Below are positions 1-64,000 of a stretch of 64,000 nucleotides of DNA, one piece after another. Under the pieces are notes generated by a model, which made no database searches, had not been told where the DNA came from, and was given only the letters and a program-made list of their open reading frames with translations. The position numbers and the translations under genes were made by a program. Source of the DNA: Candidatus Poribacteria bacterium (GTDB lineage Bacteria; Poribacteria; WGA-4E; WGA-3G); contig JAPPBX010000082.1 in the NCBI GenBank assembly GCA_026702755.1, forward strand, positions 1 through 64,000. Reading direction: 5' to 3'. How positions within the stretch are numbered: the stretch's first letter is position 1; every line of letters starts with the position of its first letter.

Positions 1-58
1 GACGCACGCATAAAACTAAAAAGACTATATCCTAAAACTCAACATTGAAAGACTACTA

Positions 59-526
59 GTGATCGTTGACCAATCAAGTGGTGACCCTAAGGTTAATCAG
101 TCTTCTGCGGATCGGATTATGTGGTATATCTTCCGTGAAAATCAACGGAAATTTCGAGAAAGTCACGATCCCACAGATATTCTCATTTATATTGAGGAAG
201 CGCATAATTTGTTGCCATCTGGATCGGATTTGGATCTTGAAAATGTATGGGTGCGTACAGCTAAAGAAGGTGCGAAGTTTCGTCTTGGCATGGTTTATGT
301 CACTCAAGAGGTTAGCAGCATTCAAAAGAACATTCTCAAAAACACAGCAAACTGGTTTATTGGACACTTGAATAACACCGACGAAACAGCAGAACTTCGT
401 AAGTTTTATGATTTCTCGGACTTTGAGAAATCAATTCTCCGAGCTCAGGATAGGGGATTTCTGCGGGTCAAAACCCTCAGTAACCTTTTTATTGTGCCAG
501 TGCAAATTAAAAAATTCGAGGTATAA
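59..526 (+). CDS. HerA-like ATPase, C-terminal fragment
   Basis: This is the C-terminal part of a HerA/FtsK-superfamily ATPase, a hexameric DNA pump that works with NurA nuclease in end resection. Visible are a VDQSSGD strand, a Walker-B-like segment [11 protein letters not shown] (about residues 42-52), the [17 protein letters not shown] block (sensor and arginine region) and a C-terminal [12 protein letters not shown] tail. The Walker A half is absent. Upstream of the GTG start at 59 the same frame stays open and protein-like back to base 20, then meets stops at 17-19 and 11-13. The gene is therefore either interrupted by a frameshift or truncated at this end. It ends two bases before the NurA start, so the two are co-translated. 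The family call is firm; whether the protein is functional is doubtful. Confidence 0.75.
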
Positions 527-528
527 TT

Positions 529-1896
529 ATGCCATACGAAGGCGAGTTCGCAAAGTACAGATCCATTCGGCGACTTGTCGAAAACGAACGCGTAAAAAAT
601 TTAGTGGAGCGTGCCAGGATTCAAGATCACTCTTCAGATGAAACTACGCCGCCGATGATAAGAACTTCAGAGATTCCCACGAGTGAGTGGCATCCGAAAT
701 GTGTTATTGCAATTGACGGAAGCCACCAAGAAACATTCGTAGAAAATGGCTATCCAGGTGCTGAAGTGGGATATGTTACGACTGCTGCTGTTGTAATGGA
801 TATAGCGAAAATTAAGGAACTTGACTCTCACAGACCCGTTAATCCCAAATTATTCCGTGAAACTGAAAAAGTGGGTTCTATTGATTCTGCCTTTCCTGGC
901 TGCAACATTGTTATTGACTCAGATAAATCCGCTAAACACTCGTTAAGTAAAATGTTATTTGAAACCTTTGACGAAATTAAACTTTTTGAAGGTGAATCGC
1001 TTCTTGGAACATACGAAGCATTATTGGAACACAAACCTGAAGGTAAAGAACCAGATTGTCCATATTTTGAAGAAGGAGATTGTCAGGCAGATGACAAAAA
1101 ATACCTACGGAAAAAAGGGACTTATCTTTGCCCATGCCCAAATAAAAATATGCTCTACTCTACTGATGCCTTGCGAGTCCATGAAAGAATGGTCCCTGAT
1201 AGTGCCAATGGCGAAATGTTTGGTGAGATTATGCAAGTTTTAGAGCGTATCGTAGTTATCCATATCTTGCGAGCGTTTAAACAACAAAACGCTCTTCAGT
1301 TACTTAAAGACATAGGAATTGTAATTGATGGACAACTCGCTGTCTTTGGATCTCCAGCTTGGTTACACTCCGCAATCCGTGAAGAACTTTACCGACTCAA
1401 TAAAGCTGTTAAAGATACTATAGGGCGAGATTTACTGATAATTGGTATAGAAAAATCAGGAACTTTTGTTAATCACTTTGAAAGGATTGACCAAGATAAA
1501 CATGGTGGCCAAGGTAAATTTCCTCCACAAACTGTTTCTTTGCTAACTGATGAATACATCAAGAAAAACATAATATTCTCAGATAGCACGAAGCCATATG
1601 GCTTAGACACACACTTTGGTCGTAAATTGTTTTATAAAACTGCATCAGGTGCTCGCCTTGTCGCATCACTTCCCTTTTTCGACGATTCACATAGTGATAT
1701 GACTCGTGCTGATCCTAACCAATATCCTCGATTGGTCGACGCACTAAGCCTAATTGATCAGCTAGTGTCCTCTCGTTATCCAAATTCCCTATCGCCGCTT
1801 ATTTCAGCACACGCTGAAGCAGCAATCCCAATGAATATAGGAGCTCGTGTTTTAGAAGAAATAGCAAAGTTAATTGAAAGAGAGGAAAACCTGTGA
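529..1896 (+). CDS. NurA-like DNA repair nuclease
   Basis: This is a NurA-domain nuclease, which in known systems resects DNA ends with HerA. The family hallmark is the CVIAIDGS motif with the metal-binding Asp at residue 63. The C-terminal region (about 345-455) has the expected FFDDSHSD and HAEAAIPMN segments. At 455 aa it is at the long end for NurA. The extra length includes a cysteine-bearing insert with C177, C185, C201 and C203, spaced like a zinc-binding knuckle. The ATG at 529 lies two bases after the HerA stop, and its stop overlaps the next gene's GTG, so all three genes form one translationally coupled operon. The partner genes support a joint role in DNA processing or defence. 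The domain call is strong; the biological target is not known. Confidence 0.85.
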   Translation: MPYEGEFAKYRSIRRLVENERVKNLVERARIQDHSSDETTPPMIRTSEIPTSEWHPKCVIAIDGSHQETFVENGYPGAEVGYVTTAAVVMDIAKIKELDSHRPVNPKLFRETEKVGSIDSAFPGCNIVIDSDKSAKHSLSKMLFETFDEIKLFEGESLLGTYEALLEHKPEGKEPDCPYFEEGDCQADDKKYLRKKGTYLCPCPNKNMLYSTDALRVHERMVPDSANGEMFGEIMQVLERIVVIHILRAFKQQNALQLLKDIGIVIDGQLAVFGSPAWLHSAIREELYRLNKAVKDTIGRDLLIIGIEKSGTFVNHFERIDQDKHGGQGKFPPQTVSLLTDEYIKKNIIFSDSTKPYGLDTHFGRKLFYKTASGARLVASLPFFDDSHSDMTRADPNQYPRLVDALSLIDQLVSSRYPNSLSPLISAHAEAAIPMNIGARVLEEIAKLIEREENL

Positions 1897-3029
1897 TACT
1901 TGTCGATGGTAAATTCAAGCGTAGTTTTAGCAATGCCAGGGGACGATGGGCTGCTGTTGGTCCTTATTATGCTATGTTTCCGCTTGAATTTGCCTTTGAT
2001 GTTGTCAACGAATATTCCAAGCCAGGCCAACTCGTTCTTGATCCTTTCGCGGGCCGCGCCTCAAGTGTATATGCTGCAGCAACACAAGACAGAATTGGAT
2101 TAGGTATTGAAATTAACCCCGTCGGATGGGTGTATGCTCAAGCCAAATTAAACCCCGCTCCTCAGCCAAATGTAGAAAAGCGTCTTAAATCACTTATCAA
2201 CATGAGCATAGATTCCGTTCAACAGTTAGATGAACTTTCCGATTTTTTCAAGATGTGTTATTCAGAAGAGGTTTTAACTTTCCTACTTACTGCCCGTGAT
2301 AAGTTGAAGTGGAAGGAAAATCAAGTAGACCGAACTCTCATGGCATTCCTTCTTATTCACTTACATGGAAAATTGGGCGAAGGACTGTCCAATCAAATGC
2401 GTCAAACAAAAGCAATGGGACCTAATTACTCGGTTCAATGGTGGAAAAAGCACGGATTTATTAAACCACCGGAAATAAAGCTTGAGGACTTTTTCCTCAA
2501 ACGCATACGACTACGATATAGCAAAGGCACCCCGGTTGCCACACAACAAAGTACAGTGAAATTAGGAGATAGTACTCAATTACTACCAAACATAGCAAAA
2601 ATGGTTGATTGTGGCAAACAACAACCTTGCTCGCTACTTTTTACATCACCACCATATCAAGGAATCACAAATTACCATGATGATCAGTGGTTAAGATTAT
2701 GGCTCCTTGGTGGTGAGCCTAAACCTGGATATGGTGCAAAAAAATATAGAGATAAATTTTCATCAAAAGAATCATACCGTGAACTATTAGAATCCGTATT
2801 CAAAAGTGTGTCAAAAATTATGAGTGAAGATAGTACTATTTATGTTCGGACATCTGCTCGCGAATTTACCTTTAAAACCACAATAGATATACTGAGAAAA
2901 TACTTTCCATCTTCATCTTGGAAGGAAAATATTACCTCAGAACCCTTTGTGCGAAAAACTCAGACACATTTATTTGGTGATTCCACGGAAAAACCTGGCG
3001 AAAAAGATATAATTCTCACAACAAAATAA
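1893..3029 (+). CDS. DNA methyltransferase (TSPPY type, N4/N6 amino)
   Basis: This is an S-adenosylmethionine-dependent DNA methyltransferase of the amino type (N6-adenine or N4-cytosine). The SAM-binding motif I is LDPFAG at residues 49-54 followed by GIEINP at 71-76. The catalytic motif IV is TSPPY at 251-255. The order is motif I first and the catalytic motif about 200 residues later, with the target-recognition region probably between them. Many TSPPY enzymes have the opposite order. The GTG start at 1893 overlaps the NurA stop (GTGA) and is preceded by an AGAGAGGA ribosome site. Context with HerA and NurA suggests the methylase marks self DNA or is part of the same module. No restriction endonuclease of a standard type is visible nearby, but upstream sequence is cut off. 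Confidence 0.88.
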   Translation: MILVDGKFKRSFSNARGRWAAVGPYYAMFPLEFAFDVVNEYSKPGQLVLDPFAGRASSVYAAATQDRIGLGIEINPVGWVYAQAKLNPAPQPNVEKRLKSLINMSIDSVQQLDELSDFFKMCYSEEVLTFLLTARDKLKWKENQVDRTLMAFLLIHLHGKLGEGLSNQMRQTKAMGPNYSVQWWKKHGFIKPPEIKLEDFFLKRIRLRYSKGTPVATQQSTVKLGDSTQLLPNIAKMVDCGKQQPCSLLFTSPPYQGITNYHDDQWLRLWLLGGEPKPGYGAKKYRDKFSSKESYRELLESVFKSVSKIMSEDSTIYVRTSAREFTFKTTIDILRKYFPSSSWKENITSEPFVRKTQTHLFGDSTEKPGEKDIILTTK

Positions 3030-3413
3030 TCCCTAATGGAAGACTCTTAGGAATACAACTTATAACGCTCTAAAAATCTATTGGCAATACGCCATTCTCA
3101 TATTTTGTTAGATCAAGTTACCCAAAAACAGAAAAGGGGTCATTTGATAGCTTTTTATCACAGAACTGCATCGGAAATTTTGAGCAGAAACATCAAATGA
3201 GAAAGATCAGGGTCACAAATCCCTCCTACAAACGCTACACCAGAGTAGTGTGGCTGAAAACGGAGTTTTAATTCCCTTACCAACCGCCTGCTGATAATTG
3301 ACAACCAATACCCAAACCTCCTTAATTCTCAGTTGACATCCATTCGCCTGATATGTTATTATTTCCATACACTCGGAAATTATCCATGCCCCAAAGGATA
3401 AAGTCTCCTGACT
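3030..3413. other. Intergenic region after methyltransferase
   Basis: This 384-base, AT-rich stretch separates the HerA-NurA-methylase operon from the AlkC-like gene. It holds one promoter at its right end, described separately, and a short imperfect hairpin around 3208-3236 (agggtcacaaatccctccta) of the dispersed small-hairpin type. No convincing gene was seen in it. Confidence 0.5.
3333..3362 (+). promoter_or_regulatory. Sigma-70-like promoter for AlkC-like gene
   Basis: TTGACA at 3333-3338 is followed by a 17-base spacer and TTATTA (or TATTAT at 18). The predicted transcript would start about 45 bases before the ATG at 3414. Confidence 0.6.
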
Positions 3414-4586
3414 ATGAGAGAGCAACGCACGCTTTTCGATCTGACACAAGATGGTCTGGTCATCGGTGAAAAGATTCAGCACATTTATCCTGAATTTGAT
3501 GTGTCTGCCTTCGTTTCGGATGTCCGGATGGAGATGGAGGGGCAGACGATCTATAACGTGACGAATGCCATTGGGCGCGTCCTACACCAGTATCTGCCAC
3601 GGGATTATCCCGATGCGCTTGCTGTCTTGATGGATTTCGTTGAGCTGGAGGCACCACCGGAACCCGCTCGACATCCCACTGCCGAAACTGAGACGAGTCT
3701 GAGACCGATTGCCCATTTTATCAGCCTGTACGGGTTAGTGGATTTCGACGCATCTCTGGACGCTTTCTGCGAACTCTCAAAACATCGGTGTACGCGTGGT
3801 GGGGAAATTCGGGAATTTATTATCAAGGACGCGGATCGGTGTTTTGAACGTTTCGGTGAATGGGTTACGGACGAAAACGCAAATCTCCGTCTGTTTGTGG
3901 CAACATCGCTTTGCATGCGTGGCACTTGGCAGAAATGGCTGCGTCCGTTTATTGAGGACCCACAACCGATCTTGGCACTTCTGGAGACACTCAAAGACGA
4001 TCCGGATGCACGTGTTCGGGAGCAGGTCGCTACAGATATGCGCGACATCGTTAAGGAGTATCCAGAGGCGGGGTATGCCACGTTGGAGCGGTGGGGTCAG
4101 GACGGTAAAGCGGAAACGGAGAAGATTCTCAAGCAGGCACTTAAATATCAGATGAAGATTGGCGACAAACGCGCTTTTAAACTCCTCGGTCTCGGAGCAG
4201 TGCCGAAGTTAGGCAAGGCAGACCTTACACTCACCGAACTGCAATCTGAACATTTGGTGCTTCCTATCAACGAAGCGTTTCGTTTTTCGTTCAGCCTGCA
4301 AAGCACGTCTGATGCGGATCAGACGATCCTGACGTATTACGTTGTTGCTTATAAACGTCCATCAGGACATATCACGCGTAAACGCTATCGGCTCAGTCAA
4401 CGGAAGTTGAAGTCGAGACAGCGTGTTGCGTACGAAAAGTCTCTGTTTCCGTTGCCGTCGCTGAAGCAGTACGATGACGGCAAAGCGTGTCTTGGGTGGC
4501 ACCGTTTTGAATTGGAGGTCAACGGTGATGTGCGTGGCGGTTTTGATTTTGAGGTGACCGCGCCAAAAGATCGGAGAAATGTTTAG
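3414..4586 (+). CDS. AlkC/AlkD-like DNA alkylation repair protein
   Basis: This protein resembles the AlkC branch of HEAT-repeat DNA glycosylases, which excise alkylated purines such as 3-methyladenine. The N-terminal region has the family-style IYPEFDVSAFV (24-34). The central helical array includes WLRPFIEDPQPILALLETLK (175-194) followed by DDPDARVREQVATDMRDIV (195-213), close to the AlkC pattern of an aspartate-proline loop and a VR-xx-VA helix pair. Residues from about 290 to 385 look beta-rich with a terminal GGFDFEV strand, matching the Ig-like C-terminal domain found in some AlkC proteins. At 390 aa the length fits AlkC plus Ig domain. The sequence is divergent, so the substrate is uncertain. 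It is a single-gene unit with its own promoter. Confidence 0.7.
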   Translation: MREQRTLFDLTQDGLVIGEKIQHIYPEFDVSAFVSDVRMEMEGQTIYNVTNAIGRVLHQYLPRDYPDALAVLMDFVELEAPPEPARHPTAETETSLRPIAHFISLYGLVDFDASLDAFCELSKHRCTRGGEIREFIIKDADRCFERFGEWVTDENANLRLFVATSLCMRGTWQKWLRPFIEDPQPILALLETLKDDPDARVREQVATDMRDIVKEYPEAGYATLERWGQDGKAETEKILKQALKYQMKIGDKRAFKLLGLGAVPKLGKADLTLTELQSEHLVLPINEAFRFSFSLQSTSDADQTILTYYVVAYKRPSGHITRKRYRLSQRKLKSRQRVAYEKSLFPLPSLKQYDDGKACLGWHRFELEVNGDVRGGFDFEVTAPKDRRNV

Positions 4587-4622
4587 GGTTTATTAACCTA
4601 ATAACGATTTAGCATTGGAAGA

Positions 4623-4678
4623 AACCCCCTAAATCCCCCTTATCAGGGGGACTTTAAAAAACAGTGCGTAAGTCCTGC
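4623..4678. repeat. Dispersed C5/G5 hairpin repeat, partial copy
   Basis: Here AACCCCCTAAATCCCCCTTA is followed by TCAGGGGGACTTTAA and then GTGCGTAAGTCC. The same block recurs at about 12162-12211, 34390-34490 (inverted) and 38906-38960. This copy keeps only the right end. CCCCCTTATCAGGGGG forms a strong hairpin that may also end transcription. Confidence 0.75.
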
Positions 4679-4703
4679 TATTATCGGGAAATGGGACACA
4701 AAA

Positions 4704-5438
4704 ATGGCTATTAACGGGATCTTTTTTGACTTATACGGGACACTCTTGGTGTACGGAAATATGGATGTCGCATGGTCTGATTGGCTGAACGAATTTCATA
4801 AACAACTCAGATTGCACGGATTGACGTGTTCAGTAGAATCATTTGCGAAAACGTGCGATCAGTTTTTCGGTAAAAGCGAACCAACACCGCGACAACACAA
4901 TATGACGGTGTTTGAACAACGTATCCAAAACCTCTGCTTGGATTTAGATCTGACTCTAACTTCTGAAGATATAACAGAGATCGCAAACAAAATTGCCAGT
5001 GCTTGGCAAAAACATATAGTGCTCGATGCTGAGGCATTAGACGTACTGCAAATACTACACCGTTCCAAAAAACTCGCTCTCATTTCCAATTTCGATCATC
5101 CACCGCACGTTCATTCTGTTCTCAGTAAACTCGGTCTGACGGATTTTTTTGATTCGGTTGTTATCTCCGGTGAAGTGGGTGTCAAGAAACCGGATCCACG
5201 CATATTTGACTCGGCTTTTGCACAGACGGGAATGAAGCCTGAACAGGTCGTTTATATTGGGGACACGGAAGACGATACGGAAGCTGCTCGCGCTGCGGGT
5301 ATTGTACCGATAGTGATACAAAGGGAAAATGAGGGCAATGCGTTTGATTTCAGCGTCAATAAAGATAGTTCGGAGGGAAAAGAATTCGCACTTGATGTGA
5401 GGACAATAACGAAACTATCGGAACTTACAACTTTGTGA
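4704..5438 (+). CDS. HAD-superfamily hydrolase
   Basis: This is a haloacid dehalogenase-like phosphatase of the HAD-IA type, probably cytoplasmic. Motif I is FFDLYGTL with the nucleophile Asp9; the second Asp of the usual DxD is Tyr11, a common variant in this group. Motif II is LALISNFD, motif III the lysine of GVKKPDP, and motif IV YIGDTEDD. The alpha-helical cap lies between about residues 15 and 110. At 244 aa it has the usual length. Substrate cannot be told from sequence. It stands alone between two repeat-containing intergenic stretches. Confidence 0.9.
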   Translation: MAINGIFFDLYGTLLVYGNMDVAWSDWLNEFHKQLRLHGLTCSVESFAKTCDQFFGKSEPTPRQHNMTVFEQRIQNLCLDLDLTLTSEDITEIANKIASAWQKHIVLDAEALDVLQILHRSKKLALISNFDHPPHVHSVLSKLGLTDFFDSVVISGEVGVKKPDPRIFDSAFAQTGMKPEQVVYIGDTEDDTEAARAAGIVPIVIQRENEGNAFDFSVNKDSSEGKEFALDVRTITKLSELTTL

Positions 5439-5479
5439 GATTGTGGGATCCGCGACGAACGGGCTGCTATATTACGGGA

Positions 5480-5539
5480 AGGCGAGGATACAATCCTCGC
5501 CAGCGGCGGTGAGGGTTTCAGTGCGGTTGCAAACCGCAC
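5480..5539. repeat. Pair of small intergenic hairpins
   Basis: GGCGAGGAT-aca-ATCCTCGCC (5481-5501) is followed by AGCGGCG and then GTGCGGTT-gc-AAACCGCAC (5521-5539). The first hairpin and its AGCGGCG flank recur almost identically at 17209-17238. These belong to a family of variable-stem hairpins scattered through the window. Confidence 0.7.
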
Positions 5540-5576
5540 CTACTGGTCTGGGATCCGAGGATGTGTTTTTCTTGAA

Positions 5577-5604
5577 TTGACACCTATGATATTATCCATA
5601 TAAG
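5577..5604 (+). promoter_or_regulatory. Promoter for the PhyH gene array
   Basis: TTGACA at 5577-5582 and TATAAG at 5599-5604 are 16 bases apart, about 55 bases before the first PhyH start. The surrounding GAATTGACACCTATG resembles boxes upstream of 7368, 29446 and 29583. Confidence 0.5.
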
Positions 5605-5612
5605 AAGCCTCT

Positions 5613-5638
5613 TGGCTGATGGCTGACAGCCGACAGCC
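5613..5638. repeat. Heptamer-like GCTGAxx run
   Basis: TGGCTGATGGCTGACAGCC followed by GACAGCC is an imperfect run of seven-base units. Related runs lie at 7416-7438, 25947-25973, 30390-30425 and about 49974-50012. Confidence 0.55.
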
Positions 5639-5660
5639 GAAATGAAAGGAGTCTTTATAC

Positions 5661-6395
5661 ATGACAGGTGAAGAGAAATTCAAAGTAGACCTTGAGGGGT
5701 ATCTCGTTATAAAGAATGTTTTGACCGACGACGAGGTCGCTGAGATGAACGAGATTATTGATAACGGAGATCGTCAAGGACCGCCGAGTCTTTGGGGTGA
5801 ACCGTTTAAGCGGCTCATTGACCATCCGAAAATTCTGCCCTATCTGATTGAATTACTGGGTTCGCATGTCCGACTCGATCATGATTACTCCCTCTTTATG
5901 GAGAAAGGGCAAGGACGCGGTGGATTACACGGCGGTGAGGATGGCGGACGCGCCGGTGGACACGTCGGTGATCACTGGTATAAGTATCGGGACGGACATA
6001 TACGGAATGGGTTGTCCGTGATGACGTATAATCTGGCGGATGCTCCGGCAGGTGCGGGTGGGTTTGCTTGTATCCCAGCGAGCCATAAGAGTAATTTCGT
6101 ACCGGAAATTCCGTCAGAGGTTCGGCGATTTGAGCGTCCGGCGCACTATGTCGTCCAGCCGCCCGTCGAGGCGGGAGATGTGCTGTTTTTCACGGAGGCA
6201 CTCATTCACGGGACGATGCCGTGGACAGCGGAACATGAACGGCGGTCGTTGCTCTATAAATACAGCCCTGGACATTCCGCGTGGTCGAGCAATTACTACG
6301 ACATTAGCAAATACGAGGGGTTGACGGAACAACAGAAACGGATGTTGATGCCGCCATCTATCGGCAGACGACCGCCAGTTGTTGATTCGGAATGA
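5661..6395 (+). CDS. PhyH-family Fe/2-oxoglutarate oxygenase, copy 1
   Basis: This 244-aa protein belongs to the phytanoyl-CoA dioxygenase (PhyH) family of non-haem iron, 2-oxoglutarate-dependent oxygenases. Visible are the GYLVIKN start region, LHGG with His90, the IPASHKSNF loop (138-146), the distal His183 in EALIHGTMPW, and the 2-oxoglutarate Arg in RRSLLYKY (194-201). The usual HxD metal triad reads His-Gly-Gly here, so the carboxylate ligand position is glycine, as in some halogenases and as in both neighbouring copies. AAAGGAG lies ahead of the ATG. It is the first of three tandem copies with nearly the same sequence. Substrate unknown. Confidence 0.88.
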   Translation: MTGEEKFKVDLEGYLVIKNVLTDDEVAEMNEIIDNGDRQGPPSLWGEPFKRLIDHPKILPYLIELLGSHVRLDHDYSLFMEKGQGRGGLHGGEDGGRAGGHVGDHWYKYRDGHIRNGLSVMTYNLADAPAGAGGFACIPASHKSNFVPEIPSEVRRFERPAHYVVQPPVEAGDVLFFTEALIHGTMPWTAEHERRSLLYKYSPGHSAWSSNYYDISKYEGLTEQQKRMLMPPSIGRRPPVVDSE

Positions 6396-6434
6396 AGAAA
6401 TATGGCTGAAAGCCAAGTGAAAGGATTATCTATT

Positions 6435-7169
6435 ATGACAGGCGAAGAGAAATTTCAGGTAGACCTTGAAGGGTATCTCGTTATAAAAAATGTCTTGACT
6501 GATGCCGAAATCGCTGAGATGAACGATATTATTGATAATGGTGAACGTCAGGGACCGCCAAGCCTCTGGGGTGAACCTTTTAAGCGATTGATTGATCATC
6601 CGAAAATTCTGCCGTATCTTATTGACCTATTGGGTCCGCATGTCCGACTTGACCATGACTATGCCATTTTCATGGAAAAAGGTCAAAGTGGTGGCAGATT
6701 GCACGGCGGTGAAGATGGTGGTAGACCTGGTGGTAATGAGGGGGATCACTGGTATAAATACCGAGATGGTATCATGCGGAACGGGTTATGTGTGATGACA
6801 TATAATCTGGCGGATGCCCCGGAAGGTGCGGGCGGATTCGCCTGTATTCCGGGAAGTCATAAGAGCAACTTCTTAAGGGAAATCCCGTCAGATGTACGGC
6901 AATTTGAACGCCCAACGCACTATGTCGTTCAACCGGCTCTGGCAGCAGGGGATGTGCTATTCTTCACTGAGGCACTCATTCATGGAACGATGCCGTGGAC
7001 AGCAGGTCATCAACGCCGGTCGTTGCTCTATAAATATAGTCCGGGACACTCCGCGTGGGCGGGGAACTACTATGATATTAGCAAATACGACGGATTGACG
7101 GAGCAACAGAAACGGATGTTGATGCCACCATCTATCGGTAGACGGCCGCCAGTTGTTGATTCAGAATGA
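6435..7169 (+). CDS. PhyH-family oxygenase, copy 2
   Basis: This is the second tandem PhyH copy, very similar to copy 1 across its full 244 residues. I place the start at 6435 because GAAAGGATT lies just upstream and MTGEEKF is the conserved first peptide of all three copies; an in-frame ATG at 6402 would add eleven residues not found in copy 1. It keeps LHGGEDGG (HxG instead of HxD), the distal HGTMPW histidine and the RRSLLYKY arginine. Only 39 bases separate it from copy 1, so they are probably one transcript. The role is presumably oxidation of a small secondary metabolite or lipid, but nothing in the window names the substrate. Confidence 0.87.
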   Translation: MTGEEKFQVDLEGYLVIKNVLTDAEIAEMNDIIDNGERQGPPSLWGEPFKRLIDHPKILPYLIDLLGPHVRLDHDYAIFMEKGQSGGRLHGGEDGGRPGGNEGDHWYKYRDGIMRNGLCVMTYNLADAPEGAGGFACIPGSHKSNFLREIPSDVRQFERPTHYVVQPALAAGDVLFFTEALIHGTMPWTAGHQRRSLLYKYSPGHSAWAGNYYDISKYDGLTEQQKRMLMPPSIGRRPPVVDSE

Positions 7170-7415
7170 AGAAATTCGGACATTCGGACAGTTATAAACA
7201 TGCCGCCCTTACAGGGCTTAGGGTTTTGGTTAAAAACGCTGCTATAAACATGCCGTCCCTCTGGGACTAAAGAGGGTTCTTAAGCATTAAAGGTTTATGA
7301 CTAAAATCCGGCGCAGTTGGAAACAGCACCTACCGGACTGGGACCACGACGGTTATTTGCTCTAAAATTGACACTTATGGGGCAGTTATAAATCGAACCT
7401 GCCGTTATTAACCAA
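7170..7415. repeat. Spacer with TATAAACATGCC repeats
   Basis: The spacer between PhyH copies 2 and 3 contains two units beginning TATAAACATGCCG (about 7194 and 7242), each followed by a short GC palindrome (CCCTTACAGGG; TCCCTCTGGGA). A third hairpin-type segment, CGCAGTTGGAAACAGCACC, lies near 7313-7331, and a TTGACA box at 7368. I see no gene here. Confidence 0.55.
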
Positions 7416-7454
7416 TTGCTGATGGCTGACAGCCAATTGAAAGGATTATCTATT

Positions 7455-8186
7455 ATGACAGGTGAAGAAAAATTTCAGGTAGACCTTGAAGGGTATCTCG
7501 TCATAAAGAACGTCTTGACTGAGGATGAAGTCGCTGAGATGAACGATATCATCGATAACAGCGAACGTCAGGGACCGCCGAGTCTCTGGGGTGAACCTTT
7601 TAAGCGACTGATTGATCATCCGAAAATCCTTCCGTATCTCCTTGACCTACTGGGTCCGCACGTGCGTCTCGACCATGATTACGCCATCTTCATGGAGGCA
7701 GGTCCCCATATTAATGGCTTGCACGGTGGCGAAGATGGTGGTGGACCCGGCGGTCCCGAAGCGGATCACTGGTATAAATACCGAGATGGTATCATGCGGA
7801 ACGGATTGTCTGTGATGACTTACAATCTGGCGGATGCGCCGGAAGGCGCGGGTGGATTCTCCTGTATTCCGGGCAGCCATAAGAGCAACTTTTTGCGGGA
7901 CATCCCGACAGAGGTGCGGCGATTTGAGCGTCCTGCACACTACGTCGTCCAACCTGCTCTGGAGGCGGGGGATGTCGTCTTTTTCACAGAGGCACTCGTT
8001 CATGGAACGATGCCGTGGACAGCAAAACATCAACGGCGGTCGCTGCTCTATAAGTATAGCCCTGGACACTCCTCATGGTCGAACACCTACTATGACATTA
8101 GTAAATACGGCGAATTGAGCGAACAGCAGAAGCGAATGTTGTTGCCGCCTTCTATTGGCAATCGTCCGCGCGTCGTTGATGGTTAA
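7455..8186 (+). CDS. PhyH-family oxygenase, copy 3
   Basis: This is the third tandem PhyH copy, 243 aa. I place the start at 7455, where GAAAGGATTATCTATT precedes the conserved MTGEEKF; an in-frame ATG at 7416 would translate the GCTGATGGCTGA repeat and is unlikely. The metal motif is LHGGEDGG (HxG), with the distal His in VHGTMPW and the Arg pair in RRSLLYKY. The loop before the motif (MEAGPHINGLHGG) differs most between copies, so specificity may have diverged there. Its 285-base upstream spacer could carry separate control. It is followed after 15 bases by the ankyrin gene, probably in the same transcript. Confidence 0.87.
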   Translation: MTGEEKFQVDLEGYLVIKNVLTEDEVAEMNDIIDNSERQGPPSLWGEPFKRLIDHPKILPYLLDLLGPHVRLDHDYAIFMEAGPHINGLHGGEDGGGPGGPEADHWYKYRDGIMRNGLSVMTYNLADAPEGAGGFSCIPGSHKSNFLRDIPTEVRRFERPAHYVVQPALEAGDVVFFTEALVHGTMPWTAKHQRRSLLYKYSPGHSSWSNTYYDISKYGELSEQQKRMLLPPSIGNRPRVVDG

Positions 8187-8201
8187 ATAAGGAAAGTGTA
8201 A

Positions 8202-9368
8202 ATGGCAAAGGTTCAACTTACTGGAAATCAGAGTGATTTTCTTAAAGTCGTTGTTGCGGCGGCAGGGCGTGGGGAACTTGATACTGTTCGCGAACTACTT
8301 GATGATAATCCCGCTTGGATTCATACTGTTGGCTCACACGGTCGGACGATGTTGTGGGAGGCGGCGTATCGCGGGAAATTGGAGATGGTTCAATTCCTGC
8401 TTGAACGAGGTGCCGATATAAATCTGCCGGGTTGCTATCACATCCAGCATCGCCTTGAGATAACGCCCTACTGCGTGGCGCGCTACGAAGGGCGCGATAG
8501 CGTAGCAGACTATCTACTTGAGCAGGGCGCGACAATTGACATCCATACCGCCGCCTATCTCGGAGACTATGATAAGGTCCACTCACACCTCGATAACGAC
8601 CCACGTCTCGTTAACAAAGGATATCTTCAGGCAGTGATGCTACCGGCTGGGAAGCCTCACACCTTTGAACACCGCGAAACGGCGTGGGCAACTCCGCTCT
8701 GTTATGCCATCAGGGGCGGAGTTCCGGCAATCGTTGAACTGCTTATCTCACGAGGTGCAACCATCGAACCCTATAGTGAACGCTTTCTGGATTATGCCGT
8801 CTCAGGGAATCGGATAGAGATTACAACGTTGTTACTCGAAAACGGAGCGGATCCGAACAAAGTCCCACGTATCTTGGACGACGGTTCCGAAATGAGCGTG
8901 CTGCTCAAAAGTTACGGTGTCCCACCCAAAGACATAAACGCTCAGAACGATATGGGCTGGCCCCCACTCGTTTACGCCTGCCGCGGCGACAACGGGGAAC
9001 ATCCAAGCGCAGTTTTGAGGCTTTTATATCTCGGTGCGGATATCGATGTTCGGAACTACAAAGGAAAAACGGCGTTGCATTGTGCAGCGAAGGCAGGTTT
9101 TCTTAGCGTCATTGATCTGCTTATCGAAAAAGGTGCCACGATTGATGCACCCGATAACAATGGCGAAACAGCGTTGTTTGAGGCAATCCGATCGACGATA
9201 AAGGATGGTGAAAAACAGCGTGCTGCTATAGAGGCGTTGCTTGTTAAAGGTGCGAATCCGAACCTTAAGAATGGGAAAGGTTTGACCCCGCTGCAAGTGG
9301 CGCAGCGGATGCGACGGGCGGATGCTGGGAAAATTGTTGAATTGTTGCGGAAGTATGAGGCGGTTTAG
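8202..9368 (+). CDS. Ankyrin-repeat protein
   Basis: This 388-aa protein consists almost wholly of ankyrin repeats, a helix-turn-helix scaffold for protein binding. Clear units include GRTMLWEAAYRGKLEMVQFL, NGADPNKVP, GKTALHCAAKAGFLSVIDLL and NGETALFEA, with the usual GAD and GAT turns. There is no signal peptide or membrane segment, so it is probably cytoplasmic. It begins 15 bases after PhyH copy 3 and likely shares its transcript. A perfect 13-bp hairpin follows its stop. No catalytic domain is visible; a partner cannot be named. Confidence 0.85.
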   Translation: MAKVQLTGNQSDFLKVVVAAAGRGELDTVRELLDDNPAWIHTVGSHGRTMLWEAAYRGKLEMVQFLLERGADINLPGCYHIQHRLEITPYCVARYEGRDSVADYLLEQGATIDIHTAAYLGDYDKVHSHLDNDPRLVNKGYLQAVMLPAGKPHTFEHRETAWATPLCYAIRGGVPAIVELLISRGATIEPYSERFLDYAVSGNRIEITTLLLENGADPNKVPRILDDGSEMSVLLKSYGVPPKDINAQNDMGWPPLVYACRGDNGEHPSAVLRLLYLGADIDVRNYKGKTALHCAAKAGFLSVIDLLIEKGATIDAPDNNGETALFEAIRSTIKDGEKQRAAIEALLVKGANPNLKNGKGLTPLQVAQRMRRADAGKIVELLRKYEAV

Positions 9369-9370
9369 AG

Positions 9371-9407
9371 GTGAAACCCAACATTTCATAATGCTGTTGG
9401 GTTTCAC
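9371..9407. terminator. Hairpin after ankyrin gene
   Basis: GTGAAACCCAACA (9371-9383) pairs perfectly with TGTTGGGTTTCAC (9395-9407) around an 11-base loop, directly after the stop at 9368. It has no long T run. Its right arm is also the left end of a dispersed repeat, so it may be a by-product of that insertion. Confidence 0.5.
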
Positions 9408-9496
9408 TCGGTTCTTGGGACATATAACAGGACGTTAAGTTTGGTGTGTGTTTGGGATACACCCCTGATTTTCAACGCCGTTCAACCCAACCTACA
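9396..9496. repeat. 104-bp-class element, copy A
   Basis: This starts with GTTGGGTTTCACTCG and ends with GTTCAACCCAACCTAC, so it has short inverted ends (GTTGGGTT / AACCCAAC). Copies B and C are at 13243-13344 and 13347-13449, and copy D at 20089-20190. It has no coding capacity and looks like a MITE or REP-type element. Confidence 0.7.
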
Positions 9497-9505
9497 AGAC
9501 TTAAG

Positions 9506-10231
9506 ATGCACTACACCCGCGAGAGACTCATTCAAGGTTTTACCGATCTCGGCATCGAAAAAGGGGATACACTTTTTATTCATTCGTCCTTCAAGAGTTT
9601 GGGACCTGTTGAGGGTGGTGCTGGTACGGTAATCTCTGCGCTCGAAGCGATTATCGGACAGAGCGGGCTGATTCTGATGCCGACTTTTAGTCTTTTACCG
9701 AGTCGGGAAGAACGCGTTGCGGCGTGGGATGTTGCGACAACTCCGTCTACGGTGGGATGGCTGACGGAGTTTTTTCGGCAGATGCCCGGTACCTATCGCT
9801 CTGACCACTATTCTCACGCCGTTGCTGCGCGTGGGAAAGATGCGGAGATGTTTGTGTCCGATCATCTTCGACGCGAAGGCCACCAATCACCGTGGGATCA
9901 TCACCCGTGGGGCAAGACTTATGGCACGCATTCGCCGATGTTTCGTGCTTACAAGGCGAACGCTAAACTCCTCATGATTGGCGTTGACTATCAGACTTCG
10001 ACCTATATCCATCTCGTTGAGGTTATCCATTGGAATAAACGCCTTGCTGACGATACGCAGGCACAGTTTGCCGGATTGAACCGTCCAAAACTTGGTGAAT
10101 TCTGGGAAGGACTGGGTCAGTTGAAGCGAGGTCCGGTGGGGGATTCGGATTGTCGGTTGTTTCACATTAAGACGTATGTAGACACACTTCTGGAAGAGGT
10201 TGAGCGCAATTCTGAGCCTTATGTCGGATGA
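9506..10231 (+). CDS. AAC(3)-family N-acetyltransferase
   Basis: This belongs to the aminoglycoside 3-N-acetyltransferase (antibiotic acetyltransferase, YokD-like) family, which moves an acetyl group from acetyl-CoA to an amino group. The family pattern includes DTLFIHSSFKSLG, LILMPTFS, the STVGWLTEFF helix, the SDHYSHAVAARG histidine region and WGKTYGTHSPM. I place the start at 9506 because the upstream in-frame ATG at 9446 would translate the AACCCAACCTAC repeat. The length of 241 aa is slightly short for the family (about 260-280). Chromosomal members often act on unknown metabolites, so a resistance role should not be assumed. Confidence 0.85.
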   Translation: MHYTRERLIQGFTDLGIEKGDTLFIHSSFKSLGPVEGGAGTVISALEAIIGQSGLILMPTFSLLPSREERVAAWDVATTPSTVGWLTEFFRQMPGTYRSDHYSHAVAARGKDAEMFVSDHLRREGHQSPWDHHPWGKTYGTHSPMFRAYKANAKLLMIGVDYQTSTYIHLVEVIHWNKRLADDTQAQFAGLNRPKLGEFWEGLGQLKRGPVGDSDCRLFHIKTYVDTLLEEVERNSEPYVG

Positions 10232-10254
10232 ACCCCATTAAGTTTGGCATTTCC

Positions 10255-11235
10255 CTACTCTTCTTGACTTGTTGCTATCATTTCGATATCAAATCCCTCT
10301 TTGCGAATACGCTGGTCAAAATAAAGGAGCGTACAACCGATAACCCAAATCGGGATTGTAAACGTATCAACACCTAAATTAATAAGGTACATCAGCGCAT
10401 AGGAGAGACGCAACTCCTCAAGATTTGTTGGCAGTTCCCACAGGCTCATCCATCGTACAGTTTCCAAAAAACCGCCCATTCCCTCAAGCCCGGTTAGAAC
10501 AAGTAGGAACGCAAAAACAGCACGGAGTACAAAACCAATAGCGAGAGGCAGGAGGAAAATCGCGAGTACCGTGCCAACGACGCGCCACCGTCTCCCTCTG
10601 ATGAGCTCACGGCTGCGTCTTAACCCAGCCCGTATGGACCTTCCCTCTAACGAAACAGTAGAAACGAAGAAACTCCAGTAAGGTAGAAAGAAACCGGCAA
10701 GGCAAACTATTGTGGTGACAAAGACGAACTGAATAGTGAAATTCAAGAGAAAAGCATTTATACTGCGTAGATCATCTACAGTGCTTATATAAGACTGTAT
10801 GAGTAGCATGAACAGAATGTTGGCGAACAATACGCAAAGAAACGCGAGTAATCCGAATAAAAGCGAACCAATGAAGCAGGGTAAAAATCGAGGCATCGCT
10901 TGTCTTAGCGCAGCACCGACTCTAATGTTTCTACTCAAATAGGCTTCGGTACTGGCAAACACGAGTCCACTTACTACGACAATAAAAACACCGAAGATAA
11001 CACTGACAGTAGAAATCCAGATTGCTATTTTCGCGCCTCTTCCAACCGAATCGTCAAGAAAAACGATTGAAATCACAATGAGGATCGCAATGAAGTAACC
11101 GGAGGCTATCGCAAGAAACGGTAAGAAATGCGCACGATAGAGGCTGAATATGGCATCCAGTAGATCTCCAAACCCCATTGGACGTAGTTTTTGAGGTTCA
11201 TTATTGAGTTGTGATGGATCGGTCTGTTCTGACAT
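10255..11235 (-). CDS. Multi-pass membrane protein, paralogue 1 of 3
   Basis: This 326-aa integral membrane protein has about six hydrophobic segments and begins with a cytoplasmic LRPMGFGDLLDAIFSLYRAHF stretch. It ends LLYFDQRIRKEGFDIEM. The same start (LQPMNFTDILDGIFTVYRNH) and end (LLYFDLRIRKEAFDIEV) occur in the gene at 19067-19951, and a related protein lies at 17909-19021. The fold resembles the glycerophosphodiester phosphodiesterase membrane-domain type family, but no catalytic motif is present. It lies just downstream of the RDD gene on the same strand (39-base gap) and is probably co-transcribed with it. Confidence 0.75.
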   Translation of the reverse strand: MSEQTDPSQLNNEPQKLRPMGFGDLLDAIFSLYRAHFLPFLAIASGYFIAILIVISIVFLDDSVGRGAKIAIWISTVSVIFGVFIVVVSGLVFASTEAYLSRNIRVGAALRQAMPRFLPCFIGSLLFGLLAFLCVLFANILFMLLIQSYISTVDDLRSINAFLLNFTIQFVFVTTIVCLAGFFLPYWSFFVSTVSLEGRSIRAGLRRSRELIRGRRWRVVGTVLAIFLLPLAIGFVLRAVFAFLLVLTGLEGMGGFLETVRWMSLWELPTNLEELRLSYALMYLINLGVDTFTIPIWVIGCTLLYFDQRIRKEGFDIEMIATSQEE

Positions 11236-11274
11236 TTCTATTTTCTCAACAAAGGTTTTTTTATGATCGGTGCT

Positions 11275-12024
11275 TTAGGTTGTCTTTGACATTTTAAGTA
11301 TGTAAACTTCCTCTAAAAATTTATCGTAGTTGATTGAACCACTCGCCCCCATTTTTTCAACAATTGGGCTGCCGATGGCACTCGCCAACGCTGCACGTCG
11401 ATCCTCAGAGAGCTTGGCGCGACGGGTGAGATATTCGCATATTGTACGCGTTTCTGCCTCCGTGACTAACGCCGGTTGGATCCAAGCATCATACATAAGT
11501 TCTTGTGATGAAACGCTGTATGAACCGGCTTGAGGAAGCGTCAACTCCGTGCGTACGGTTTTAATAACAAGTGTCCCTGCAGCCAAATCCCCTAATCGTT
11601 GCCAATTTTTGTTCAGCAACATAACAAGTAGACCTACGCCGTAAAAGAGGGGGAGAAAATCGGCGATCCGCACCAGATTACGGATTGCAGAATCAGCGAA
11701 ACTAATCGGGTATCCGCCTTCTTTAATAACGCGCAAACCGAGCACACGCTTTCCGAGCGATTGCCCATTCGTGGTAACCTCAAATACCATGTAGTAGCCC
11801 CAGTTGAGTGCGAAGACAATGACACCGCCCAACGCGCTAAGCCACTTGCCGAGAATATCTCCAAGCTCCGAGATAAAACGCTCGTTAACGTAGTATCCCA
11901 TAACCGCAACCAGTAAGAGCAATAAAAAGTCAATAAGTGCTGCATAGAAACGCGAGCCAATACCTGCTTGTTGGAAGTTGATGTCGATCTGTTCTGGCGT
12001 TTCTACGGATAATTGTTCATTCAT
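11275..12024 (-). CDS. RDD-family membrane protein
   Basis: This 249-aa protein has an RDD domain: AGIGSRFYAALIDFLLLLLV with the Arg and Asp that name the family, then NGQSLGKRVLGLRVI and SFADSAIRNLVRIADFLP. Three or four membrane segments occupy residues 20-160, with a cytoplasmic tail of about 90 residues. RDD proteins are poorly characterised; some have transport roles. It sits beside SpoIIM, DUF58 and MoxR genes, a common association across bacteria. The gene is divergent from the SpoIIM gene at 12273. Confidence 0.88.
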   Translation of the reverse strand: MNEQLSVETPEQIDINFQQAGIGSRFYAALIDFLLLLLVAVMGYYVNERFISELGDILGKWLSALGGVIVFALNWGYYMVFEVTTNGQSLGKRVLGLRVIKEGGYPISFADSAIRNLVRIADFLPLFYGVGLLVMLLNKNWQRLGDLAAGTLVIKTVRTELTLPQAGSYSVSSQELMYDAWIQPALVTEAETRTICEYLTRRAKLSEDRRAALASAIGSPIVEKMGASGSINYDKFLEEVYILKMSKTT

Positions 12025-12093
12025 TTGTGGAAGCGAGTCCCTTTCTGAGCAAAAAGGTTGATTTTTGATGCAAAATGTTGTCTAATTATGTTA

Positions 12094-12211
12094 GGACTTA
12101 CGCAAATTGAACAGAGTCTGGATATATTTTCCTGAAAAGACATGATTTCATTGTATTTAACCCCCTAAATCCCCCTTATCAGGGGGACTTTAAGAGAAAA
12201 TGCGTAAGTCT
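12094..12211. repeat. GGACTTACGCA-ended element with C5/G5 hairpin
   Basis: A 118-base unit begins GGACTTACGCA (12094-12104) and ends with the inverted TGCGTAAGTC (12201-12210). It holds the CCCCCTAAATCCCCCTTATC hairpin block near its right end. This is the most complete copy of the family in the window. It has no coding capacity and looks like a non-autonomous mobile element. It lies in the RDD/SpoIIM divergent spacer. Confidence 0.7.
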
Positions 12212-12272
12212 TACATGTTATAGGTGATTTGTTCATCTCAATTATAACGCAATTTCAATAAAGCCTACAATA

Positions 12273-13232
12273 ATGTTATCTACAGAATTCATCGCTAAAA
12301 AGCAGAAAACGTGGGACGAACTTGAAGTACTTCTAAACCATTCACGCGGCGCGAGTGCGAGAGAACTTGACCGGCTTGGGTATCTATACCGGCGCGTTAC
12401 GTCCGATTTAGCGGTCGCACGTCGTGATTTCCCACAAGATCAGTGTGTCCCGTATCTGAACGCGCTTGCATCACGTGCGCACTCTAAGGTCTACCAAACC
12501 TCTCCTTTCAAGCGCGGTACCTTTTGGAGTTTCTTCCACTTCGGTTTCCCTACACTATTCCGAGAGAACCTTAGTTTCATTGGAGCATCGTTTCTGATGT
12601 TTGTCCTCGCGTTCGTTGGAGCCTATTGGATCGCTCTGGCAACACCTGAACTCGCAGAAAAACTCATTCCTAACCGCTACCTATCTCACATTAAAGAGTT
12701 AGAAGGAGGCGCGTGGAACGATACATCAGCGGAAAATCGAAATCTATTTGCCTCCTTTGTCATGACGAATAACATTCGGGTCGCTTTCTATGCCTTTGCG
12801 TGGGGCATCACATTTATGATAGGCACTGTTTATATCTTAGTCCTCAACGGTGTTCTCATCGGTGCGATTGCCGGATTGTGTCACCTTCACGGAGCTGCGC
12901 TGTCGCTCTGGTCGTTTGTGTCACCGCACGGCTATATTGAATTGACAACGATTTTTATTGCTGGTGGTGCCGGGTTGAAACTGGGATATTCACTCATCGC
13001 ACCGTCGCTATTTACGCGGAAGCGTGCTTTGACGGATGCTGCGAAAACGGCTATCCGTTTGCTTGCTGGATGCGTCGCGCTGCTCGTTGTTGCTGGGATT
13101 ATTGAGGGTTTTGTGTCGCCTTCCAGTTTACCACGCGTTTTCAAAATCGGATTTGGTGCTGCAACGGGGGTTTTACTGTTTATCTACCTCTTTGCAATGA
13201 AAGCCCCTGATGCTAATACATCCGCACCTTGA
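12273..13232 (+). CDS. SpoIIM-like (stage II sporulation M family) membrane protein
   Basis: This 319-aa membrane protein matches the SpoIIM/DUF95 family. The soluble N-terminal helical part contains FIAKKQKTWDELEVLL and ELDRLGYLYRRVTSDLAVAR, typical of the family, followed by about six membrane spans from residue 95 onward. PHGYIELTTIFIAGGAGLKLG (about 223-243) is the conserved HG-E-P-like loop. In Bacillus SpoIIM works in peptidoglycan remodelling during sporulation, but most members come from non-spore formers and accompany RDD and MoxR genes, as here. No sporulation genes are visible. It is on the strand opposite to its partners. Confidence 0.87.
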   Translation: MLSTEFIAKKQKTWDELEVLLNHSRGASARELDRLGYLYRRVTSDLAVARRDFPQDQCVPYLNALASRAHSKVYQTSPFKRGTFWSFFHFGFPTLFRENLSFIGASFLMFVLAFVGAYWIALATPELAEKLIPNRYLSHIKELEGGAWNDTSAENRNLFASFVMTNNIRVAFYAFAWGITFMIGTVYILVLNGVLIGAIAGLCHLHGAALSLWSFVSPHGYIELTTIFIAGGAGLKLGYSLIAPSLFTRKRALTDAAKTAIRLLAGCVALLVVAGIIEGFVSPSSLPRVFKIGFGAATGVLLFIYLFAMKAPDANTSAP

Positions 13233-13242
13233 CAGAAAAAGC

Positions 13243-13449
13243 GTTGGGTTCACTCGTTTCTTTGTGACTTGAAGTTTCCTGAAAGTTTGAAGATTCTACA
13301 CGCAATATGCCTACTTTTTGAAGTTCCGTTCAACCCAACCTACAGTGTTGGGTTTCACTCGTTTTTCTATGACCTGAAGTTTCCTGAAAGTTTGAAGGTT
13401 CTACATTCAATATGCCTGCTTTTTAAAGTTCCGTTCAACCCAACCTACA
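13243..13449. repeat. Tandem pair of the 104-bp element (copies B and C)
   Basis: Two head-to-tail units (13243-13344 and 13347-13449) each run from GTTGGGTT(T)CACTCG through TGAAGTTTCCTGAAAGTTTG to GTTCAACCCAACCTACA, with a few substitutions between them. Period is 104 bases. Ends match the copies at 9396 and 20089, but the middle sequence is shared only by this pair. Confidence 0.8.
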
Positions 13450-13480
13450 ATGAAGTCCTCATCTCTACAAACAAGGGCAT

Positions 13481-14836
13481 TCAAATCCGAGACTTCGCTT
13501 TAAGTTCCAAGTATTTATTTACCACTGCCATCGTCAACTGATGCGCAGGTACATCAATTGTGATGACCCCTTGACGGCGCAGGATCTCTAACGTCGCATG
13601 TTTCTCATGCAATAGACGCTCGGCAATGGCTTTCTGATACATTGATTTGGAATCCGCAGGTGCCTGCTCCGCCAATTCGACGATGCCGGAATCCGTCAAG
13701 GTTACGCAAGCGACAAGGTGATGTCTGGAGAGTTGTGCGACATAGGCGGCGACACCCTCGGCAGAATCCTTGTCCAGAATATCGGTGAAAAGGATAATGA
13801 GGGCACGTTTTCGCTGTTTTGACGCGAGGTATTTGAACGCCGTTTCAAAGTCCGCTTCAACGGTATGAACCGGTAACGCATAGATCGTTTCCAGCATCGT
13901 AAGAAACTGCTTTTTGCCCGGCTTCGGGGCAAGATACTGATGGACAGTATCCGCGAAAGCGATCAATCCCACCTTATCTCCTTTGAGTGTTGAAACGTAA
14001 GCCGTCATCAAAGTTGTATTGATGGCGTAATCCAATTTGAGCATCGCCTTTTGCGACATCGACCCCGTGGTAGAGGGTACGGAGTTTTCTAAAAGGATCG
14101 GTGATGCCATGAGCCTACCTGTATCCAGCATAATCACGACATCTTGGCTCCGCTCCGCCTCAAATTCCCTGACAATCGGTTTGCGCTGACGGGCAGTCGC
14201 GTTCCAATCAATCCGCCGGAAATCATCGTCGGGTGAATACTCACGCAACCGCTCCATCTCTGTGCCTTCTCCGAACTGCCGAGAAGTTTTAAGCCCGATC
14301 TGGTGGAGCATCCCGCGTTTCACTAAGAGTTCATATTGCCGTACGGCTTGTAGATTCGGATAAACCTTTACTTCGGTCGCTGCAGGTACGCGATGCCGCC
14401 GAATGACAAGTCCCAAAACACCCCAACACTGCAGATGAATATCGACGAATTGATAGATGCTTCGCCGTAACGGCGTGAGACGATACGATATATCTATCTC
14501 GTCCATCGGCGAAACATAGCAATCGTGGAGGACTTTCTCAAACAGGAACTCGTTGGGAAAATCGTCTTTGAGACGTAGTTTAAGTCGATAGCGCGACCGG
14601 TTAATAATCTTCAGTGTGACGACGTTTTCTACACCCAATGAAAACTTTGAATTCATCTCACGGCGAATCTCAACGTTCTTAGACACGGGGTTTGTTATGT
14701 AATCTATTGCCCCCACGATGAACAGCAGCACCACATACGCGCCACCGACAATCAATAGGTAAGGTGAAACGTTGTAAAGCACAATCGGAATAGCGACAGG
14801 AATCAGGAAGATGAGGAGACGATTGCTTAAATGCAT
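13481..14836 (-). CDS. DUF58 protein with vWA-like fold
   Basis: This 451-aa protein has two N-terminal membrane segments (about 8-45), a beta-rich region, and the DUF58 signature GTEMERLREYSPDDDFRRID then WNATARQRKPIVREFEAER (about 197-240). It continues into a von Willebrand A-like fold with MLDTGRLM as a degenerate MIDAS strand. DUF58 proteins are the standard partners of MoxR ATPases, thought to be activated or assembled by them. The gene starts nine bases after the MoxR stop, confirming a single operon. Molecular function is not established for the family. Confidence 0.9.
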   Translation of the reverse strand: MHLSNRLLIFLIPVAIPIVLYNVSPYLLIVGGAYVVLLFIVGAIDYITNPVSKNVEIRREMNSKFSLGVENVVTLKIINRSRYRLKLRLKDDFPNEFLFEKVLHDCYVSPMDEIDISYRLTPLRRSIYQFVDIHLQCWGVLGLVIRRHRVPAATEVKVYPNLQAVRQYELLVKRGMLHQIGLKTSRQFGEGTEMERLREYSPDDDFRRIDWNATARQRKPIVREFEAERSQDVVIMLDTGRLMASPILLENSVPSTTGSMSQKAMLKLDYAINTTLMTAYVSTLKGDKVGLIAFADTVHQYLAPKPGKKQFLTMLETIYALPVHTVEADFETAFKYLASKQRKRALIILFTDILDKDSAEGVAAYVAQLSRHHLVACVTLTDSGIVELAEQAPADSKSMYQKAIAERLLHEKHATLEILRRQGVITIDVPAHQLTMAVVNKYLELKAKSRI

Positions 14837-14844
14837 CTTTAGAC

Positions 14845-15798
14845 CTAACGCGGAATTTCTGCCTCCGCGAGGAGTCGATCAATTATATCATCTGGGGTTA
14901 GTCCCTCGATCTCGGCATCCGGTTTCAGCAGAATGCGATGGCGATAGACATGCGGTGCCAAGAACTTAACGTCGTCGGGTAGAATATAGTCTCGTCCTTG
15001 CAGTGCCGCGTAGGTTTTGCTCGCTAACAACAGCGCGATTGACGCACGTGGACTACCGCCCAAAACTAACTCATTTGAATTCCGGGATGCCTCGGCTAAA
15101 CCGACAATATAATTGAAGATTGAATCTTCTACGGTGACCTTCTGAATTTCCGCCTGACATTCTTCCAGCGACGCGCCATCAACGATGCTTTCAATACCGA
15201 CTGTCTCCAAGCGGGTGGCGTTAAACCCCTGGTGATAGTTCATTAAAATCTGGGTTTCCACCTCTGGGATGGGATAATTCACTCGCAATTTGAACAGAAA
15301 CCGGTCGAGTTGTGCCTCGGGGAGCGGATACGTGCCTTCATATTCGATAGGATTCTGTGTTGCCAATACCATAAACGGTGGGGGCAATTCATGGCGAATA
15401 CCGTCAATACTTACCTGCCGCTCCTCCATACACTCCAAAAGTGCGGATTGCGTCTTGGCAGGTGAGCGGTTGATTTCATCAGCGAGCAGCACATTCGTGA
15501 AAACGGGGCCCCGCTTCAGATTAAATTGATTTGTTGTTAAGTCGTAGACACTCGTGCCAACGATATCCGACGGCATGAGGTCGGGGGTAAACTGCACACG
15601 GCTAAATTGTCCAGAGACTACCATCGCTAACGTTTTCGCAATAAGGGTTTTCGCGGTGCCGGGGACCCCTTCTAACAGCACATGTCCACCTGAAAATAGA
15701 CTGACAACAACAAGTTCAAAAAGCTCAGTCTGCCCGACAATAACCTTTTGTGCTTCTTGTTTCATTTTTTCATAAACTGTTTGAACGAGATTCGTCAT
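14845..15798 (-). CDS. MoxR-family AAA+ ATPase
   Basis: This 317-aa AAA+ ATPase of the MoxR group probably acts as a chaperone for the vWA proteins encoded around it. Walker A is GVPGTAKT (44-51), Walker B is LLADEINR with Asp107 and Glu108, sensor 1 is [20 protein letters not shown], and the C-terminal lid contains [11 protein letters not shown] and [16 protein letters not shown]. Length is typical. It lies between the DUF4350 gene upstream and DUF58 downstream, an arrangement seen in many phyla. Confidence 0.94.
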
Positions 15799-15840
15799 AT
15801 ATCAATGTGCCTTTTCGCTGGAGCGAGGTTGAATAGGGAG

Positions 15841-15929
15841 TGCGTAAGTCCTATCAAATTTGTCCGCACGCCGCTGGCGAGGTTTCAAACCTCGCCAGCA
15901 AAGGATGCTGCGTAAGTCCTATCAAATTT
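15841..15929. repeat. Duplicated repeat end plus hairpin
   Basis: TGCGTAAGTCCTATCAAATT occurs at 15841-15860 and again at 15909-15928. Between them is a 12-bp-arm palindrome CTGGCGAGGTTTCAAACCTC-GCCAG (15874-15898). The right copy overlaps the stop codon of the DUF4350 gene, so the insertion probably reshaped that gene's end. Confidence 0.65.
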
Positions 15930-17094
15930 AGAAGTTCTGATGTCCAGCCAATTTTGTTCTGCCGATCTTTGCGCTTTCACGATGCGCCTCAACGCGTTGC
16001 GCAAGGTCAAGCAACTGTGCTTCCGATATATCGTTGGAGGCTTCCAAGTCCATCACGAGTTCCGCAAGCTGCTCGTCATCATCAATAGCACCGCGTTGGG
16101 TTAATTCTTCCAAAAAGGCATCTGTACTTAAAGTAGGACTGACACGCCAACGCATACCGAGATCATACCTAAATTGTTCGCGAATATGTCTCAAAATCTC
16201 CATGTGTGTGTTACCCTTTTGATACAAATCCGTCATCGCGTGGACGTATTCGGAACTCAAGCGTCTAATCCTCTCCTGTACATCCAAAGGTTTGCCGAAC
16301 CGCCGTCCTCTCAATATCAGAAAAACGAAGAGAGTAAGACAAATATAGAGGGCGCCTAAACCGCCCGGTGTTCTAAATAAGAGTGTCGCAAATGGATTTT
16401 GTGGCTTTGATTCACGCGTGTAGTATTTCCACACAGCAAGCCCGATCCGTGCATTGCGTGGAAACGTTGAAGTTAAGTTGTAAAGAAACATAGCATTCCC
16501 AACATGCCGCAGCCCTCTCTTACGAAACATAGAGTCGGAAACAATAAAAAAGGCGCGTCCTTTTCCATCGCGCAGCGTTACAACCACGGCGTTATCCTCT
16601 GTTCCGTAGAGCGTCGCGACTTCGCGTTCAGAAGTTTTAATAGCAAAATCCGTACCCACTCGAATCTCATCAACCGGATGCTGTGGAAAAAGCGGTTCAT
16701 CTGGAGTTCGATATGAGAATTCCAACCTTTTCGTTAGTTTTTGGAGTTCTAAGCCGAACGCTGCGTAGAGTTGATGCAGTGCCTGATCTTTACCAGCTAC
16801 AATTAATGTGCCTCCAGCATTGACAAAGTTTTTTATATCCTGGACCTCCGTTTCAGTCGGTGTTTCGTCGATGTCATTCAGGAATAAAACATCATATCTA
16901 TCCAGTCGTGCCGGATATAGCACTGATATTTCTCTAACGCTGAACCTTAAATTGCTTAAGATACGGGAAAGCACCTCTCTATTAGATAAATATGAATCAG
17001 CCGATAACTGGGAACCGGCATAAGCAATCAAGATGAGACTGAAAATAGATATTTGGACAATTCGCATTTTGGCTGTGCGGGTTTCTATAGACAT
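15928..17094 (-). CDS. DUF4350-domain membrane protein
   Basis: This 388-aa protein has an N-terminal membrane anchor (about residues 10-30), a periplasmic DUF4350 domain with DVLFLNDIDETPTETEVQDI and a GGTLIVAGKD turn, then one further membrane span (GALYICLTLFVFLILRG) and a cytoplasmic helical tail. DUF4350 proteins accompany MoxR/DUF58 modules. I place the start at 17094, where GAGGGATGAT precedes ATG; an upstream in-frame ATG at 17145 would add 17 polar residues. Its stop codon lies inside a dispersed repeat, so the last few residues may not be ancestral. Function unknown. Confidence 0.8.
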   Translation of the reverse strand: MSIETRTAKMRIVQISIFSLILIAYAGSQLSADSYLSNREVLSRILSNLRFSVREISVLYPARLDRYDVLFLNDIDETPTETEVQDIKNFVNAGGTLIVAGKDQALHQLYAAFGLELQKLTKRLEFSYRTPDEPLFPQHPVDEIRVGTDFAIKTSEREVATLYGTEDNAVVVTLRDGKGRAFFIVSDSMFRKRGLRHVGNAMFLYNLTSTFPRNARIGLAVWKYYTRESKPQNPFATLLFRTPGGLGALYICLTLFVFLILRGRRFGKPLDVQERIRRLSSEYVHAMTDLYQKGNTHMEILRHIREQFRYDLGMRWRVSPTLSTDAFLEELTQRGAIDDDEQLAELVMDLEASNDISEAQLLDLAQRVEAHRESAKIGRTKLAGHQNF

Positions 17095-17208
17095 ATCATC
17101 CCTCTGGGGTGGGGAAAGAGACGAAACCCTTTCTGAAATGTGCAAAACTTGTTAGTAGTAACTTGGGTGATTATAGTAAATCCCGTAATTATCTATACAC
17201 CAATGCAA

Positions 17209-17238
17209 GGGCGAGGATACAATCCTCGCCAGCGGCGT
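17209..17238. repeat. Small hairpin GGCGAGGAT-aca-ATCCTCGCC
   Basis: The 21-base palindrome at 17210-17230 plus AGCGGCG is nearly identical to 5480-5509. It lies between the DUF4129 and DUF4350 genes inside the operon. Confidence 0.65.
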
Positions 17239-17276
17239 GCGTGCATTTTGACTTTGGCTGCGAGGGTGCTCTTAAT

Positions 17277-17906
17277 TCAGTTTCTCACATAGACTTTTTG
17301 TAAGAGGTCTCGATAATTCGCGACCGTCTCTGCATCGCATGGTTTGTGTCCGTACCAGACTTCATCAAAAATAGTAATCGCAGGTCCGAGTGCGGTGTAT
17401 AGGTCGATGTCTGTTTGCGCTTGATGGAGATATTCGCGATTTGTTAGACTCCTATCATAAGGGAGGCTCCCTCGTTCTTGGAGGTGCAAAATAGCGGAGA
17501 GATAGAGGAATCGGAGCGCACCGCGAAAGTCGCTTGCTGCCTCTGCTGTCTCCGCGCGGGCAAGGGCAGCTCTCTCTGTTTCTACATGCTCCAATCCGGT
17601 GTCTGACAAGCTGTCGAATGCCTCAGTAATCAGATTTGCCCGGATTTGGCGGATGAAAAAGAGGACCACAATCCCCAGTGCGATGGCTCCAAGAGGAAAC
17701 AGAATAAACCTGAGATCAGTCTCCCAGTCGCTTCTGGGTTCGAGAAGTTTCAATAAAACCTTCCGGTACTCTTCGTAAGAAACCTCCGTTTCTCCGCGGC
17801 GCGTATCTAATTCTTCGCGAAACGCCTGTTCTTCAGCCTCCATTGCAAAGAGCGCGGAAAAACCGATAAGGCACACTATAACGCAAAGACAAACTCTTTT
17901 TTTCAC
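17277..17906 (-). CDS. DUF4129-domain protein
   Basis: This 209-aa protein has a signal-like N-terminus (MKKRVCLCVIVCLIGFSALF), a membrane span at about 63-86, and a C-terminal DUF4129 domain. The domain shows ALRFLYLSAILHLQERGSL, then SLTNREYLHQ and IFDEVWYGHKPCD, the usual pattern. It is part of the DUF4129-DUF4350-MoxR-DUF58 set. It begins two bases after the stop of the membrane protein at 17909-19021. Function unknown, but the domain is often fused to transglutaminase-like proteins. Confidence 0.82.
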   Translation of the reverse strand: MKKRVCLCVIVCLIGFSALFAMEAEEQAFREELDTRRGETEVSYEEYRKVLLKLLEPRSDWETDLRFILFPLGAIALGIVVLFFIRQIRANLITEAFDSLSDTGLEHVETERAALARAETAEAASDFRGALRFLYLSAILHLQERGSLPYDRSLTNREYLHQAQTDIDLYTALGPAITIFDEVWYGHKPCDAETVANYRDLLQKVYVRN

Positions 17907-17908
17907 GG

Positions 17909-19021
17909 TTATGCCATCCCTTTTACAGCATCCGTTTGCACATCTACCCTTTCAAGGTAGAGCCGTGTCGTTAAAATCGCCCATATCGGGACTAAAAAGG
18001 TAGCAATCAGACCTTTGACAACCAGGATCGCCACCGTGGTGGGAACACTCAATAATTGCGGCAGCACGATCTCAACATCACCACCAATGAAGAGGCTCAA
18101 GAACTTGAGAGGTGGTAACGCCTCACGAACTTGTGTGAGATCTGGAATAAACACAGAAAACACCAACAAGACGATACCGAGCAGCACAGAGGTAATGACA
18201 GAAGCGATCCAACCTGTTAAAAGATAAATCCCGAAAAAACGTAATCTTGCCCCGCTGACCAACGCATGACTCCGACGAAAAATACCGATGATGGAATTAT
18301 TCTCAAGGATGAGACACGGATTGTAGAGGCTCAACGTCACGAGAAAATAAATATAGGAAACATTGGAAACCGTAATCAAAAAGGACGTTAACTCAAAGGG
18401 TAATATACGACCCAGCGAAGGCATCAACAATAAAACCAAGCCGTAGAGATTAGCAACCACATCTATAAGTAAGATAAAGATCAAAAGGGCGGCGAAAACC
18501 ATGAATGCCTTGCGTCCAGTCTGTCGCCACATTTCACGAGCAGTTAAAGAAGTCGGATCCTGTTGTCCAATATCGGTAGCCTGTGCGTCACGCGATATGC
18601 GGGCAACAGCAAGGGACAGCGGACAGAAAGTTAGCAGTAGAAGGATTAGGAGACTGTATTCAAAACTTCGGAAATTGAGTTCCCATCTCCATGTAATCCC
18701 TTTATCGTCGGTTGAATGGAAAGAGGGTATCAGATAGAATTGCCAACTCACACCTGACGACCTTGTATCCGCGCCAACACCCGTAATCGTCGGATGAATC
18801 CCGCTGATTGTGTTAACATTAGCGGTAACTGTGCCGACAGGTCTGTTGCCGGAATCATTCATATCCTGCTCAAATCGTGAGATAGTAAAGAAAAACAGCG
18901 CAATATCCAATATAATTGCGATGATCGAAACCGGCATCATGATACGCCAGAACAGACCACCGTGATTGCGATAGAGCGTAACAATTGTTCCAGCAAGTCT
19001 GGTGCGTTGACCGTCAAGCAT
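17909..19021 (-). CDS. Multi-pass membrane protein, paralogue 2 of 3
   Basis: This 370-aa protein has about six membrane segments and a polar extracytoplasmic loop near residues 50-110. The start, GTIVTLYRNHGGLFWRIMMP, aligns with the YRNHYRLLLEIAAVY and YRAHFLPFLAIASGY starts of its two paralogues. The end ILTTRLYLERV matches their LLYFDLRIRKE endings. No enzyme motif is present. It is placed between the DUF4129 gene and the paralogue at 19067, so it forms part of the same operon and probably the same membrane assembly. Confidence 0.7.
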   Translation of the reverse strand: MLDGQRTRLAGTIVTLYRNHGGLFWRIMMPVSIIAIILDIALFFFTISRFEQDMNDSGNRPVGTVTANVNTISGIHPTITGVGADTRSSGVSWQFYLIPSFHSTDDKGITWRWELNFRSFEYSLLILLLLTFCPLSLAVARISRDAQATDIGQQDPTSLTAREMWRQTGRKAFMVFAALLIFILLIDVVANLYGLVLLLMPSLGRILPFELTSFLITVSNVSYIYFLVTLSLYNPCLILENNSIIGIFRRSHALVSGARLRFFGIYLLTGWIASVITSVLLGIVLLVFSVFIPDLTQVREALPPLKFLSLFIGGDVEIVLPQLLSVPTTVAILVVKGLIATFLVPIWAILTTRLYLERVDVQTDAVKGMA

Positions 19022-19066
19022 TCTGATTTCCTTGCCACTGGGCTTGAAAAGCGTGGAAGCGACTTT

Positions 19067-19951
19067 CTACTCTGTTACCTGCACCTCAATATCAAAAGCC
19101 TCTTTCCGAATCCGCAGATCGAAGTAGAGCAGGGTGGTACCGATGAGTGCAATCGGCATTGTGAGAGTGGCAATGAGTAGCCCAACGAAACGCTGAACAG
19201 CGTAAGTAACCCACCCAGCCTCGGTTGGGGTTGGCGCGAACAAACGGCGGAGCGTATCCAGTAGACCAGTAACCCCTTCAGCTTGCTCAGTTGCGATAAT
19301 TCCTGTCAATGTGAGGATAAACTCAGTAGAAATGTAAAGAATGATTGTTATCATCCCGGAGATGAGATAAATTGCTATCAAAATTCCCAGAACCCGCCAC
19401 CAACTGCCTTTAACCAATTCCGTACTGCGCCCCAACGCATTCCACGCTTTGCTCTCCTCAAGCAGGACAGGTAAACTATAGAGACTCCACCGAACTCCAA
19501 AATAGATGCCGAAAGGAATACCAATAACCGTAATACACAAGCCTCCCACAGCTAAAAGATAAAGGACACCGCTGCCGAGATAGGACCAGAAGCGTCGGAG
19601 TGCCTGTTGAAAAGCAGCTCCTGAGGTCATCTCTCTTGTTAAGTAGACTTGCGCGCTCGCGTACATTAACCCCGCAGTCACCAACAAAGAAATTACAGAA
19701 GTCGCCATTAAACTGAACCCTGCTATAACGAAAATCGTACTCGGTGTCGCTCCTATGATAAAATAGGCAGAGATCAAATCTACTGCAAATCCTAAAACGA
19801 GATAAACGGCTGCAATCTCTAACAATAAGCGGTAGTGGTTCCGATAGACAGTAAATATCCCGTCCAGAATGTCCGTGAAATTCATCGGCTGCAGTCGTGT
19901 TGTATCGGTTTGACTGTCATCTGTCTGTGCCAATTCGTTGTGTTCTTGCAT
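19067..19951 (-). CDS. Multi-pass membrane protein, paralogue 3 of 3
   Basis: This 294-aa membrane protein has about six spans and the paralogue-specific LQPMNFTDILDGIFTVYRNH start and TLLYFDLRIRKEAFDIEV end. It is the first gene of the minus-strand operon that runs on to DUF58. A decayed copy of the 3' end of a fourth family member lies directly upstream (about 20029-20083), so the family has expanded by local duplication. Function unknown. Confidence 0.75.
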   Translation of the reverse strand: MQEHNELAQTDDSQTDTTRLQPMNFTDILDGIFTVYRNHYRLLLEIAAVYLVLGFAVDLISAYFIIGATPSTIFVIAGFSLMATSVISLLVTAGLMYASAQVYLTREMTSGAAFQQALRRFWSYLGSGVLYLLAVGGLCITVIGIPFGIYFGVRWSLYSLPVLLEESKAWNALGRSTELVKGSWWRVLGILIAIYLISGMITIILYISTEFILTLTGIIATEQAEGVTGLLDTLRRLFAPTPTEAGWVTYAVQRFVGLLIATLTMPIALIGTTLLYFDLRIRKEAFDIEVQVTE

Positions 19952-20028
19952 GTTCTCTCCAAGGTGTGAGGGTAGTTATTATTACAACCTATCTTACCAC
20001 ATTTTGTGCTTTACATCAAATTTACGAA

Positions 20029-20083
20029 CTATGTACCTGCATCTCAATATCAAACCCTCTTTTCGGATACGCAAATCAAAGTT
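20029..20083 (-). pseudogene. Remnant 3' end of membrane-protein paralogue
   Basis: Read on the minus strand, this encodes FDLRIRKEG and then, after a one-base deletion, DIEMQVHS, matching the C-termini FDLRIRKEAFDIEVQVTE (19067 gene) and FDQRIRKEGFDIEM (10255 gene). The rest of the gene is missing; a 104-bp repeat begins six bases beyond. Confidence 0.65.
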
Positions 20084-20088
20084 GTTTC

Positions 20089-20190
20089 GTTGGGTTTCGC
20101 TAAATCTATTATAGAAATAAGGTTCTCGTAAATCGAAATTTGCCATATAAATTGGTGGATTCTTGGTCTTTACCGCTCAACCCAACCTAC
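20089..20190. repeat. 104-bp-class element, copy D
   Basis: This begins GTTGGGTTTCGCT and ends CTCAACCCAACCTAC. Its ends match copies A-C while the middle differs. It abuts the gene remnant at 20029-20083, as if it had replaced the rest of that gene. Confidence 0.65.
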
Positions 20191-20224
20191 ATTACGTTTG
20201 CGTTTTATTATCGAACTCACGTTA

Positions 20225-20258
20225 AATAAAAAAGGCAAGAACGGTGTGTTCTTGCCTT
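20225..20258 (-). terminator. Rho-independent terminator of LamG gene
   Basis: On the minus strand AAGGCAAGAAC pairs with GTTCTTGCCTT (20232-20258) around a five-base loop, followed by TTTTTTATTT. It lies 16 bases after the LamG stop. Confidence 0.8.
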
Positions 20259-20273
20259 ATATGTGTAGATCCG

Positions 20274-21074
20274 TTATTGCTTTATGTATGCCCATGTGGT
20301 GGTGAGTTTGTCGTTGGGGGAAACGACGAAAGCCTTTTCCAATCCATCATCCATAATACTCTGAATCTCATCCTCACTCAGAACCACACTAAAAATACCC
20401 ACTTCGTCAATGATACCTCTATATTTACCAGCGTAACCGGAGCCGATGAACAAACTGAGATCGCTCGGACTGGAGTCTCCACAGGGGTGAGCACCACATT
20501 TCAGCCATTTAGCTTCGGCGGTGACTTCACCGTCTTTGTACATCTTATACTCGCGTTTTGAGACATTTCTCGTCTCAGCGACGTGAATCCACTCATCATC
20601 TACGAAAGTCCCAGGAGACGGTCTTGTAACCTCTACATAAGGCTGACAATTTCCGCCACAATCACCCCAATAAAAACTCAACCGCCCATCTGGTTCCTGT
20701 GTCAAGCAGCCTTCACCGCCATAAGATTTGCAAACTGTGTTTTGGCGACCCGCACCTACACTTTCAGGTCTAACCCAATAAACAATTGTTACATCTCCGT
20801 GGAACTGAAGTGATTTGTCATTCCCCATATCCACAAAAGATGTACCATCAAACTCCAGAGCCTTACCAAATTTGCCGTCCACCCACTTAGGTTTATTCGT
20901 GAGTGTCCCGTCGTTCCCGTTTTCAGAGGAATCTTTTGCAGTATCCCCCTTCCCCTCATCAAATTTCCATATTCCTACGACGGTTTCAGGGTCTAACAGC
21001 GCATAACTTGAAGTCGTTAGTATACCTATAGTAAACAGAACGACTATACCTATCCATACCAATCTGATTTTCAT
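20274..21074 (-). CDS. Secreted LamG/concanavalin A-like lectin protein
   Basis: This 266-aa protein has a clear signal peptide (MKIRLVWIGIVVLFTIGILT, cut after about residue 25) and one LamG-type jelly-roll domain. The domain is recognised by VGIWKFDEGKGDTAKDSS, then NGNDGTLTNKPKWVDGKFGK, ALEFDGTSFVDMG, and the closing GKYRGIIDEVGIFSVVLSED. Such domains bind glycans or form parts of larger surface proteins. Here it stands alone. It has its own terminator, and its 5' region faces the acyltransferase gene. The ligand is unknown. Confidence 0.87.
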   Translation of the reverse strand: MKIRLVWIGIVVLFTIGILTTSSYALLDPETVVGIWKFDEGKGDTAKDSSENGNDGTLTNKPKWVDGKFGKALEFDGTSFVDMGNDKSLQFHGDVTIVYWVRPESVGAGRQNTVCKSYGGEGCLTQEPDGRLSFYWGDCGGNCQPYVEVTRPSPGTFVDDEWIHVAETRNVSKREYKMYKDGEVTAEAKWLKCGAHPCGDSSPSDLSLFIGSGYAGKYRGIIDEVGIFSVVLSEDEIQSIMDDGLEKAFVVSPNDKLTTTWAYIKQ

Positions 21075-21386
21075 CTGTCTACTCCTCCTTATGCAGTAGG
21101 CGAGGTTGGATTTCTTTCGTTGAATAACTTGTCTACATATTTTCGGACTTTACAATAATTACAATAATGATAACAGATTTAGGAAAATAGTCAAGAAAAA
21201 TTTCTGCATTTGTCCTCAGTTTTTCGCGGTTGTTGAATGTATCTGGTTTGCCATGTTGCCTGCATGTGAAAGGCAGTTAAACGTGAGTCGGTGTAAACCC
21301 AAACGTAAAGACGAATGCGTTGCTTTGCACAGACAGGTGTGGTATACTCTATCTATGATAGGATATATGATGAAGGAGAAATAGCG
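21075..21386. other. Divergent intergenic region
   Basis: This 312-base stretch lies between the LamG and acyltransferase genes. It includes an AT-rich part (21118-21210) that could hold the LamG promoter, and the strong plus-strand promoter at 21320-21348. I see no gene. Confidence 0.5.
21320..21348 (+). promoter_or_regulatory. Promoter for LpxL-like gene
   Basis: TTGCTT at 21320-21325, a 17-base spacer and TATACT at 21343-21348 form a good sigma-70-type promoter 38 bases before the chosen ATG. Confidence 0.65.
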
Positions 21387-22292
21387 ATGCCCACTGCGCG
21401 TGTTCGATGGAAGGATAGATGCGTATATAGAATAGTCTCTATTTTCGGATGGTGGTGCCGTCGCCTTCCGAAAAAGTGGGCGATGCAATTGGGGAAAGGT
21501 ATTGGTATCTTGTTTTATCATCTCGTCAAAAAACGGCGGGACATCGCTTTGGGCAATCTGAAAATCGCGTTCGGTAGCCACCTCACAACATCAAAGCGTA
21601 CAGAAATCTGCAAGGCGAGCTTTATCAACGTCGGTAAGACCTGCATTGAATTCCTTCGATTTCCCAAATTAAACGCCGAAAACATCTGGAACGAGGTCTC
21701 TGTAGACGGCGCAGAAAATCTCCATGCCGCCTTGGCGGAAGGTAAAGGCGCGATCGTCTTCTTGCCACATTTCGGGAATTGGGAGCTGCTTTCGCTTGTA
21801 TACGGTGCGCTAATTCCGGATCGGGCGAAAGCTATTGCTTTCCCGATAAAAAACGCTTTGCTTAATGCTTACATTTGGCGGCATCGCGAGCAGATGAGTC
21901 TAAAACTGATTCCTCGGAAGCGTGCGATCCGAGAAACGCTGAGTGCGCTTAAAAACAATCAAGCAGTCGGATTTTTCGCTGATCAGAATGCCGGTCCAGA
22001 AGGTGTATTCGTCAATTTTTTAGGGAAACCGGCTTCAGCAGCCCGCGGTCCCGCTGTCTTAGCACGCAAGACCGGGGCACCGCTTCTCTTCTCCCTCAGT
22101 GTCCGTCAACCAGATGATCGGCACCGGGTCTATATTTCATCTCCGATTCACGTCGAAGCCTCCGATAATCTTGAACAAGATGTTGAAATTTACACAACAC
22201 AGATGTTGGCACAATTGGAAACATATATCCATAAATACCCTGAACAGTGGCTATGGCTTCACAATCGTTGGAAAACACAACCTTCGAGATAA
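21387..22292 (+). CDS. LpxL/HtrB-type lipid A acyltransferase
   Basis: This 301-aa protein belongs to the lysophospholipid/lipid A late acyltransferase family (LpxL, LpxM), which adds fatty acyl chains to lipid A on the inner membrane. The catalytic HX4E motif is PHFGNWE with His128 and Glu133. GFFADQNAG and LARKTGAPLLFSLSVRQ follow in the family order. The start at 21387 is chosen for the GAAGGAG site ahead of it; an in-frame ATG at 21315 lies upstream of the promoter. Its presence indicates an outer membrane with lipopolysaccharide-like lipids. Confidence 0.88.
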   Translation: MPTARVRWKDRCVYRIVSIFGWWCRRLPKKWAMQLGKGIGILFYHLVKKRRDIALGNLKIAFGSHLTTSKRTEICKASFINVGKTCIEFLRFPKLNAENIWNEVSVDGAENLHAALAEGKGAIVFLPHFGNWELLSLVYGALIPDRAKAIAFPIKNALLNAYIWRHREQMSLKLIPRKRAIRETLSALKNNQAVGFFADQNAGPEGVFVNFLGKPASAARGPAVLARKTGAPLLFSLSVRQPDDRHRVYISSPIHVEASDNLEQDVEIYTTQMLAQLETYIHKYPEQWLWLHNRWKTQPSR

Positions 22293-22398
22293 AAATTGTA
22301 TTGCATCAAGTCTGAATTCATGTTAAAATAGAACGGATCCCAAAAATGTTGACAAAGTTTACGTTAAAATAAATTTTAGATTACAAAGGGAAATTCTC

Positions 22399-23949
22399 AT
22401 GAAAAGATACACTTTGTCCTTCATCGTTTTAGTGATTGCTATCGGCATTCCATTTCTGCTCATTACGCCAAATGAAAGAGATGTGATGAGTGGCGATGAA
22501 CGCGTGACACGCGAGTTGCTAAACAACGCGCTGAGAAAAGCGATTCAAATTTCGACAGAGAATTATTACAAGCCGATAGAAGATCCCAACAAGATGTATC
22601 GTGGTGCGATCAAAGGGGCATTGGCATCCCTTGAAGATGACTACACGTACTATATCTTGAAGCGTGAGCATCAGCGTGCTGTCGAAAATCTCTATAACGC
22701 GGAATTTGGAGGACTTGGTGTTCAAATCTATGACGACCATCGTGGGTTCATTAAGATTTCTAAACCGATTCCGAATACACCCGCTGCCCTCGCGAATCTC
22801 CAAGCGGGGGATTACATTACCAAAGTCAATGGTAAGCGGATCCATCTGAGCGAAAAAACAGGTATGACGCGTGCCAGCGTGATCGATTTACTGAGAGGAA
22901 AAACCGGTACCGATGTAACGATCACAGTGCAACGCAAATTTCTTGAACCCTTTGAAGTAACACTAACGCGTGCCATCGTTCCCATCAGGAGTGTGAAGTC
23001 GACAATGCTTGACGGGAATATCGGGTATATTCAGATTTCAGGGTTCATCGGAAACAAGGACAGGACAGAAGAAGAGTTTAAAAATGCGCTCACAGCGCAC
23101 AAAGCCGGGGGCATGAAAGCCCTCATTTTAGATCTACGAGGCAATCAAGGTGGACTTCTGAACGCTGCATATCACATTGCGGATGCCTTTATTGACAAAG
23201 GTCTCATCGTGTCAACAAAAAGCGAAACAAACAGCAAATTTAATGAGGAATATCCAGCGACCTCCAATATCTTGTGTCCACTGGATATTCCACTCATTGT
23301 CCTCGTCAATGAATATAGCGCGAGTGCTTCCGAAATCGTAGCGGGTGCGATTAAGGATACGCGTCGCGGGATACTCGTCGGACAGAAAACTTACGGCAAA
23401 GGAGTTGTCCAAAAACGCTACGAACTATCAGATGGCAGCTCAATGTCGCTCACGATCTCAACCTATTATACACCAAATGGCACTTCAATTAACGAGGTAG
23501 GGATTACACCACAAGTCTCCATTGAGCGTGAAGAACCTGATGAAATAGAACATATAATGCTCAGAAAACTCGATTCAACCGATTCCGTCGAAAATTTCGT
23601 CTCAAAATGGATCGACGACGCGCACCAGAAACCAGGTGAAATGCCAAAAGATTTCTCTCTGCTCGAAAGAGATCTTCCAAAATTGCAGCAAACACTTGAA
23701 GCGGAAGAAAATATCACCCTCAGTTTACGATGGCTCAGACAGCGCGCAGAGCAGTACTTTAATCTCTATGTCGGTATTGATCAGGTCGTGAATTTAGCTT
23801 ATGACCAACAATTGAAGGAGGCAATCCGCATCATTGAAGCAAATGAAGTTGAGAAGTATCTTAACCCAACACCGGATGCAGCAGCGGAACCCCCCTCAAC
23901 GACACAAGCGAATATGCCTCCGGAACATGAGACGACAACTGAAGAATAG
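22399..23949 (+). CDS. S41 C-terminal processing peptidase
   Basis: This 516-aa protein is a CtpA/Tsp-type serine protease of family S41, exported by an N-terminal signal anchor (residues 1-22). It has a PDZ domain (about 103-190; GGLGVQI and LQAGDYITKVNG) and the protease core with LDLRGNQGG (245-252), catalytic Ser309 in EYSASASEI and Lys334 in TYGKG. The C-terminal 130 residues are an acidic, helical extension. Such enzymes trim or degrade periplasmic proteins. The next gene begins after 63 bases. Confidence 0.93.
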   Translation: MKRYTLSFIVLVIAIGIPFLLITPNERDVMSGDERVTRELLNNALRKAIQISTENYYKPIEDPNKMYRGAIKGALASLEDDYTYYILKREHQRAVENLYNAEFGGLGVQIYDDHRGFIKISKPIPNTPAALANLQAGDYITKVNGKRIHLSEKTGMTRASVIDLLRGKTGTDVTITVQRKFLEPFEVTLTRAIVPIRSVKSTMLDGNIGYIQISGFIGNKDRTEEEFKNALTAHKAGGMKALILDLRGNQGGLLNAAYHIADAFIDKGLIVSTKSETNSKFNEEYPATSNILCPLDIPLIVLVNEYSASASEIVAGAIKDTRRGILVGQKTYGKGVVQKRYELSDGSSMSLTISTYYTPNGTSINEVGITPQVSIEREEPDEIEHIMLRKLDSTDSVENFVSKWIDDAHQKPGEMPKDFSLLERDLPKLQQTLEAEENITLSLRWLRQRAEQYFNLYVGIDQVVNLAYDQQLKEAIRIIEANEVEKYLNPTPDAAAEPPSTTQANMPPEHETTTEE

Positions 23950-24012
23950 GCACTCTCAGAAACATAGGCAGTTTCGTTTTCACTCGTCGCCGCGCTTTCC
24001 CAAATACAAAAT

Positions 24013-25944
24013 ATGAATTCCAGAACCGAGAATCCACCCGATGTAATCACCAAAAAAGCAGTAATTGTCGGATTAATCTTGGTGGTTGTCAATGCCTATT
24101 GGGTCGGAATAGCGAGTGAACTGTGGTATGCGGTCTACACACTGGTTTCACCGTTTTCCAACGCCGTTTTCACGCTGGTTGTGCTTCTCGCACTCAACGT
24201 TTTACTCCGCAAGTTATCACCGCGTATCGCCTTTACCCCCGCAGAATTGCTGCTCGTCTACATTATGGTGACGATGGTGTCCACTATTTCCGGACATGCG
24301 ATGATGGCGATCCTTATGGGAACGCTTGCACACCCTTTCTGGTTTGCAAGCCCTGAAAACGAATGGGCGCAACTTTTTCTGCACCACATCCCGTCATGGC
24401 TTACGGTCCACGAGTTTGAATGGTTAGCGGGTTATTATGAAGGTGAATCCAGTCTCTACTGGGCAGAACATCTCCGGATTTGGATTAGACCGGCACTTCT
24501 CTGGTCTGGATTCATCTTCTTACTCTACGGTTCATTACTCTGTTTAGGGCTGCTACTCCGCAAGCAGTGGATGGAACGCGAAAAACTGAGTTTCCCGCTA
24601 ACGCAATTGCCATTGCAAATGACAACCAATCGGAGTTTCTTTCGTTCCCGCGCGCTCTGGTTCGGATTCGGATTCGCTGCATTGCTCCGTGTGATGGCTG
24701 GATTGCACGACATTTTTCCCGTTGTCCCGGCGCTGCCGCCCAACTATCGGCTTGACCGGCACTTCACGGAGCGACCTTGGAATGCGATCGGTTACGCTTC
24801 AATGTCCTTTAATCTTGCGGTTGTTGGACTGACCTATTTTATGCCGCTCGACCTTGCGTTCTCGACATGGTTCTTCTTTTGGCTCACGCGTGCGGAACGT
24901 GTGATTGCGAGTGCAGTCGGTATTACAAATATCAGTGTCCTGCATCTTAACGATCGCGCATCGGGTGCTTGGGTAGGCATCGCCGTGCTGACGCTTTGGA
25001 TGAGTCGGCGGCACTTCGCTCGTTTCTTCCGACATGTGATTGGGCGCGAGTGGGGTGATGATAGCAACGAACCCCTCTCTTACCGGACGGTAGCCGTGCT
25101 AACAGTACTGAGTGTAGGACTTGTCTTCGGATTCTGCTATGCGGCGGGTATGTCGTTATGGGCAATTAGTGTATTTTATGCGCTGTTTATCGCATTCGCC
25201 ATAGCAATAGGACGCGTGCGTGCCGAACTCGGTCCACCCTATCACGAAGTCATCGGTATTAACCCACGGCAAATGATGGTCAGCATGTTCGGGACGCGAC
25301 AATTGGGGGGTGCAAACCTCACTGTAATGACGTTCCTCTACGCCTTTAATCGTTGCAACCGTTCGCACCCGATGCCGAACCAGATTGAATCACTCCGGAT
25401 CGGTGAACGCTCAGGGATGCCCGGAAAAACCTTGCTGCTGGGAATGGCACTTGCCATTGCAGTTGGTGCGTTAGCGACATTCTGGACCTATTTGCAAGTC
25501 GCGTATCATTACGGTGTTCTGGCGCGATGTCAAGGCGTTGTGGGACGATTTGGATGGGAGAGTTTCAACCCACTTCAGAGTTGGTTGCAGCACCCCAAAG
25601 AACCGGATATCAGCGCGGTCGTTTTTATGTCTGGTGGGTTCGCGTTCGTGTTCCTTCTCAATTTTTTGCGGACACGTCTGCTGTGGTGGACGCTACACCC
25701 ATCAGGCTATGTGCTTTCAGGCGCGTCGTGGGGTGGGCTCATCTATTTCTGGTTTCCTGTGATGGTAAGTTGGTTGATTAAGTTCTTAATTCTCCGTTTT
25801 TGGGGTTGGCAGATGTATCGTAAGGCGATCCCTTTCTTCCTGGGATTGGTCTTAGGGGACTACATCCCGCGAAGTATCTTGAGTCTCATCAGTTTTGCTT
25901 TGAATCTCTATATGCCTTCGTCCGGTGCGGGGCATACACTTTAG
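24013..25944 (+). CDS. Large membrane protein, DUF6785-like
   Basis: This 643-aa integral membrane protein has about twelve hydrophobic segments with a family-like FTPAELLLVYIMVTMVSTIS segment near residues 74-93, and ELGPPYHEVIG and NRCNRSHPMPNQIES further on. It resembles the DUF6785 (with DUF6784) proteins common in Planctomycetes, Armatimonadetes and Poribacteria, which have distant likeness to oligopeptide transporters. The substrate is unknown. It follows the S41 protease by 63 bases and may be co-transcribed. The family name is from memory of the pattern, not a search. Confidence 0.7.
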   Translation: MNSRTENPPDVITKKAVIVGLILVVVNAYWVGIASELWYAVYTLVSPFSNAVFTLVVLLALNVLLRKLSPRIAFTPAELLLVYIMVTMVSTISGHAMMAILMGTLAHPFWFASPENEWAQLFLHHIPSWLTVHEFEWLAGYYEGESSLYWAEHLRIWIRPALLWSGFIFLLYGSLLCLGLLLRKQWMEREKLSFPLTQLPLQMTTNRSFFRSRALWFGFGFAALLRVMAGLHDIFPVVPALPPNYRLDRHFTERPWNAIGYASMSFNLAVVGLTYFMPLDLAFSTWFFFWLTRAERVIASAVGITNISVLHLNDRASGAWVGIAVLTLWMSRRHFARFFRHVIGREWGDDSNEPLSYRTVAVLTVLSVGLVFGFCYAAGMSLWAISVFYALFIAFAIAIGRVRAELGPPYHEVIGINPRQMMVSMFGTRQLGGANLTVMTFLYAFNRCNRSHPMPNQIESLRIGERSGMPGKTLLLGMALAIAVGALATFWTYLQVAYHYGVLARCQGVVGRFGWESFNPLQSWLQHPKEPDISAVVFMSGGFAFVFLLNFLRTRLLWWTLHPSGYVLSGASWGGLIYFWFPVMVSWLIKFLILRFWGWQMYRKAIPFFLGLVLGDYIPRSILSLISFALNLYMPSSGAGHTL

Positions 25945-25946
25945 TG

Positions 25947-25998
25947 TTGGCTATCAGCAGTCAGCAATCAGTAGCGAGGTTAGGAAACCTCACCTACC
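25947..25998. repeat. Heptamer run plus small hairpin
   Basis: TTGGCTATCAGCAGTCAGCA with ATCAGTAG is directly followed by the hairpin GCGAGGTTAGGAAACCTCAC-CTACC (25974-25998). The same pairing of a GCTGA-type run with a hairpin is seen at 30361-30460 and 49974-50040. Confidence 0.55.
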
Positions 25999-26078
25999 AA
26001 TCCTAACAGAATAATGACTATAATTATGGAATTACTGAGATTGTTCGTTTATATTGTGTATCCGCTGGAGATTCGAGA

Positions 26079-27122
26079 ATGACACCATTGCTCACTGTCA
26101 AATCTATTACAAAGCAATTTGCCGCTACCCCGGTTGTGCAGGACGTGAGTTTCTCTGTTTATCTGGGGGAAATTTTCGCGCTTTTGGGACCCAGCGGTTG
26201 CGGGAAAACAACAACCTTGCGTATCATAGCGGGGTTTGAAATTGCAGATGCTGGAACAATCTCGATGTCAGGAAAAACATTTGCGAACAGTGAGACCCAC
26301 GTCCCCCCTGAATCACGCGGCATAGGGTTTGTGTTTCAGGACTATGCCCTTTTTCCACACAAAAATGTGCTTGAGAATGTCGGTTTTGGTCTCCGAAAGG
26401 TGTCGAAAAAGACGCGACAAGAAAGGGCATTTGAGGTGCTGGATATGGTCGGTTTGACGGATTTACATTCGCGTCTACCGCACCATCTCTCTGGTGGCGA
26501 GCAGCAGCGGGTGGCACTGGCGCGCGCGATCATCGCGCGTCCCAAACTTCTCCTCTTAGATGAACCTTTCTCAAGTCTTGATCCGGGATTGCGACAGGCG
26601 ACGCGTGAAGAGGTCCGATCACTTCTGAAAGCGGAAGGGATTAGCGCGATTCTCGTCACGCACGCGCAGGAAGAAGCGTTGAGTTTCGCTGAGCGGTTGG
26701 GAGTGATGAAAGAAGGCACGCTTGAACAGATCGGGACACCTGAAGCGGTATACCGCCAGCCGAAAACGGCTTATGTCGCAGACTTTTTAGGACAGACGAA
26801 TTTCGTTCAAGCGCACGTCAAAGACGGGATGGCAGAAACGCCATTCGGACGCGTAAAAGTAGATAGTGCTGACACAGCGGACGTGCTTCTCTCTATCCGA
26901 CCTGAATGCTTGAAGATGATAGCACCCGATTCTCAAAACAGCCCCGCAAAAAGTGGTCGTATCGTGGGGCAGGAATTTAAAGGGCACGATTTCACTTATC
27001 GGGTCAAGGTAGACGGAAAGCACTATTTCGTTCAGACCGACTACCGTTGTCCGTTTCAGATTGGCGACACTGTGCTGTTGGAAGCAGCTTCGGCAGTGGC
27101 AGTCATGCCTGAAAACACATAA
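26079..27122 (+). CDS. ABC transporter ATP-binding protein (FbpC/PotA-like)
   Basis: This is the ATPase of an importer of the iron(III)/spermidine/sulfate class (347 aa). Walker A is GPSGCGKTT (38-46), the Q-loop FQDYALFPH, the signature LSGGEQQR, Walker B LLLLDEPFSSLD, and the H-loop LVTHAQEEA. The region after about 240 is a TOBE-like domain (IVGQEFKGHDFTYRVKVDG). No permease or binding protein is adjacent, so it must work with subunits encoded elsewhere. Substrate cannot be assigned. Confidence 0.92.
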   Translation: MTPLLTVKSITKQFAATPVVQDVSFSVYLGEIFALLGPSGCGKTTTLRIIAGFEIADAGTISMSGKTFANSETHVPPESRGIGFVFQDYALFPHKNVLENVGFGLRKVSKKTRQERAFEVLDMVGLTDLHSRLPHHLSGGEQQRVALARAIIARPKLLLLDEPFSSLDPGLRQATREEVRSLLKAEGISAILVTHAQEEALSFAERLGVMKEGTLEQIGTPEAVYRQPKTAYVADFLGQTNFVQAHVKDGMAETPFGRVKVDSADTADVLLSIRPECLKMIAPDSQNSPAKSGRIVGQEFKGHDFTYRVKVDGKHYFVQTDYRCPFQIGDTVLLEAASAVAVMPENT

Positions 27123-27173
27123 GTGCACCGAGCAAGACCTATAGGGCGGTTTCTAACTGCGATATTTTCCGAA

Positions 27174-29216
27174 TTATAACATACCTCGAATTTCATTAAT
27201 CCCTTGGATCATTCGTGTGAATGCTTCAACCAGTCGGTCGATTTCTGCATGGACTGTGGCATCATCACTATTCTCTAATGCATCAAGAACCCCGGGAAAA
27301 ACAATCGCCGCGTAGCCTGTGTTGAGTCCCGGTGCATAGATAAGATGCTTAAACCAAGGACGTAACGGCAAGCCCGTCTGATCCGTCAAATTTCGCTCTA
27401 ATCGGTACAATCGTTGGTTTATCTCCGCAATCTGGGATAGATCGTCAGAAGCGAGGTAACGTGCGAGTTCCTGATTCAACGACCCTGCCACCTGCTGCCA
27501 CTCCGTGAGTAAACTGTCTAACTTCGCAATGTCTTTGGCAATTTTGTTTTTTGATCCAGAATTCTGCAACAACTTTAAAGGGGTCATCAGGTCTGTCGCG
27601 TAGGTCTCATAGTCGAAGGGCAGAATATCGGCGTTGGCAAGCTGCAGCGCGAGGGTGCCCCAAATCTGTGCCATCGCCGCCTGATACTGAAACGTCGGAT
27701 CGCCGAAATGCTCCATCCAGTAGAAGTTATCCTGCATGGCATGGTAGACCCCGTAGGGACCACCGAATCCCATGCTAACGGCAGGGATACCAGCATGCCC
27801 AACAAACGGCGAATGGTCTGAACCACTTCCAAGGTTGCCAACTTGTGGAATCTCCTTACTCTGAGATGTTTTCCAACTCTCGTAAACCGTCTTTAGTGTT
27901 CCTGGATCAATAACGTTCTGCGTTACTTCTCGTATTAACTCTCGTAGTGATGGAATCGCACTCACATAAAACCGCCCACCGGTCGCGGCGATGTCTACAT
28001 TGAGATAGGCAATGGCTTTCTGCTGGAGGGTTGCTTTTAAGTCCTCAACCCACTCGGTTGAACCGAGGATGCCGAATTCTTCAGCATCCCACGAGGCAAA
28101 AACAATACTCCGTTTTGGACGCACGCCTGTTTTGGAGAGTTCACCCAAACATTGTGCGACCTCTAAAAGCGAGGTCGTGCCACTGCCGGGGTCTGCTGCG
28201 CCATACACCCATGCGTCGTGGTGGTTGCCTAAGATTACCCATTGATCCGGATATTCCGTTCCTTCCAAAGTCGCAATGACGTTATAGATTGGACGGATGC
28301 TGTGTTCACAACGCACCTTGATGCGAACCTTCGCAGGTCCCGGTCCGATATGATATGCGAAAGGTAAGCCGCCCTGCCACTGTGATGGAACATTGGGTCC
28401 CGCGAGTGCCCTCAAAAACGGTTCGGCATCCCTATAGGCGATCGGAACGACAGGAATCTTGGGGAGGTCTGTAGCTTCGTCAATTGAGAGTCTTTGGGCA
28501 TCTTTAGTCGCTGCCCAACCGGGTGTCAGCGGGTCACTGGCGTGTTGAAAGATATACTTCACGGTGCCGCGCTGTATCGCATCATCTGAACGCCACGGAC
28601 CGCGAGGATAGACATCGCCACGCATGTATCCATCGTCTGCTGGATCTGAGTACAGGATTAAACCAACAGCACCGTTATCACCAGCCACTTTTGCTTTCAC
28701 ACCACGATAGCTGCCCCCATATCGAGCGATACAGATTTTGCCTTCTACTGAGATGCCTTGTTTCGCGAGAATTTGGTAGTCCTCGGGCAATCCCTTGTTG
28801 ACATAGATGAGTTGGGCGGTTACATCTCCATCGGGTGAATAGGCATTGTATCCGGGTACAATCTCAGTTTCATAAGAATCTTTGTCCCATTCCCAACTGG
28901 ATTCCTTGCCGACAGCGAGATGTTGGGTAGGTGAAACAAGTTCTACATGCACCTCAAGGGGATGCGGAAGATATACATGATATTCGTACATCTGAACCTG
29001 CAAACCGTAGTTTCCAAATTCTGTACGCAGGTATTCCGCTATCTTGCGGCTATTCTCTGTACCAGCGAGATGAGGCTCCTCGGCCAGGAAACGCAATTTA
29101 TGCCGGCACCTTTCCGCCGATACCAGTTCCTTAAAACGGATTTCATACTGCTTTTGTGAGGCAGCACTTTCTGCTGTGAACCCACGCATACCAAAGACAT
29201 TATGCGAAGAAAGCAC
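27174..29216 (-). CDS. M28 peptidase, glutamate carboxypeptidase II-like
   Basis: This 680-aa zinc exopeptidase has the GCPII layout: a protease-associated (PA) domain around 110-220, the M28 catalytic domain about 290-540, and a C-terminal transferrin-receptor-like dimerisation domain. Zinc ligands are seen in GNHHDAW, AADPGSGT, SWDAEEFG, YLNVD and GSDHSPF. The GTG start at 29216 loses a hydrophobic segment. The same frame continues upstream through NFCLICILAVFVLSSHNVFG, a good signal peptide, to a stop at 29304-29306, but there is no ATG, GTG or TTG in that extension. The protein is therefore probably secreted and starts at a rare codon, or carries a frameshift at its 5' end. Confidence 0.87.
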   Translation of the reverse strand: MLSSHNVFGMRGFTAESAASQKQYEIRFKELVSAERCRHKLRFLAEEPHLAGTENSRKIAEYLRTEFGNYGLQVQMYEYHVYLPHPLEVHVELVSPTQHLAVGKESSWEWDKDSYETEIVPGYNAYSPDGDVTAQLIYVNKGLPEDYQILAKQGISVEGKICIARYGGSYRGVKAKVAGDNGAVGLILYSDPADDGYMRGDVYPRGPWRSDDAIQRGTVKYIFQHASDPLTPGWAATKDAQRLSIDEATDLPKIPVVPIAYRDAEPFLRALAGPNVPSQWQGGLPFAYHIGPGPAKVRIKVRCEHSIRPIYNVIATLEGTEYPDQWVILGNHHDAWVYGAADPGSGTTSLLEVAQCLGELSKTGVRPKRSIVFASWDAEEFGILGSTEWVEDLKATLQQKAIAYLNVDIAATGGRFYVSAIPSLRELIREVTQNVIDPGTLKTVYESWKTSQSKEIPQVGNLGSGSDHSPFVGHAGIPAVSMGFGGPYGVYHAMQDNFYWMEHFGDPTFQYQAAMAQIWGTLALQLANADILPFDYETYATDLMTPLKLLQNSGSKNKIAKDIAKLDSLLTEWQQVAGSLNQELARYLASDDLSQIAEINQRLYRLERNLTDQTGLPLRPWFKHLIYAPGLNTGYAAIVFPGVLDALENSDDATVHAEIDRLVEAFTRMIQGINEIRGML

Positions 29217-29375
29217 AAATACGGCAAGTATGCAGATAAGACAGAAATTCGGTCTCCACGTATGCCTTGGCAGATAGAATATATTTTTTAGCGTTGTGAT
29301 AAGTCATTACCCCCTTTTATTTTCTGAATATCATACCACACCTCACACGCGTTTTCACTATATTTTTTATTCACG

Positions 29376-29413
29376 CGATTTTCTACCATTTTTTGTCATA
29401 AAATAGAAAATCG
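29376..29413. promoter_or_regulatory. 10-bp dyad, possible operator
   Basis: CGATTTTCTA (29376-29385) and TAGAAAATCG (29404-29413) are perfect inverted repeats with an 18-base centre. They sit 33 bases upstream of the TTGACA of the response-regulator gene, a plausible activator or autoregulation site. Confidence 0.4.
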
Positions 29414-29445
29414 ACAGTTTGCTATTAAGGAAATGTCTCTAAAAA

Positions 29446-29475
29446 TTGACACGATGTTGCCTTATCTGTTAAAAT
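29446..29475 (+). promoter_or_regulatory. Promoter for response regulator
   Basis: TTGACA at 29446-29451 with TTAAAA at 17 or TAAAAT at 18 bases. The transcript would have a leader of about 155 bases before the ATG at 29639. Confidence 0.6.
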
Positions 29476-29638
29476 AGAATTGTAGTCGAAATTGATCGGT
29501 ATGATTTAGTTTTCGGTTTCTGATTTATATCCTCTTTTATATCATCTGGGGTATCGCTACAGTGGGGCGGCTCTATCCTGAAATTGACACTACAGGAGAA
29601 CTGAGTGCCTCTGAAAATCGACTGCAGGGGAAACCTAA

Positions 29639-30331
29639 ATGGATGCAAAGATTCTAATTGTTGAAGACGAACGTGATATCGTAGATTTATTACGATATAA
29701 CTTACAAAAAGCAGGCTTTGACACAGATTACGTCCGGAACGGTGTTGATGCTCTCCATAGTGCTGTCGAAAAACCACCGGACCTTATTTTGTTAGACTTG
29801 ATGCTGCCAGAGGTGGATGGTCTCATTGTCTGTCGCTTATTAAAGAATGATCCGAGGACAAAAAATATTCCGATCGTGATGGTAACAGCGAAAGCAGAAG
29901 AACGAGATCGGGTTGCTGGATTGGAACTTGGTGCAGATGATTACATCACAAAACCCTTTAGTCCAAGGGAAGTCGTACTTCGGGTGTCCGCCGTTTTACG
30001 CCGTATTCAGGTCGGCAAACAGACAGAAGATACAAAGCAAATCGAAACACACGGGTTAACAATCGATCTCGATAAACACCAGGTATTGACTGACAACGGT
30101 CCAATCGACCTCACAGCAACAGAGTTTAAACTTATCACCTTATTTGCGCGTTCACCGGGACGCGTTTTCACCCGCGATGTTCTGATGGATGTAATTTGGG
30201 GACAGGAGTATTACGGCATCGACCGAACGGTGGATACACACGTTAGCCGACTTCGACGCAAACTTGGGGAATTGGGTAAGCATATTGAGACTGTGCACGG
30301 GGTTGGGTATCGGTTTAAGGAAAGTAATTGA
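29639..30331 (+). CDS. PhoB/OmpR-family response regulator
   Basis: This 230-aa two-component regulator has a receiver domain (1-115) with the acidic pair Asp10/Glu11, phospho-acceptor Asp53, Thr83 and Lys105, and a C-terminal winged-helix DNA-binding domain (about 135-228; LTATEFKLITLFARSPGRVF and VDTHVSRLRRKLGE). It resembles PhoB most. No histidine kinase gene is adjacent, so it is an orphan in this window. AGGGGA lies ahead of the ATG. Confidence 0.92.
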   Translation: MDAKILIVEDERDIVDLLRYNLQKAGFDTDYVRNGVDALHSAVEKPPDLILLDLMLPEVDGLIVCRLLKNDPRTKNIPIVMVTAKAEERDRVAGLELGADDYITKPFSPREVVLRVSAVLRRIQVGKQTEDTKQIETHGLTIDLDKHQVLTDNGPIDLTATEFKLITLFARSPGRVFTRDVLMDVIWGQEYYGIDRTVDTHVSRLRRKLGELGKHIETVHGVGYRFKESN

Positions 30332-30515
30332 GAACAGCTATACCTGAGGCATTCGATCCTCTTGTAGGAAGGATCTTCAAATCCTGACGTTCACTGACTG
30401 CTAACTGCTGATGGCTGAGCACTGATGAAGTGCTTCCAAGCGAGAGGGAACCCTCAAGGTTTCCTCCCGCGTTGAATTGCACTTGTAGGGTTGATATACA
30501 GATCTCACTCCAGAC
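30332..30515. repeat. Spacer of small hairpins and heptamers
   Basis: Two small imperfect hairpins (about 30361-30386 GTAGGAAGGATCTTCAAATCC; 30440-30470 GAGGGAACCCTCAAGGTTTC) flank the run TCACTGACTGCTAACTGCTG-ATGGCTGA (30390-30417). No gene seen. Confidence 0.5.
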
Positions 30516-30890
30516 CTACGGAAACTCTATCCCGAGTTTTCGACACACCTTTCGGATTTTGTTAATCGCGCCGCCTATCTGCTTCCCACCTCGCGTAACA
30601 CCAAAAAGGTGTTGGCTTACAACACGGCGAGAAATACCGAGAATGTTTCCAATCTCCTCCTGCGTTTTACCTTTATAGAAGTAGAGTTGGATACACTCCG
30701 CTTGACGTTTAGTTAGTTCCTGCGCGATAATCCAACGAATTTGCTTCAGAACTACCTGCCGTTTGGCACGGCGCGCCTCCGCATATTCGTCATCAGGTGC
30801 TTGATACCAGAAATAGTCCTCGGTTGTGAGCTGATCAAAATACTCCGGTGGCACCGGGATCTCCCAAAAATCGGGATTAAATTTGGGCAT
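30516..30890 (-). CDS. Sigma-70 region-4-like HTH protein
   Basis: This 124-aa protein carries a C-terminal helix-turn-helix like region 4 of sigma-70 factors: KRQAECIQLYFYKGKTQEEI followed by GNILGISRRVVSQHL (about residues 65-100). Region 2 is absent, so it cannot be a complete sigma factor. The N-terminal 60 residues, rich in Pro, Tyr and Asp (PPEYFDQLTTEDYFWY), match nothing I know. A GAGGGAG site precedes the ATG. A promoter and a 23-codon ORF with a strong ribosome site lie upstream. It may be a regulator, but the target is unknown. Confidence 0.7.
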   Translation of the reverse strand: MPKFNPDFWEIPVPPEYFDQLTTEDYFWYQAPDDEYAEARRAKRQVVLKQIRWIIAQELTKRQAECIQLYFYKGKTQEEIGNILGISRRVVSQHLFGVTRGGKQIGGAINKIRKVCRKLGIEFP

Positions 30891-30942
30891 AGATAAGCAA
30901 CTCCCTCAAATGTGAGGCGACTGCGCCTATGCCTTAATCAAA

Positions 30943-31014
30943 TTATCGATAAAGGGCAGAGGCGCCATCGCCATAAACTAAATACTGAAGTGTGGCGTGG
31001 CTTATACGTAACAT
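30943..31014 (-). CDS. Possible 23-aa leader peptide
   Basis: ATG at 31014 opens a 23-codon frame (MLRISHATLQYLVYGDGASA then LYR) ending at 30943, 53 bases before the HTH gene. A strong AAGGAGG site lies nine bases ahead. Between it and the next gene is GGCGCAGTCGCC, a short palindrome. It may be a leader peptide or just a chance frame with a good ribosome site. Confidence 0.35.
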   Translation of the reverse strand: MLRISHATLQYLVYGDGASALYR

Positions 31015-31043
31015 AATGGCTACCTCCTTATCCTCCTTATTGT

Positions 31044-31074
31044 TTTATAATTGGGAACGGTGCAAGGATGTCAA
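31044..31074 (-). promoter_or_regulatory. Promoter for leader/HTH gene
   Basis: On the minus strand TTGACA (31069-31074) is followed after 17 bases by ATTATA, or after 19 by TATAAA (31044-31049). Confidence 0.5.
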
Positions 31075-31202
31075 TGACTTTTTGCAAACCGCACATGATA
31101 GTATAACAAAAGACACAAAAATATGCGATAAAAATTCGGTTCAGCACGCGATGGTTAATAAAGTCCGCGTTCTACCGCAGAAGTAGCATACTTTGTAAAA
31201 TA

Positions 31203-31233
31203 GGGGACAGAGGGGTTTAAACCCTCCGTCCCT
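31203..31233 (-). terminator. Hairpin downstream of nucleotidyltransferase gene
   Basis: GGGACAGAGGGGTTTAAACC-CTCCGTCCC forms an imperfect hairpin, similar in place and sequence to 34648-34681 after the GNAT gene. Both are followed (plus strand) by AAAG-G-GCGACAC. It has no T run, so termination is unproven. Confidence 0.45.
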
Positions 31234-31247
31234 TTCCAAAGAGTGCG

Positions 31248-31292
31248 ACACTAAGTGTCACACCGCAAGGGCGTAACACTAAGTGTCACACC
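31248..31292. promoter_or_regulatory. Two direct 17-base repeats with dyad
   Basis: ACACTAAGTGTCACACC occurs at 31248-31264 and 31276-31292, 28 bases apart. Each contains the palindrome ACACTAAGTGT. Such spaced dyads are typical of operators; they lie upstream of the HTH gene at 30890. Confidence 0.45.
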
Positions 31293-31390
31293 TCCTCTGG
31301 TTTGCTAACATAATAAATACCTCCTTTTTTTCGCTTGCCACAATACAGCGGCAATAGGATACCATCGCCATAAAAAATGACAATGATTCA

Positions 31391-31420
31391 CTTAAACACA
31401 TTTTCGGATGCACTTTTGCA
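31391..31420 (-). promoter_or_regulatory. GTGCATCC-N10-TAA motif, site 1
   Basis: Minus-strand AAAGTGCATCCGAAAATGTG then TTTAAG. Three similar sites, all in the same orientation and each upstream of a minus-strand gene, are at 32382-32410, 34567-34596 and 36923-36954. Confidence 0.45.
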
Positions 31421-31530
31421 TGTTTTTGCGAAAAAAAATGAAAAAAATATTTTTCGGGGTCGAAAAACGAATTTAAAAGAACATTGAACTGCTACAATTA
31501 TCCCGTTCAATTCTCTGCATTGACTCTGTT

Positions 31531-32349
31531 TCATGCCGCACGGAGTTGCTCCCCGACCCAATCTACCCAAGGAACAAGTTGAGATAAATATGCAGAAATT
31601 TTGCTATCCGTTGCAGATGGATCAGGAAAGATGTATAACCTCTCCGTGTCATTCAAGAAAACGCGCCAATGTGGAAAACGCGAATTTAATAGGGGAAATA
31701 TGTCTGTCCCTTTGAATGAATACGATTCACCGTCCCCAATGAGAAGATAGGCTCCACCCAGGACGGCTAACCGAGCGAGTTTGCGAAGGCGATGAGGCAG
31801 CACTTTCGGCAAGCGAAAATCGGTCTTATTTTCCGTTTCCAACCCAGCAGCATATCGGACAAGATCCAATACGGATTGAAAATAATCCCGTGCCTGACCT
31901 TTATCCATGTCGGGTACACCAAGTCCTCCAATCAGATCATCACCCAAAACAAGCGTCGTATCGTAGCGGAGACGATGCACCCAAGCCAACGACCTCACGT
32001 ATGCAATTTCATCAACTGGGGATTGTAATCCATCAAGTCTCTCAGTGGCAGAACGCGGCGGACAGAAGCCATTCGCGGAGGGGTATCTCGATTCAACGCG
32101 CTGTTCTGCTTGGTTGAACCATTCCTTATCCGCGTCATTGAATTCGTCGATAATAAATGGATATAGGTCAAGATCAGAAACGCCGGGGACGGCTTCATTT
32201 CTGTGAACACTGCCGCCGACATAAATTGCCACCAGTCGATTTTGGAAGTGAGTCCAGTATTCATAGGCGTGATATTGGATTGCATCTCTGAAAAATTCCT
32301 CACCAAATAGAGAAAGGTTAAAAAGAGACGGTTGTCTTAGTTGTTGCAT
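31531..32349 (-). CDS. Nucleotidyltransferase-fold protein
   Basis: This 272-aa protein has the polymerase-beta-type nucleotidyltransferase signature YVGGSVHRNEAVPGVSDLDL (about residues 43-62): GGS, ten residues later DLD. A helical C-terminal half with TENKTDFRLPKVLPHRLRKL follows. Related proteins transfer nucleotides to aminoglycosides, proteins or RNA, or serve as antitoxins in MNT/HEPN pairs; no HEPN partner is next to it. A ribosome site (GGAGG) precedes the ATG. The substrate cannot be assigned. Confidence 0.75.
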   Translation of the reverse strand: MQQLRQPSLFNLSLFGEEFFRDAIQYHAYEYWTHFQNRLVAIYVGGSVHRNEAVPGVSDLDLYPFIIDEFNDADKEWFNQAEQRVESRYPSANGFCPPRSATERLDGLQSPVDEIAYVRSLAWVHRLRYDTTLVLGDDLIGGLGVPDMDKGQARDYFQSVLDLVRYAAGLETENKTDFRLPKVLPHRLRKLARLAVLGGAYLLIGDGESYSFKGTDIFPLLNSRFPHWRVFLNDTERLYIFPDPSATDSKISAYLSQLVPWVDWVGEQLRAA

Positions 32350-32381
32350 GAACTTTCCTCCATGAAAAATAAAAGTAATTT

Positions 32382-32410
32382 ACTTAAATGTATTCTCGGA
32401 TGCAGTTTGC
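32382..32410 (-). promoter_or_regulatory. GTGCATCC-type motif, site 2
   Basis: Minus-strand GCAAACTGCATCCGAGAATA then CATTTAAGT, 33 bases before the nucleotidyltransferase start. It shares spacing GCATCC-N10-TTAAGT with site 1. Confidence 0.45.
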
Positions 32411-32464
32411 TAATTACGCAACAGCACTTTTGCCTGAAAAGTATTGTTGTCCTTTCTCAAGATG

Positions 32465-34333
32465 TTATTGTGTCGGAATCTGGTTCATATCCCACAGAAT
32501 AACTGTCCCGTTATTCCCGCTGGCAAGCGTTTGCCCATCAGGACTGAACGCGACAGCTTCAATCCAACCCGGGTACCCAGTGAAAGTCCCTATATGCTCG
32601 GCAGTGACAGTATTCCACAATTCGATTGTCTGCCAACTCGCGCTTGCAACTATTTGGCCATCGGGACTGAAGGCGATACCATAGACAACGCCCCTTGCTT
32701 TTACGATATTATGTAGCAAGTTCCCAGTGTGCACATCCCACAAACAGGGATCGCTACCACCACTCGCGAGCATCGTGCCATCTGGAGAAAATACGACGGC
32801 ATTAACGCTATCCGCGTGCAAGGTTGCTTTGATTTTACCCGTGGGCATATCCCACAACCGAATCACCTCTTCGTCAGTCGCCACGGCAAGCGTTCGTCCA
32901 TCAGGATTGAGCGCAATAGCTCTGACTCCGATGCCTGAATCGGAGTCTGTTATATTCCCAGTGATCGTTTGCAGGAGATGCCCGGTGTGGACATACCACA
33001 AACCGATTGTATTATCCCAACTTCCACTCACAAGGGACTTACCATCGGGTGTATAGACGATAGAACGCGCCCCTTTCGTATGGGCAGTGATGGTTTTGAG
33101 GAGTTCCTCGGTATGAACATCCCAAATACGGATTTTACCGTCCCGATTCCCACTCGCCAATGTCCGACCATCTGGAGAATAAGTCACTGAAAGAACTTCA
33201 TCTGTATGTCCAGTGAGAGTTTTCACGATTTGCCCACTCTGGACATCTCGTAGTACAATTGTGTTGTTGCCTCTACTAATTGCAAGTGTTTCGCCATCCG
33301 GTGAAAAAGCCAATGACCTCGCTCCAAACCTATGTACAGTAAAGGTTTTCAAGAGTTCTCCAGTGCCAATATTCCAAAATCGCAGCGTCCCGTCGTATCC
33401 ACTACTCACAACGGTTTCTCCATTCGGTGAATACATTACAGAATCAACGTCGCGTGTATGCCCCTTAAGGATTTTTAGGGTCTCACCGGTGCGAACATCC
33501 CACATACGGATTGTCTTATCCCTGCTTCCACTGATAAATGTTAATCCATCTCTTGAATAGATCATGGAATTGACAGGATCCGTATGCCCACTAAAGGTTT
33601 TCAGGAGTTTTCCGGTGTGAACATCCCAAATACGAATCTTGGCATCCCCTCCTCCACTTGCAAGCGTCTGACTATCAGGAGCATACACGATCCTATAGAT
33701 ACTACTTTCATGATCAGCGATAGTTGTCAGCAGTTCTCCAGTATTCACATCCGAAATACGAATCGTACTGTCCTTCCAACCAACGCATGCTAACGCCTTT
33801 CCATCATTTGAATACGCGACCCAGCGGATACTATCTGTGTGTCCCCAAAAGGCTTTTAGAAGTTCACCGGTGTTAACATCCCATAGCCGAACTGTGGTGT
33901 CCCGACTTCCACCAGCGAGTATCTCTCCAGTCGGACTGAACGCCAACGAATAGACTCTGTCCTCATGTCCCACAAGTACTTTATTGAGTTTGTTAGTTTG
34001 TAAATCCCATAAGACGACTTCACTATCAGTTGCAGCAGCAAGCGTCCTGCCATCGGGACTGAGAACCATGAGGTTCCACCTCAGTTTTGTCCCCAAGTCT
34101 GTGAATAGATCCAGCTCTTCACCTGTGTGTACATCATATATCCATAGACCGATTGCACTCTGAATAGCGATCCGGTCTCCATCCGGAAGGAACGCGAAAT
34201 CACCGATTCCACCTTTCTCAAAGCGAGCGATAGCCCCTTCGGGAAGATGCCATCGGGTGTAATCTTGTGCGAAACCGTTTGGCGAAAAAAGAATAGTAAT
34301 TAGAACAAAACTAAAAAATCGCGCTGTTCTCAT
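32465..34333 (-). CDS. Secreted WD40 beta-propeller protein
   Basis: This 622-aa protein has a signal peptide (MRTARFFSFVLITILFSPNG, cut after about residue 22) and about fourteen WD40 repeats. Repeats follow the pattern LAFSPTGEILAGGSRDTTVR then LWDVNTGELLKAFWGHTD. That many blades suggests two stacked seven-bladed propellers. The protein is exported and has no other domain. WD40 propellers are interaction platforms. The gene stands alone with the GTGCATCC motif and a repeat element upstream. Confidence 0.92.
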   Translation of the reverse strand: MRTARFFSFVLITILFSPNGFAQDYTRWHLPEGAIARFEKGGIGDFAFLPDGDRIAIQSAIGLWIYDVHTGEELDLFTDLGTKLRWNLMVLSPDGRTLAAATDSEVVLWDLQTNKLNKVLVGHEDRVYSLAFSPTGEILAGGSRDTTVRLWDVNTGELLKAFWGHTDSIRWVAYSNDGKALACVGWKDSTIRISDVNTGELLTTIADHESSIYRIVYAPDSQTLASGGGDAKIRIWDVHTGKLLKTFSGHTDPVNSMIYSRDGLTFISGSRDKTIRMWDVRTGETLKILKGHTRDVDSVMYSPNGETVVSSGYDGTLRFWNIGTGELLKTFTVHRFGARSLAFSPDGETLAISRGNNTIVLRDVQSGQIVKTLTGHTDEVLSVTYSPDGRTLASGNRDGKIRIWDVHTEELLKTITAHTKGARSIVYTPDGKSLVSGSWDNTIGLWYVHTGHLLQTITGNITDSDSGIGVRAIALNPDGRTLAVATDEEVIRLWDMPTGKIKATLHADSVNAVVFSPDGTMLASGGSDPCLWDVHTGNLLHNIVKARGVVYGIAFSPDGQIVASASWQTIELWNTVTAEHIGTFTGYPGWIEAVAFSPDGQTLASGNNGTVILWDMNQIPTQ

Positions 34334-34389
34334 ACCAATAATTCCTTAGTCCTATATCGTTTTCTTTGACGTGAGTTTGATAAATACTT

Positions 34390-34490
34390 AGGACAGACGC
34401 ATTTCCTCTTAAAGTCCCCCTGATAAGGGGGATTTAGGGGGTTAACTCCGTAAAAATCGCGACTTTTTTGTTGAATGTGCGTTTGTCTTG
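34390..34490. repeat. GGACTTACGCA-type element, inverted copy
   Basis: The element starts AGGACAGACGCATTT and ends AATGTGCGTTTGTCTT, diverged versions of the GGACTTACGCA ends. It holds AAAGTCCCCCTGATAAGGGG and GATTTAGGGGGTTAA, the reverse complement of the block at 12162, 4623 and 38906. Confidence 0.7.
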
Positions 34491-34566
34491 ACTTCTCGGA
34501 CTTTTTTCAAACTGGCGTTTTTCTTTAGGATTTATGCAGATATGCAATAAAGGGTTTCCTCTTACG

Positions 34567-34596
34567 TTATTTACACACTTTTGGATGCACTTTGCA
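34567..34596 (-). promoter_or_regulatory. GTGCATCC-type motif, site 3
   Basis: Minus-strand TGCAAAGTGCATCCAAAAGT then GTGTAAATAA, about 235 bases before the WD40 start. Confidence 0.4.
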
Positions 34597-34647
34597 GGTT
34601 GTGTAGAATTACCCGAAATTGAATCACGGAGACATCCGTTTAAAAAA

Positions 34648-34681
34648 TAGAGGACAGAGAAGTATCAATTCTCTGTCCTCT
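34648..34681 (-). terminator. Hairpin downstream of GNAT gene
   Basis: GAGGACAGAGAA pairs with TTCTCTGTCCTC around a short loop. It lies about 65 bases after the stop of the GNAT gene and probably ends the IF-1/RsgA/GNAT transcript. Confidence 0.55.
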
Positions 34682-34744
34682 TCTAAAGGGCGCGACACGT
34701 TAGGCAACGCGCCTATACATATCCAGTTGTTGTGATAAAAAAAA

Positions 34745-35575
34745 TTATTCCTCGGTCTCGAAAAACGCTTTGAGCGGTGTACTGAGCCGTGGGGCTACGG
34801 TCTGTTCATCTATCGACTTCTCGCCTTTCCATTCGGCATGTTCAATACCCATCATATAAGCCTGCTCTCCGGTGTCGGTGTAACTGAGGTATTGAAACCC
34901 AGCATTCTCAAAACAGATGAGTGCGGGTCCGTTGTCCGGGGATACTTGTAGGGTAATGTGTTCAGCCTCCAGCTCCTCAAAGGCGTAGCGGACGGCTTCA
35001 TGGAGTGCATCAGTGCCGTATCCGCGAGCACGATAATCGGGTCGAATGATGACGAATTCGAGGGTAACGGTGTTCGTATCGGCTCGGAGAAGGATAAATC
35101 CAATGAGAAGGCGTGTGTTATGAACTTCAATAGCGAGGGCGTGCATCTGCTCGTCTGCTACCCAACGGTGCCAATCTGAAACAAAGGTTTCAAAAGAGAC
35201 CTGTGATGTATAGAGAAGATTCCTGATGCCCGGTCGGTTTATCCATCCCCAAATTCGGCGCAGTTCATTTTTAGCGATCTGTCGGAGGAAAATGCCACCG
35301 CCGTGAAGACGTTCCAACTGATACAATTGACTCCGCAATCCTTCCAATTGTGCTGAGTGTGCACCGATTTGTGCACCCGCGGCGCGAACCATGCGTTGAT
35401 TCGGTTGATCCATGAATTTCGCTTGCTTCACACGGTTTTGGAAGTACCCCAGTTTCCGTTCACTTCTTTCAATAATGCGTAGTAAGTTCTGAATAGCATC
35501 CGCCCACTTTTGCGGGTTAGCGTCTGCGTCGTCGCGTGTTTCGCTCCGTTCTCTTCTTATCTGAGTTTCGTTCAT
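34745..35575 (-). CDS. GNAT-family N-acetyltransferase
   Basis: This 276-aa protein ends in a GNAT acetyltransferase domain (about 130-250) with the acetyl-CoA loop RPDYRARGYGTDAL and the following ITLQVSPDNGPALICFENAG. The first 100 residues form a charged, coiled-coil-like region (ERSERKLGYFQNRVKQAKF) with no known match. I place the start at 35575, where GGAGGGGAGAT precedes ATG; the longer frame from 35653 would overlap RsgA further. It still overlaps the RsgA end by 59 bases, so the genes are coupled. Substrate unknown. Confidence 0.82.
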   Translation of the reverse strand: MNETQIRRERSETRDDADANPQKWADAIQNLLRIIERSERKLGYFQNRVKQAKFMDQPNQRMVRAAGAQIGAHSAQLEGLRSQLYQLERLHGGGIFLRQIAKNELRRIWGWINRPGIRNLLYTSQVSFETFVSDWHRWVADEQMHALAIEVHNTRLLIGFILLRADTNTVTLEFVIIRPDYRARGYGTDALHEAVRYAFEELEAEHITLQVSPDNGPALICFENAGFQYLSYTDTGEQAYMMGIEHAEWKGEKSIDEQTVAPRLSTPLKAFFETEE

Positions 35576-36506
35576 ATCTCCCCTCCGTGAATCCAGAGAT
35601 CCGAAGGTAGCTTTCATATCGGAGTGGATTAATGTCGCCGGTTTCAACTGCACGTTTGACGGCGCACGATGGCTCGTGCTGATGCGTACACGCTGCGAAT
35701 TTACACTCCGGGATATAAGAACGCATCTCCGGAAAATGAATATCTAATCCTTGTTCATCATCAATTTCAAGCAAGCCAAGGGTACGGATGCCGGGTGTAT
35801 CTGCGACGAACCCACCGAATTCAAGTGGTAGGAGCATGACTTCCGTTGTCGTATGTCGCCCTTTGTGGATGCGCTCGTCTACTTCACCTATGCGCAATTG
35901 GAGTCCAGGCTGTAAGGCATTGAGCAGAGAGGACTTCCCGACCCCCGATGAACCTACAATCGCTGAAATTCTGTCTTTCATCACCTCCCGCAATTCTTCA
36001 ATACCAACTCCGGTTACAGTACTAGTATAAACCACTTTATAACTTAATTCTTCATATAAATTGAGTTCGCGTTGTACATTCTCGAATTTTGCCAAATCGA
36101 GTTTGTTAATACAGATAACGGGTTCCACGCCAGAAGCCTCTGCGGTAACAAGAAATCTGTCAAGCATTCGGAGTTTGAGGGTTGGGTGTCGTGCAGCGAA
36201 AATGATGAGCAGCATATCAAGGTTGGCGACGATAACCTGTCGCCAACCATCCATTCGGATACGTCCAAACTGGGTTTCACGCGGGAGACATTCCTCAATA
36301 TATCCACTGTCCGCTGTAGACGCTGCGGTAGAGATACGTACCCGATCACCAACAGCGACTAAATCGACGTACGGCATCTCTTTGGTCTCAGCGAGTCGCC
36401 GCTTTTCATCTTCAATAAGGTGGTGCCGTAAGGCACAGGTATAGCACTGTTTGCCAACCTGTACCTCATAAGTACCACCTCGTGCTTTTATGACAATGCC
36501 TTCCAT
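35517..36506 (-). CDS. rsgA: Ribosome small subunit GTPase RsgA
   Basis: RsgA (YjeQ) is a circularly permuted GTPase that checks late assembly of the 30S subunit. The G4 motif NKLD (134-137) comes before G1 GSSGVGKS (185-192) and G3 DTPG (236-239), the family order. An OB-fold occupies the N-terminus and a zinc-binding segment ECKFAACTHQHEPSCAVK the C-terminus. The very end is arginine rich (RRRRR). It is followed by the GNAT gene and preceded by IF-1, both ribosome-related or co-transcribed. Confidence 0.95.
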   Translation of the reverse strand: MEGIVIKARGGTYEVQVGKQCYTCALRHHLIEDEKRRLAETKEMPYVDLVAVGDRVRISTAASTADSGYIEECLPRETQFGRIRMDGWRQVIVANLDMLLIIFAARHPTLKLRMLDRFLVTAEASGVEPVICINKLDLAKFENVQRELNLYEELSYKVVYTSTVTGVGIEELREVMKDRISAIVGSSGVGKSSLLNALQPGLQLRIGEVDERIHKGRHTTTEVMLLPLEFGGFVADTPGIRTLGLLEIDDEQGLDIHFPEMRSYIPECKFAACTHQHEPSCAVKRAVETGDINPLRYESYLRISGFTEGRYERNSDKKRTERNTRRRRR

Positions 36507-36610
36507 ATTTAGATTTACCTGCGAAAGCGAGCGTTGTAGAATACGCTGCGTTCAGGGTGCACCGCGGCTTAAGGTAGATATCAAGGAAGTCTCCATGTAT
36601 CCGTGCCTAC

Positions 36611-36892
36611 CTAATTCCCTGGATTTCGCCAGATAATCCGTCCACGCGTCAGGTCATAAGGCGAAAGTTCGAGGGTGACTTGGTCGCCGGGAAGCACCCA
36701 GATTTTGTGTTGCATGAGTTTGCCAGCGAGATACGCCACAACTTTGTGGTCGTTCTCTTCTAACTTCACATGAAACAGATTACCGGGTAGGGATTCCAAA
36801 ACTACCCCTATTACACGGATAGCTGCGTCTTTAGTAGTTTCTCGTGCATTAGTAGATTCATCGGTTTGCGGGGTTACATTTTCATTTCTCAT
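36611..36892 (-). CDS. infA: Translation initiation factor IF-1
   Basis: This is IF-1, an S1/OB-fold protein that occupies the ribosomal A site during initiation. Recognised by VLESLPGNLFHVKLEE, KLMQHKIWVLPGDQVTLELS and PYDLTRGRIIWR. At 93 residues it has about 20 extra N-terminal residues, acidic and Thr-rich, compared with the usual 72. The extension may be real, as AAGGAG lies just before this ATG. It leads a minus-strand group with rsgA. A GTGCATCC-type motif lies about 30-60 bases upstream. Confidence 0.92.
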   Translation of the reverse strand: MRNENVTPQTDESTNARETTKDAAIRVIGVVLESLPGNLFHVKLEENDHKVVAYLAGKLMQHKIWVLPGDQVTLELSPYDLTRGRIIWRNPGN

Positions 36893-36922
36893 TTTCTATT
36901 TTCTCCTTTTTGTAATTGTTTG

Positions 36923-36954
36923 TTACTTTATACACTATATTGGATGCACTTTAT
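36923..36954 (-). promoter_or_regulatory. GTGCATCC-type motif, site 4
   Basis: Minus-strand AATAAAGTGCATCCAATATA then GTGTATAAAGTA, directly upstream of infA. TATAAA would be suitably placed as a -10 element, so the motif may be part of a promoter class. Confidence 0.5.
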
Positions 36955-36976
36955 TAACGAATTGTTCGGAAAAAAG

Positions 36977-37005
36977 TTGACATGAAGCCTCAAAAGTTGT
37001 AAAAT
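36977..37005 (+). promoter_or_regulatory. Promoter for PhyH gene at 37064
   Basis: TTGACA (36977-36982), 17-base spacer, TAAAAT (37000-37005). The start codon is about 52 bases downstream with AAGGAG ahead of it. Confidence 0.7.
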
Positions 37006-37063
37006 GCACAAATAGGAAATTAGATGTTGCGCTTCGCTATACATATAATAAGGAGAAAAAAGA

Positions 37064-37867
37064 ATGAGCCAAGCCTTACCTCTTGTAAGTTATCCTGACC
37101 TTGAAAGCCAAGTCAAGGCGATGGAGGAAGACGGATATGCTTATCTACCAAAGGTTATCGAGGGCGAACAACTCACGGAACTTCGTGCTGCGATGGATCG
37201 GTTAACAGCATTCCCTGAAAGTTTTGATCGGCACGGCACGCCAGAGAATGGAAATGGTTTCCTTAACAAACACATCAACAACGCCTTCAACCGCGACACC
37301 GTTTTTTTACAATACCTTGATCTGTCTCCAGTTATTGAATTGGCAGAGGCAGTGCACGGCGAAGATTGCCACGTCATCGGTATGACGGCATGGGTAACGG
37401 GACCTGGTCGTCCCGATCAAGGGTTACACATAGATTGGTTGCCGATCCCACTGCCAGCGGATCTTCTCGAAGATCCACGTGTTAAGGTGCCAATTTTCAT
37501 CTCAACGGCGCACTACTACTTGGATGACCTCTACGAAGACCTCGGTCCAACAAAATTCGTTCCGGGTAGCCATCTTTCCGGACGGCGACCCGACGGCGAG
37601 ACAGAATGGAAGGGTGCATCAGAAAAGAGTATTCTCTGCAACGCCGGTGATGTGGTGCTCTTCCGAAGCGAAGTCTGGCACCGCGGCACAGCGAACCGTA
37701 GTGACCAGACCCGTTATCTCTTACAAGTGCACTACGCGCAGCGGATGATAACGCAGAAATTCCCACCCTATCTGAACCGGTTTCAGTTCAATGAGGAAAT
37801 TTTGGAGCAAGCAACGGAACGGCAACAGCGTTTAATGGGCAATCACCGCCCTGGTGCCTACGATTGA
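37064..37867 (+). CDS. PhyH-family oxygenase, canonical HxD
   Basis: This 267-aa Fe(II)/2-oxoglutarate oxygenase of the PhyH family has the full metal triad: His122-Ile-Asp124 in GLHIDWLP and His206 in EVWHRGTANR, with Arg217 for 2-oxoglutarate. TKFVPGSHLSGRRP is the family loop. It is only distantly similar to the three copies at 5661-8186, which have HxG in place of HxD. Substrate unknown. It is followed after 50 bases by an EamA transporter on the same strand. Confidence 0.9.
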   Translation: MSQALPLVSYPDLESQVKAMEEDGYAYLPKVIEGEQLTELRAAMDRLTAFPESFDRHGTPENGNGFLNKHINNAFNRDTVFLQYLDLSPVIELAEAVHGEDCHVIGMTAWVTGPGRPDQGLHIDWLPIPLPADLLEDPRVKVPIFISTAHYYLDDLYEDLGPTKFVPGSHLSGRRPDGETEWKGASEKSILCNAGDVVLFRSEVWHRGTANRSDQTRYLLQVHYAQRMITQKFPPYLNRFQFNEEILEQATERQQRLMGNHRPGAYD

Positions 37868-37917
37868 TCCTAAATTTTTCAGAGAACAATGACCTCCATT
37901 GAGGATAACAGCCTCCT

Positions 37918-38838
37918 TTGAACAGAAAAGAGACCATCGGGACATTGCCACGACCAAACGTCATCAGCGAGGAGCCGCACGGGAAAATTATCGCCCTGAG
38001 TTTGCTCCTCGCGTTTCTTTGGGGTGGGAACTCACCTTCCATAAAAATCGGCTTGCAAGATTTTCCACCGATGGCGTTGGCGTTTCTCCGTTTTGTGATT
38101 GGGCTTATTGTGATCGGAGGCTGGTCGCTCTATCGCGGGGTCTCGCTCTCCTTGCGCAAGGGTGAACTCGCTCGATTGGTTCTGCTCACAACAATTTTCA
38201 TACTCCAAATTATCTGCTTGAACACCGGAACCTTACTCACGACTGCTTCCCGCTCCACTATTTTTATCAACGTCTATCCGTTTTTCACGGCACTCTTTGC
38301 GCATCTTTGGATTCCTGGTGAACGCCTCTCTATTACAAAGACATTAGGGATTATTGTCGCTTTTAGTGGCGTTTTCATAACAGTTGCCCCGCACCTCGGT
38401 GAAGGTGAAACGGATGTTCTCGGCGACCTTCTCGTCCTCATCAGTGGTGGTTTCTTGGGGCTGCGCGTCGTCGTGACAAAACTACTCGTCCAAGCAATAC
38501 ACCCGTACCGACTTCTCGTCTGGTATTTAAGTTTGAGTCTCCCCTGTTACGCCGCAATGAGTTTGCTACTGGAACGCGGCGACCCGATGCAGCTAACGCT
38601 TTCAAGTGCTGCTGCACTCCTTTATCAAGGCGGTGTTATCGCTGGCTACTGTTTCTTGGCGTGGACTTCAATACTTGAGAGATACAGTGCAAGCAAATTG
38701 GTTGTGCTTTTTTTCGCAACGCCACTGTCGGGTGTCGTGTTTAGCTACCTGGTCTTGGGAGACGAACTGACGCTCAGTCTATTGGCGGGTGCTGTTCTCG
38801 TGGCAGCTGGGATCTATCTTGTAAATATGCGGCGTTGA
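37918..38838 (+). CDS. EamA/DMT-family transporter
   Basis: This 306-aa drug/metabolite transporter has ten predicted membrane spans arranged as two EamA repeats. FLWGGNSPSIKIGL begins the first, and the second ends with SYLVLGDELTLSLLAGAVLV then AAGIYLVNMRR. The start is TTG at 37918, and residues 1-22 are polar before the first span. The substrate is unknown; many members export amino acids or metabolites, and co-transcription with the PhyH gene hints at export of its product. A degenerate copy of the last 70 bases and downstream sequence occurs at 45763-45888. Confidence 0.88.
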   Translation: MNRKETIGTLPRPNVISEEPHGKIIALSLLLAFLWGGNSPSIKIGLQDFPPMALAFLRFVIGLIVIGGWSLYRGVSLSLRKGELARLVLLTTIFILQIICLNTGTLLTTASRSTIFINVYPFFTALFAHLWIPGERLSITKTLGIIVAFSGVFITVAPHLGEGETDVLGDLLVLISGGFLGLRVVVTKLLVQAIHPYRLLVWYLSLSLPCYAAMSLLLERGDPMQLTLSSAAALLYQGGVIAGYCFLAWTSILERYSASKLVVLFFATPLSGVVFSYLVLGDELTLSLLAGAVLVAAGIYLVNMRR

Positions 38839-38905
38839 TGCGATTAAAATCTCTTTTGGCAAGATAGATATGGTTCCTCACGATGGATTGAGAATTTTCT
38901 ATTTT

Positions 38906-38960
38906 TAACCCCCTAAATCCCCCTTATCAGGGGGACTTTAAGAGGAAATGCGTAGGTCCT
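38906..38960. repeat. C5/G5 hairpin repeat, partial copy
   Basis: TTAACCCCCTAAATCCCCCT to GAAATGCGTAGGTCCT, as at 4623 and 12162. It touches the stop of the LRR-dockerin gene at 38962 and could act as a two-way terminator. Confidence 0.7.
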
Positions 38961-38961
38961 A

Positions 38962-41217
38962 TTAGTTATTAAAAGCATTTGCGACCGCGACTAAGTCAAG
39001 AATGTTTACTATGCCATCGCCATTGATATCTGGATCGGTTTTGCCAAATGCGTTTGCAACGGCGACGAGATCAAGGATGTTCACTGTGCCATCGCCGTTG
39101 ACATCTGTCGGGTTACGAATCTCGGCGACTTTGAGATAAATCTCACCATCAAGATCGGGAATGGTGTGCCAGCGTTTATCCTCCACACTGCTTGCTACAC
39201 CACTGACTTTTTCTGGGAGTTGTATCATCTGTTCTTTACCAGATCGGTTGTAGACTGCCCAGCCGTTGGTGAACTCACGGATGAATAAGCCTTCAATAGA
39301 GACACCTTGTGGTGTTTTATACAATGCCGCTTTCTCGCCGATGGGTCTTCCAAGGTCGGCATCCCAAAAATCATACCAGATATGTCCATGATGGAGTGCT
39401 TTTGGATCAACAGACCGCGTGCCATCGGTATACAGGACATAGCCATCAGAGAGTGTCAGACTCATCGTCGTAAACACACGCATCAAAGGTTTATTGTTGG
39501 GTCCGTTTGGCGGTTCTGTTCCGATGCCTTCACCCTCTAAACAGGTAAGCTGTGGGGCTTGGAGCTGTTTCCCCGCCCATAGAAGTGTGTCCTCAATCTC
39601 AATGAGGCCTTCGCGGGTATAACTGCCGTTCGGGTCATGTCCGGTTTCCATGAAGATACCGTTAAGATACTCGACAAAAGGTATGGGTTTCGCCCGATTC
39701 ACATTCACTATAATCAGAAAATCGTCTCGCACACGCTCACGAATACTCCGGAAAATACGGATATAGGCATCAATAACCTGTTGATCGGTGATCTCAGGGT
39801 AAAAACCACGACCGTGAAATCCAGTGCCGTCCCCCACACCATCTACAAAAAGACCATCGTACAATCCACAGGCGGCAATGCTTACAACCTTCTCTATACA
39901 CAGGTCCTGAAATTCAAGGTTCAAGAAATTCCCTACCCATTCTCCCCCGTGATATGGATGAACCATAAGATTACCGTCAGGATCACGGAGCCAAAAATCC
40001 GAATCTATTGGAAACGAATCAGGTGCCCACCACTTGAAATTCAGCCCCATCAGCGAAATCAGGTTTGGATTCTGTTCAAGGCGGTCTTCATGCATCGCTA
40101 TGGCAGCTTCCAAGTCGCCTACCAAACGGGTTGACAATCCGCCCGTCGGTTCTGATTTTGATAAGTGCCAGTGCAGATGGCGGTAACTACCCTTCCATAC
40201 AAGATCGTGTTTCGTCAGACGCTCCTCATAAAGCCCAGGAGTGTTCCATAAAACGTCCCATCCAAATTTTTTGTATTCTTCAACGGATTCAAAAAGATTC
40301 ACAGCAAATGGATCGAAAATAGAGGGATAGTCTCTGCCCTGAATGCGATCTGTCACATCAGGTAAAATCGTATTGACTCTACAGAACTCATCATACACAA
40401 AGGTCGTCAAATTCAGATTTGTGAGCATGCTTATATCCGATGCCCAATTCCTATGAATCCGTAACGTCCGCAATGCCGTCAGTCCTGCCAGTGGGCTGAA
40501 GTCCGAAATCTGATTATTCGAGAGTACCAAGATACGAAGTTTCTTCAGTTCCGCAAGCGGAGACACATCATAAATTTTACATCGAGCAATCTCCAATGCT
40601 TCTAAATTCGTGAGATTTGAAAGTGGTCGTAAATCACTGAGCGGATTATTTCTCAAGTTTATATCTCTCAGGGCTGTCAGTGCAGAAAGGGGTGATAAAT
40701 CTGAGATATCGTTTTCCGGTAAATCCAACTTTGTGAGAGTTGTCAGCGCGGAGAGTGGCGATAAATCTGAGATTGTGTTGCCCCCTAAATCCAGATTTAC
40801 AAGGGCTGTCAGAGAAGCTAATGGCGATAAGTCTGAATCTGATATGTTGGTAGCACCTATACCCAGGTGCGTCAACTGTATTAGACCCCGAAGTGGATTT
40901 ATGTCCTTTATGGGATTACCAGTTAAATCAAGCTCCATTAGGTTTACCGCAAATTCTAAGCCTTGGATATTTGCAATGCCTTTTTCTATGGCATGCAATC
41001 GAGTTATTTGTTTAATATTGTCTTTTGTCAACGGAACACCCGGTAGAAGTCCAAGATCACCGCGAACAGCAACACGCAGTGCCGGGTCCGGCATCCATGC
41101 TGCGGCAGGATCCGTTTGCTCCGTTATCCATGTTTCGGGTGCCTCTTCTGCGAAACTCGCAATGCATACCAACACTAAACAGAGGGAGAAGATTTTATGA
41201 AGACATTGTTTTTTCAC
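38962..41217 (-). CDS. Secreted LRR + glycosidase-like + dockerin protein
   Basis: This 751-aa protein has a signal peptide (1-23), leucine-rich repeats of the LSPLSALTALRDINLRNNPL type (about 85-270), a TIM-barrel-like domain related to putative glycosyl hydrolases (about 315-650) and a C-terminal pair of dockerin-like calcium repeats DVNGDGTVNILDLVAVANAF and DINGDGIVNILDLVAVANAF. Two acidic residues shared with the gene at 41267 are candidate catalytic residues: Asp459 in GLFVDG and Glu524 in IFMETG. GTG start with AAGGAG ahead. A surface or secreted polysaccharide-active role is likely. No cohesin is visible in the window. Confidence 0.82.
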   Translation of the reverse strand: MKKQCLHKIFSLCLVLVCIASFAEEAPETWITEQTDPAAAWMPDPALRVAVRGDLGLLPGVPLTKDNIKQITRLHAIEKGIANIQGLEFAVNLMELDLTGNPIKDINPLRGLIQLTHLGIGATNISDSDLSPLASLTALVNLDLGGNTISDLSPLSALTTLTKLDLPENDISDLSPLSALTALRDINLRNNPLSDLRPLSNLTNLEALEIARCKIYDVSPLAELKKLRILVLSNNQISDFSPLAGLTALRTLRIHRNWASDISMLTNLNLTTFVYDEFCRVNTILPDVTDRIQGRDYPSIFDPFAVNLFESVEEYKKFGWDVLWNTPGLYEERLTKHDLVWKGSYRHLHWHLSKSEPTGGLSTRLVGDLEAAIAMHEDRLEQNPNLISLMGLNFKWWAPDSFPIDSDFWLRDPDGNLMVHPYHGGEWVGNFLNLEFQDLCIEKVVSIAACGLYDGLFVDGVGDGTGFHGRGFYPEITDQQVIDAYIRIFRSIRERVRDDFLIIVNVNRAKPIPFVEYLNGIFMETGHDPNGSYTREGLIEIEDTLLWAGKQLQAPQLTCLEGEGIGTEPPNGPNNKPLMRVFTTMSLTLSDGYVLYTDGTRSVDPKALHHGHIWYDFWDADLGRPIGEKAALYKTPQGVSIEGLFIREFTNGWAVYNRSGKEQMIQLPEKVSGVASSVEDKRWHTIPDLDGEIYLKVAEIRNPTDVNGDGTVNILDLVAVANAFGKTDPDINGDGIVNILDLVAVANAFNN

Positions 41218-41266
41218 CAGTTAACTCCTTATGAAAGGTTCTAAGTTGAATTTATTTTAGCGTTTC

Positions 41267-43159
41267 CTACTCAAAAGCATTTGCGACGACAACCAAATCT
41301 AAGATATTGACGGTGCCATCTCCGTTGAGATCAGGGGCATTTTTGCCAAACGCGTTTGCGACGACAACCAAATCTAAGATATTGACAATACCATCACCAT
41401 TCACATCCACTGTAGGAGGGGTTTCTACCTCCGCTTCCGATTTCAGATAAATCTCGCCGTCTAAATCTGCAAGCACATGCTCCGTACCGACGACACCGTT
41501 TGCAACACCTTCCGATCGGGGCAGGGCAATAATCTGTTCTCTACCACTCCGGTTGTAGACCGCCCAACCGTTGTCAAACTCTCGGATGAAGATGCCGTAG
41601 CGGTTGTCGTAGGTCTGCGCTTTCTCTCCAACGGGTCGACCGAGATCGGCATCATAGAAATCGTACCACATGATTCCACCCGGGTCGGGTGTTACAAACA
41701 CGCTATAACCATCGGAGTGTGTGAGGGACAACGTTGTAATGACCCGCATCCAGCGGAGGTTATCAGGACTATCAATAGGTTGATCTACACCCTGTCCGAG
41801 TAATACATTGATTCTCGGTTCACGGAGATATTCCTCATTCCAGGAGAGAGCCTCTTCGATCCCCCTGAGTTTCTCATAAGAGTAGCCATCTTGACGATCT
41901 CGGTGTGTTTCCATAAAACTACCGTTGATCCATTCCGCATACCGTGGCGATTTTCCAAAGTTCCTATTGACGAGTATAAGAAAGTCATCTCGAACTCGTT
42001 CCCTTATGCCTTTTAGGATGTTTATGTACGCTTGTATAACAACTTCACCGTCAATGTTAAAATACTTACCGTAGTAGTACTGATGGTAACCGTCCCATGA
42101 ATCGAACAGAACACCATCAAAGAATCCACAGTCCGCAACAGCCACAGCACGATCTATGACGAGTTGTTGAACTTTTGGGTTTAGGATGGCAAGCACCCCT
42201 TCTGGCTTGTAATCTGCTGGTAAACCCTCTCTTTTGATGAGTTGTCCATCGGCATCTCTCAACCAAAGGTCAGAATCTGAAAGTATATCATCATCATCAA
42301 GGCTATAACCGTGAACCACAATCGCAGGGATGAATAGCATATTCGGATTCTTATCGTATTTTTTATATCTTTCCAAGACCTCTTCGATATTTCCAGCAAG
42401 CTGTGTTGATAAACCTTGAGTAGGTGCTGTGGGTGTCAAAGCCCAAACCAAACCGAAACGGTGCGTGTAATAGTGCATATCGTGTTGGGTGGCGACATCA
42501 TGATAATTATCGGGATCGTCCCACTCATTCAGCCATCTTACAGGCTCTGTATTGTAGATAAGACTGTGAAAGTCAAATGTTAGTGACGGGAAGGTTCTGT
42601 TCTGAATCCGTTCCCTAACAGGTGGCGGAAAGGGTGCAATTTCACAGATTTCATCGCGATGTATCTCAAGACCTAATCCCTCCAGCGAACTAAAATCTGT
42701 TGTCCAAATCCTCCGAGCATGCAACTCCCTAAATTTCGGCAATCCTGCCAGCGGGCTGAGGTCTGAAAGAGGGTTGTGTGAAATACGTAAATGTCCAAGA
42801 TTCGGCAATCCTGCCAGCGGGCTTATATCCGAAATCCTATTCTCAGGCAGATTGAGATCCTCTAAATGGATGAGATTCGCCAGCGGACGCACGTCTGTTA
42901 TTGAATTATCACCGAGGTTTAATTCTCTAAGATTTATGGCAAATTCCAACCCCGTGAGGTCAGAAATCCCTCTGCCTTCTGCTATGAATATATCCAAATC
43001 TTGCATGTGGTCTTTCGTCAAAGGTACTCCAGCTGGCAGCTCAAGTGTTTCCCGAACTGCTTCACGCAACGCCGAATCAGGCATCCAGTCTATGTTTTCT
43101 GCCGAGATGTTAAGAACACACCAGAAAAATATTACAATTACAAGCGTAAACCGTTTCAT
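41267..43159 (-). CDS. Secreted LRR + glycosidase-like + dockerin protein 2
   Basis: This 630-aa paralogue of the protein at 38962 has a signal peptide (1-20), a shorter LRR set (about 70-165), the same glycosidase-like domain (about 200-545) and two dockerin repeats (DVNGDGIVNILDLVVVANAF and DLNGDGTVNILDLVVVANAF). The candidate acids are Asp353 in GVLFDS and Glu417 in SFMETH. The LRR part is about half as long as in its neighbour, while the barrel aligns throughout. The 49-base gap between them suggests co-transcription and a tandem duplication. Confidence 0.82.
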   Translation of the reverse strand: MKRFTLVIVIFFWCVLNISAENIDWMPDSALREAVRETLELPAGVPLTKDHMQDLDIFIAEGRGISDLTGLEFAINLRELNLGDNSITDVRPLANLIHLEDLNLPENRISDISPLAGLPNLGHLRISHNPLSDLSPLAGLPKFRELHARRIWTTDFSSLEGLGLEIHRDEICEIAPFPPPVRERIQNRTFPSLTFDFHSLIYNTEPVRWLNEWDDPDNYHDVATQHDMHYYTHRFGLVWALTPTAPTQGLSTQLAGNIEEVLERYKKYDKNPNMLFIPAIVVHGYSLDDDDILSDSDLWLRDADGQLIKREGLPADYKPEGVLAILNPKVQQLVIDRAVAVADCGFFDGVLFDSWDGYHQYYYGKYFNIDGEVVIQAYINILKGIRERVRDDFLILVNRNFGKSPRYAEWINGSFMETHRDRQDGYSYEKLRGIEEALSWNEEYLREPRINVLLGQGVDQPIDSPDNLRWMRVITTLSLTHSDGYSVFVTPDPGGIMWYDFYDADLGRPVGEKAQTYDNRYGIFIREFDNGWAVYNRSGREQIIALPRSEGVANGVVGTEHVLADLDGEIYLKSEAEVETPPTVDVNGDGIVNILDLVVVANAFGKNAPDLNGDGTVNILDLVVVANAFE

Positions 43160-43325
43160 ATAAAAAATCCTTCATCTATTTGTATTCTTGAGAGTGTTTA
43201 TGTAAACAGAAATAAAGCAGTTTACTGATAGCGGTGAGAGATTTCAAGAGTCATCAAAGCACAACACAACTTAATGGCAGCATCTACCATTTACATCCTC
43301 TTGGAAGGGGTTCTAACCCCAATTC

Positions 43326-45506
43326 CTATTTCAGATAAATCTCGCCATCTAAATCAGGGATGGTGTGATTAACGCCGATGCTACCGTTTGTGACAGCGGT
43401 AACTTGCATAGGTAGTTGTATGTTTTGTGGCTTTCCACTACGATTGTAGGCTGCCCAACCGTTGGTGAACTCGCGGATGAAAAGACCCTCTTGATTTTCA
43501 TACAGTTGTGCCTTTTCATCGACAGGTTGACCGAGATCTGCATCCCAGAACGGGTACCAATAATGAGAATGGTGTAAGGCATCGGAATCGACAACGTGTC
43601 TGCCATCAGTGTACAGCACATAACCATCAGAGTGTGTGAGGCTGAGTGTTGTGAACACTCGTACCCAACGCATATTCTCCGGGCTATCTGGCGAAGATGT
43701 TCCAATACCCCAACCCTCCAAACAGTTAATCTGCGGGGCTCGGAGCTGCGTTTCCGCCCATAGCAGCGTTTCCTCAACTTTTTGTAGTCTTTCGCGAGTA
43801 TAATTGCCCTTGGAATCGCGTCGGACCACCATGAAAGTGCCGTTGACATATTCGGCGTAGGCTATCGGTTTCGTTGGATTAGTGTTGACGAGTATCAAAA
43901 AATCGTCTCGCACGCGTGTGCGAGCTTCTCGTAAAATTCGGGTTGTTGCTGTAATGATCTCTTCATCTGTCGCGTCGTGAAAATGACGATCAATAAAAAC
44001 GGTGGCATTTGAATGAAATCCAGCAATCATGACCCCATCGAAAATCCCGCATTTATCAATTGCAACAATCCGTTGAATAAGCAAATCCTGCAAATCTGGA
44101 TTCAAGAAATCCATCACGTACTCGTCACTCCTATTTTGGATAATCCTGTTGTTACTATCTCTGAGCCAGAAATCAGAATCTGGCGGAAACGCAGAGGATT
44201 GCACATGGTTATGAATGCGAACTTCAACGAAAAACAACATATTTGGATTTCGCGAGAGTCTTTGTTGACGTATAGTTTTTGCCGCTTCCAATTCACCACC
44301 TAACTGAGTTGACAGCCCGTAAGTAGGTTCCACCACGGAAGTATCCCACCACAGTCCAAAGAATGGGCTCCAATGAAGATCGTGCTTTGTAAGACGTTTT
44401 GTGTAAAGTGTCTCAGTATCCCAAGACTCTTCCATATTTCCCGATGTCTGTTTATCTCCTATAGATCCGATAAGATCGTCCCATGCCTGAAATACCGAAG
44501 GGAAACTTCTGTTTTCCATGCGTGAGACGACTAACGGATTATCTGTTACATCACTGACGATATCCGAGGTTTTCTGCGGCAGCTGAATTTCTTGTGGTTT
44601 GCTACTACTGTCCCTCCTGTTTTCATCAGGAGCCACAGCCCGTCCTATCCGATTTCGCACGGCAGGCTTTGATACAATATCAAGCACAATCGGGGCATCA
44701 ATAATTTCAACAGTCGGTTCGGATTCAGCCTCAAAACTATAGGGTCTCTGAAAACGGGTGAGATACTGGTTGCTGGCACTAAGCATCAATAAAGTTGCTA
44801 CCACCACAGCTGTCCCAAAAGCCACCCACGGCAAGAACGGTTCCATTTTTGGAGAGGGTGTTGGTTTCATGTCAATAACTTCCCGCATAATGTTCTGCCT
44901 TATACTTGCTGGTATCTGCACGCCACCGAGAACTTCTTGGATCAAGAGTTGCTCTTCTTTTTGTAACCGTTTTCGGGCACGATGCATCCGAGTCCTTATT
45001 GTCTCCACCGACACTCCCAAGAATTTGCCAATTTCCTTCGTGGTCATTTCGCCGAGGTAATAGAGCGTCATTACCGTACGTTCGCTCTCCGGCAATTTTT
45101 CCAAAAGTTTCTTGACGATTTCAAAACGATGTTCAGTTGCTTCTATCTCGCGCTGTTCCAATACGTAATGCGCATAAGCAGATTTCGCGACTTCTTCCAT
45201 AGGTGTGTCCTCCAACGATTGCAATTGATTCTCGGACTTATGTTTGCGTAGCCAATTCAGACAAAGCCGATTCGCGATGACATACAGCCACCCAAGAAAC
45301 TGGTTTGGATTTCTTAGCGTTGAAAGGTTTTGATATGCGCGGAGGAAGGTATCTTGTGTAATTTCTTCTGCATAATGGAAATCACCGATTTTCCGCCACG
45401 CAAGAGCGTGAACGCTTTTTTGGTATTTTTCAACTAACGTGTCAAATGCCGCGTCGTCGCCCGATAAAACAGCGTGAATCAACTGAACATCGTCTTCCCT
45501 TTCCAC
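43326..45506 (-). CDS. ECF sigma factor fused to transmembrane glycosidase-like domain
   Basis: This 726-aa fusion begins with a complete ECF sigma factor: region 2 (about 20-90; EEITQDTFLRAYQNLSTLRN, FLGWLYVIANRLCLNWLRKH) and region 4 (130-182; LPESERTVMTLYYLGEMTTK, FLGVSVETIRTRMHRARKR). A single membrane span lies at 224-244 (FLPWVAFGTAVVVATLLMLS), then a linker, then a domain (about 330-726) that aligns with the glycosidase-like domains of the two preceding genes. It stops exactly before the dockerin. The candidate catalytic residues are lost: GVMIAG (Ala495) for FVDG and FMVV (Val560) for FMET. GTG start with GGAGG ahead. A membrane-held sigma factor with an external pseudo-enzyme sensor is the simplest reading. 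Confidence 0.85.
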   Translation of the reverse strand: MEREDDVQLIHAVLSGDDAAFDTLVEKYQKSVHALAWRKIGDFHYAEEITQDTFLRAYQNLSTLRNPNQFLGWLYVIANRLCLNWLRKHKSENQLQSLEDTPMEEVAKSAYAHYVLEQREIEATEHRFEIVKKLLEKLPESERTVMTLYYLGEMTTKEIGKFLGVSVETIRTRMHRARKRLQKEEQLLIQEVLGGVQIPASIRQNIMREVIDMKPTPSPKMEPFLPWVAFGTAVVVATLLMLSASNQYLTRFQRPYSFEAESEPTVEIIDAPIVLDIVSKPAVRNRIGRAVAPDENRRDSSSKPQEIQLPQKTSDIVSDVTDNPLVVSRMENRSFPSVFQAWDDLIGSIGDKQTSGNMEESWDTETLYTKRLTKHDLHWSPFFGLWWDTSVVEPTYGLSTQLGGELEAAKTIRQQRLSRNPNMLFFVEVRIHNHVQSSAFPPDSDFWLRDSNNRIIQNRSDEYVMDFLNPDLQDLLIQRIVAIDKCGIFDGVMIAGFHSNATVFIDRHFHDATDEEIITATTRILREARTRVRDDFLILVNTNPTKPIAYAEYVNGTFMVVRRDSKGNYTRERLQKVEETLLWAETQLRAPQINCLEGWGIGTSSPDSPENMRWVRVFTTLSLTHSDGYVLYTDGRHVVDSDALHHSHYWYPFWDADLGQPVDEKAQLYENQEGLFIREFTNGWAAYNRSGKPQNIQLPMQVTAVTNGSIGVNHTIPDLDGEIYLK

Positions 45507-45578
45507 CGGGTTCCCTCCTTATAAACAGATTCGGCTATGTTGACATCCACTGAAACATCCAATTCAGGGCTGAGTCCC

Positions 45579-45604
45579 GGACTGTGTGCAATGCAACACA
45601 GTCC
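45579..45604 (-). promoter_or_regulatory. 9-bp perfect dyad at transcript start
   Basis: GGACTGTGT and ACACAGTCC (45579-45587 and 45596-45604) surround an eight-base loop. The dyad starts about six bases downstream of the -10 element, so it is either an operator or a hairpin at the 5' end of the mRNA. Confidence 0.5.
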
Positions 45605-45609
45605 ACACA

Positions 45610-45638
45610 ATTATATTATGACAATATTAAAGACACAA
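45610..45638 (-). promoter_or_regulatory. Promoter for sigma-fusion gene
   Basis: On the minus strand TTGTGT (45633-45638), 17-base spacer, perfect TATAAT (45610-45615). The leader is about 95 bases. Confidence 0.6.
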
Positions 45639-45762
45639 TTTTTACGCGAAACGTTACATCTTGTGAAAAAAAATAAATTTTATCAGACAAGGAAATAGCG
45701 AAAACTAAATGACCGATTGCGGCAGCATTTAATTTATCCAAGCAAATAATTTTCTTCCGTCT

Positions 45763-45888
45763 AACGCTCAGTCTATTGGGGATGCTGTTCTCGTGTCAGG
45801 TGGGATTTATCTTGTGAATATGCGACGTGGATGCGCTTAGGCACTCCGCTGGCAAGATAGATATGGTTCCCTACGGTGAATTGATGAG
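45763..45888 (+). pseudogene. Degenerate copy of EamA gene 3' end
   Basis: ACGCTCAGTCTATTGG, GTGCTGTTCTCGTG-like and TATCTTGTGAATATGCGACG follow the same order as 38770-38838, and CTGGCAAGATAGATATGGTT extends the match into sequence downstream of the EamA stop (to about 38893). By eye similarity is around 85 percent with small gaps. It is a non-functional fragment. Confidence 0.75.
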
Positions 45889-45979
45889 TTATATGATATG
45901 AAATAACCCAGTAAGCGTTACCAGAAGTTGATGACACAGTGATTTACGCTGATGTTTCACCGAAGGTCCTCCTTCTTAT

Positions 45980-46126
45980 TTATGATGTATCAAACCACGT
46001 TTCCAATGTTTGTTCTGGGTCTATTTCTGGATTGAAGATTAACAGCCCTTCATTACTTGCGGCTCTCAACAAGCGTTGATCGGATGCGACGAAAACTAAC
46101 GTAGCGTCAAAGTAGAAATAACACAC
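45980..46126 (-). pseudogene. PIN-domain toxin with internal deletion
   Basis: A 48-codon frame (GTG at 46126, TAA at 45980-45982) reads VCYFYFDA, then directly TLVFVASDQRLLRAASNEGL and LIFNPE. The first eight residues look like a PIN-domain N-terminus (YFYFDA, first Asp) and the rest like a PIN C-terminus (LVFVASDQRLL). The roughly 80 residues between are missing. The GTG starts two bases after the stop of the frameshifted antitoxin tail, the spacing expected for a toxin-antitoxin operon. Confidence 0.6.
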
Positions 46127-46128
46127 AG

Positions 46129-46462
46129 TTACTTCTCACGTTCTTCGATAATTGCACGACTAAACTCGTTATCCTCCGCGCGAATACGAGTTGCCATACT
46201 TTTGCGGAGCTTCCTCAACAGGAATCGGTTCCACATCGGCAATTCCCATCCTTTCAAGGAGTTCATTCATAATTCTCGCGCCTTCTTCCTTATCTGACAT
46301 CGTAGTAGATGTATCTATTGCCGTCTCGCCTTGGCAATGTTCTGGGGCGTTCGGCACCAATTCATCAACAAGGCAAGAAAGTTGCAGCGTCACCTTTTCT
46401 AATACCTTTTCCAATCGATCCAATCGTTTTGCTAAGGTTTCAACTGTTTCTGTCATGGTCAA
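46129..46462 (-). pseudogene. Frameshifted antitoxin-like gene
   Basis: The intact frame from ATG at 46462 runs 97 codons to 46169: a heptad-like coiled coil (TVETLAKRLDRLEKVLEKVT) and NELLERMGIADVEPIPVEE. After VEPIPVEE one extra base shifts the frame. In the other frame the sequence goes EKLRKSMATRIRAEDNEFSR then AIIEEREK and stops at 46129. That tail looks like the end of a type II antitoxin, and it abuts the toxin remnant. A 97-aa product could still be made. Confidence 0.5.
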
Positions 46463-46542
46463 AATCTCCGTTCATTATCATCAGATTTAGATAGCAATCT
46501 GAACCTTTCTGGTGGAGGTGTGCCAACCGAATTTCATTGGTG

Positions 46543-46914
46543 TTAGTTAGGTAAAGCGTCAACCGTCACATCGCCATCCGTTACGACCTCCAACATCAGG
46601 CGACTTCCATAAAGCAAAGACATTCCAATCAATGGGCCACCTTCTGCTTGTAAGACGTACACGTTGCGTTCGGCACCATGCCATAACACTTTCGCAATAT
46701 GTCTCTTTAAAACGACTCTATTTTCGTCCCCGAGTATTGTGATCTGCTCTCCAGCTTGTTGGAGTTTGAGGTGGTTAATTAGCGTACTCGGTAGTGTTAG
46801 ATAGCCTGTGAATCCTGTGTCAATAACAGCCTCAATTCTCGTCGGTTGATTTAATCCGATAACTTCCAATTCAATAACAGCTTCTTGGTATGCTGTAATT
46901 TTCCCTTTAATCAT
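46543..46914 (-). CDS. Clan AA aspartic protease-like protein
   Basis: This 123-aa retropepsin-like protein carries the active-site motif AVIDTGFTGYLTLP (about residues 30-43). The start at 46914 overlaps the end of the upstream gene by eight bases; a longer frame from 47061 would run within that gene and is unlikely. Proteins of this family act as single-domain aspartic proteases when dimeric. Similar proteins with a small upstream partner occur in cyanobacteria. Target unknown. Confidence 0.78.
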   Translation of the reverse strand: MIKGKITAYQEAVIELEVIGLNQPTRIEAVIDTGFTGYLTLPSTLINHLKLQQAGEQITILGDENRVVLKRHIAKVLWHGAERNVYVLQAEGGPLIGMSLLYGSRLMLEVVTDGDVTVDALPN

Positions 46915-47179
46915 TGTATCGGTCCGAAATTTTAAAACCGATGCGATGGGCAGCTGGAAACCCAATTCGCAAACAATAGATGACAGCCTCGGGGTGCTTT
47001 TCAAGGAGGCGCGTTGAGGATACGACCTCGTCAGCATCAATCTCATAGTCTCCTGTTTCAATGTCGATAGTCAGAAATTCGCCATTGTGCTTTGATTCAA
47101 CTTTTTTACGGAGCTGATGATGATAGATCTCTTCGCCGCGGGCGGCGATAGTCCCGTGGGGATAATCGGAATATGGCAT
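46907..47179 (-). CDS. Small partner of aspartic protease
   Basis: This 90-aa protein (DIETGDYEIDADEVVSSTRL, YCLRIGFPAAHRIG) belongs to a small conserved family I associate with clan AA protease genes; function is unknown. It overlaps the protease start, and a GGAGG ribosome site precedes it. It could be a substrate or a regulator of the protease, or the pair could be a toxin-antitoxin-like unit. Confidence 0.7.
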   Translation of the reverse strand: MPYSDYPHGTIAARGEEIYHHQLRKKVESKHNGEFLTIDIETGDYEIDADEVVSSTRLLEKHPEAVIYCLRIGFPAAHRIGFKISDRYND

Positions 47180-47207
47180 TGTGATCCTCCTTAGTTGGTG
47201 AAGTTGG

Positions 47208-49880
47208 TTAGGCAGACAGGAAATTCCGAATGACGTAATCCAGAATCCCGCCGTGTTTGTAGTATTCTACTTCCACGGGCGAGTCAATTCTGATTAACAA
47301 TTCGGTCGTTTGCGTCTCGCCGTTTGACCGGACGATGCTCATTGTCGCCATTTGTCCCGGCTGTAGATCATTGGCAAATCCAGTGATGCTAACAATCTCG
47401 CTGCCATCAAGGTTGAGCGTCTGGACGTTCTCGCCGTCTTTGAACTGCAACGGCAGGATACCCATACCGATGAGGTTACTGCGGTGGATACGTTCAAAAC
47501 TTTCTACGACGACAGCCTTGACTCCCAAAAGTTTGGGTCCCTTCGCTGCCCAATCACGGGAACTACCCATACCGTAGTCCTGCCCAGCGAAGATGACGGT
47601 TGGGATGTTGTTCGCACTGTAGTGGAGTGCTGCTTCATAGATGGTCGTCTGCGTCTCTTCTGGATATTGAACAGTAAACCCACCTTCCACATCGGGTGTC
47701 ATTAGGTTGCGGACACGCCGATTGGCGAAGGTGCCACGACTCATCACACGGTCGTTTCCGCGTCGGGAACCGTAGGTATTGAAATCTTGTGTCTCCACAC
47801 CGCGCTCTTGGAGGTAGTGTCCTGCTGGACTGGCTGCGGCAATTGCGCCTGCTGGGGAGATATGGTCAGTGGTGACAGAATCCCCGAAAATACCAAGGAC
47901 ACGCGCATTCACAACATCCGAAATAGGAGCAGGTTCACGTGAAAACCCTTCAAAGAATGGCGGATGCTGGACATAGGTGCTTCTTTCGTTCCACGGATAG
48001 AGAACGCCAGTTGCACCAGCGAGGTCTTCCCATTCCGGTGCTTGGTTACCGATTGACTCATACATCTCTCGGAACGTACGCCGGTCAACGGCTGCACCAA
48101 TCATCCCGGCAATCTCTTGGCGGGTGGGCCAGATGTCCTTTAGGAAAACGGCTTCACCAGCGTCGTTATGGCTCAGCGGTTCTGTGGTAAAGTCTATATC
48201 AATGCGTCCTGCGATTCCGTAAGCAACGACGAGCGGCGGCGACATGAGGAAGTTGGCTTTTATCTCCGGATGCACACGTGCCTCAAAATTCCGGTTGCCA
48301 CTCAACACACTCGCAGTGACCAGATTTCCTTCATCAATTGCCTCTTGGACGATGTCGTTGAGCGGTCCGCTGTTACCGATACAAGTTGTGCAGCCGTAGC
48401 CTACGACATTGTAGCCAAGTTCTTCTAAATAAGGCAACAAACCTGTGTTTTGTAGATATTCCGTTACAACGCGCGAACCAGGTGCTAAACTCGTCTTGAC
48501 GTAATCTGGGACACGCAGCCCTTTTTCGACGGCTTTCTTAGCGAGCAGTCCGGCACCAATCATCACAGAGGGATTACTTGTGTTCGTGCAACTGGTAATT
48601 GCGGAAATGACAACCGATCCGTGCGTTATACTGTTGTCATCGCTATCGCTTGCTGTGACACCAAATCCATCTTCCGCGACAGGACGTGAGAGGAGTCCAG
48701 TGAAAGTCTCTTTGACATCCGACAAGGCGATTCTATCTTGTGGTCGTTTCGGTCCAGCAATACTGGGTTCAATATCAGCGAGATCGATTTCGATAACATC
48801 GGAGTACGCAACCTCTCCAAGGCGTGGAATACCGAAGATACCTTGCGCTTTGAGATAAGCCTCTACCATGTCCACATGTGCCTCATCGCGTCCGGTAAGA
48901 CGAAGGTATCGCATTGTCTCTGCATCGGGAGGGAAGAATCCGATGGTCGCGCCGTATTCGGGGCACATATTGGAGAGCGTTGCTCTGTCAGGTAGGGAGA
49001 GAGCCTCTACGCCCACACCAAAAAATTCAACAAACTTGTCGACGACTGCGGCGGCTCTGAGGCGTTGCGTCACAGTCAGGACTAAATCTGTTGCGGTCAC
49101 GCCTTCTCGGAGTTCGCCTTTCAGATGAACGCCGAGGACTTCAGGGGTCAGAATGTAAACCGGTTGCCCTAACATCGCGGCTTCCGCTTCAATACCACCG
49201 ACACCCCACCCGACGATACCTAAACCGTTAATCATTGTGGTATGTGAGTCGGTGCCGACAACAGTATCTGGATAGGCGAGTGAGTCCTCTGTCATAACAA
49301 CTTTCGCGAGGTATTCCAGATTCACCTGATGCACAATGCCGATAGAGGGTGGGATGATATTGAATTTTTCAAACGCCTGCTGTCCCCATTTGAGGAACTC
49401 GTAACGCTCCTTGTTGCGTTCAAATTCCCGTTGCGTGTTGTACTGGAATGCATTTTCCGAGCCATACGCATCGACCTGTATAGAGTGGTCAATGACTAAA
49501 TCGACAGGAACAAGCGGTTCTATCATACCAGCGTCGCCACCGAGTTCTGCGACAGCGGAGCGCATCGCGGCAATATCGACAACGAGCGGGACACCTGTGA
49601 AATCTTGTGCGACGACGCGCGCCGGTTTGAAGGGAATCTCCGCGGCTTTTGGGGAACGCGCGTTCCAATTTGCCAAATTCACAACATCGTCTTCTGTGAT
49701 TTGGTGTCCGTCGTAATTTCGCAATAAAGATTCAAGTAAAATGCGGAGGCTGACGGGCAAGGTAGATATTGATCCGATACCGGCTTCTGTTAAGGCAGGA
49801 AGCGAATAATAGTTGCACGCAACCCCTTCGCTTTCAAGGGATTGGTGTGTATTAAAGAGATTATGGACAGGGTGGGGCAT
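47208..49880 (-). CDS. acnA: Aconitate hydratase A
   Basis: This is aconitase of the AcnA/IRP type (890 aa), which interconverts citrate and isocitrate in the TCA cycle through a [4Fe-4S] cluster. The cluster cysteines are in [11 protein letters not shown] and [32 protein letters not shown] and [15 protein letters not shown] are conserved substrate-binding segments. Length and domain order are standard. AAAGGAG precedes the ATG, and a promoter of the TTGAAA-N18-TAAAAT form lies upstream. Confidence 0.96.
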
Positions 49881-49917
49881 CTGCTGACTCCTTTATATTA
49901 AAAATAATTCTTAGATT

Positions 49918-49947
49918 ATTTTACCACAAGTTAGCATCAGATTTCAA
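49918..49947 (-). promoter_or_regulatory. Promoter for acnA
   Basis: On the minus strand TTGAAA (49942-49947), 18-base spacer, TAAAAT (49918-49923), about 40 bases before the ATG. Confidence 0.6.
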
Positions 49948-49973
49948 TTGTTTTGGAGATGAATATAGAAGTA

Positions 49974-50040
49974 TTCAGTTTCCAGCAATCAGGAGTCAAG
50001 GGTCAGCAAAGAGCAAAAGAATCGGGTTAGAAACCCCTCC
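49974..50040. repeat. Heptamer-type run plus hairpin
   Basis: TTCAGTTTCCAGCAATCAGG-AGTCAAGGGTCAGC is followed by the small hairpin GGGTTAGAAACCCC (about 50023-50036) then TCCCACAG. It lies between acnA and the TPR gene. Confidence 0.5.
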
Positions 50041-50058
50041 CACAGATGTTATGCTTTG

Positions 50059-52380
50059 CTATTCTTTTTGCTGGAGTTTCATAATTTCATTGAGTTGTTG
50101 GCGGGCATAGACGACAATAACATTCTCAGGATAGTTCGTGATAAGCGTGGTGTATGTCTCAGCAGCGTTGTCGAGGTCGGCTTTTTGTCGATAAATCTCA
50201 GCGATGTTTACCAATGCCTTCGCGGCGATAAGACTCTCCTGTGCAACGACTTGTTGGTAGGCGTTGACTGCTTCGGGGTCTTTAGATTCTTCGCGGTAGA
50301 TATTACCGATGAGAAACCATACGTCGTCTACAATTGTGGCTTGTGGATAGACTTCAAGTGTCCGCTCGCACTGTTGTAGGGCATCTTCTGTCTGCCCGCT
50401 TAAATAGAGTTGCACTGCCATCGCGTAATCTGTGAGTGGGATTTTAAGGTAGTCCGAATGATTCTGAATCAGAACAATCCGTTCAAGCGCGTCGTTTGTG
50501 AGTTGATCGGATTTTGCAATTCGGATGACCTCGTTGTACTCCTTGATGGCTTGGTCAAAGTCTGCAGAGAAGAAATAGGAATCGCCAATCAGTTTACGGG
50601 CAGTCGCTTGGAAGCGATTGGTTCGGTTGGCAGTCGGTTCAAGCACTTCTCTCGCAAGCGTATAGCGTTTCAGTAGAATATGACATTCTGCCAACCCCAG
50701 TTGTGCTTCCACTAACTGAGTTGTAAGCAAGCGTTGTGTGAGTAAGGCTTGGAATGTCTTTTGTGCGACCTTCGGGGTACGCATGCCGTGCAATTGTAAC
50801 TCTCCAAGCAATAACCTGTTTTTGACGGTAGCCTCCCGGTTCTCAACCAGTTTTTCTAAAAGTGCGACCGCATCGTCCCACCGCTCCATTTTCTGATAAA
50901 GCACCGCGAGGTCGGAACGTGCATCTCTGATGCGTTTCTTATCTGTGGATCCCGTTATCAGTGCTTTATGGAAGTCAACGGCTCTCGGACTTTCGTTTCG
51001 TTCGAGTACCCGCGCATACTTCTTGAGTGCCGTATCGACGTAAGTCGGATGACTTCTATGGAGCTGCCTAAACGTTTCAAGTGCTTGCGGGACTTTCCCA
51101 GCATAGAAAAGGAGTTCCCCTAACGTCATAACAATGTTCGGATTGCGCGGAGCGCGGGATCTTTGCTTTTGAAGTTGCGCAATAAGTTTCTCTTGTAGGG
51201 ATTTGTGCCGGACACCTTCATAAATTTCGAGCATAACACCCCAGATTGATTCGCGCTGATTTTCAGCAAGTCCAACCTGTTGCAACGCGTCAATATAAAC
51301 CGAAGCGGCTTGTTCAATTTTCCCTTGGATGTTATACGCTGCCCCTAACTGCGTATAGAGATAGGCGTTTCGTGGATTCAATCGGATGGCTTTTCGATAC
51401 GCTGCGATTGCCTCTGGATACATTTTATGGGAGAGGTAGATAGCTCCAAGTTGTTGATGCTGTTCTTCTTGATTTGTCTCATCAGCAACAAGTCTTTTCC
51501 ATTCGGTTACCGCTTGGTCAGTTCTACCAGTTTCCGCATAGAGTGCCCCTAATTTTCTGCGGAGGGTTGCATTGGTAGGATTCCGCTCAATCGCCTTCCG
51601 ATAAAGTTCAAGTGCCTTTGGATAGGCATTTTGCTGTTGGTAAAGTTCCGCCAATTGCTCCAATAAAGTCGTATCGTCTGGATACTGTTTCAACCGTTCT
51701 TGAATCAGTTTTTCAGCGTCTGCGTAGCGTTGGCTCGTTATATAAAGTTGGATAAGCCGAGTAACCGCGCTTGTACGATAGGGTGAATTTGGGAAGTTAC
51801 TGAGAAAGTATTTATAACTCTCTATTGCTTCCTCGGATTGTCCATCTGTCTGTTGGTATTGTCCAACGAGATAGGCAGCCGTAGCGGCGGCAGTCGTGCC
51901 TGGATGTTTGTTGAGAATCTGCTTGCACTGTATAATTGCTTCTCTGAACTGATAGCGTTGCCAGTGAAGGCTTCCCAACCGATGTACTGCCTGTGTAGCA
52001 TAGGAACCGTTCGGATTTTCATCGATAATTTCTCTAAAGACGCGTTGTGCTGCAGGATCCTCACCGATTTTGGAGTAACTCTGTCCGAGCATCAATCGGA
52101 TCGAGTCCTTTTGGCTCTGCCGAAGAGGCATATAGGTATCAGCATTTTTTGGGATACCTTTCTCAAGCAATTCCTCATACATCTTAATCGCTTCAGGATA
52201 CCGGCGTTCATGGTAATGGTCATGCGCAGCTTCAATCGGGTCTGATATGAGAGGTACTGTTGGTGTGCGTGGAACATCCCGAACTTGGGCGAAAGCGTCC
52301 GAACTATCCCCAATTGTAATAAGAAACAGTAGTACTAAAATAAACAAGTAGATGATTCGTTGTTGCATTGTGGTATCCAT
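50059..52380 (-). CDS. Secreted TPR-repeat protein
   Basis: This 773-aa protein has a signal peptide (about 1-32, IIYLFILVLLFLITIGD) and is built of tetratricopeptide repeats, for example YPKALELYRKAIERNPTNAT and YPEAIAAYRKAIRLNPRNAY. There are about 15-18 repeats. Exported TPR solenoids usually support envelope assembly or secretion. The gene starts five bases after the stop of the cyclase-NB-ARC gene, so it is translated from the same mRNA. Function unknown. Confidence 0.88.
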   Translation of the reverse strand: MDTTMQQRIIYLFILVLLFLITIGDSSDAFAQVRDVPRTPTVPLISDPIEAAHDHYHERRYPEAIKMYEELLEKGIPKNADTYMPLRQSQKDSIRLMLGQSYSKIGEDPAAQRVFREIIDENPNGSYATQAVHRLGSLHWQRYQFREAIIQCKQILNKHPGTTAAATAAYLVGQYQQTDGQSEEAIESYKYFLSNFPNSPYRTSAVTRLIQLYITSQRYADAEKLIQERLKQYPDDTTLLEQLAELYQQQNAYPKALELYRKAIERNPTNATLRRKLGALYAETGRTDQAVTEWKRLVADETNQEEQHQQLGAIYLSHKMYPEAIAAYRKAIRLNPRNAYLYTQLGAAYNIQGKIEQAASVYIDALQQVGLAENQRESIWGVMLEIYEGVRHKSLQEKLIAQLQKQRSRAPRNPNIVMTLGELLFYAGKVPQALETFRQLHRSHPTYVDTALKKYARVLERNESPRAVDFHKALITGSTDKKRIRDARSDLAVLYQKMERWDDAVALLEKLVENREATVKNRLLLGELQLHGMRTPKVAQKTFQALLTQRLLTTQLVEAQLGLAECHILLKRYTLAREVLEPTANRTNRFQATARKLIGDSYFFSADFDQAIKEYNEVIRIAKSDQLTNDALERIVLIQNHSDYLKIPLTDYAMAVQLYLSGQTEDALQQCERTLEVYPQATIVDDVWFLIGNIYREESKDPEAVNAYQQVVAQESLIAAKALVNIAEIYRQKADLDNAAETYTTLITNYPENVIVVYARQQLNEIMKLQQKE

Positions 52381-52385
52381 TTTTA

Positions 52386-55367
52386 TTAGGATAGACAGGT
52401 GTTAACGATCTCCTCAAGCGTTCGCGTTTCCATCTCTAATTTGAGTCTCTCAACTTTTTCACTGCCGAGTTCGCCCTCTAATGTATCGATAGCGTTATTC
52501 ACTGCATCTGCATAAAACGATGTTGTCGTGTCTGTTTCCGCATAGATTGACGCGACCTTAAGAAAGAGGCACAAACTCTGTTCAAAGTCGCCCTCCGCGT
52601 AAGCTAACTGTCCGAATTGATAGAGCGAATCTGCGATCTCACGAGGGCTTCCGTTCTCTTTGCGGTACTCCAGACTTTCTGCATAGCAGTGTCTCGCTTC
52701 CTCGTGTTTACCGTGACGAAGTGCTTCTCTACCAAGGCTATCCAGTAGATAAGGAAGTCCCGCGCTGGAGGTAGAGAGTTCACGGGTGAGACGTAGACTT
52801 TCTGTATAGTAGCGTCTCGCTTCCTCTCGTAAGCCTTGCTGGTTCGCAGTTTTCCCAAGATTGTTGAGGGCATAGGCGATCCCCGGTTTGTCTTCAAGTT
52901 CACGAGCGAGGTGCAGGCTTTCGGTATAACGCAGTTTCGCCTCTTCAAAATGGCGACGATCATACGCTGTGAGCCCCAGGTTGTTTAGTGAGAAAGCGAT
53001 ATGCCATTTGTTGTCTAATACCCTCGCGAGTTCTAAGGCTTCGGTAAAGTGTATATCTGCCTCTTCAAGGTTTTCCTGATACCTTGCGATAATACCGAGA
53101 CGATTTAATGCTTTGATGACACCGAGTTGCTGCCCTGCTGTCCTGAAAACTTGCAAAGCATCTTCGCACAATTGCCGGGCAGTTTCACACTCCTGTCGTT
53201 CATTATAGAATTTCGCAAGAGCCACTCGAATATCTGCTATTGTCAGCTGGACCGACATTTCGTCCGTTTCAGACATGTCTTCTAATCCTTGATATTCTTC
53301 GAGTCGCTGGTGTAATTCAGTCTCTGCTTGTTTCAGCCATTCTAATCCTTCATTCCATAACCCACGGACATAGAAAAATTCCGAGAGTGCGATAGCAAGT
53401 TGCCCGAACAGGAGCCATTCATTATTTTCCTGGGCAAACCCAAAAACAGCACGAAAGTTATCGAGTTCAATTGCCATTTCTGAGAGTGCATCGCTCTGTT
53501 CTGGACCCTCTAATTTTTTGTCCTGTTCTTGTGCTAACGTGAGATAATAGTGGGCATGCGCTTCTCTAAATCCAGTGGGTTGTTGCTTCTCCCGGAGATA
53601 CAATTGTACTGCAACAGGGAGTCGGTAGCGGGTTCGCATCAGATATTCTTCAATCATGAGTAACGATTTATCGTGCAAATTGAAGATGAGGTCGATTGTT
53701 TCTGTATAGGGCAAATCCTGTTCTGCAAGAACATACGCTGAGCTACAGATAGTTTCAGCGGCTTCCAAGAAGAATCCACCTGAAAAAAGTGCGAGTTGAC
53801 GAAGTAAGAGTTGTTCCTCTGGCTCTAAAAGTTCGTAGGACCAGTCAATCACGGCATCAAGGGTTTGGTGCCTCGCTGGTACGTCTCGATTGCTTGTTGA
53901 AAGAAGTGCTGATGGCTTACTTGATGATGGACTTTCAAGTAAAATCTTGAGGCGATCAAGGATGTGTTGTGGTGTCATCGCGCGAACGCGCGCTGCAGCG
54001 AGTTCAATCGCGAGGGAAATCCCATCAACCATCCGGCAAATCGCACCAATTGTTTCGGCATTGTCGGCTGTTAATTGGAAGTCCGGCGCGACGGCTTCGG
54101 CGCGCGCCAAAAAGAGTTGGACGCTTTCATAATGATGGAGGGCCTCATAGCCCACGTCTTCCGATGGAACAGATAAGGGAGGCACAACGAATCGCTGTTC
54201 ACCCGCGATCTTTAATGGTTCCCGTGATGTGGCTAAACAGTATAGGGTCGGACATCTAAGCAATAACGTCTTGATATCTTGGGAGGCTTCCATCAAGTGT
54301 TCAAAATTGTCTAATACCAGTAGCAGTGTTTTCCCGGAAAGATGTGAGATGACCTGTTCCATGACATCCTGCGTTGATTTCAAGGGAAGCGCGAGAGCCG
54401 TAGCGATCTCCGTGATGACATGCTTAGGTTGTTTCAAATCAGCTAACGCAATGAACCATACACCATCAGGATAAGTGTCATGAAGCTCCGTGGCAACTCG
54501 TAGGGACAGACGCGTTTTGCCGATACCTCCAGGTCCAGTCAGCGTCACCAGTCGATCCTGCCTATCAGTGAAATACTCGGTAATACAACGGACTTCGGTT
54601 TCTCTACCGATAAAACTGTTTATAGGTGCTGGTAGGTTATTGGGCAAATTGTTAACAGTTTTCAGAGGTGGGAACTCAGTTTGTAGTTCGTGAATAGGAG
54701 CATTGTCTGCTGGTTTCCCATCCTGCGATATGTCTTCTTGTGCCGTTTTACTGAAGACCTCTTGCCATCTTTTTTCACCAGTGATTTTTGAAATAGAGGC
54801 TTGCGGCGCGCGAAATTGAAAAATTGCTTCCGGATGCTGAATGTTTTTCAGCCGATGTTCGCCGAGTGCGATAAAACTCCCAGGTGGAAACTGCGTTTTA
54901 ACGAGCGTATGCGTCACAGCGGAGAGCAGGATCTGTCCACCGTGTCCTGCATCTGTAATTCGTTTGGCAAGATTCGCAGGCATCCCGTGATATTTGTCAT
55001 CCAACAGAATCATATCACCTGTGTGAATACCGATGCGGACGCGCAACGCCTCAATAGTTCCATGCCACTGATACGCATTGAGTACTAACTGTATTTCAAG
55101 CGCACACATAACGGCAGCACTTGCAGTAGGAAAAATAAAGAAAAAAGCGTCGCCATCATTTTGGATCTCTGTGCCACCCCATGCCGAATTTGCAGCTCGC
55201 AAAATCGTGTTGTGGGTATTGATAACCTCCGCCATGACCTCATTGCCGTGCTTCTCCCAAAGAAGCGTCGAACCTTCGATATCGGTGAACATCAAGGTGA
55301 GGGTGCCAACTGACAAATGTGGCTGTGGATTATCCGTTGAGGTAGAATTGTCTTTTTTTAATTCCAT
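52386..55367 (-). CDS. Class III nucleotidyl cyclase + NB-ARC ATPase + TPR regulator
   Basis: This 993-aa protein starts with a class III adenylate/guanylate cyclase domain (FTDIEGSTLLWEKHG with a metal-binding Asp, IQNDGDAFFFIF with the second, and GMPANLAKRI). Next is an NB-ARC/AAA STAND-type ATPase with Walker A GPGGIGKTRLS, LLVLDNFEHL as Walker B and VDGISLAIELAAARVRAM. The C-terminal third is TPR-like (ALNNLGKTANQQGLREEARR YYTESL pattern). The start at 55367 avoids overlap with the upstream M20 gene; a longer frame begins at 55445. STAND proteins of this layout couple ligand sensing to cyclic-nucleotide or other signalling. Confidence 0.88.
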   Translation of the reverse strand: MELKKDNSTSTDNPQPHLSVGTLTLMFTDIEGSTLLWEKHGNEVMAEVINTHNTILRAANSAWGGTEIQNDGDAFFFIFPTASAAVMCALEIQLVLNAYQWHGTIEALRVRIGIHTGDMILLDDKYHGMPANLAKRITDAGHGGQILLSAVTHTLVKTQFPPGSFIALGEHRLKNIQHPEAIFQFRAPQASISKITGEKRWQEVFSKTAQEDISQDGKPADNAPIHELQTEFPPLKTVNNLPNNLPAPINSFIGRETEVRCITEYFTDRQDRLVTLTGPGGIGKTRLSLRVATELHDTYPDGVWFIALADLKQPKHVITEIATALALPLKSTQDVMEQVISHLSGKTLLLVLDNFEHLMEASQDIKTLLLRCPTLYCLATSREPLKIAGEQRFVVPPLSVPSEDVGYEALHHYESVQLFLARAEAVAPDFQLTADNAETIGAICRMVDGISLAIELAAARVRAMTPQHILDRLKILLESPSSSKPSALLSTSNRDVPARHQTLDAVIDWSYELLEPEEQLLLRQLALFSGGFFLEAAETICSSAYVLAEQDLPYTETIDLIFNLHDKSLLMIEEYLMRTRYRLPVAVQLYLREKQQPTGFREAHAHYYLTLAQEQDKKLEGPEQSDALSEMAIELDNFRAVFGFAQENNEWLLFGQLAIALSEFFYVRGLWNEGLEWLKQAETELHQRLEEYQGLEDMSETDEMSVQLTIADIRVALAKFYNERQECETARQLCEDALQVFRTAGQQLGVIKALNRLGIIARYQENLEEADIHFTEALELARVLDNKWHIAFSLNNLGLTAYDRRHFEEAKLRYTESLHLARELEDKPGIAYALNNLGKTANQQGLREEARRYYTESLRLTRELSTSSAGLPYLLDSLGREALRHGKHEEARHCYAESLEYRKENGSPREIADSLYQFGQLAYAEGDFEQSLCLFLKVASIYAETDTTTSFYADAVNNAIDTLEGELGSEKVERLKLEMETRTLEEIVNTCLS

Positions 55368-55396
55368 TAGGCGAGATTTCCCAACGTTCCGAAGTA

Positions 55397-56599
55397 TTAG
55401 AGCATCGCGAGATTTACGAGCAGTGCCATGCCGTAAATCATGCAAGTTTCGTCAATATCAAACTGTGGATGGTGGCACATATTCACGATGCCTTTCTCTT
55501 CATTTCCAGCACCTACCATAACGAAGCACGCGGGAATTTTCTGTGAATAGTATCCAAAATCCTCACCCCCAAGTATAGGAGACACCGGAAATATGAGATT
55601 ATCTTCGCCAACCAATTCCCGCGCCATATCCACAGCAGTGGTGACGCAAGGTTCATGGTTATAAGTTACCGGATACCCCTCTTGGTAATCAAAAGTGTAG
55701 GTTGCGCCATGGGCATTCGCTAATCCCGCGAGAAGATTTTCTAACTGCCTCCGAACTCGTGTCTGCACCTCTTTTTGAAGTGTGCGCACCGTTCCACCTA
55801 TGAGTACATTGGGAGGAATGACGTTAAGTGCTGCACCTGTCAGTCCGTTTTGCAGATTTGCATCCCCGCCGTGAAATTGGGTGACACTCACGACCGCCGA
55901 GTCCAATGGATTAACGTTTCTCGCAATAATAGACTGGAGTGCTGTTACAAACTGGGTGCCAATCACAATTGGATCAACAGTAAGGTGCGGAAACGCAGCG
56001 TGCCCACCCCTTCCGGTCAGTGTAATCTTAAAGGTATCAGACTGTGCGAGCATTGGACCGGGACACGTGGCGTATTCTCCGACAGCGTAAAGTGGAAACA
56101 CATGTATCCCATAAATTTCATCAACATCCTCTAACGCTCCATCCGCTATCATGGCGGGTGCTCCGCCCGGTAATGCCTCTTCGCTCGGTTGGAAAACGAA
56201 TCTAATGTGTGTTTTAAGATTGCTTTGGAGTTCTGAAAGGATTTGGGCTGTACCGATGAGCATCGCCGTGTGTGCGTCGTGTCCGCATAGATGCGCTTTA
56301 CCATCAATCTTAGATTTATAGGGAACATCGGTGAGTTCTTGAATCGGGAGGGCATCCATATCCGCTCGCAACGCGATGCGTTTTGATGCGCCGGGTACCT
56401 CTAAATCTCCGACAACACCTGTCCTACCGATACCGGTCTTGACTGGGATACCGAGTGCCTGAAGTGCGTCCGCTGCAATCCCTGCGGTGCGGTGGACATC
56501 GAATCCTAATTCAGGGTACTGATGAATATCACGTCGGATGGCAACGATGTCGTTAAAATGACGGTGGCACTGTTCAAAAATCAGGTCTTTCATTTTCAA
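55397..56599 (-). CDS. M20-family amidohydrolase
   Basis: This 400-aa metallohydrolase of the M20D group resembles N-acyl-L-amino acid and hippurate amidohydrolases. The metal-binding pattern is LCGHDAHTAMLIG, FQPSEEALPGGA and ILGGEDFGYYSQ. The insertion dimerisation domain lies at about 185-300. It is 33 bases downstream of the vWA gene. Substrate is likely an N-acylated or N-aminobenzoylated amino acid, but specificity cannot be set. Confidence 0.92.
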   Translation of the reverse strand: MKMKDLIFEQCHRHFNDIVAIRRDIHQYPELGFDVHRTAGIAADALQALGIPVKTGIGRTGVVGDLEVPGASKRIALRADMDALPIQELTDVPYKSKIDGKAHLCGHDAHTAMLIGTAQILSELQSNLKTHIRFVFQPSEEALPGGAPAMIADGALEDVDEIYGIHVFPLYAVGEYATCPGPMLAQSDTFKITLTGRGGHAAFPHLTVDPIVIGTQFVTALQSIIARNVNPLDSAVVSVTQFHGGDANLQNGLTGAALNVIPPNVLIGGTVRTLQKEVQTRVRRQLENLLAGLANAHGATYTFDYQEGYPVTYNHEPCVTTAVDMARELVGEDNLIFPVSPILGGEDFGYYSQKIPACFVMVGAGNEEKGIVNMCHHPQFDIDETCMIYGMALLVNLAML

Positions 56600-56632
56600 T
56601 TATTTTTCCCAATATGCGTAAAAAGATGAAGG

Positions 56633-58189
56633 TTAGAACGTCAATGTCCGCCGCAAGATGCTCTGATGTCCATGTTCATTTTCGAGGCGATAGATGATCG
56701 TATAAACTCCCGGCATCGCTTCAAAGATTGTCCGGTCAATCACTGGTCTCAATTCTATCTGTTTTGACCCATTATCTGGAATAGTTTTCGTCTCAGTGAA
56801 GGGCCCGTAACATCTTTCTCCTAAAGGGTTGAGGACTTTCCATATCAAGGTAAGTTGCTTCGGACGTGGTGGATTATTGATATAGACGGTAATCTTATCG
56901 TCTATCTGTTCGTTTTCAAGGTCGAGCGTGCCCAATTTGGAGAACAATTTCACAGTTAGGGTCAACGGTGGGACGTACTCCAAATAGCCTCTGCCGGGAA
57001 TGGCGCGCCATGTGCCACCCGTCGCAAGTGCAATCTGTCGGATAGGTAGGTAGTCGATGCCTATCACATCAACGCGTACCTGTGCATTTTGTAGGGTTTC
57101 AATAACCTGATCCAAACTATAAGCCGACCTTCCGTCATAATCAGCATCGTGAAAAGCACCATCGCTGGCGAGGACAATGAAGCGTTGCGCACCCTTCCGG
57201 AATTTAGCCTCCGTTACCGCCGTCATGAGTCCGTTTAAGCCTGCCTCAGCGATATCTCCACCGCCATCAACACCTATGTCAAAAAGCCAGTTTTTGAAGG
57301 TTCCCAGATCGTCAGTATGTCCATGTTTTCGGACTCTATCTGTGAAAGTCACCAATCCGAAGGTAGTATCGCGCCCTTCCCGCTCGAACGCTTCAAAGAG
57401 GAAATCAACATAGGCACGGATACCGCGAATGTTGTCTGTCATACTCGCGGTTTCATCAAGAACGAAGATGACATCAATTTTTTGCGTCTCGCTCGCGGAT
57501 ACAAGGGTTCGGGCAAGGTCTTTCATCATATAGACGAAAACGCCCCCCACACTACCACCAGAAGAGCCACCGCCTCCCCAAGAATTGCCTACACCGGTAG
57601 CACGGAGTGCGTCACCGCGTTCACTACCGTAGTGAATCTTCGGTGTGTTAACCGTCGGTGATGCGCTATTTAAAGCTAAAGTGCCATCGGCATCTAAAAC
57701 GACTGGGCTTGTATCCCCTTGTGGTGATACATAGTCTGTTTTCGGTGTGGCGGGTAAGTCAACCGTTGGTTGATTCGGCGAATCCACCTTCACAAGATTT
57801 TCAGTCCCGTAATTAACAGGTTTTCCCACTACCGGAGATAGTCCATCCCCGATTTGTCGCGCGTTAGCGGGACCACCTTGTTTGCGTGCTTCTGTTTTTG
57901 GAGTATCTGCTGGATGCTGCGTCTCCATCTGCCACAAGCCTGCTTTCGGTTTCGGCGGTGGTGGCGGTTCCTCTTTTGGTGCAACACTTGGAGCAGCAGG
58001 CTCGACAAAAGTCACTGGCTTAACCGGTAGTGGCGGTCGCTCGACATGCGTTATCGAAACCTCTATATCATCATGGAAGGGGACCAGCGGAACCTGCTTC
58101 GGAACTGCCCACCACATTGCCAACAAGAGTATGGCATGAATAAGGAGTGAGTATATGAGGTATGGAGATGTCCTCTTTCGTCTTAACAT
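56633..58189 (-). CDS. vWA protein with TonB-like N-terminal region
   Basis: This 518-aa protein has one N-terminal membrane anchor (LIYSLLIHAILLLAMWWAV), a proline-rich stretch (PKEEPPPPPKPK) like that of TonB, and a von Willebrand A domain from about 233 (VIFVLDETASMTDNIRG, a DxTxS MIDAS). The rest is beta-rich. The anchored, Pro-rich form suggests it spans the periplasm. It lies between the TGS GTPase (28-base gap) and the M20 gene. Function unknown. Confidence 0.83.
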   Translation of the reverse strand: MLRRKRTSPYLIYSLLIHAILLLAMWWAVPKQVPLVPFHDDIEVSITHVERPPLPVKPVTFVEPAAPSVAPKEEPPPPPKPKAGLWQMETQHPADTPKTEARKQGGPANARQIGDGLSPVVGKPVNYGTENLVKVDSPNQPTVDLPATPKTDYVSPQGDTSPVVLDADGTLALNSASPTVNTPKIHYGSERGDALRATGVGNSWGGGGSSGGSVGGVFVYMMKDLARTLVSASETQKIDVIFVLDETASMTDNIRGIRAYVDFLFEAFEREGRDTTFGLVTFTDRVRKHGHTDDLGTFKNWLFDIGVDGGGDIAEAGLNGLMTAVTEAKFRKGAQRFIVLASDGAFHDADYDGRSAYSLDQVIETLQNAQVRVDVIGIDYLPIRQIALATGGTWRAIPGRGYLEYVPPLTLTVKLFSKLGTLDLENEQIDDKITVYINNPPRPKQLTLIWKVLNPLGERCYGPFTETKTIPDNGSKQIELRPVIDRTIFEAMPGVYTIIYRLENEHGHQSILRRTLTF

Positions 58190-58217
58190 CTATACGAGTC
58201 CTTTTTGTTTAGAGGAA

Positions 58218-59171
58218 CTATAGGTGAAATTCAACTACATCACCATCGTAAACAACATCATTGCGACTGACAGATTGTCCATCGTGCCATTGGGGACCCC
58301 ATATCCGTGCGAACTTGAATTCAGCAAAGTCTTTGTGTAAACCGATAGCGGCATCAAGGACGGTCGAACCGGTGGGAAGCACAATCGGATCGTCATGTTC
58401 TACTGCTTCACCGGGAGCCTTGAGATAGACCCGCAAAATGTCTAATGCCCTATAGATTTCTTGCAATAAAACCTCTTTGCCTAAGTCGGTTTCGGCAGAA
58501 ATTGGATAGATCTGAAACGATTCACCATAAAATTCTTTGAGAATTTCCAATCTATCCTCTGCTCCTACGGCATCCAGTTGATTCGCGACAATGAAGGGTT
58601 TAGTCTCTAACGTCTCGCAGTCTGCTTCGTCAAGAAACGCTACCACCATATCAAGATCGTCCAATAGATTATCGCTCGCGAGACTTACGATCGGCAAGAC
58701 AAGATCGGCGTTACGGGCGAGCGTTAACACTGTTGAAGAAATAAAGTCTGACATGATAGAGGGTGTATCAATAAGTTGGAATTGGATGTTTTCGTATTGT
58801 AGCATTCCGACCATAGGTAGCGTCGTCGTATAGGGGGTCGGTGAAACTTCGGGTTTGGCGTTTGTGAAGTTTGCCAGTATTTGTGACTTGCCAGCGTTCG
58901 GTGGTCCGAAGAGGACTATCTGTCCAGCACCCTGCTTTGGAATATGCTCACTGTGGCTTCTTTTGCCGGATCCCTTGCTGCCTTTTTCTGAAGGATCTTT
59001 TCTGTATCTGGCGATACGGCGACGAAGATCGGAAACCACCTTTTCTGAACCTTTGTGTTTCGGAATGATCCGTAACATCTCCTCTAACAGGCTCAGTCGC
59101 TCTTCATCGGTTTTGGCGGCTTCGTGTTGGTGTTTGAGTTTATAGTAGGTCGGGGGCAGATTTGCTGGCAT
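58218..59171 (-). CDS. TGS-domain GTPase (Obg/DRG-like)
   Basis: This 317-aa P-loop GTPase has G1 GPPNAGKS, the switch region PYTTTLPMVGML, G3 DTPS, G4 NQLD, and a C-terminal TGS domain (LDAAIGLHKDFAEFKFARIW, NDVVYDGDVVEFHL). It resembles the DRG/Obg family, whose members bind ribosomes or RNA. The G3 Gly is Ser and the G4 Lys is Gln, small departures from the canon. N-terminal residues 1-70 are helical and charged. It is the first gene in the five-gene minus-strand run. Confidence 0.85.
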   Translation of the reverse strand: MPANLPPTYYKLKHQHEAAKTDEERLSLLEEMLRIIPKHKGSEKVVSDLRRRIARYRKDPSEKGSKGSGKRSHSEHIPKQGAGQIVLFGPPNAGKSQILANFTNAKPEVSPTPYTTTLPMVGMLQYENIQFQLIDTPSIMSDFISSTVLTLARNADLVLPIVSLASDNLLDDLDMVVAFLDEADCETLETKPFIVANQLDAVGAEDRLEILKEFYGESFQIYPISAETDLGKEVLLQEIYRALDILRVYLKAPGEAVEHDDPIVLPTGSTVLDAAIGLHKDFAEFKFARIWGPQWHDGQSVSRNDVVYDGDVVEFHL

Positions 59172-59240
59172 TTTTCGTCCACTTCCATAGGCGCGTAAAT
59201 TTCAACACGCGTCAGTTTCGGAGCAAGAGAACTATCTTTA

Positions 59241-59269
59241 TTTACAACCGCAGTGAAATCTGTTAAAAT
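59241..59269 (+). promoter_or_regulatory. Promoter for secreted M28 gene
   Basis: TTTACA (59241-59246), 17-base spacer, TAAAAT (59264-59269), about 40 bases before the ATG at 59309. Confidence 0.6.
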
Positions 59270-59308
59270 GAGAGAAACTCTTAAATAGGATACAAAATTT
59301 TTGCGCTT

Positions 59309-60919
59309 ATGTCAAGGCAATTAAGACGCAGTTTGCAAGCCGCGATTAAAAAATGTCAAATCTTTTTCCTCCTCTGTATTATCCTTCCTGCCACCGCGGA
59401 AGAGGGAAACCAGTTCTTGAACCGTGGTGATGAACTGCTCAGACTCGTACAATCTGAGGCACTTGAGGCACAGGTAGTGGCATTGCAGGAAAACATCGCT
59501 CCAGGACGTAACTTACGCGCCTACCGCACACGCAGCGCACACCACCGAGAAGCAACCGATAATATCGTCCGTTACATTATGAGTCAGTTTAGCCGTTCGC
59601 CACGCTTGAAAGTCAGTGAACAGGTCTTTGGGGGCATCAGAAATGTGACGGCTGTTCTACCCGCGCGGTCAACTTCGTCCAGCAATCGCATTTTTATCGT
59701 TTGCGCGCATTATGACTCGCAAGCTGAGCGTGATCCGAATTGGAATCCGTTAGCCTCCACCGCACCGGGTGCAAACGATAACGGGACTGGTGTTGCGGCT
59801 CTGTTAGAAATTGCCTACCTTCTAAGTCGTTATGAATACAATCACGAACTAAGATTCGTTGCCTTAGGGGGCGAGGAACTCGGTTTTCTCGGCAGCCGTC
59901 ACTACGTTAGAGAAGCTTCCGCTATAGGCAAGAGTGATGAAAACGACACCGCTTCTGTTCGCGAAAACATCGTCGGGGTTTTTAACTTAGATATGTTTGG
60001 TTTCAACTGGAAAAGCGACCTCGTTGAAATCGTCACCAATAACGATTCTGCATGGATAGGTCGCGCTCTCATAATTGCGAATACGTGGTATAACATCGGT
60101 TTGAAGATTCGTCGGACCCAAGATGAATTCGTTGATATTTCCTCTCACAAACCCTTCTGGGACGCTGGCTACAACTCTGTTACTTTAACTGAAAGCTCAA
60201 CACCGTGGCGAGATTCTCAGAACTATGATGCCAATCCTTTCTATCACACATCCAACGACACTGCTGATAAGGTTAACTTCGGTTTAGTGAGAAAAGTAAC
60301 ACAACTTGTGCTCGTTACAGTGGACAGTCTCCTCACGTCCATGTTTGAAGCAACACGGGAGATTCCACAGGTGACATTGGCACTTCCAACGACTACTAAA
60401 GAGAGTAAATTGGAAATCAATGGAACGTTTCATTCAGATTTTCCGATTGATATCATTATTCATCCGAGTCAAACAGTGGCTACCTTGGATCGAGAAACGC
60501 AAACTTACACAGCAACAGTGCCATTACATCCTGGAGAGAACACGCTCCGTGTGACAGCACGCTATCCACTTGGTGCGACTTCAGTCGCACAATCGGTTAT
60601 TTTGACAGAACCGTTCGCTTGGAGAGATGTAATCGTGTTTCCGAACCCCGCACGTTCAGACGGTTTAACCGAATTCCGCGTCACTGCAAATGTAGACATG
60701 ACAGACATGCGGGTACACGTTTATGATTCCGGTGGGAACCTGATAAAGCGGATTGAAGGTGTCGCTGACAGGTTAGATCAACGTATCTGGCGGACATGGT
60801 GGAATCAGCAAACTTCTTATGGGTTAGCGGTATCGCCGGGTGTTTATGTCTGCCATATTTCGGTTGTTTCAAAGGGAGGGACGTATGCCTACCTGGAGAA
60901 ATTGGCGATTTTGCGGTGA
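59309..60919 (+). CDS. Secreted M28 aminopeptidase with C-terminal sorting-like domain
   Basis: This 536-aa protein has a signal peptide (about 1-30), an M28 zinc peptidase domain with CAHYDSQ, GANDNGTGVAALLE, LGGEELGFLG, NLDMFGF and HTSNDTADKV in order, and beta-rich C-terminal modules. The last one (VFPNPARSDGLTEFRVTANV, VHVYDSGGNLIKRI, GVYVCHISV) resembles FlgD-Ig or type 9 secretion C-terminal domains. These occur in proteins sent to the cell surface by T9SS, but such a system is not shown here and the resemblance alone does not prove it. Confidence 0.88.
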   Translation: MSRQLRRSLQAAIKKCQIFFLLCIILPATAEEGNQFLNRGDELLRLVQSEALEAQVVALQENIAPGRNLRAYRTRSAHHREATDNIVRYIMSQFSRSPRLKVSEQVFGGIRNVTAVLPARSTSSSNRIFIVCAHYDSQAERDPNWNPLASTAPGANDNGTGVAALLEIAYLLSRYEYNHELRFVALGGEELGFLGSRHYVREASAIGKSDENDTASVRENIVGVFNLDMFGFNWKSDLVEIVTNNDSAWIGRALIIANTWYNIGLKIRRTQDEFVDISSHKPFWDAGYNSVTLTESSTPWRDSQNYDANPFYHTSNDTADKVNFGLVRKVTQLVLVTVDSLLTSMFEATREIPQVTLALPTTTKESKLEINGTFHSDFPIDIIIHPSQTVATLDRETQTYTATVPLHPGENTLRVTARYPLGATSVAQSVILTEPFAWRDVIVFPNPARSDGLTEFRVTANVDMTDMRVHVYDSGGNLIKRIEGVADRLDQRIWRTWWNQQTSYGLAVSPGVYVCHISVVSKGGTYAYLEKLAILR

Positions 60920-61049
60920 GGCATATTATGTGCTCAAGTAAACTTTCAAAAGGCAAGTTTTTTGGGGTGGAACAGAAACTTACATGTAGACTTTCAGTCC
61001 GTGATGTAGTAGGATAAATAACAGAAAAGACTAACAATAAGGAGAAAAA

Positions 61050-62669
61050 ATGCGAAGTTTCGGAACACATGGACGCGTACGCCCTGAACAGCATTATATC
61101 GTCTCACGCAGCAAGGAGATTGCTGATTTCATCAGTCGGATCAAAGATGGCAAGTATATCGTGTTGTTCGCGCCGCGGCAAACCGGCAAAACTACTTTTT
61201 TTCGATTGGCAATTGAGGCCCTCACACAAGCGGATCCAACCTATTTCCCGATTCAATTGGACTTCCAAACGATGCGAAATGCCTCCCCTGCTACTTTTTA
61301 CGATCGACTCTATCAAATGATTTGCATGCAAATTGAGAGCGTTTTCCAAAAACGCAGGGGCGTGCTTTCTCAAGCTTTAACACAGTTTCTGGAAAACACA
61401 ACATTAACCGATGATTTTTCGATGCTGCTGTTTTTTAAACAGCTCACAGGTTTGTTGAACAGCGATTCTCACCAGGGTGTGCCTGCTTTCAAGAGGGTTG
61501 TACTCCTTATTGACGAGTTTGATGGCATCCCGAAGACGGTTGTGAGCGATTTTCTGTACGCGCTTCGTCAGATTTACCTTTCTGATGAGATGCAATGTCC
61601 GCATAGTGTCGGTATTGTAGGAGTAAAGAGTATCACACAACTTGACTACGATAGGTCCATTTCGCCTTTCAATATCCAAGACGAGTTCCGTTTACCTAAT
61701 TTTACGGTTGAACAAGTGCAAGAGTTGTTTGGGCAATATACGGTTGAAGTCGGACAAGCCTTCGCACCGGAAGTCATTAAAGCCCTCCATAAACAGACAG
61801 CTGGACAACCCTTTCTTGTCAATCGGTGTGCACAGGTACTCACGGAGGAACTGGACATTCCCAAAACAGAAACGATTACAATGATAGATTTTGCCAAGGC
61901 ACATAAGCGGCTCCTGGCGGAAGGGAATACCAACATTGATCACCTACGAACTAACGTCCGTCGCGACCGCCGCTTTGAAACACTCCTCTTGCAAATCGCC
62001 TCTTATGAAAACGGTTTGCCATTCAGTCCAGATGACACTCTCATGAATGAACTCGTCACGTATGGGGTTATCGCAGAAGGAGTTGACGGTATGTGTGAGA
62101 TTGTTAACCCGATTTATCAGCACCGCATCCTCCAGATATTCAAACCTACTTTTAACGGGCTTGAAAACGTGTACTTTCCGGAAGATAGCGGGGAAAATTT
62201 TATTGATTACCTCACACCTACAGGTGAACTTGCGATGGAATCCCTTCTCGATAACTTTCAGGCGTTTATCGCGCGTGCCGGTTTCCGCATACTGCAGGTA
62301 CCGGATACCCCACAAGAATACGTCGGTCAGCACCTCCTTTACGCCTATTTGGATCACTTCGTCCGTGTCGTGGGTGCCGATATGTTTCTTGAAGTTCAAA
62401 CCGGGCGGGGTCGAATAGATCTACTCATCGTATATAATCAGCGAAAATACATTGTTGAAACAAAGATATGGGAAGGTGTCCGGTATTATCAGGCAGGTAA
62501 AAAGCAACTTGCCGCGTACATGAAATTAGAGACCGCGGTAGAGGGATACTATGTCGTTTTCGATCATCGTCAGAATCCAGAAGCACAAGTAGAAACAGAG
62601 GAAGTAGATGGCGTAGAAATTCGGAGTTATGTCATTCCTGTTTTACAAAGACCGCCATCAGCAGTTTAG
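61050..62669 (+). CDS. AAA ATPase with PD-(D/E)XK-like C-terminus
   Basis: This 539-aa protein has a P-loop ATPase domain with Walker A APRQTGKTTF (about residues 40-49) and Walker B VLLIDEFDGI, and a C-terminal region FLEVQTGRGRIDLLIVYNQR-KYIVETKIW of PD-(D/E)XK type, with Asp and E-x-K in the expected order. It is akin to the AAA-ATPase/DUF1703 proteins common in Bacteroidetes and related groups. Function is unproven; nuclease or mobile-DNA roles have been suggested. AAGGAG precedes the ATG. Confidence 0.82.
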   Translation: MRSFGTHGRVRPEQHYIVSRSKEIADFISRIKDGKYIVLFAPRQTGKTTFFRLAIEALTQADPTYFPIQLDFQTMRNASPATFYDRLYQMICMQIESVFQKRRGVLSQALTQFLENTTLTDDFSMLLFFKQLTGLLNSDSHQGVPAFKRVVLLIDEFDGIPKTVVSDFLYALRQIYLSDEMQCPHSVGIVGVKSITQLDYDRSISPFNIQDEFRLPNFTVEQVQELFGQYTVEVGQAFAPEVIKALHKQTAGQPFLVNRCAQVLTEELDIPKTETITMIDFAKAHKRLLAEGNTNIDHLRTNVRRDRRFETLLLQIASYENGLPFSPDDTLMNELVTYGVIAEGVDGMCEIVNPIYQHRILQIFKPTFNGLENVYFPEDSGENFIDYLTPTGELAMESLLDNFQAFIARAGFRILQVPDTPQEYVGQHLLYAYLDHFVRVVGADMFLEVQTGRGRIDLLIVYNQRKYIVETKIWEGVRYYQAGKKQLAAYMKLETAVEGYYVVFDHRQNPEAQVETEEVDGVEIRSYVIPVLQRPPSAV

Positions 62670-62722
62670 ACGGCGTGTCGCAATTAAGAGAAAACCAAAA
62701 GACTGAGAAGAGAGAAAACACT

Positions 62723-62752
62723 TTGACAATTCCTCAAAAGTTGTGTTAGAAT
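62723..62752 (+). promoter_or_regulatory. Promoter for HtrA-like gene
   Basis: TTGACA (62723-62728), 18-base spacer, TAGAAT (62747-62752). It lies about 87 bases ahead of the ATG. Confidence 0.65.
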
Positions 62753-62838
62753 ACACTATACAGAAATGGAGATAAAGGGAATTGGACAATGCTGGAAAAC
62801 TATCGGATGGTAATATTTTAACCGATGGAGGTAATTTA

Positions 62839-64000
62839 ATGAGAAAAAATATCAATTTCTATTTTACCTTGCTACTTACTGTCGTTATAGTTTCTTCGTG
62901 TGCGCAATCTGTTGATCAACAGAGCGATTTGGAACTGTTGACTTCTGTCGAAAACGCTTTTGTGAACATTGTAAACCGAAGTAAACCTGCTATTGTCGGA
63001 ATTTTTGTTACAGCTCCGGAGGGATCTGAACCTCAACATCGTGTGGGATCAGGATTTATTTTTCGGGAAGAGGGCTACATTCTAACAAACGACCATGTTG
63101 TGCGGGACGCGCGACATATCATGGTGACATTGTTAGATGATACCAGATTTGAGGCAGAGCTTGTCGGGACAGATGTAAATACTGATGTCGCAGTTCTGAA
63201 GATTGAACGGGAAGAAGCCTTCCCCGTGCTTCCATTAGCGGATTCATCGAAGGTTCGGGTGGGACAATTCGCTATTGCTATCGGCAACCCATTCCGACTT
63301 GATTACACTGTAACGACGGGTGTTGTGAGCGGTAAAGGACGCGCTATTCTTCGCGGTTTTAGTTTGATTCGATACCAAGACTTTATTCAGACAGACGCTT
63401 GGATTAATACCGGTAGTAGCGGTGGTCCGTTGCTGAATATCCGCGGTGAAGTTATTGGCATTAATGCATTAATTCGGCGGCTTGATAGCGGTGAAAATAC
63501 ACCGGCTCCCGCGATGGCAGGGGCAGGATTCGCTATTCCCATCAATCTCGTGAAGACCGTTGGCGATCAACTGATTGCCAGTGGACGTGTTATCCGCGGT
63601 TACCTTGGTGTTTCGATGCGGGAGACAAGGCAAGGCATCCGCATCAGACCTGTCGGCGAAAATACACCCGCATACCTTGGGGGACTCCGACGCAACGACA
63701 TCATTTTTGAATACAATGGCGAAAAAGTGCAGAAGTCCGTTGAACTCCAAATGCTTGTTGCTGAATCACAGGTAGGTAAGCGATCTGTGATTAAGGTTTT
63801 GCGGCAAGGACACGAAAGAACATTGAATGTGACTATCGGTGAAGTGCCACCTGAATGGACAGGGCAGGCTATTGATGTTGAATCTGTCTCTTGGAAAATG
63901 CTCGGTTTGTCGGTTCGGAAGCTGAGAACAGGCGATTTTGAAAGATATACTTACTTAACCGATGAGGATCAGGGCGTTATCGTTGAGAGCGTTAAGGAAG
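62839..64000 (+). CDS. HtrA/DegP-like serine protease lipoprotein (3' end cut)
   Basis: This gene runs off the window after 387 codons. It is a trypsin-like protease of the HtrA/DegP family with a lipoprotein signal peptide (lipobox SSC at 19-21), so it probably sits on the periplasmic face of a membrane. The catalytic triad is His86 (TNDHVV), Asp116 (NTDVAV) and Ser194 (TGSSGGPL). A first PDZ domain follows (RGYLGVSMRE to LNVTIGEV), and a second begins near the window end. GATGGAGG lies ahead of the ATG. Confidence 0.92.
   Translation, partial: MRKNINFYFTLLLTVVIVSSCAQSVDQQSDLELLTSVENAFVNIVNRSKPAIVGIFVTAPEGSEPQHRVGSGFIFREEGYILTNDHVVRDARHIMVTLLDDTRFEAELVGTDVNTDVAVLKIEREEAFPVLPLADSSKVRVGQFAIAIGNPFRLDYTVTTGVVSGKGRAILRGFSLIRYQDFIQTDAWINTGSSGGPLLNIRGEVIGINALIRRLDSGENTPAPAMAGAGFAIPINLVKTVGDQLIASGRVIRGYLGVSMRETRQGIRIRPVGENTPAYLGGLRRNDIIFEYNGEKVQKSVELQMLVAESQVGKRSVIKVLRQGHERTLNVTIGEVPPEWTGQAIDVESVSWKMLGLSVRKLRTGDFERYTYLTDEDQGVIVESVKE

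Follow-up and report, generated by a model that had tools for sequence, protein, structure and literature searches.

TdpABC, a phosphorothioate modification system of thermophiles, reportedly contains a translocase-nuclease complex, TdpAB, that breaks down DNA lacking the modification but is blocked where it is present. The titles of PDB entries 8wet and 8wfd confirm only the TdpAB complex. TdpA is a HerA-type protein and TdpB has the NurA fold. Most work on HerA and NurA has treated them as a repair machine, and their role is disputed: the canonical pairs of archaea and Deinococcus are described as resection machines (PMC9960219), while for the repair pair of T. kodakarensis a 2026 study questions resection and suggests that it acts against viruses (PMC12977600).

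Related components recur in several other systems. Restriction-modification systems of Types I-III encode a DNA methyltransferase with a nuclease and an ATP-driven translocase, in their case a PD-(D/E)XK enzyme and an SF2 helicase. In the HerA-Sir2 and HerA-DUF4297 anti-phage systems (PMC11291478; references in PMC12977600), a HerA hexamer serves defence together with an effector nuclease, but the nuclease folds are different and there is no modification enzyme. The DndFGH and HerA/FtsK capture systems (PMC10853773) and a BREX-related one (PMC12839542) use a HerA/FtsK ATPase to intercept invading DNA beside modification genes; these are multi-gene systems, and NurA is unmentioned in the former paper and outside the seven components listed in the latter. 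Finally, in the Thermus element ICETh1 a single operon, which acts in DNA donation, combines a PF01555 methylase with a nurA-like gene and with tdtA of the HerA/FtsK type (PMC5365140).

An operon of HerA, NurA and a DNA methyltransferase in a Candidatus Poribacteria genome invites comparison with all of these. We put at roughly three in four the probability that it is a mobile defence operon resembling restriction-modification, in which a TdpAB-like translocase-nuclease would act together with base methylation. By analogy, the operon may be regarded as the methylation-coupled counterpart of TdpABC within a wide class of modification-dependent immunity. No model in PADLOC-DB 2.0.0 (2023) recognises its NurA up to an E-value of 1, and its HerA and methyltransferase match generic models only; a literature search of partial coverage, with many subscription papers outside it, did not turn up any account of the trio in a defence role.

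The operon at the start of the window

The window, the 64,000-nucleotide stretch analysed here, runs from base 1 of contig C82 in a 5.84 Mb assembly (G000). Its operon reads rightward throughout (+ strand); of HerA it holds the C-terminal part, while NurA and the N4/N6 DNA methyltransferase are intact. The initial annotation had named genes for HerA, NurA and a DNA methylase, and matches to Pfam, PADLOC and NCBIfam models show that all three are real. HerA homology starts at base 47, from which point the window is 82% identical to residues 535-693 of the 693-residue HerA of a relative, G063. The TdpA-like C-terminal part (47..526, +) is recognized by alignment, by Walker B and the motifs that follow it, and by HerA models, many of which match the open reading frame at 59-526 (PADLOC 3.6e-08, NCBIfam 2.2e-07). 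The bases before it (1..46, +) lack homology to HerA relatives, contain in-frame stops at 11 and 17, and are probably poor assembly sequence at the contig end.

The NurA-family, TdpB-like nuclease (455 residues; 529..1896, +) is identified by the Pfam NurA model (7.2e-15), alignments and an AlphaFold2 model. The methyltransferase (378 residues, GTG start; 1893..3029, +) matches Pfam PF01555 at 7.9e-14 and the PADLOC Type II MTase model at 1.8e-21. It belongs to a circularly permuted PF01555 type, the SAM-binding motif DPFAGR (residues 50-55) preceding TSPPY (residues 251-255). Overlaps of a few bases had been claimed throughout the operon; NurA and the methyltransferase do overlap by 4 bases, but HerA and NurA are separated by 2. 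This tight spacing is not a matter of chance, because relatives show the same spacing.

As had also been observed before, the HerA part lacks Walker A; Walker B is present. The lack follows from the position of the window at the very start of its contig, which leaves the N-terminal two thirds of the protein off the contig. A search of the rest of G000 found no other piece of this HerA. The part with Walker A was found in relatives, which carry HerA whole, and its absence here is a contig-end effect. Completeness of the operon at the window is proven only through these relatives, its own HerA being incomplete.

Distribution, linkage and mobility

A search with the window NurA found NurA in 4 of 85 Poribacteria genomes, all four of which show the gene order HerA-NurA-methyltransferase. 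Two of them encode a complete HerA of 689-693 residues, with Walker A (GMTRTGKSN) and Walker B (EEAH). A close methyltransferase (74-78% identity) occurs in exactly the same four genomes, an overlap expected by chance with p ~5e-7; other Poribacteria matches to the methyltransferase are either at most 27% identical over most of their length or short and local. The enzyme is therefore not a housekeeping methylase, an explanation that the initial annotation had raised against its own proposal.

For a wider view, genomes were scanned with a NurA alignment, which yielded 80 NurA loci from many bacterial phyla and archaea. HerA adjoins NurA nearly everywhere in this set, and each of the 70 full-length HerA sequences has Walker A and the Walker B motif EEAH. 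A DNA methyltransferase gene lies within 400 bp of the HerA-NurA pair in 67 of the 80 loci. In the remaining flanks, 919 kb in all, five such genes occur (0.016 per 3 kb), a background rate that rules out chance adjacency. The concern that the three genes might never co-occur elsewhere is thereby refuted.

The 67 adjacent methyltransferases represent three families. The window type, circularly permuted PF01555, accounts for 30 loci and may stand downstream or upstream of the pair; a second, shorter PF01555 type (20 loci) is mostly upstream; and a D12 type (PF02086; 17 loci) occurs mainly in Actinomycetota. Of the 13 loci that have no adjacent methyltransferase, five lie so near a contig edge that the sequence stops within 200 bp upstream of HerA-NurA, and three, all cyanobacterial, lie beside a Type III restriction enzyme gene. 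In those three (L072, L074 and L093, from Nostocales), HerA-NurA directly follows the Type III res gene and a methyltransferase of Type III size (594-669 residues), which HerA-NurA perhaps shares. Five cyanobacterial loci, three of them on plasmids (L009, L010, L011, L044 and L050), have HerA-NurA without a nearby methyltransferase. There an 82-residue helix-turn-helix gene precedes the pair, and these loci may represent a regulated variant that relies on a different modification gene.

Pairwise distances of NurA and methyltransferase correlate in all four groups compared (r 0.94, 0.93, 0.51 and 0.84; Mantel p 0.001 each), so the unit travels as a whole, across phyla. On the NurA tree, phyla are intermingled and there are several switches from one methyltransferase family to another; close relatives of the window NurA come from Cyanobacteriota, Chloroflexota, Bacteroidota, Pseudomonadota, Bacillota and Campylobacterota. 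The HerA-NurA pair is found on plasmids (Halorarius, Deferribacter, Nostocales) and in a Vibrio temperate phage; searching viral_contigs with NurA returned no relatives. In some genomes the operon lies near restriction-modification systems of Types I-III. When flanking genes were compared with PADLOC, those near the operon hit more models than those farther away (170 against 100); as the two sets are both close to the operon and have no random control, the difference is not taken as a sign of a defence island.

The operon is mobile. Complete Poribacteria operons are flanked by glnD upstream and by a Uma2-type gene or an epimerase gene downstream. In G063 and G059 the operon sits between the glnD-type and epimerase genes, which in 10 of 17 congeneric genomes are only about 14 bp apart, leaving an empty site. 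The gap between these two genes (L153-L157, L014, L015) is an insertion hotspot; in other genomes it is occupied by Uma2-type genes, by a DUF4062 protein that has an ATPase domain, and by a protein of HSDR_N type. At the window's own site, the operon is absent from sister genomes: a blastn comparison of window positions 1-5000 with the loci of 14 congeneric genomes places the junction at 3319..3333, where DNA homology to operon-free sister genomes starts and from which it continues rightwards. Further right, a stretch of about 35-54 bases within 4615-4676 matches several nearby copies in sister genomes (L167, L172) as a short interspersed repeat, and three near-identical tandem genes resembling phytanoyl-CoA dioxygenase occupy 5661-8186.

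Resemblance to TdpAB and the proposed mode of action

The AlphaFold2 model of the window NurA (pLDDT 85.7) finds its best match in TdpB of the TdpAB complex (VIA Z 18.7, rmsd 4.2, 299 residues), with lower scores for the repair NurA proteins of Sulfolobus (Z 13.0), Deinococcus (11.9) and Pyrococcus (11.4). The match is by fold only, as the NurA sequence had no sequence match in the PDB. For HerA, a profile search of the PDB places TdpA first at 3e-27, the next entry scoring 1.7e-16. Judged by predicted structure and profile scores, then, NurA is TdpB-like and HerA is TdpA-like, and the pair is closer to TdpAB than to repair HerA-NurA. The window NurA is about 100 residues longer than TdpB, with an insert that contains conserved cysteines; a conserved cysteine pair is formed by C177 and C203. 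It keeps acidic residues D63, D213, E239 and D267, of which D63, E239 and D267 are invariant in 52 sequences and would fit an RNase H-like active site.

In the methyltransferase, DPFxGR and TSPPY are invariant in 29 relatives. Fold searches with its AlphaFold2 model (pLDDT 89.5) returned generic SAM-methyltransferase matches only, which do not separate m4C from m6A enzymes; the TSPPY motif hints at N4-cytosine as the target but is not decisive. The sulphur-inserting gene TdpC was found neither in the operon nor among the neighbours of the complete Poribacteria operons, and the methyltransferase stands in its place. The two systems thus share a modification gene paired with a translocase-nuclease, but differ in the modification, sulphur insertion by TdpC there and base methylation here. 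Compared with restriction-modification systems, the combination of functions is alike, whereas the parts are a NurA of RNase H fold and a HerA hexamer.

In the mechanism that we propose, the methyltransferase would mark specific sites in the cell's own DNA. HerA, as a hexameric ring, would pump double-stranded DNA, and NurA, seated on this ring as a dimer, would cut the DNA fed into it. Unmarked DNA, such as that of a phage, would be translocated and degraded, while marked self DNA would be spared. The layout would be that of the TdpAB part of TdpABC, with base methylation replacing backbone sulphur. Methylation would accordingly be the protective element and unmethylated DNA the substrate for cutting. 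Sequence recognition is most likely supplied by the methyltransferase, because HerA-NurA has no evident target-recognition domain. The proposal builds on gene content, intact motifs, co-occurrence, co-inheritance, repeated methyltransferase recruitment, mobility and structural likeness to TdpAB. The genes for modification and for the putative restriction enzyme are encoded and inherited together (67/80 loci; r 0.94; the same 4/85 genomes). The strongest argument that modification and cutting belong together comes from the pairing of three unrelated methyltransferase families with the same HerA-NurA. Points against the proposal are the incomplete HerA of the window, the cyanobacterial loci where HerA-NurA has no methyltransferase nearby, the DNA-donation role of the Thermus operon, and the negative result in viral_contigs. 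Support thus accrues to the initial annotation's reading of the trio as a restriction-like module, the genes co-occurring widely and the methylase not being a housekeeping enzyme, with restriction as the predicted activity.

The Thermus operon suggests a different role, which we consider improbable. Here HerA would pump and NurA would trim chromosomal DNA for export to other cells in a DNA transfer machine, as has been proposed for TdtA, and the methyltransferase would be an accessory. The gene content of the ICETh1 operon, as published, is much the same, and its deletions show that machinery of this sort can serve DNA transfer: loss of its nurA lowers DNA donation by 4-5 orders of magnitude and loss of tdtA abolishes it, while the methylase has only a minor effect (PMC5365140, PMC7767461). 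However, the ICETh1 operon has the order NurA-HerA-methylase, also includes a type IIG restriction enzyme, and lies in an integrative element that has an integrase and att repeats; the 4-7 kb flanks of the complete Poribacteria operons (L014 and L015) contain no such features. Moreover, a strong tie to three different methyltransferase families would be unexpected if the methyltransferase were an accessory.

A selfish addiction module in the style of Type II restriction-modification, in which loss of the methyltransferase kills the cell, strikes us as very improbable. The operon's patchy, mobile distribution, on plasmids and in a temperate phage, suits such a module, and addiction needs the same enzymology as defence; but it also requires attack on the resident chromosome. 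Addiction and defence are not mutually exclusive, and the observations made here do not separate them.

We give least credence to double-strand break repair through end resection by HerA-NurA, with the methyltransferase linked for regulation or strand discrimination: the canonical pairs are resection machines with the same two folds, NurA's included, and probably the same hexamer-dimer arrangement, but they are housekeeping systems, linked in archaea to Mre11-Rad50, whereas this operon is accessory, mobile, methyltransferase-linked, spread across phyla, confined within Poribacteria to 4 genomes out of 85, nearer to TdpAB than to repair HerA-NurA, and without Mre11-Rad50 beside it in the window or in complete Poribacteria relatives, and the T. 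kodakarensis study itself casts doubt on resection (PMC12977600).

A second HerA-NurA locus and variant arrangements

The same genome has a second HerA-NurA locus. On contig C100 (L017, 7278-1893, minus strand), a NurA of 574 residues is followed by a HerA of 632 residues and by a DpdA-like TGT with a DUF6884 region (586 residues; DpdA match 1.5e-94). This NurA-HerA pair is distant from that of the window, and its HerA gene overlaps the DUF6884-TGT gene. The NurA-HerA-DpdA triad is kept in six other Poribacteria genomes; in a seventh genome of this type the contig end cuts inside HerA, and in an eighth, more distant one a DUF6884-like match is all that appears upstream up to the end of the contig. 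The arrangement points to 7-deazaguanine DNA modification as a further partner of HerA-NurA.

We lean towards viewing HerA-NurA as a restriction engine of general use, joined on separate occasions to three or more DNA-marking chemistries, namely phosphorothioate (TdpABC), base methylation and 7-deazaguanine insertion (DpdA). If so, modification-dependent immunity in bacteria and archaea would include a major class so far overlooked by defence catalogues. If the operon restricts unmethylated DNA, it would provide a widespread two-protein restriction arm whose fold and motor are unlike those of classical systems, and would link repair-type machinery to immunity. It would also raise the question of how base methylation is read by a ring-shaped translocase, and would suggest a re-reading both of the Thermus DNA-donation operon and of the antiviral hints for archaeal HerA-NurA.

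Additional genes accompany or interrupt the pair at several loci. In some forms a fourth gene, for a 250-residue PD-(D/E)XK/Cas4-like nuclease, begins 2 bases after NurA (L066:7033-7791, L068:11329-12081, and L082). A Prevotellaceae locus has a 281-residue gene, GIY-YIG-like by eye, between HerA and NurA (L027:9144-9989). The copy on the Deferribacter plasmid has its HerA gene interrupted by an IS200/IS605 element that carries TnpB (L012:4491-6270); aside from this insertion, the gene order there is methyltransferase-HerA-NurA.
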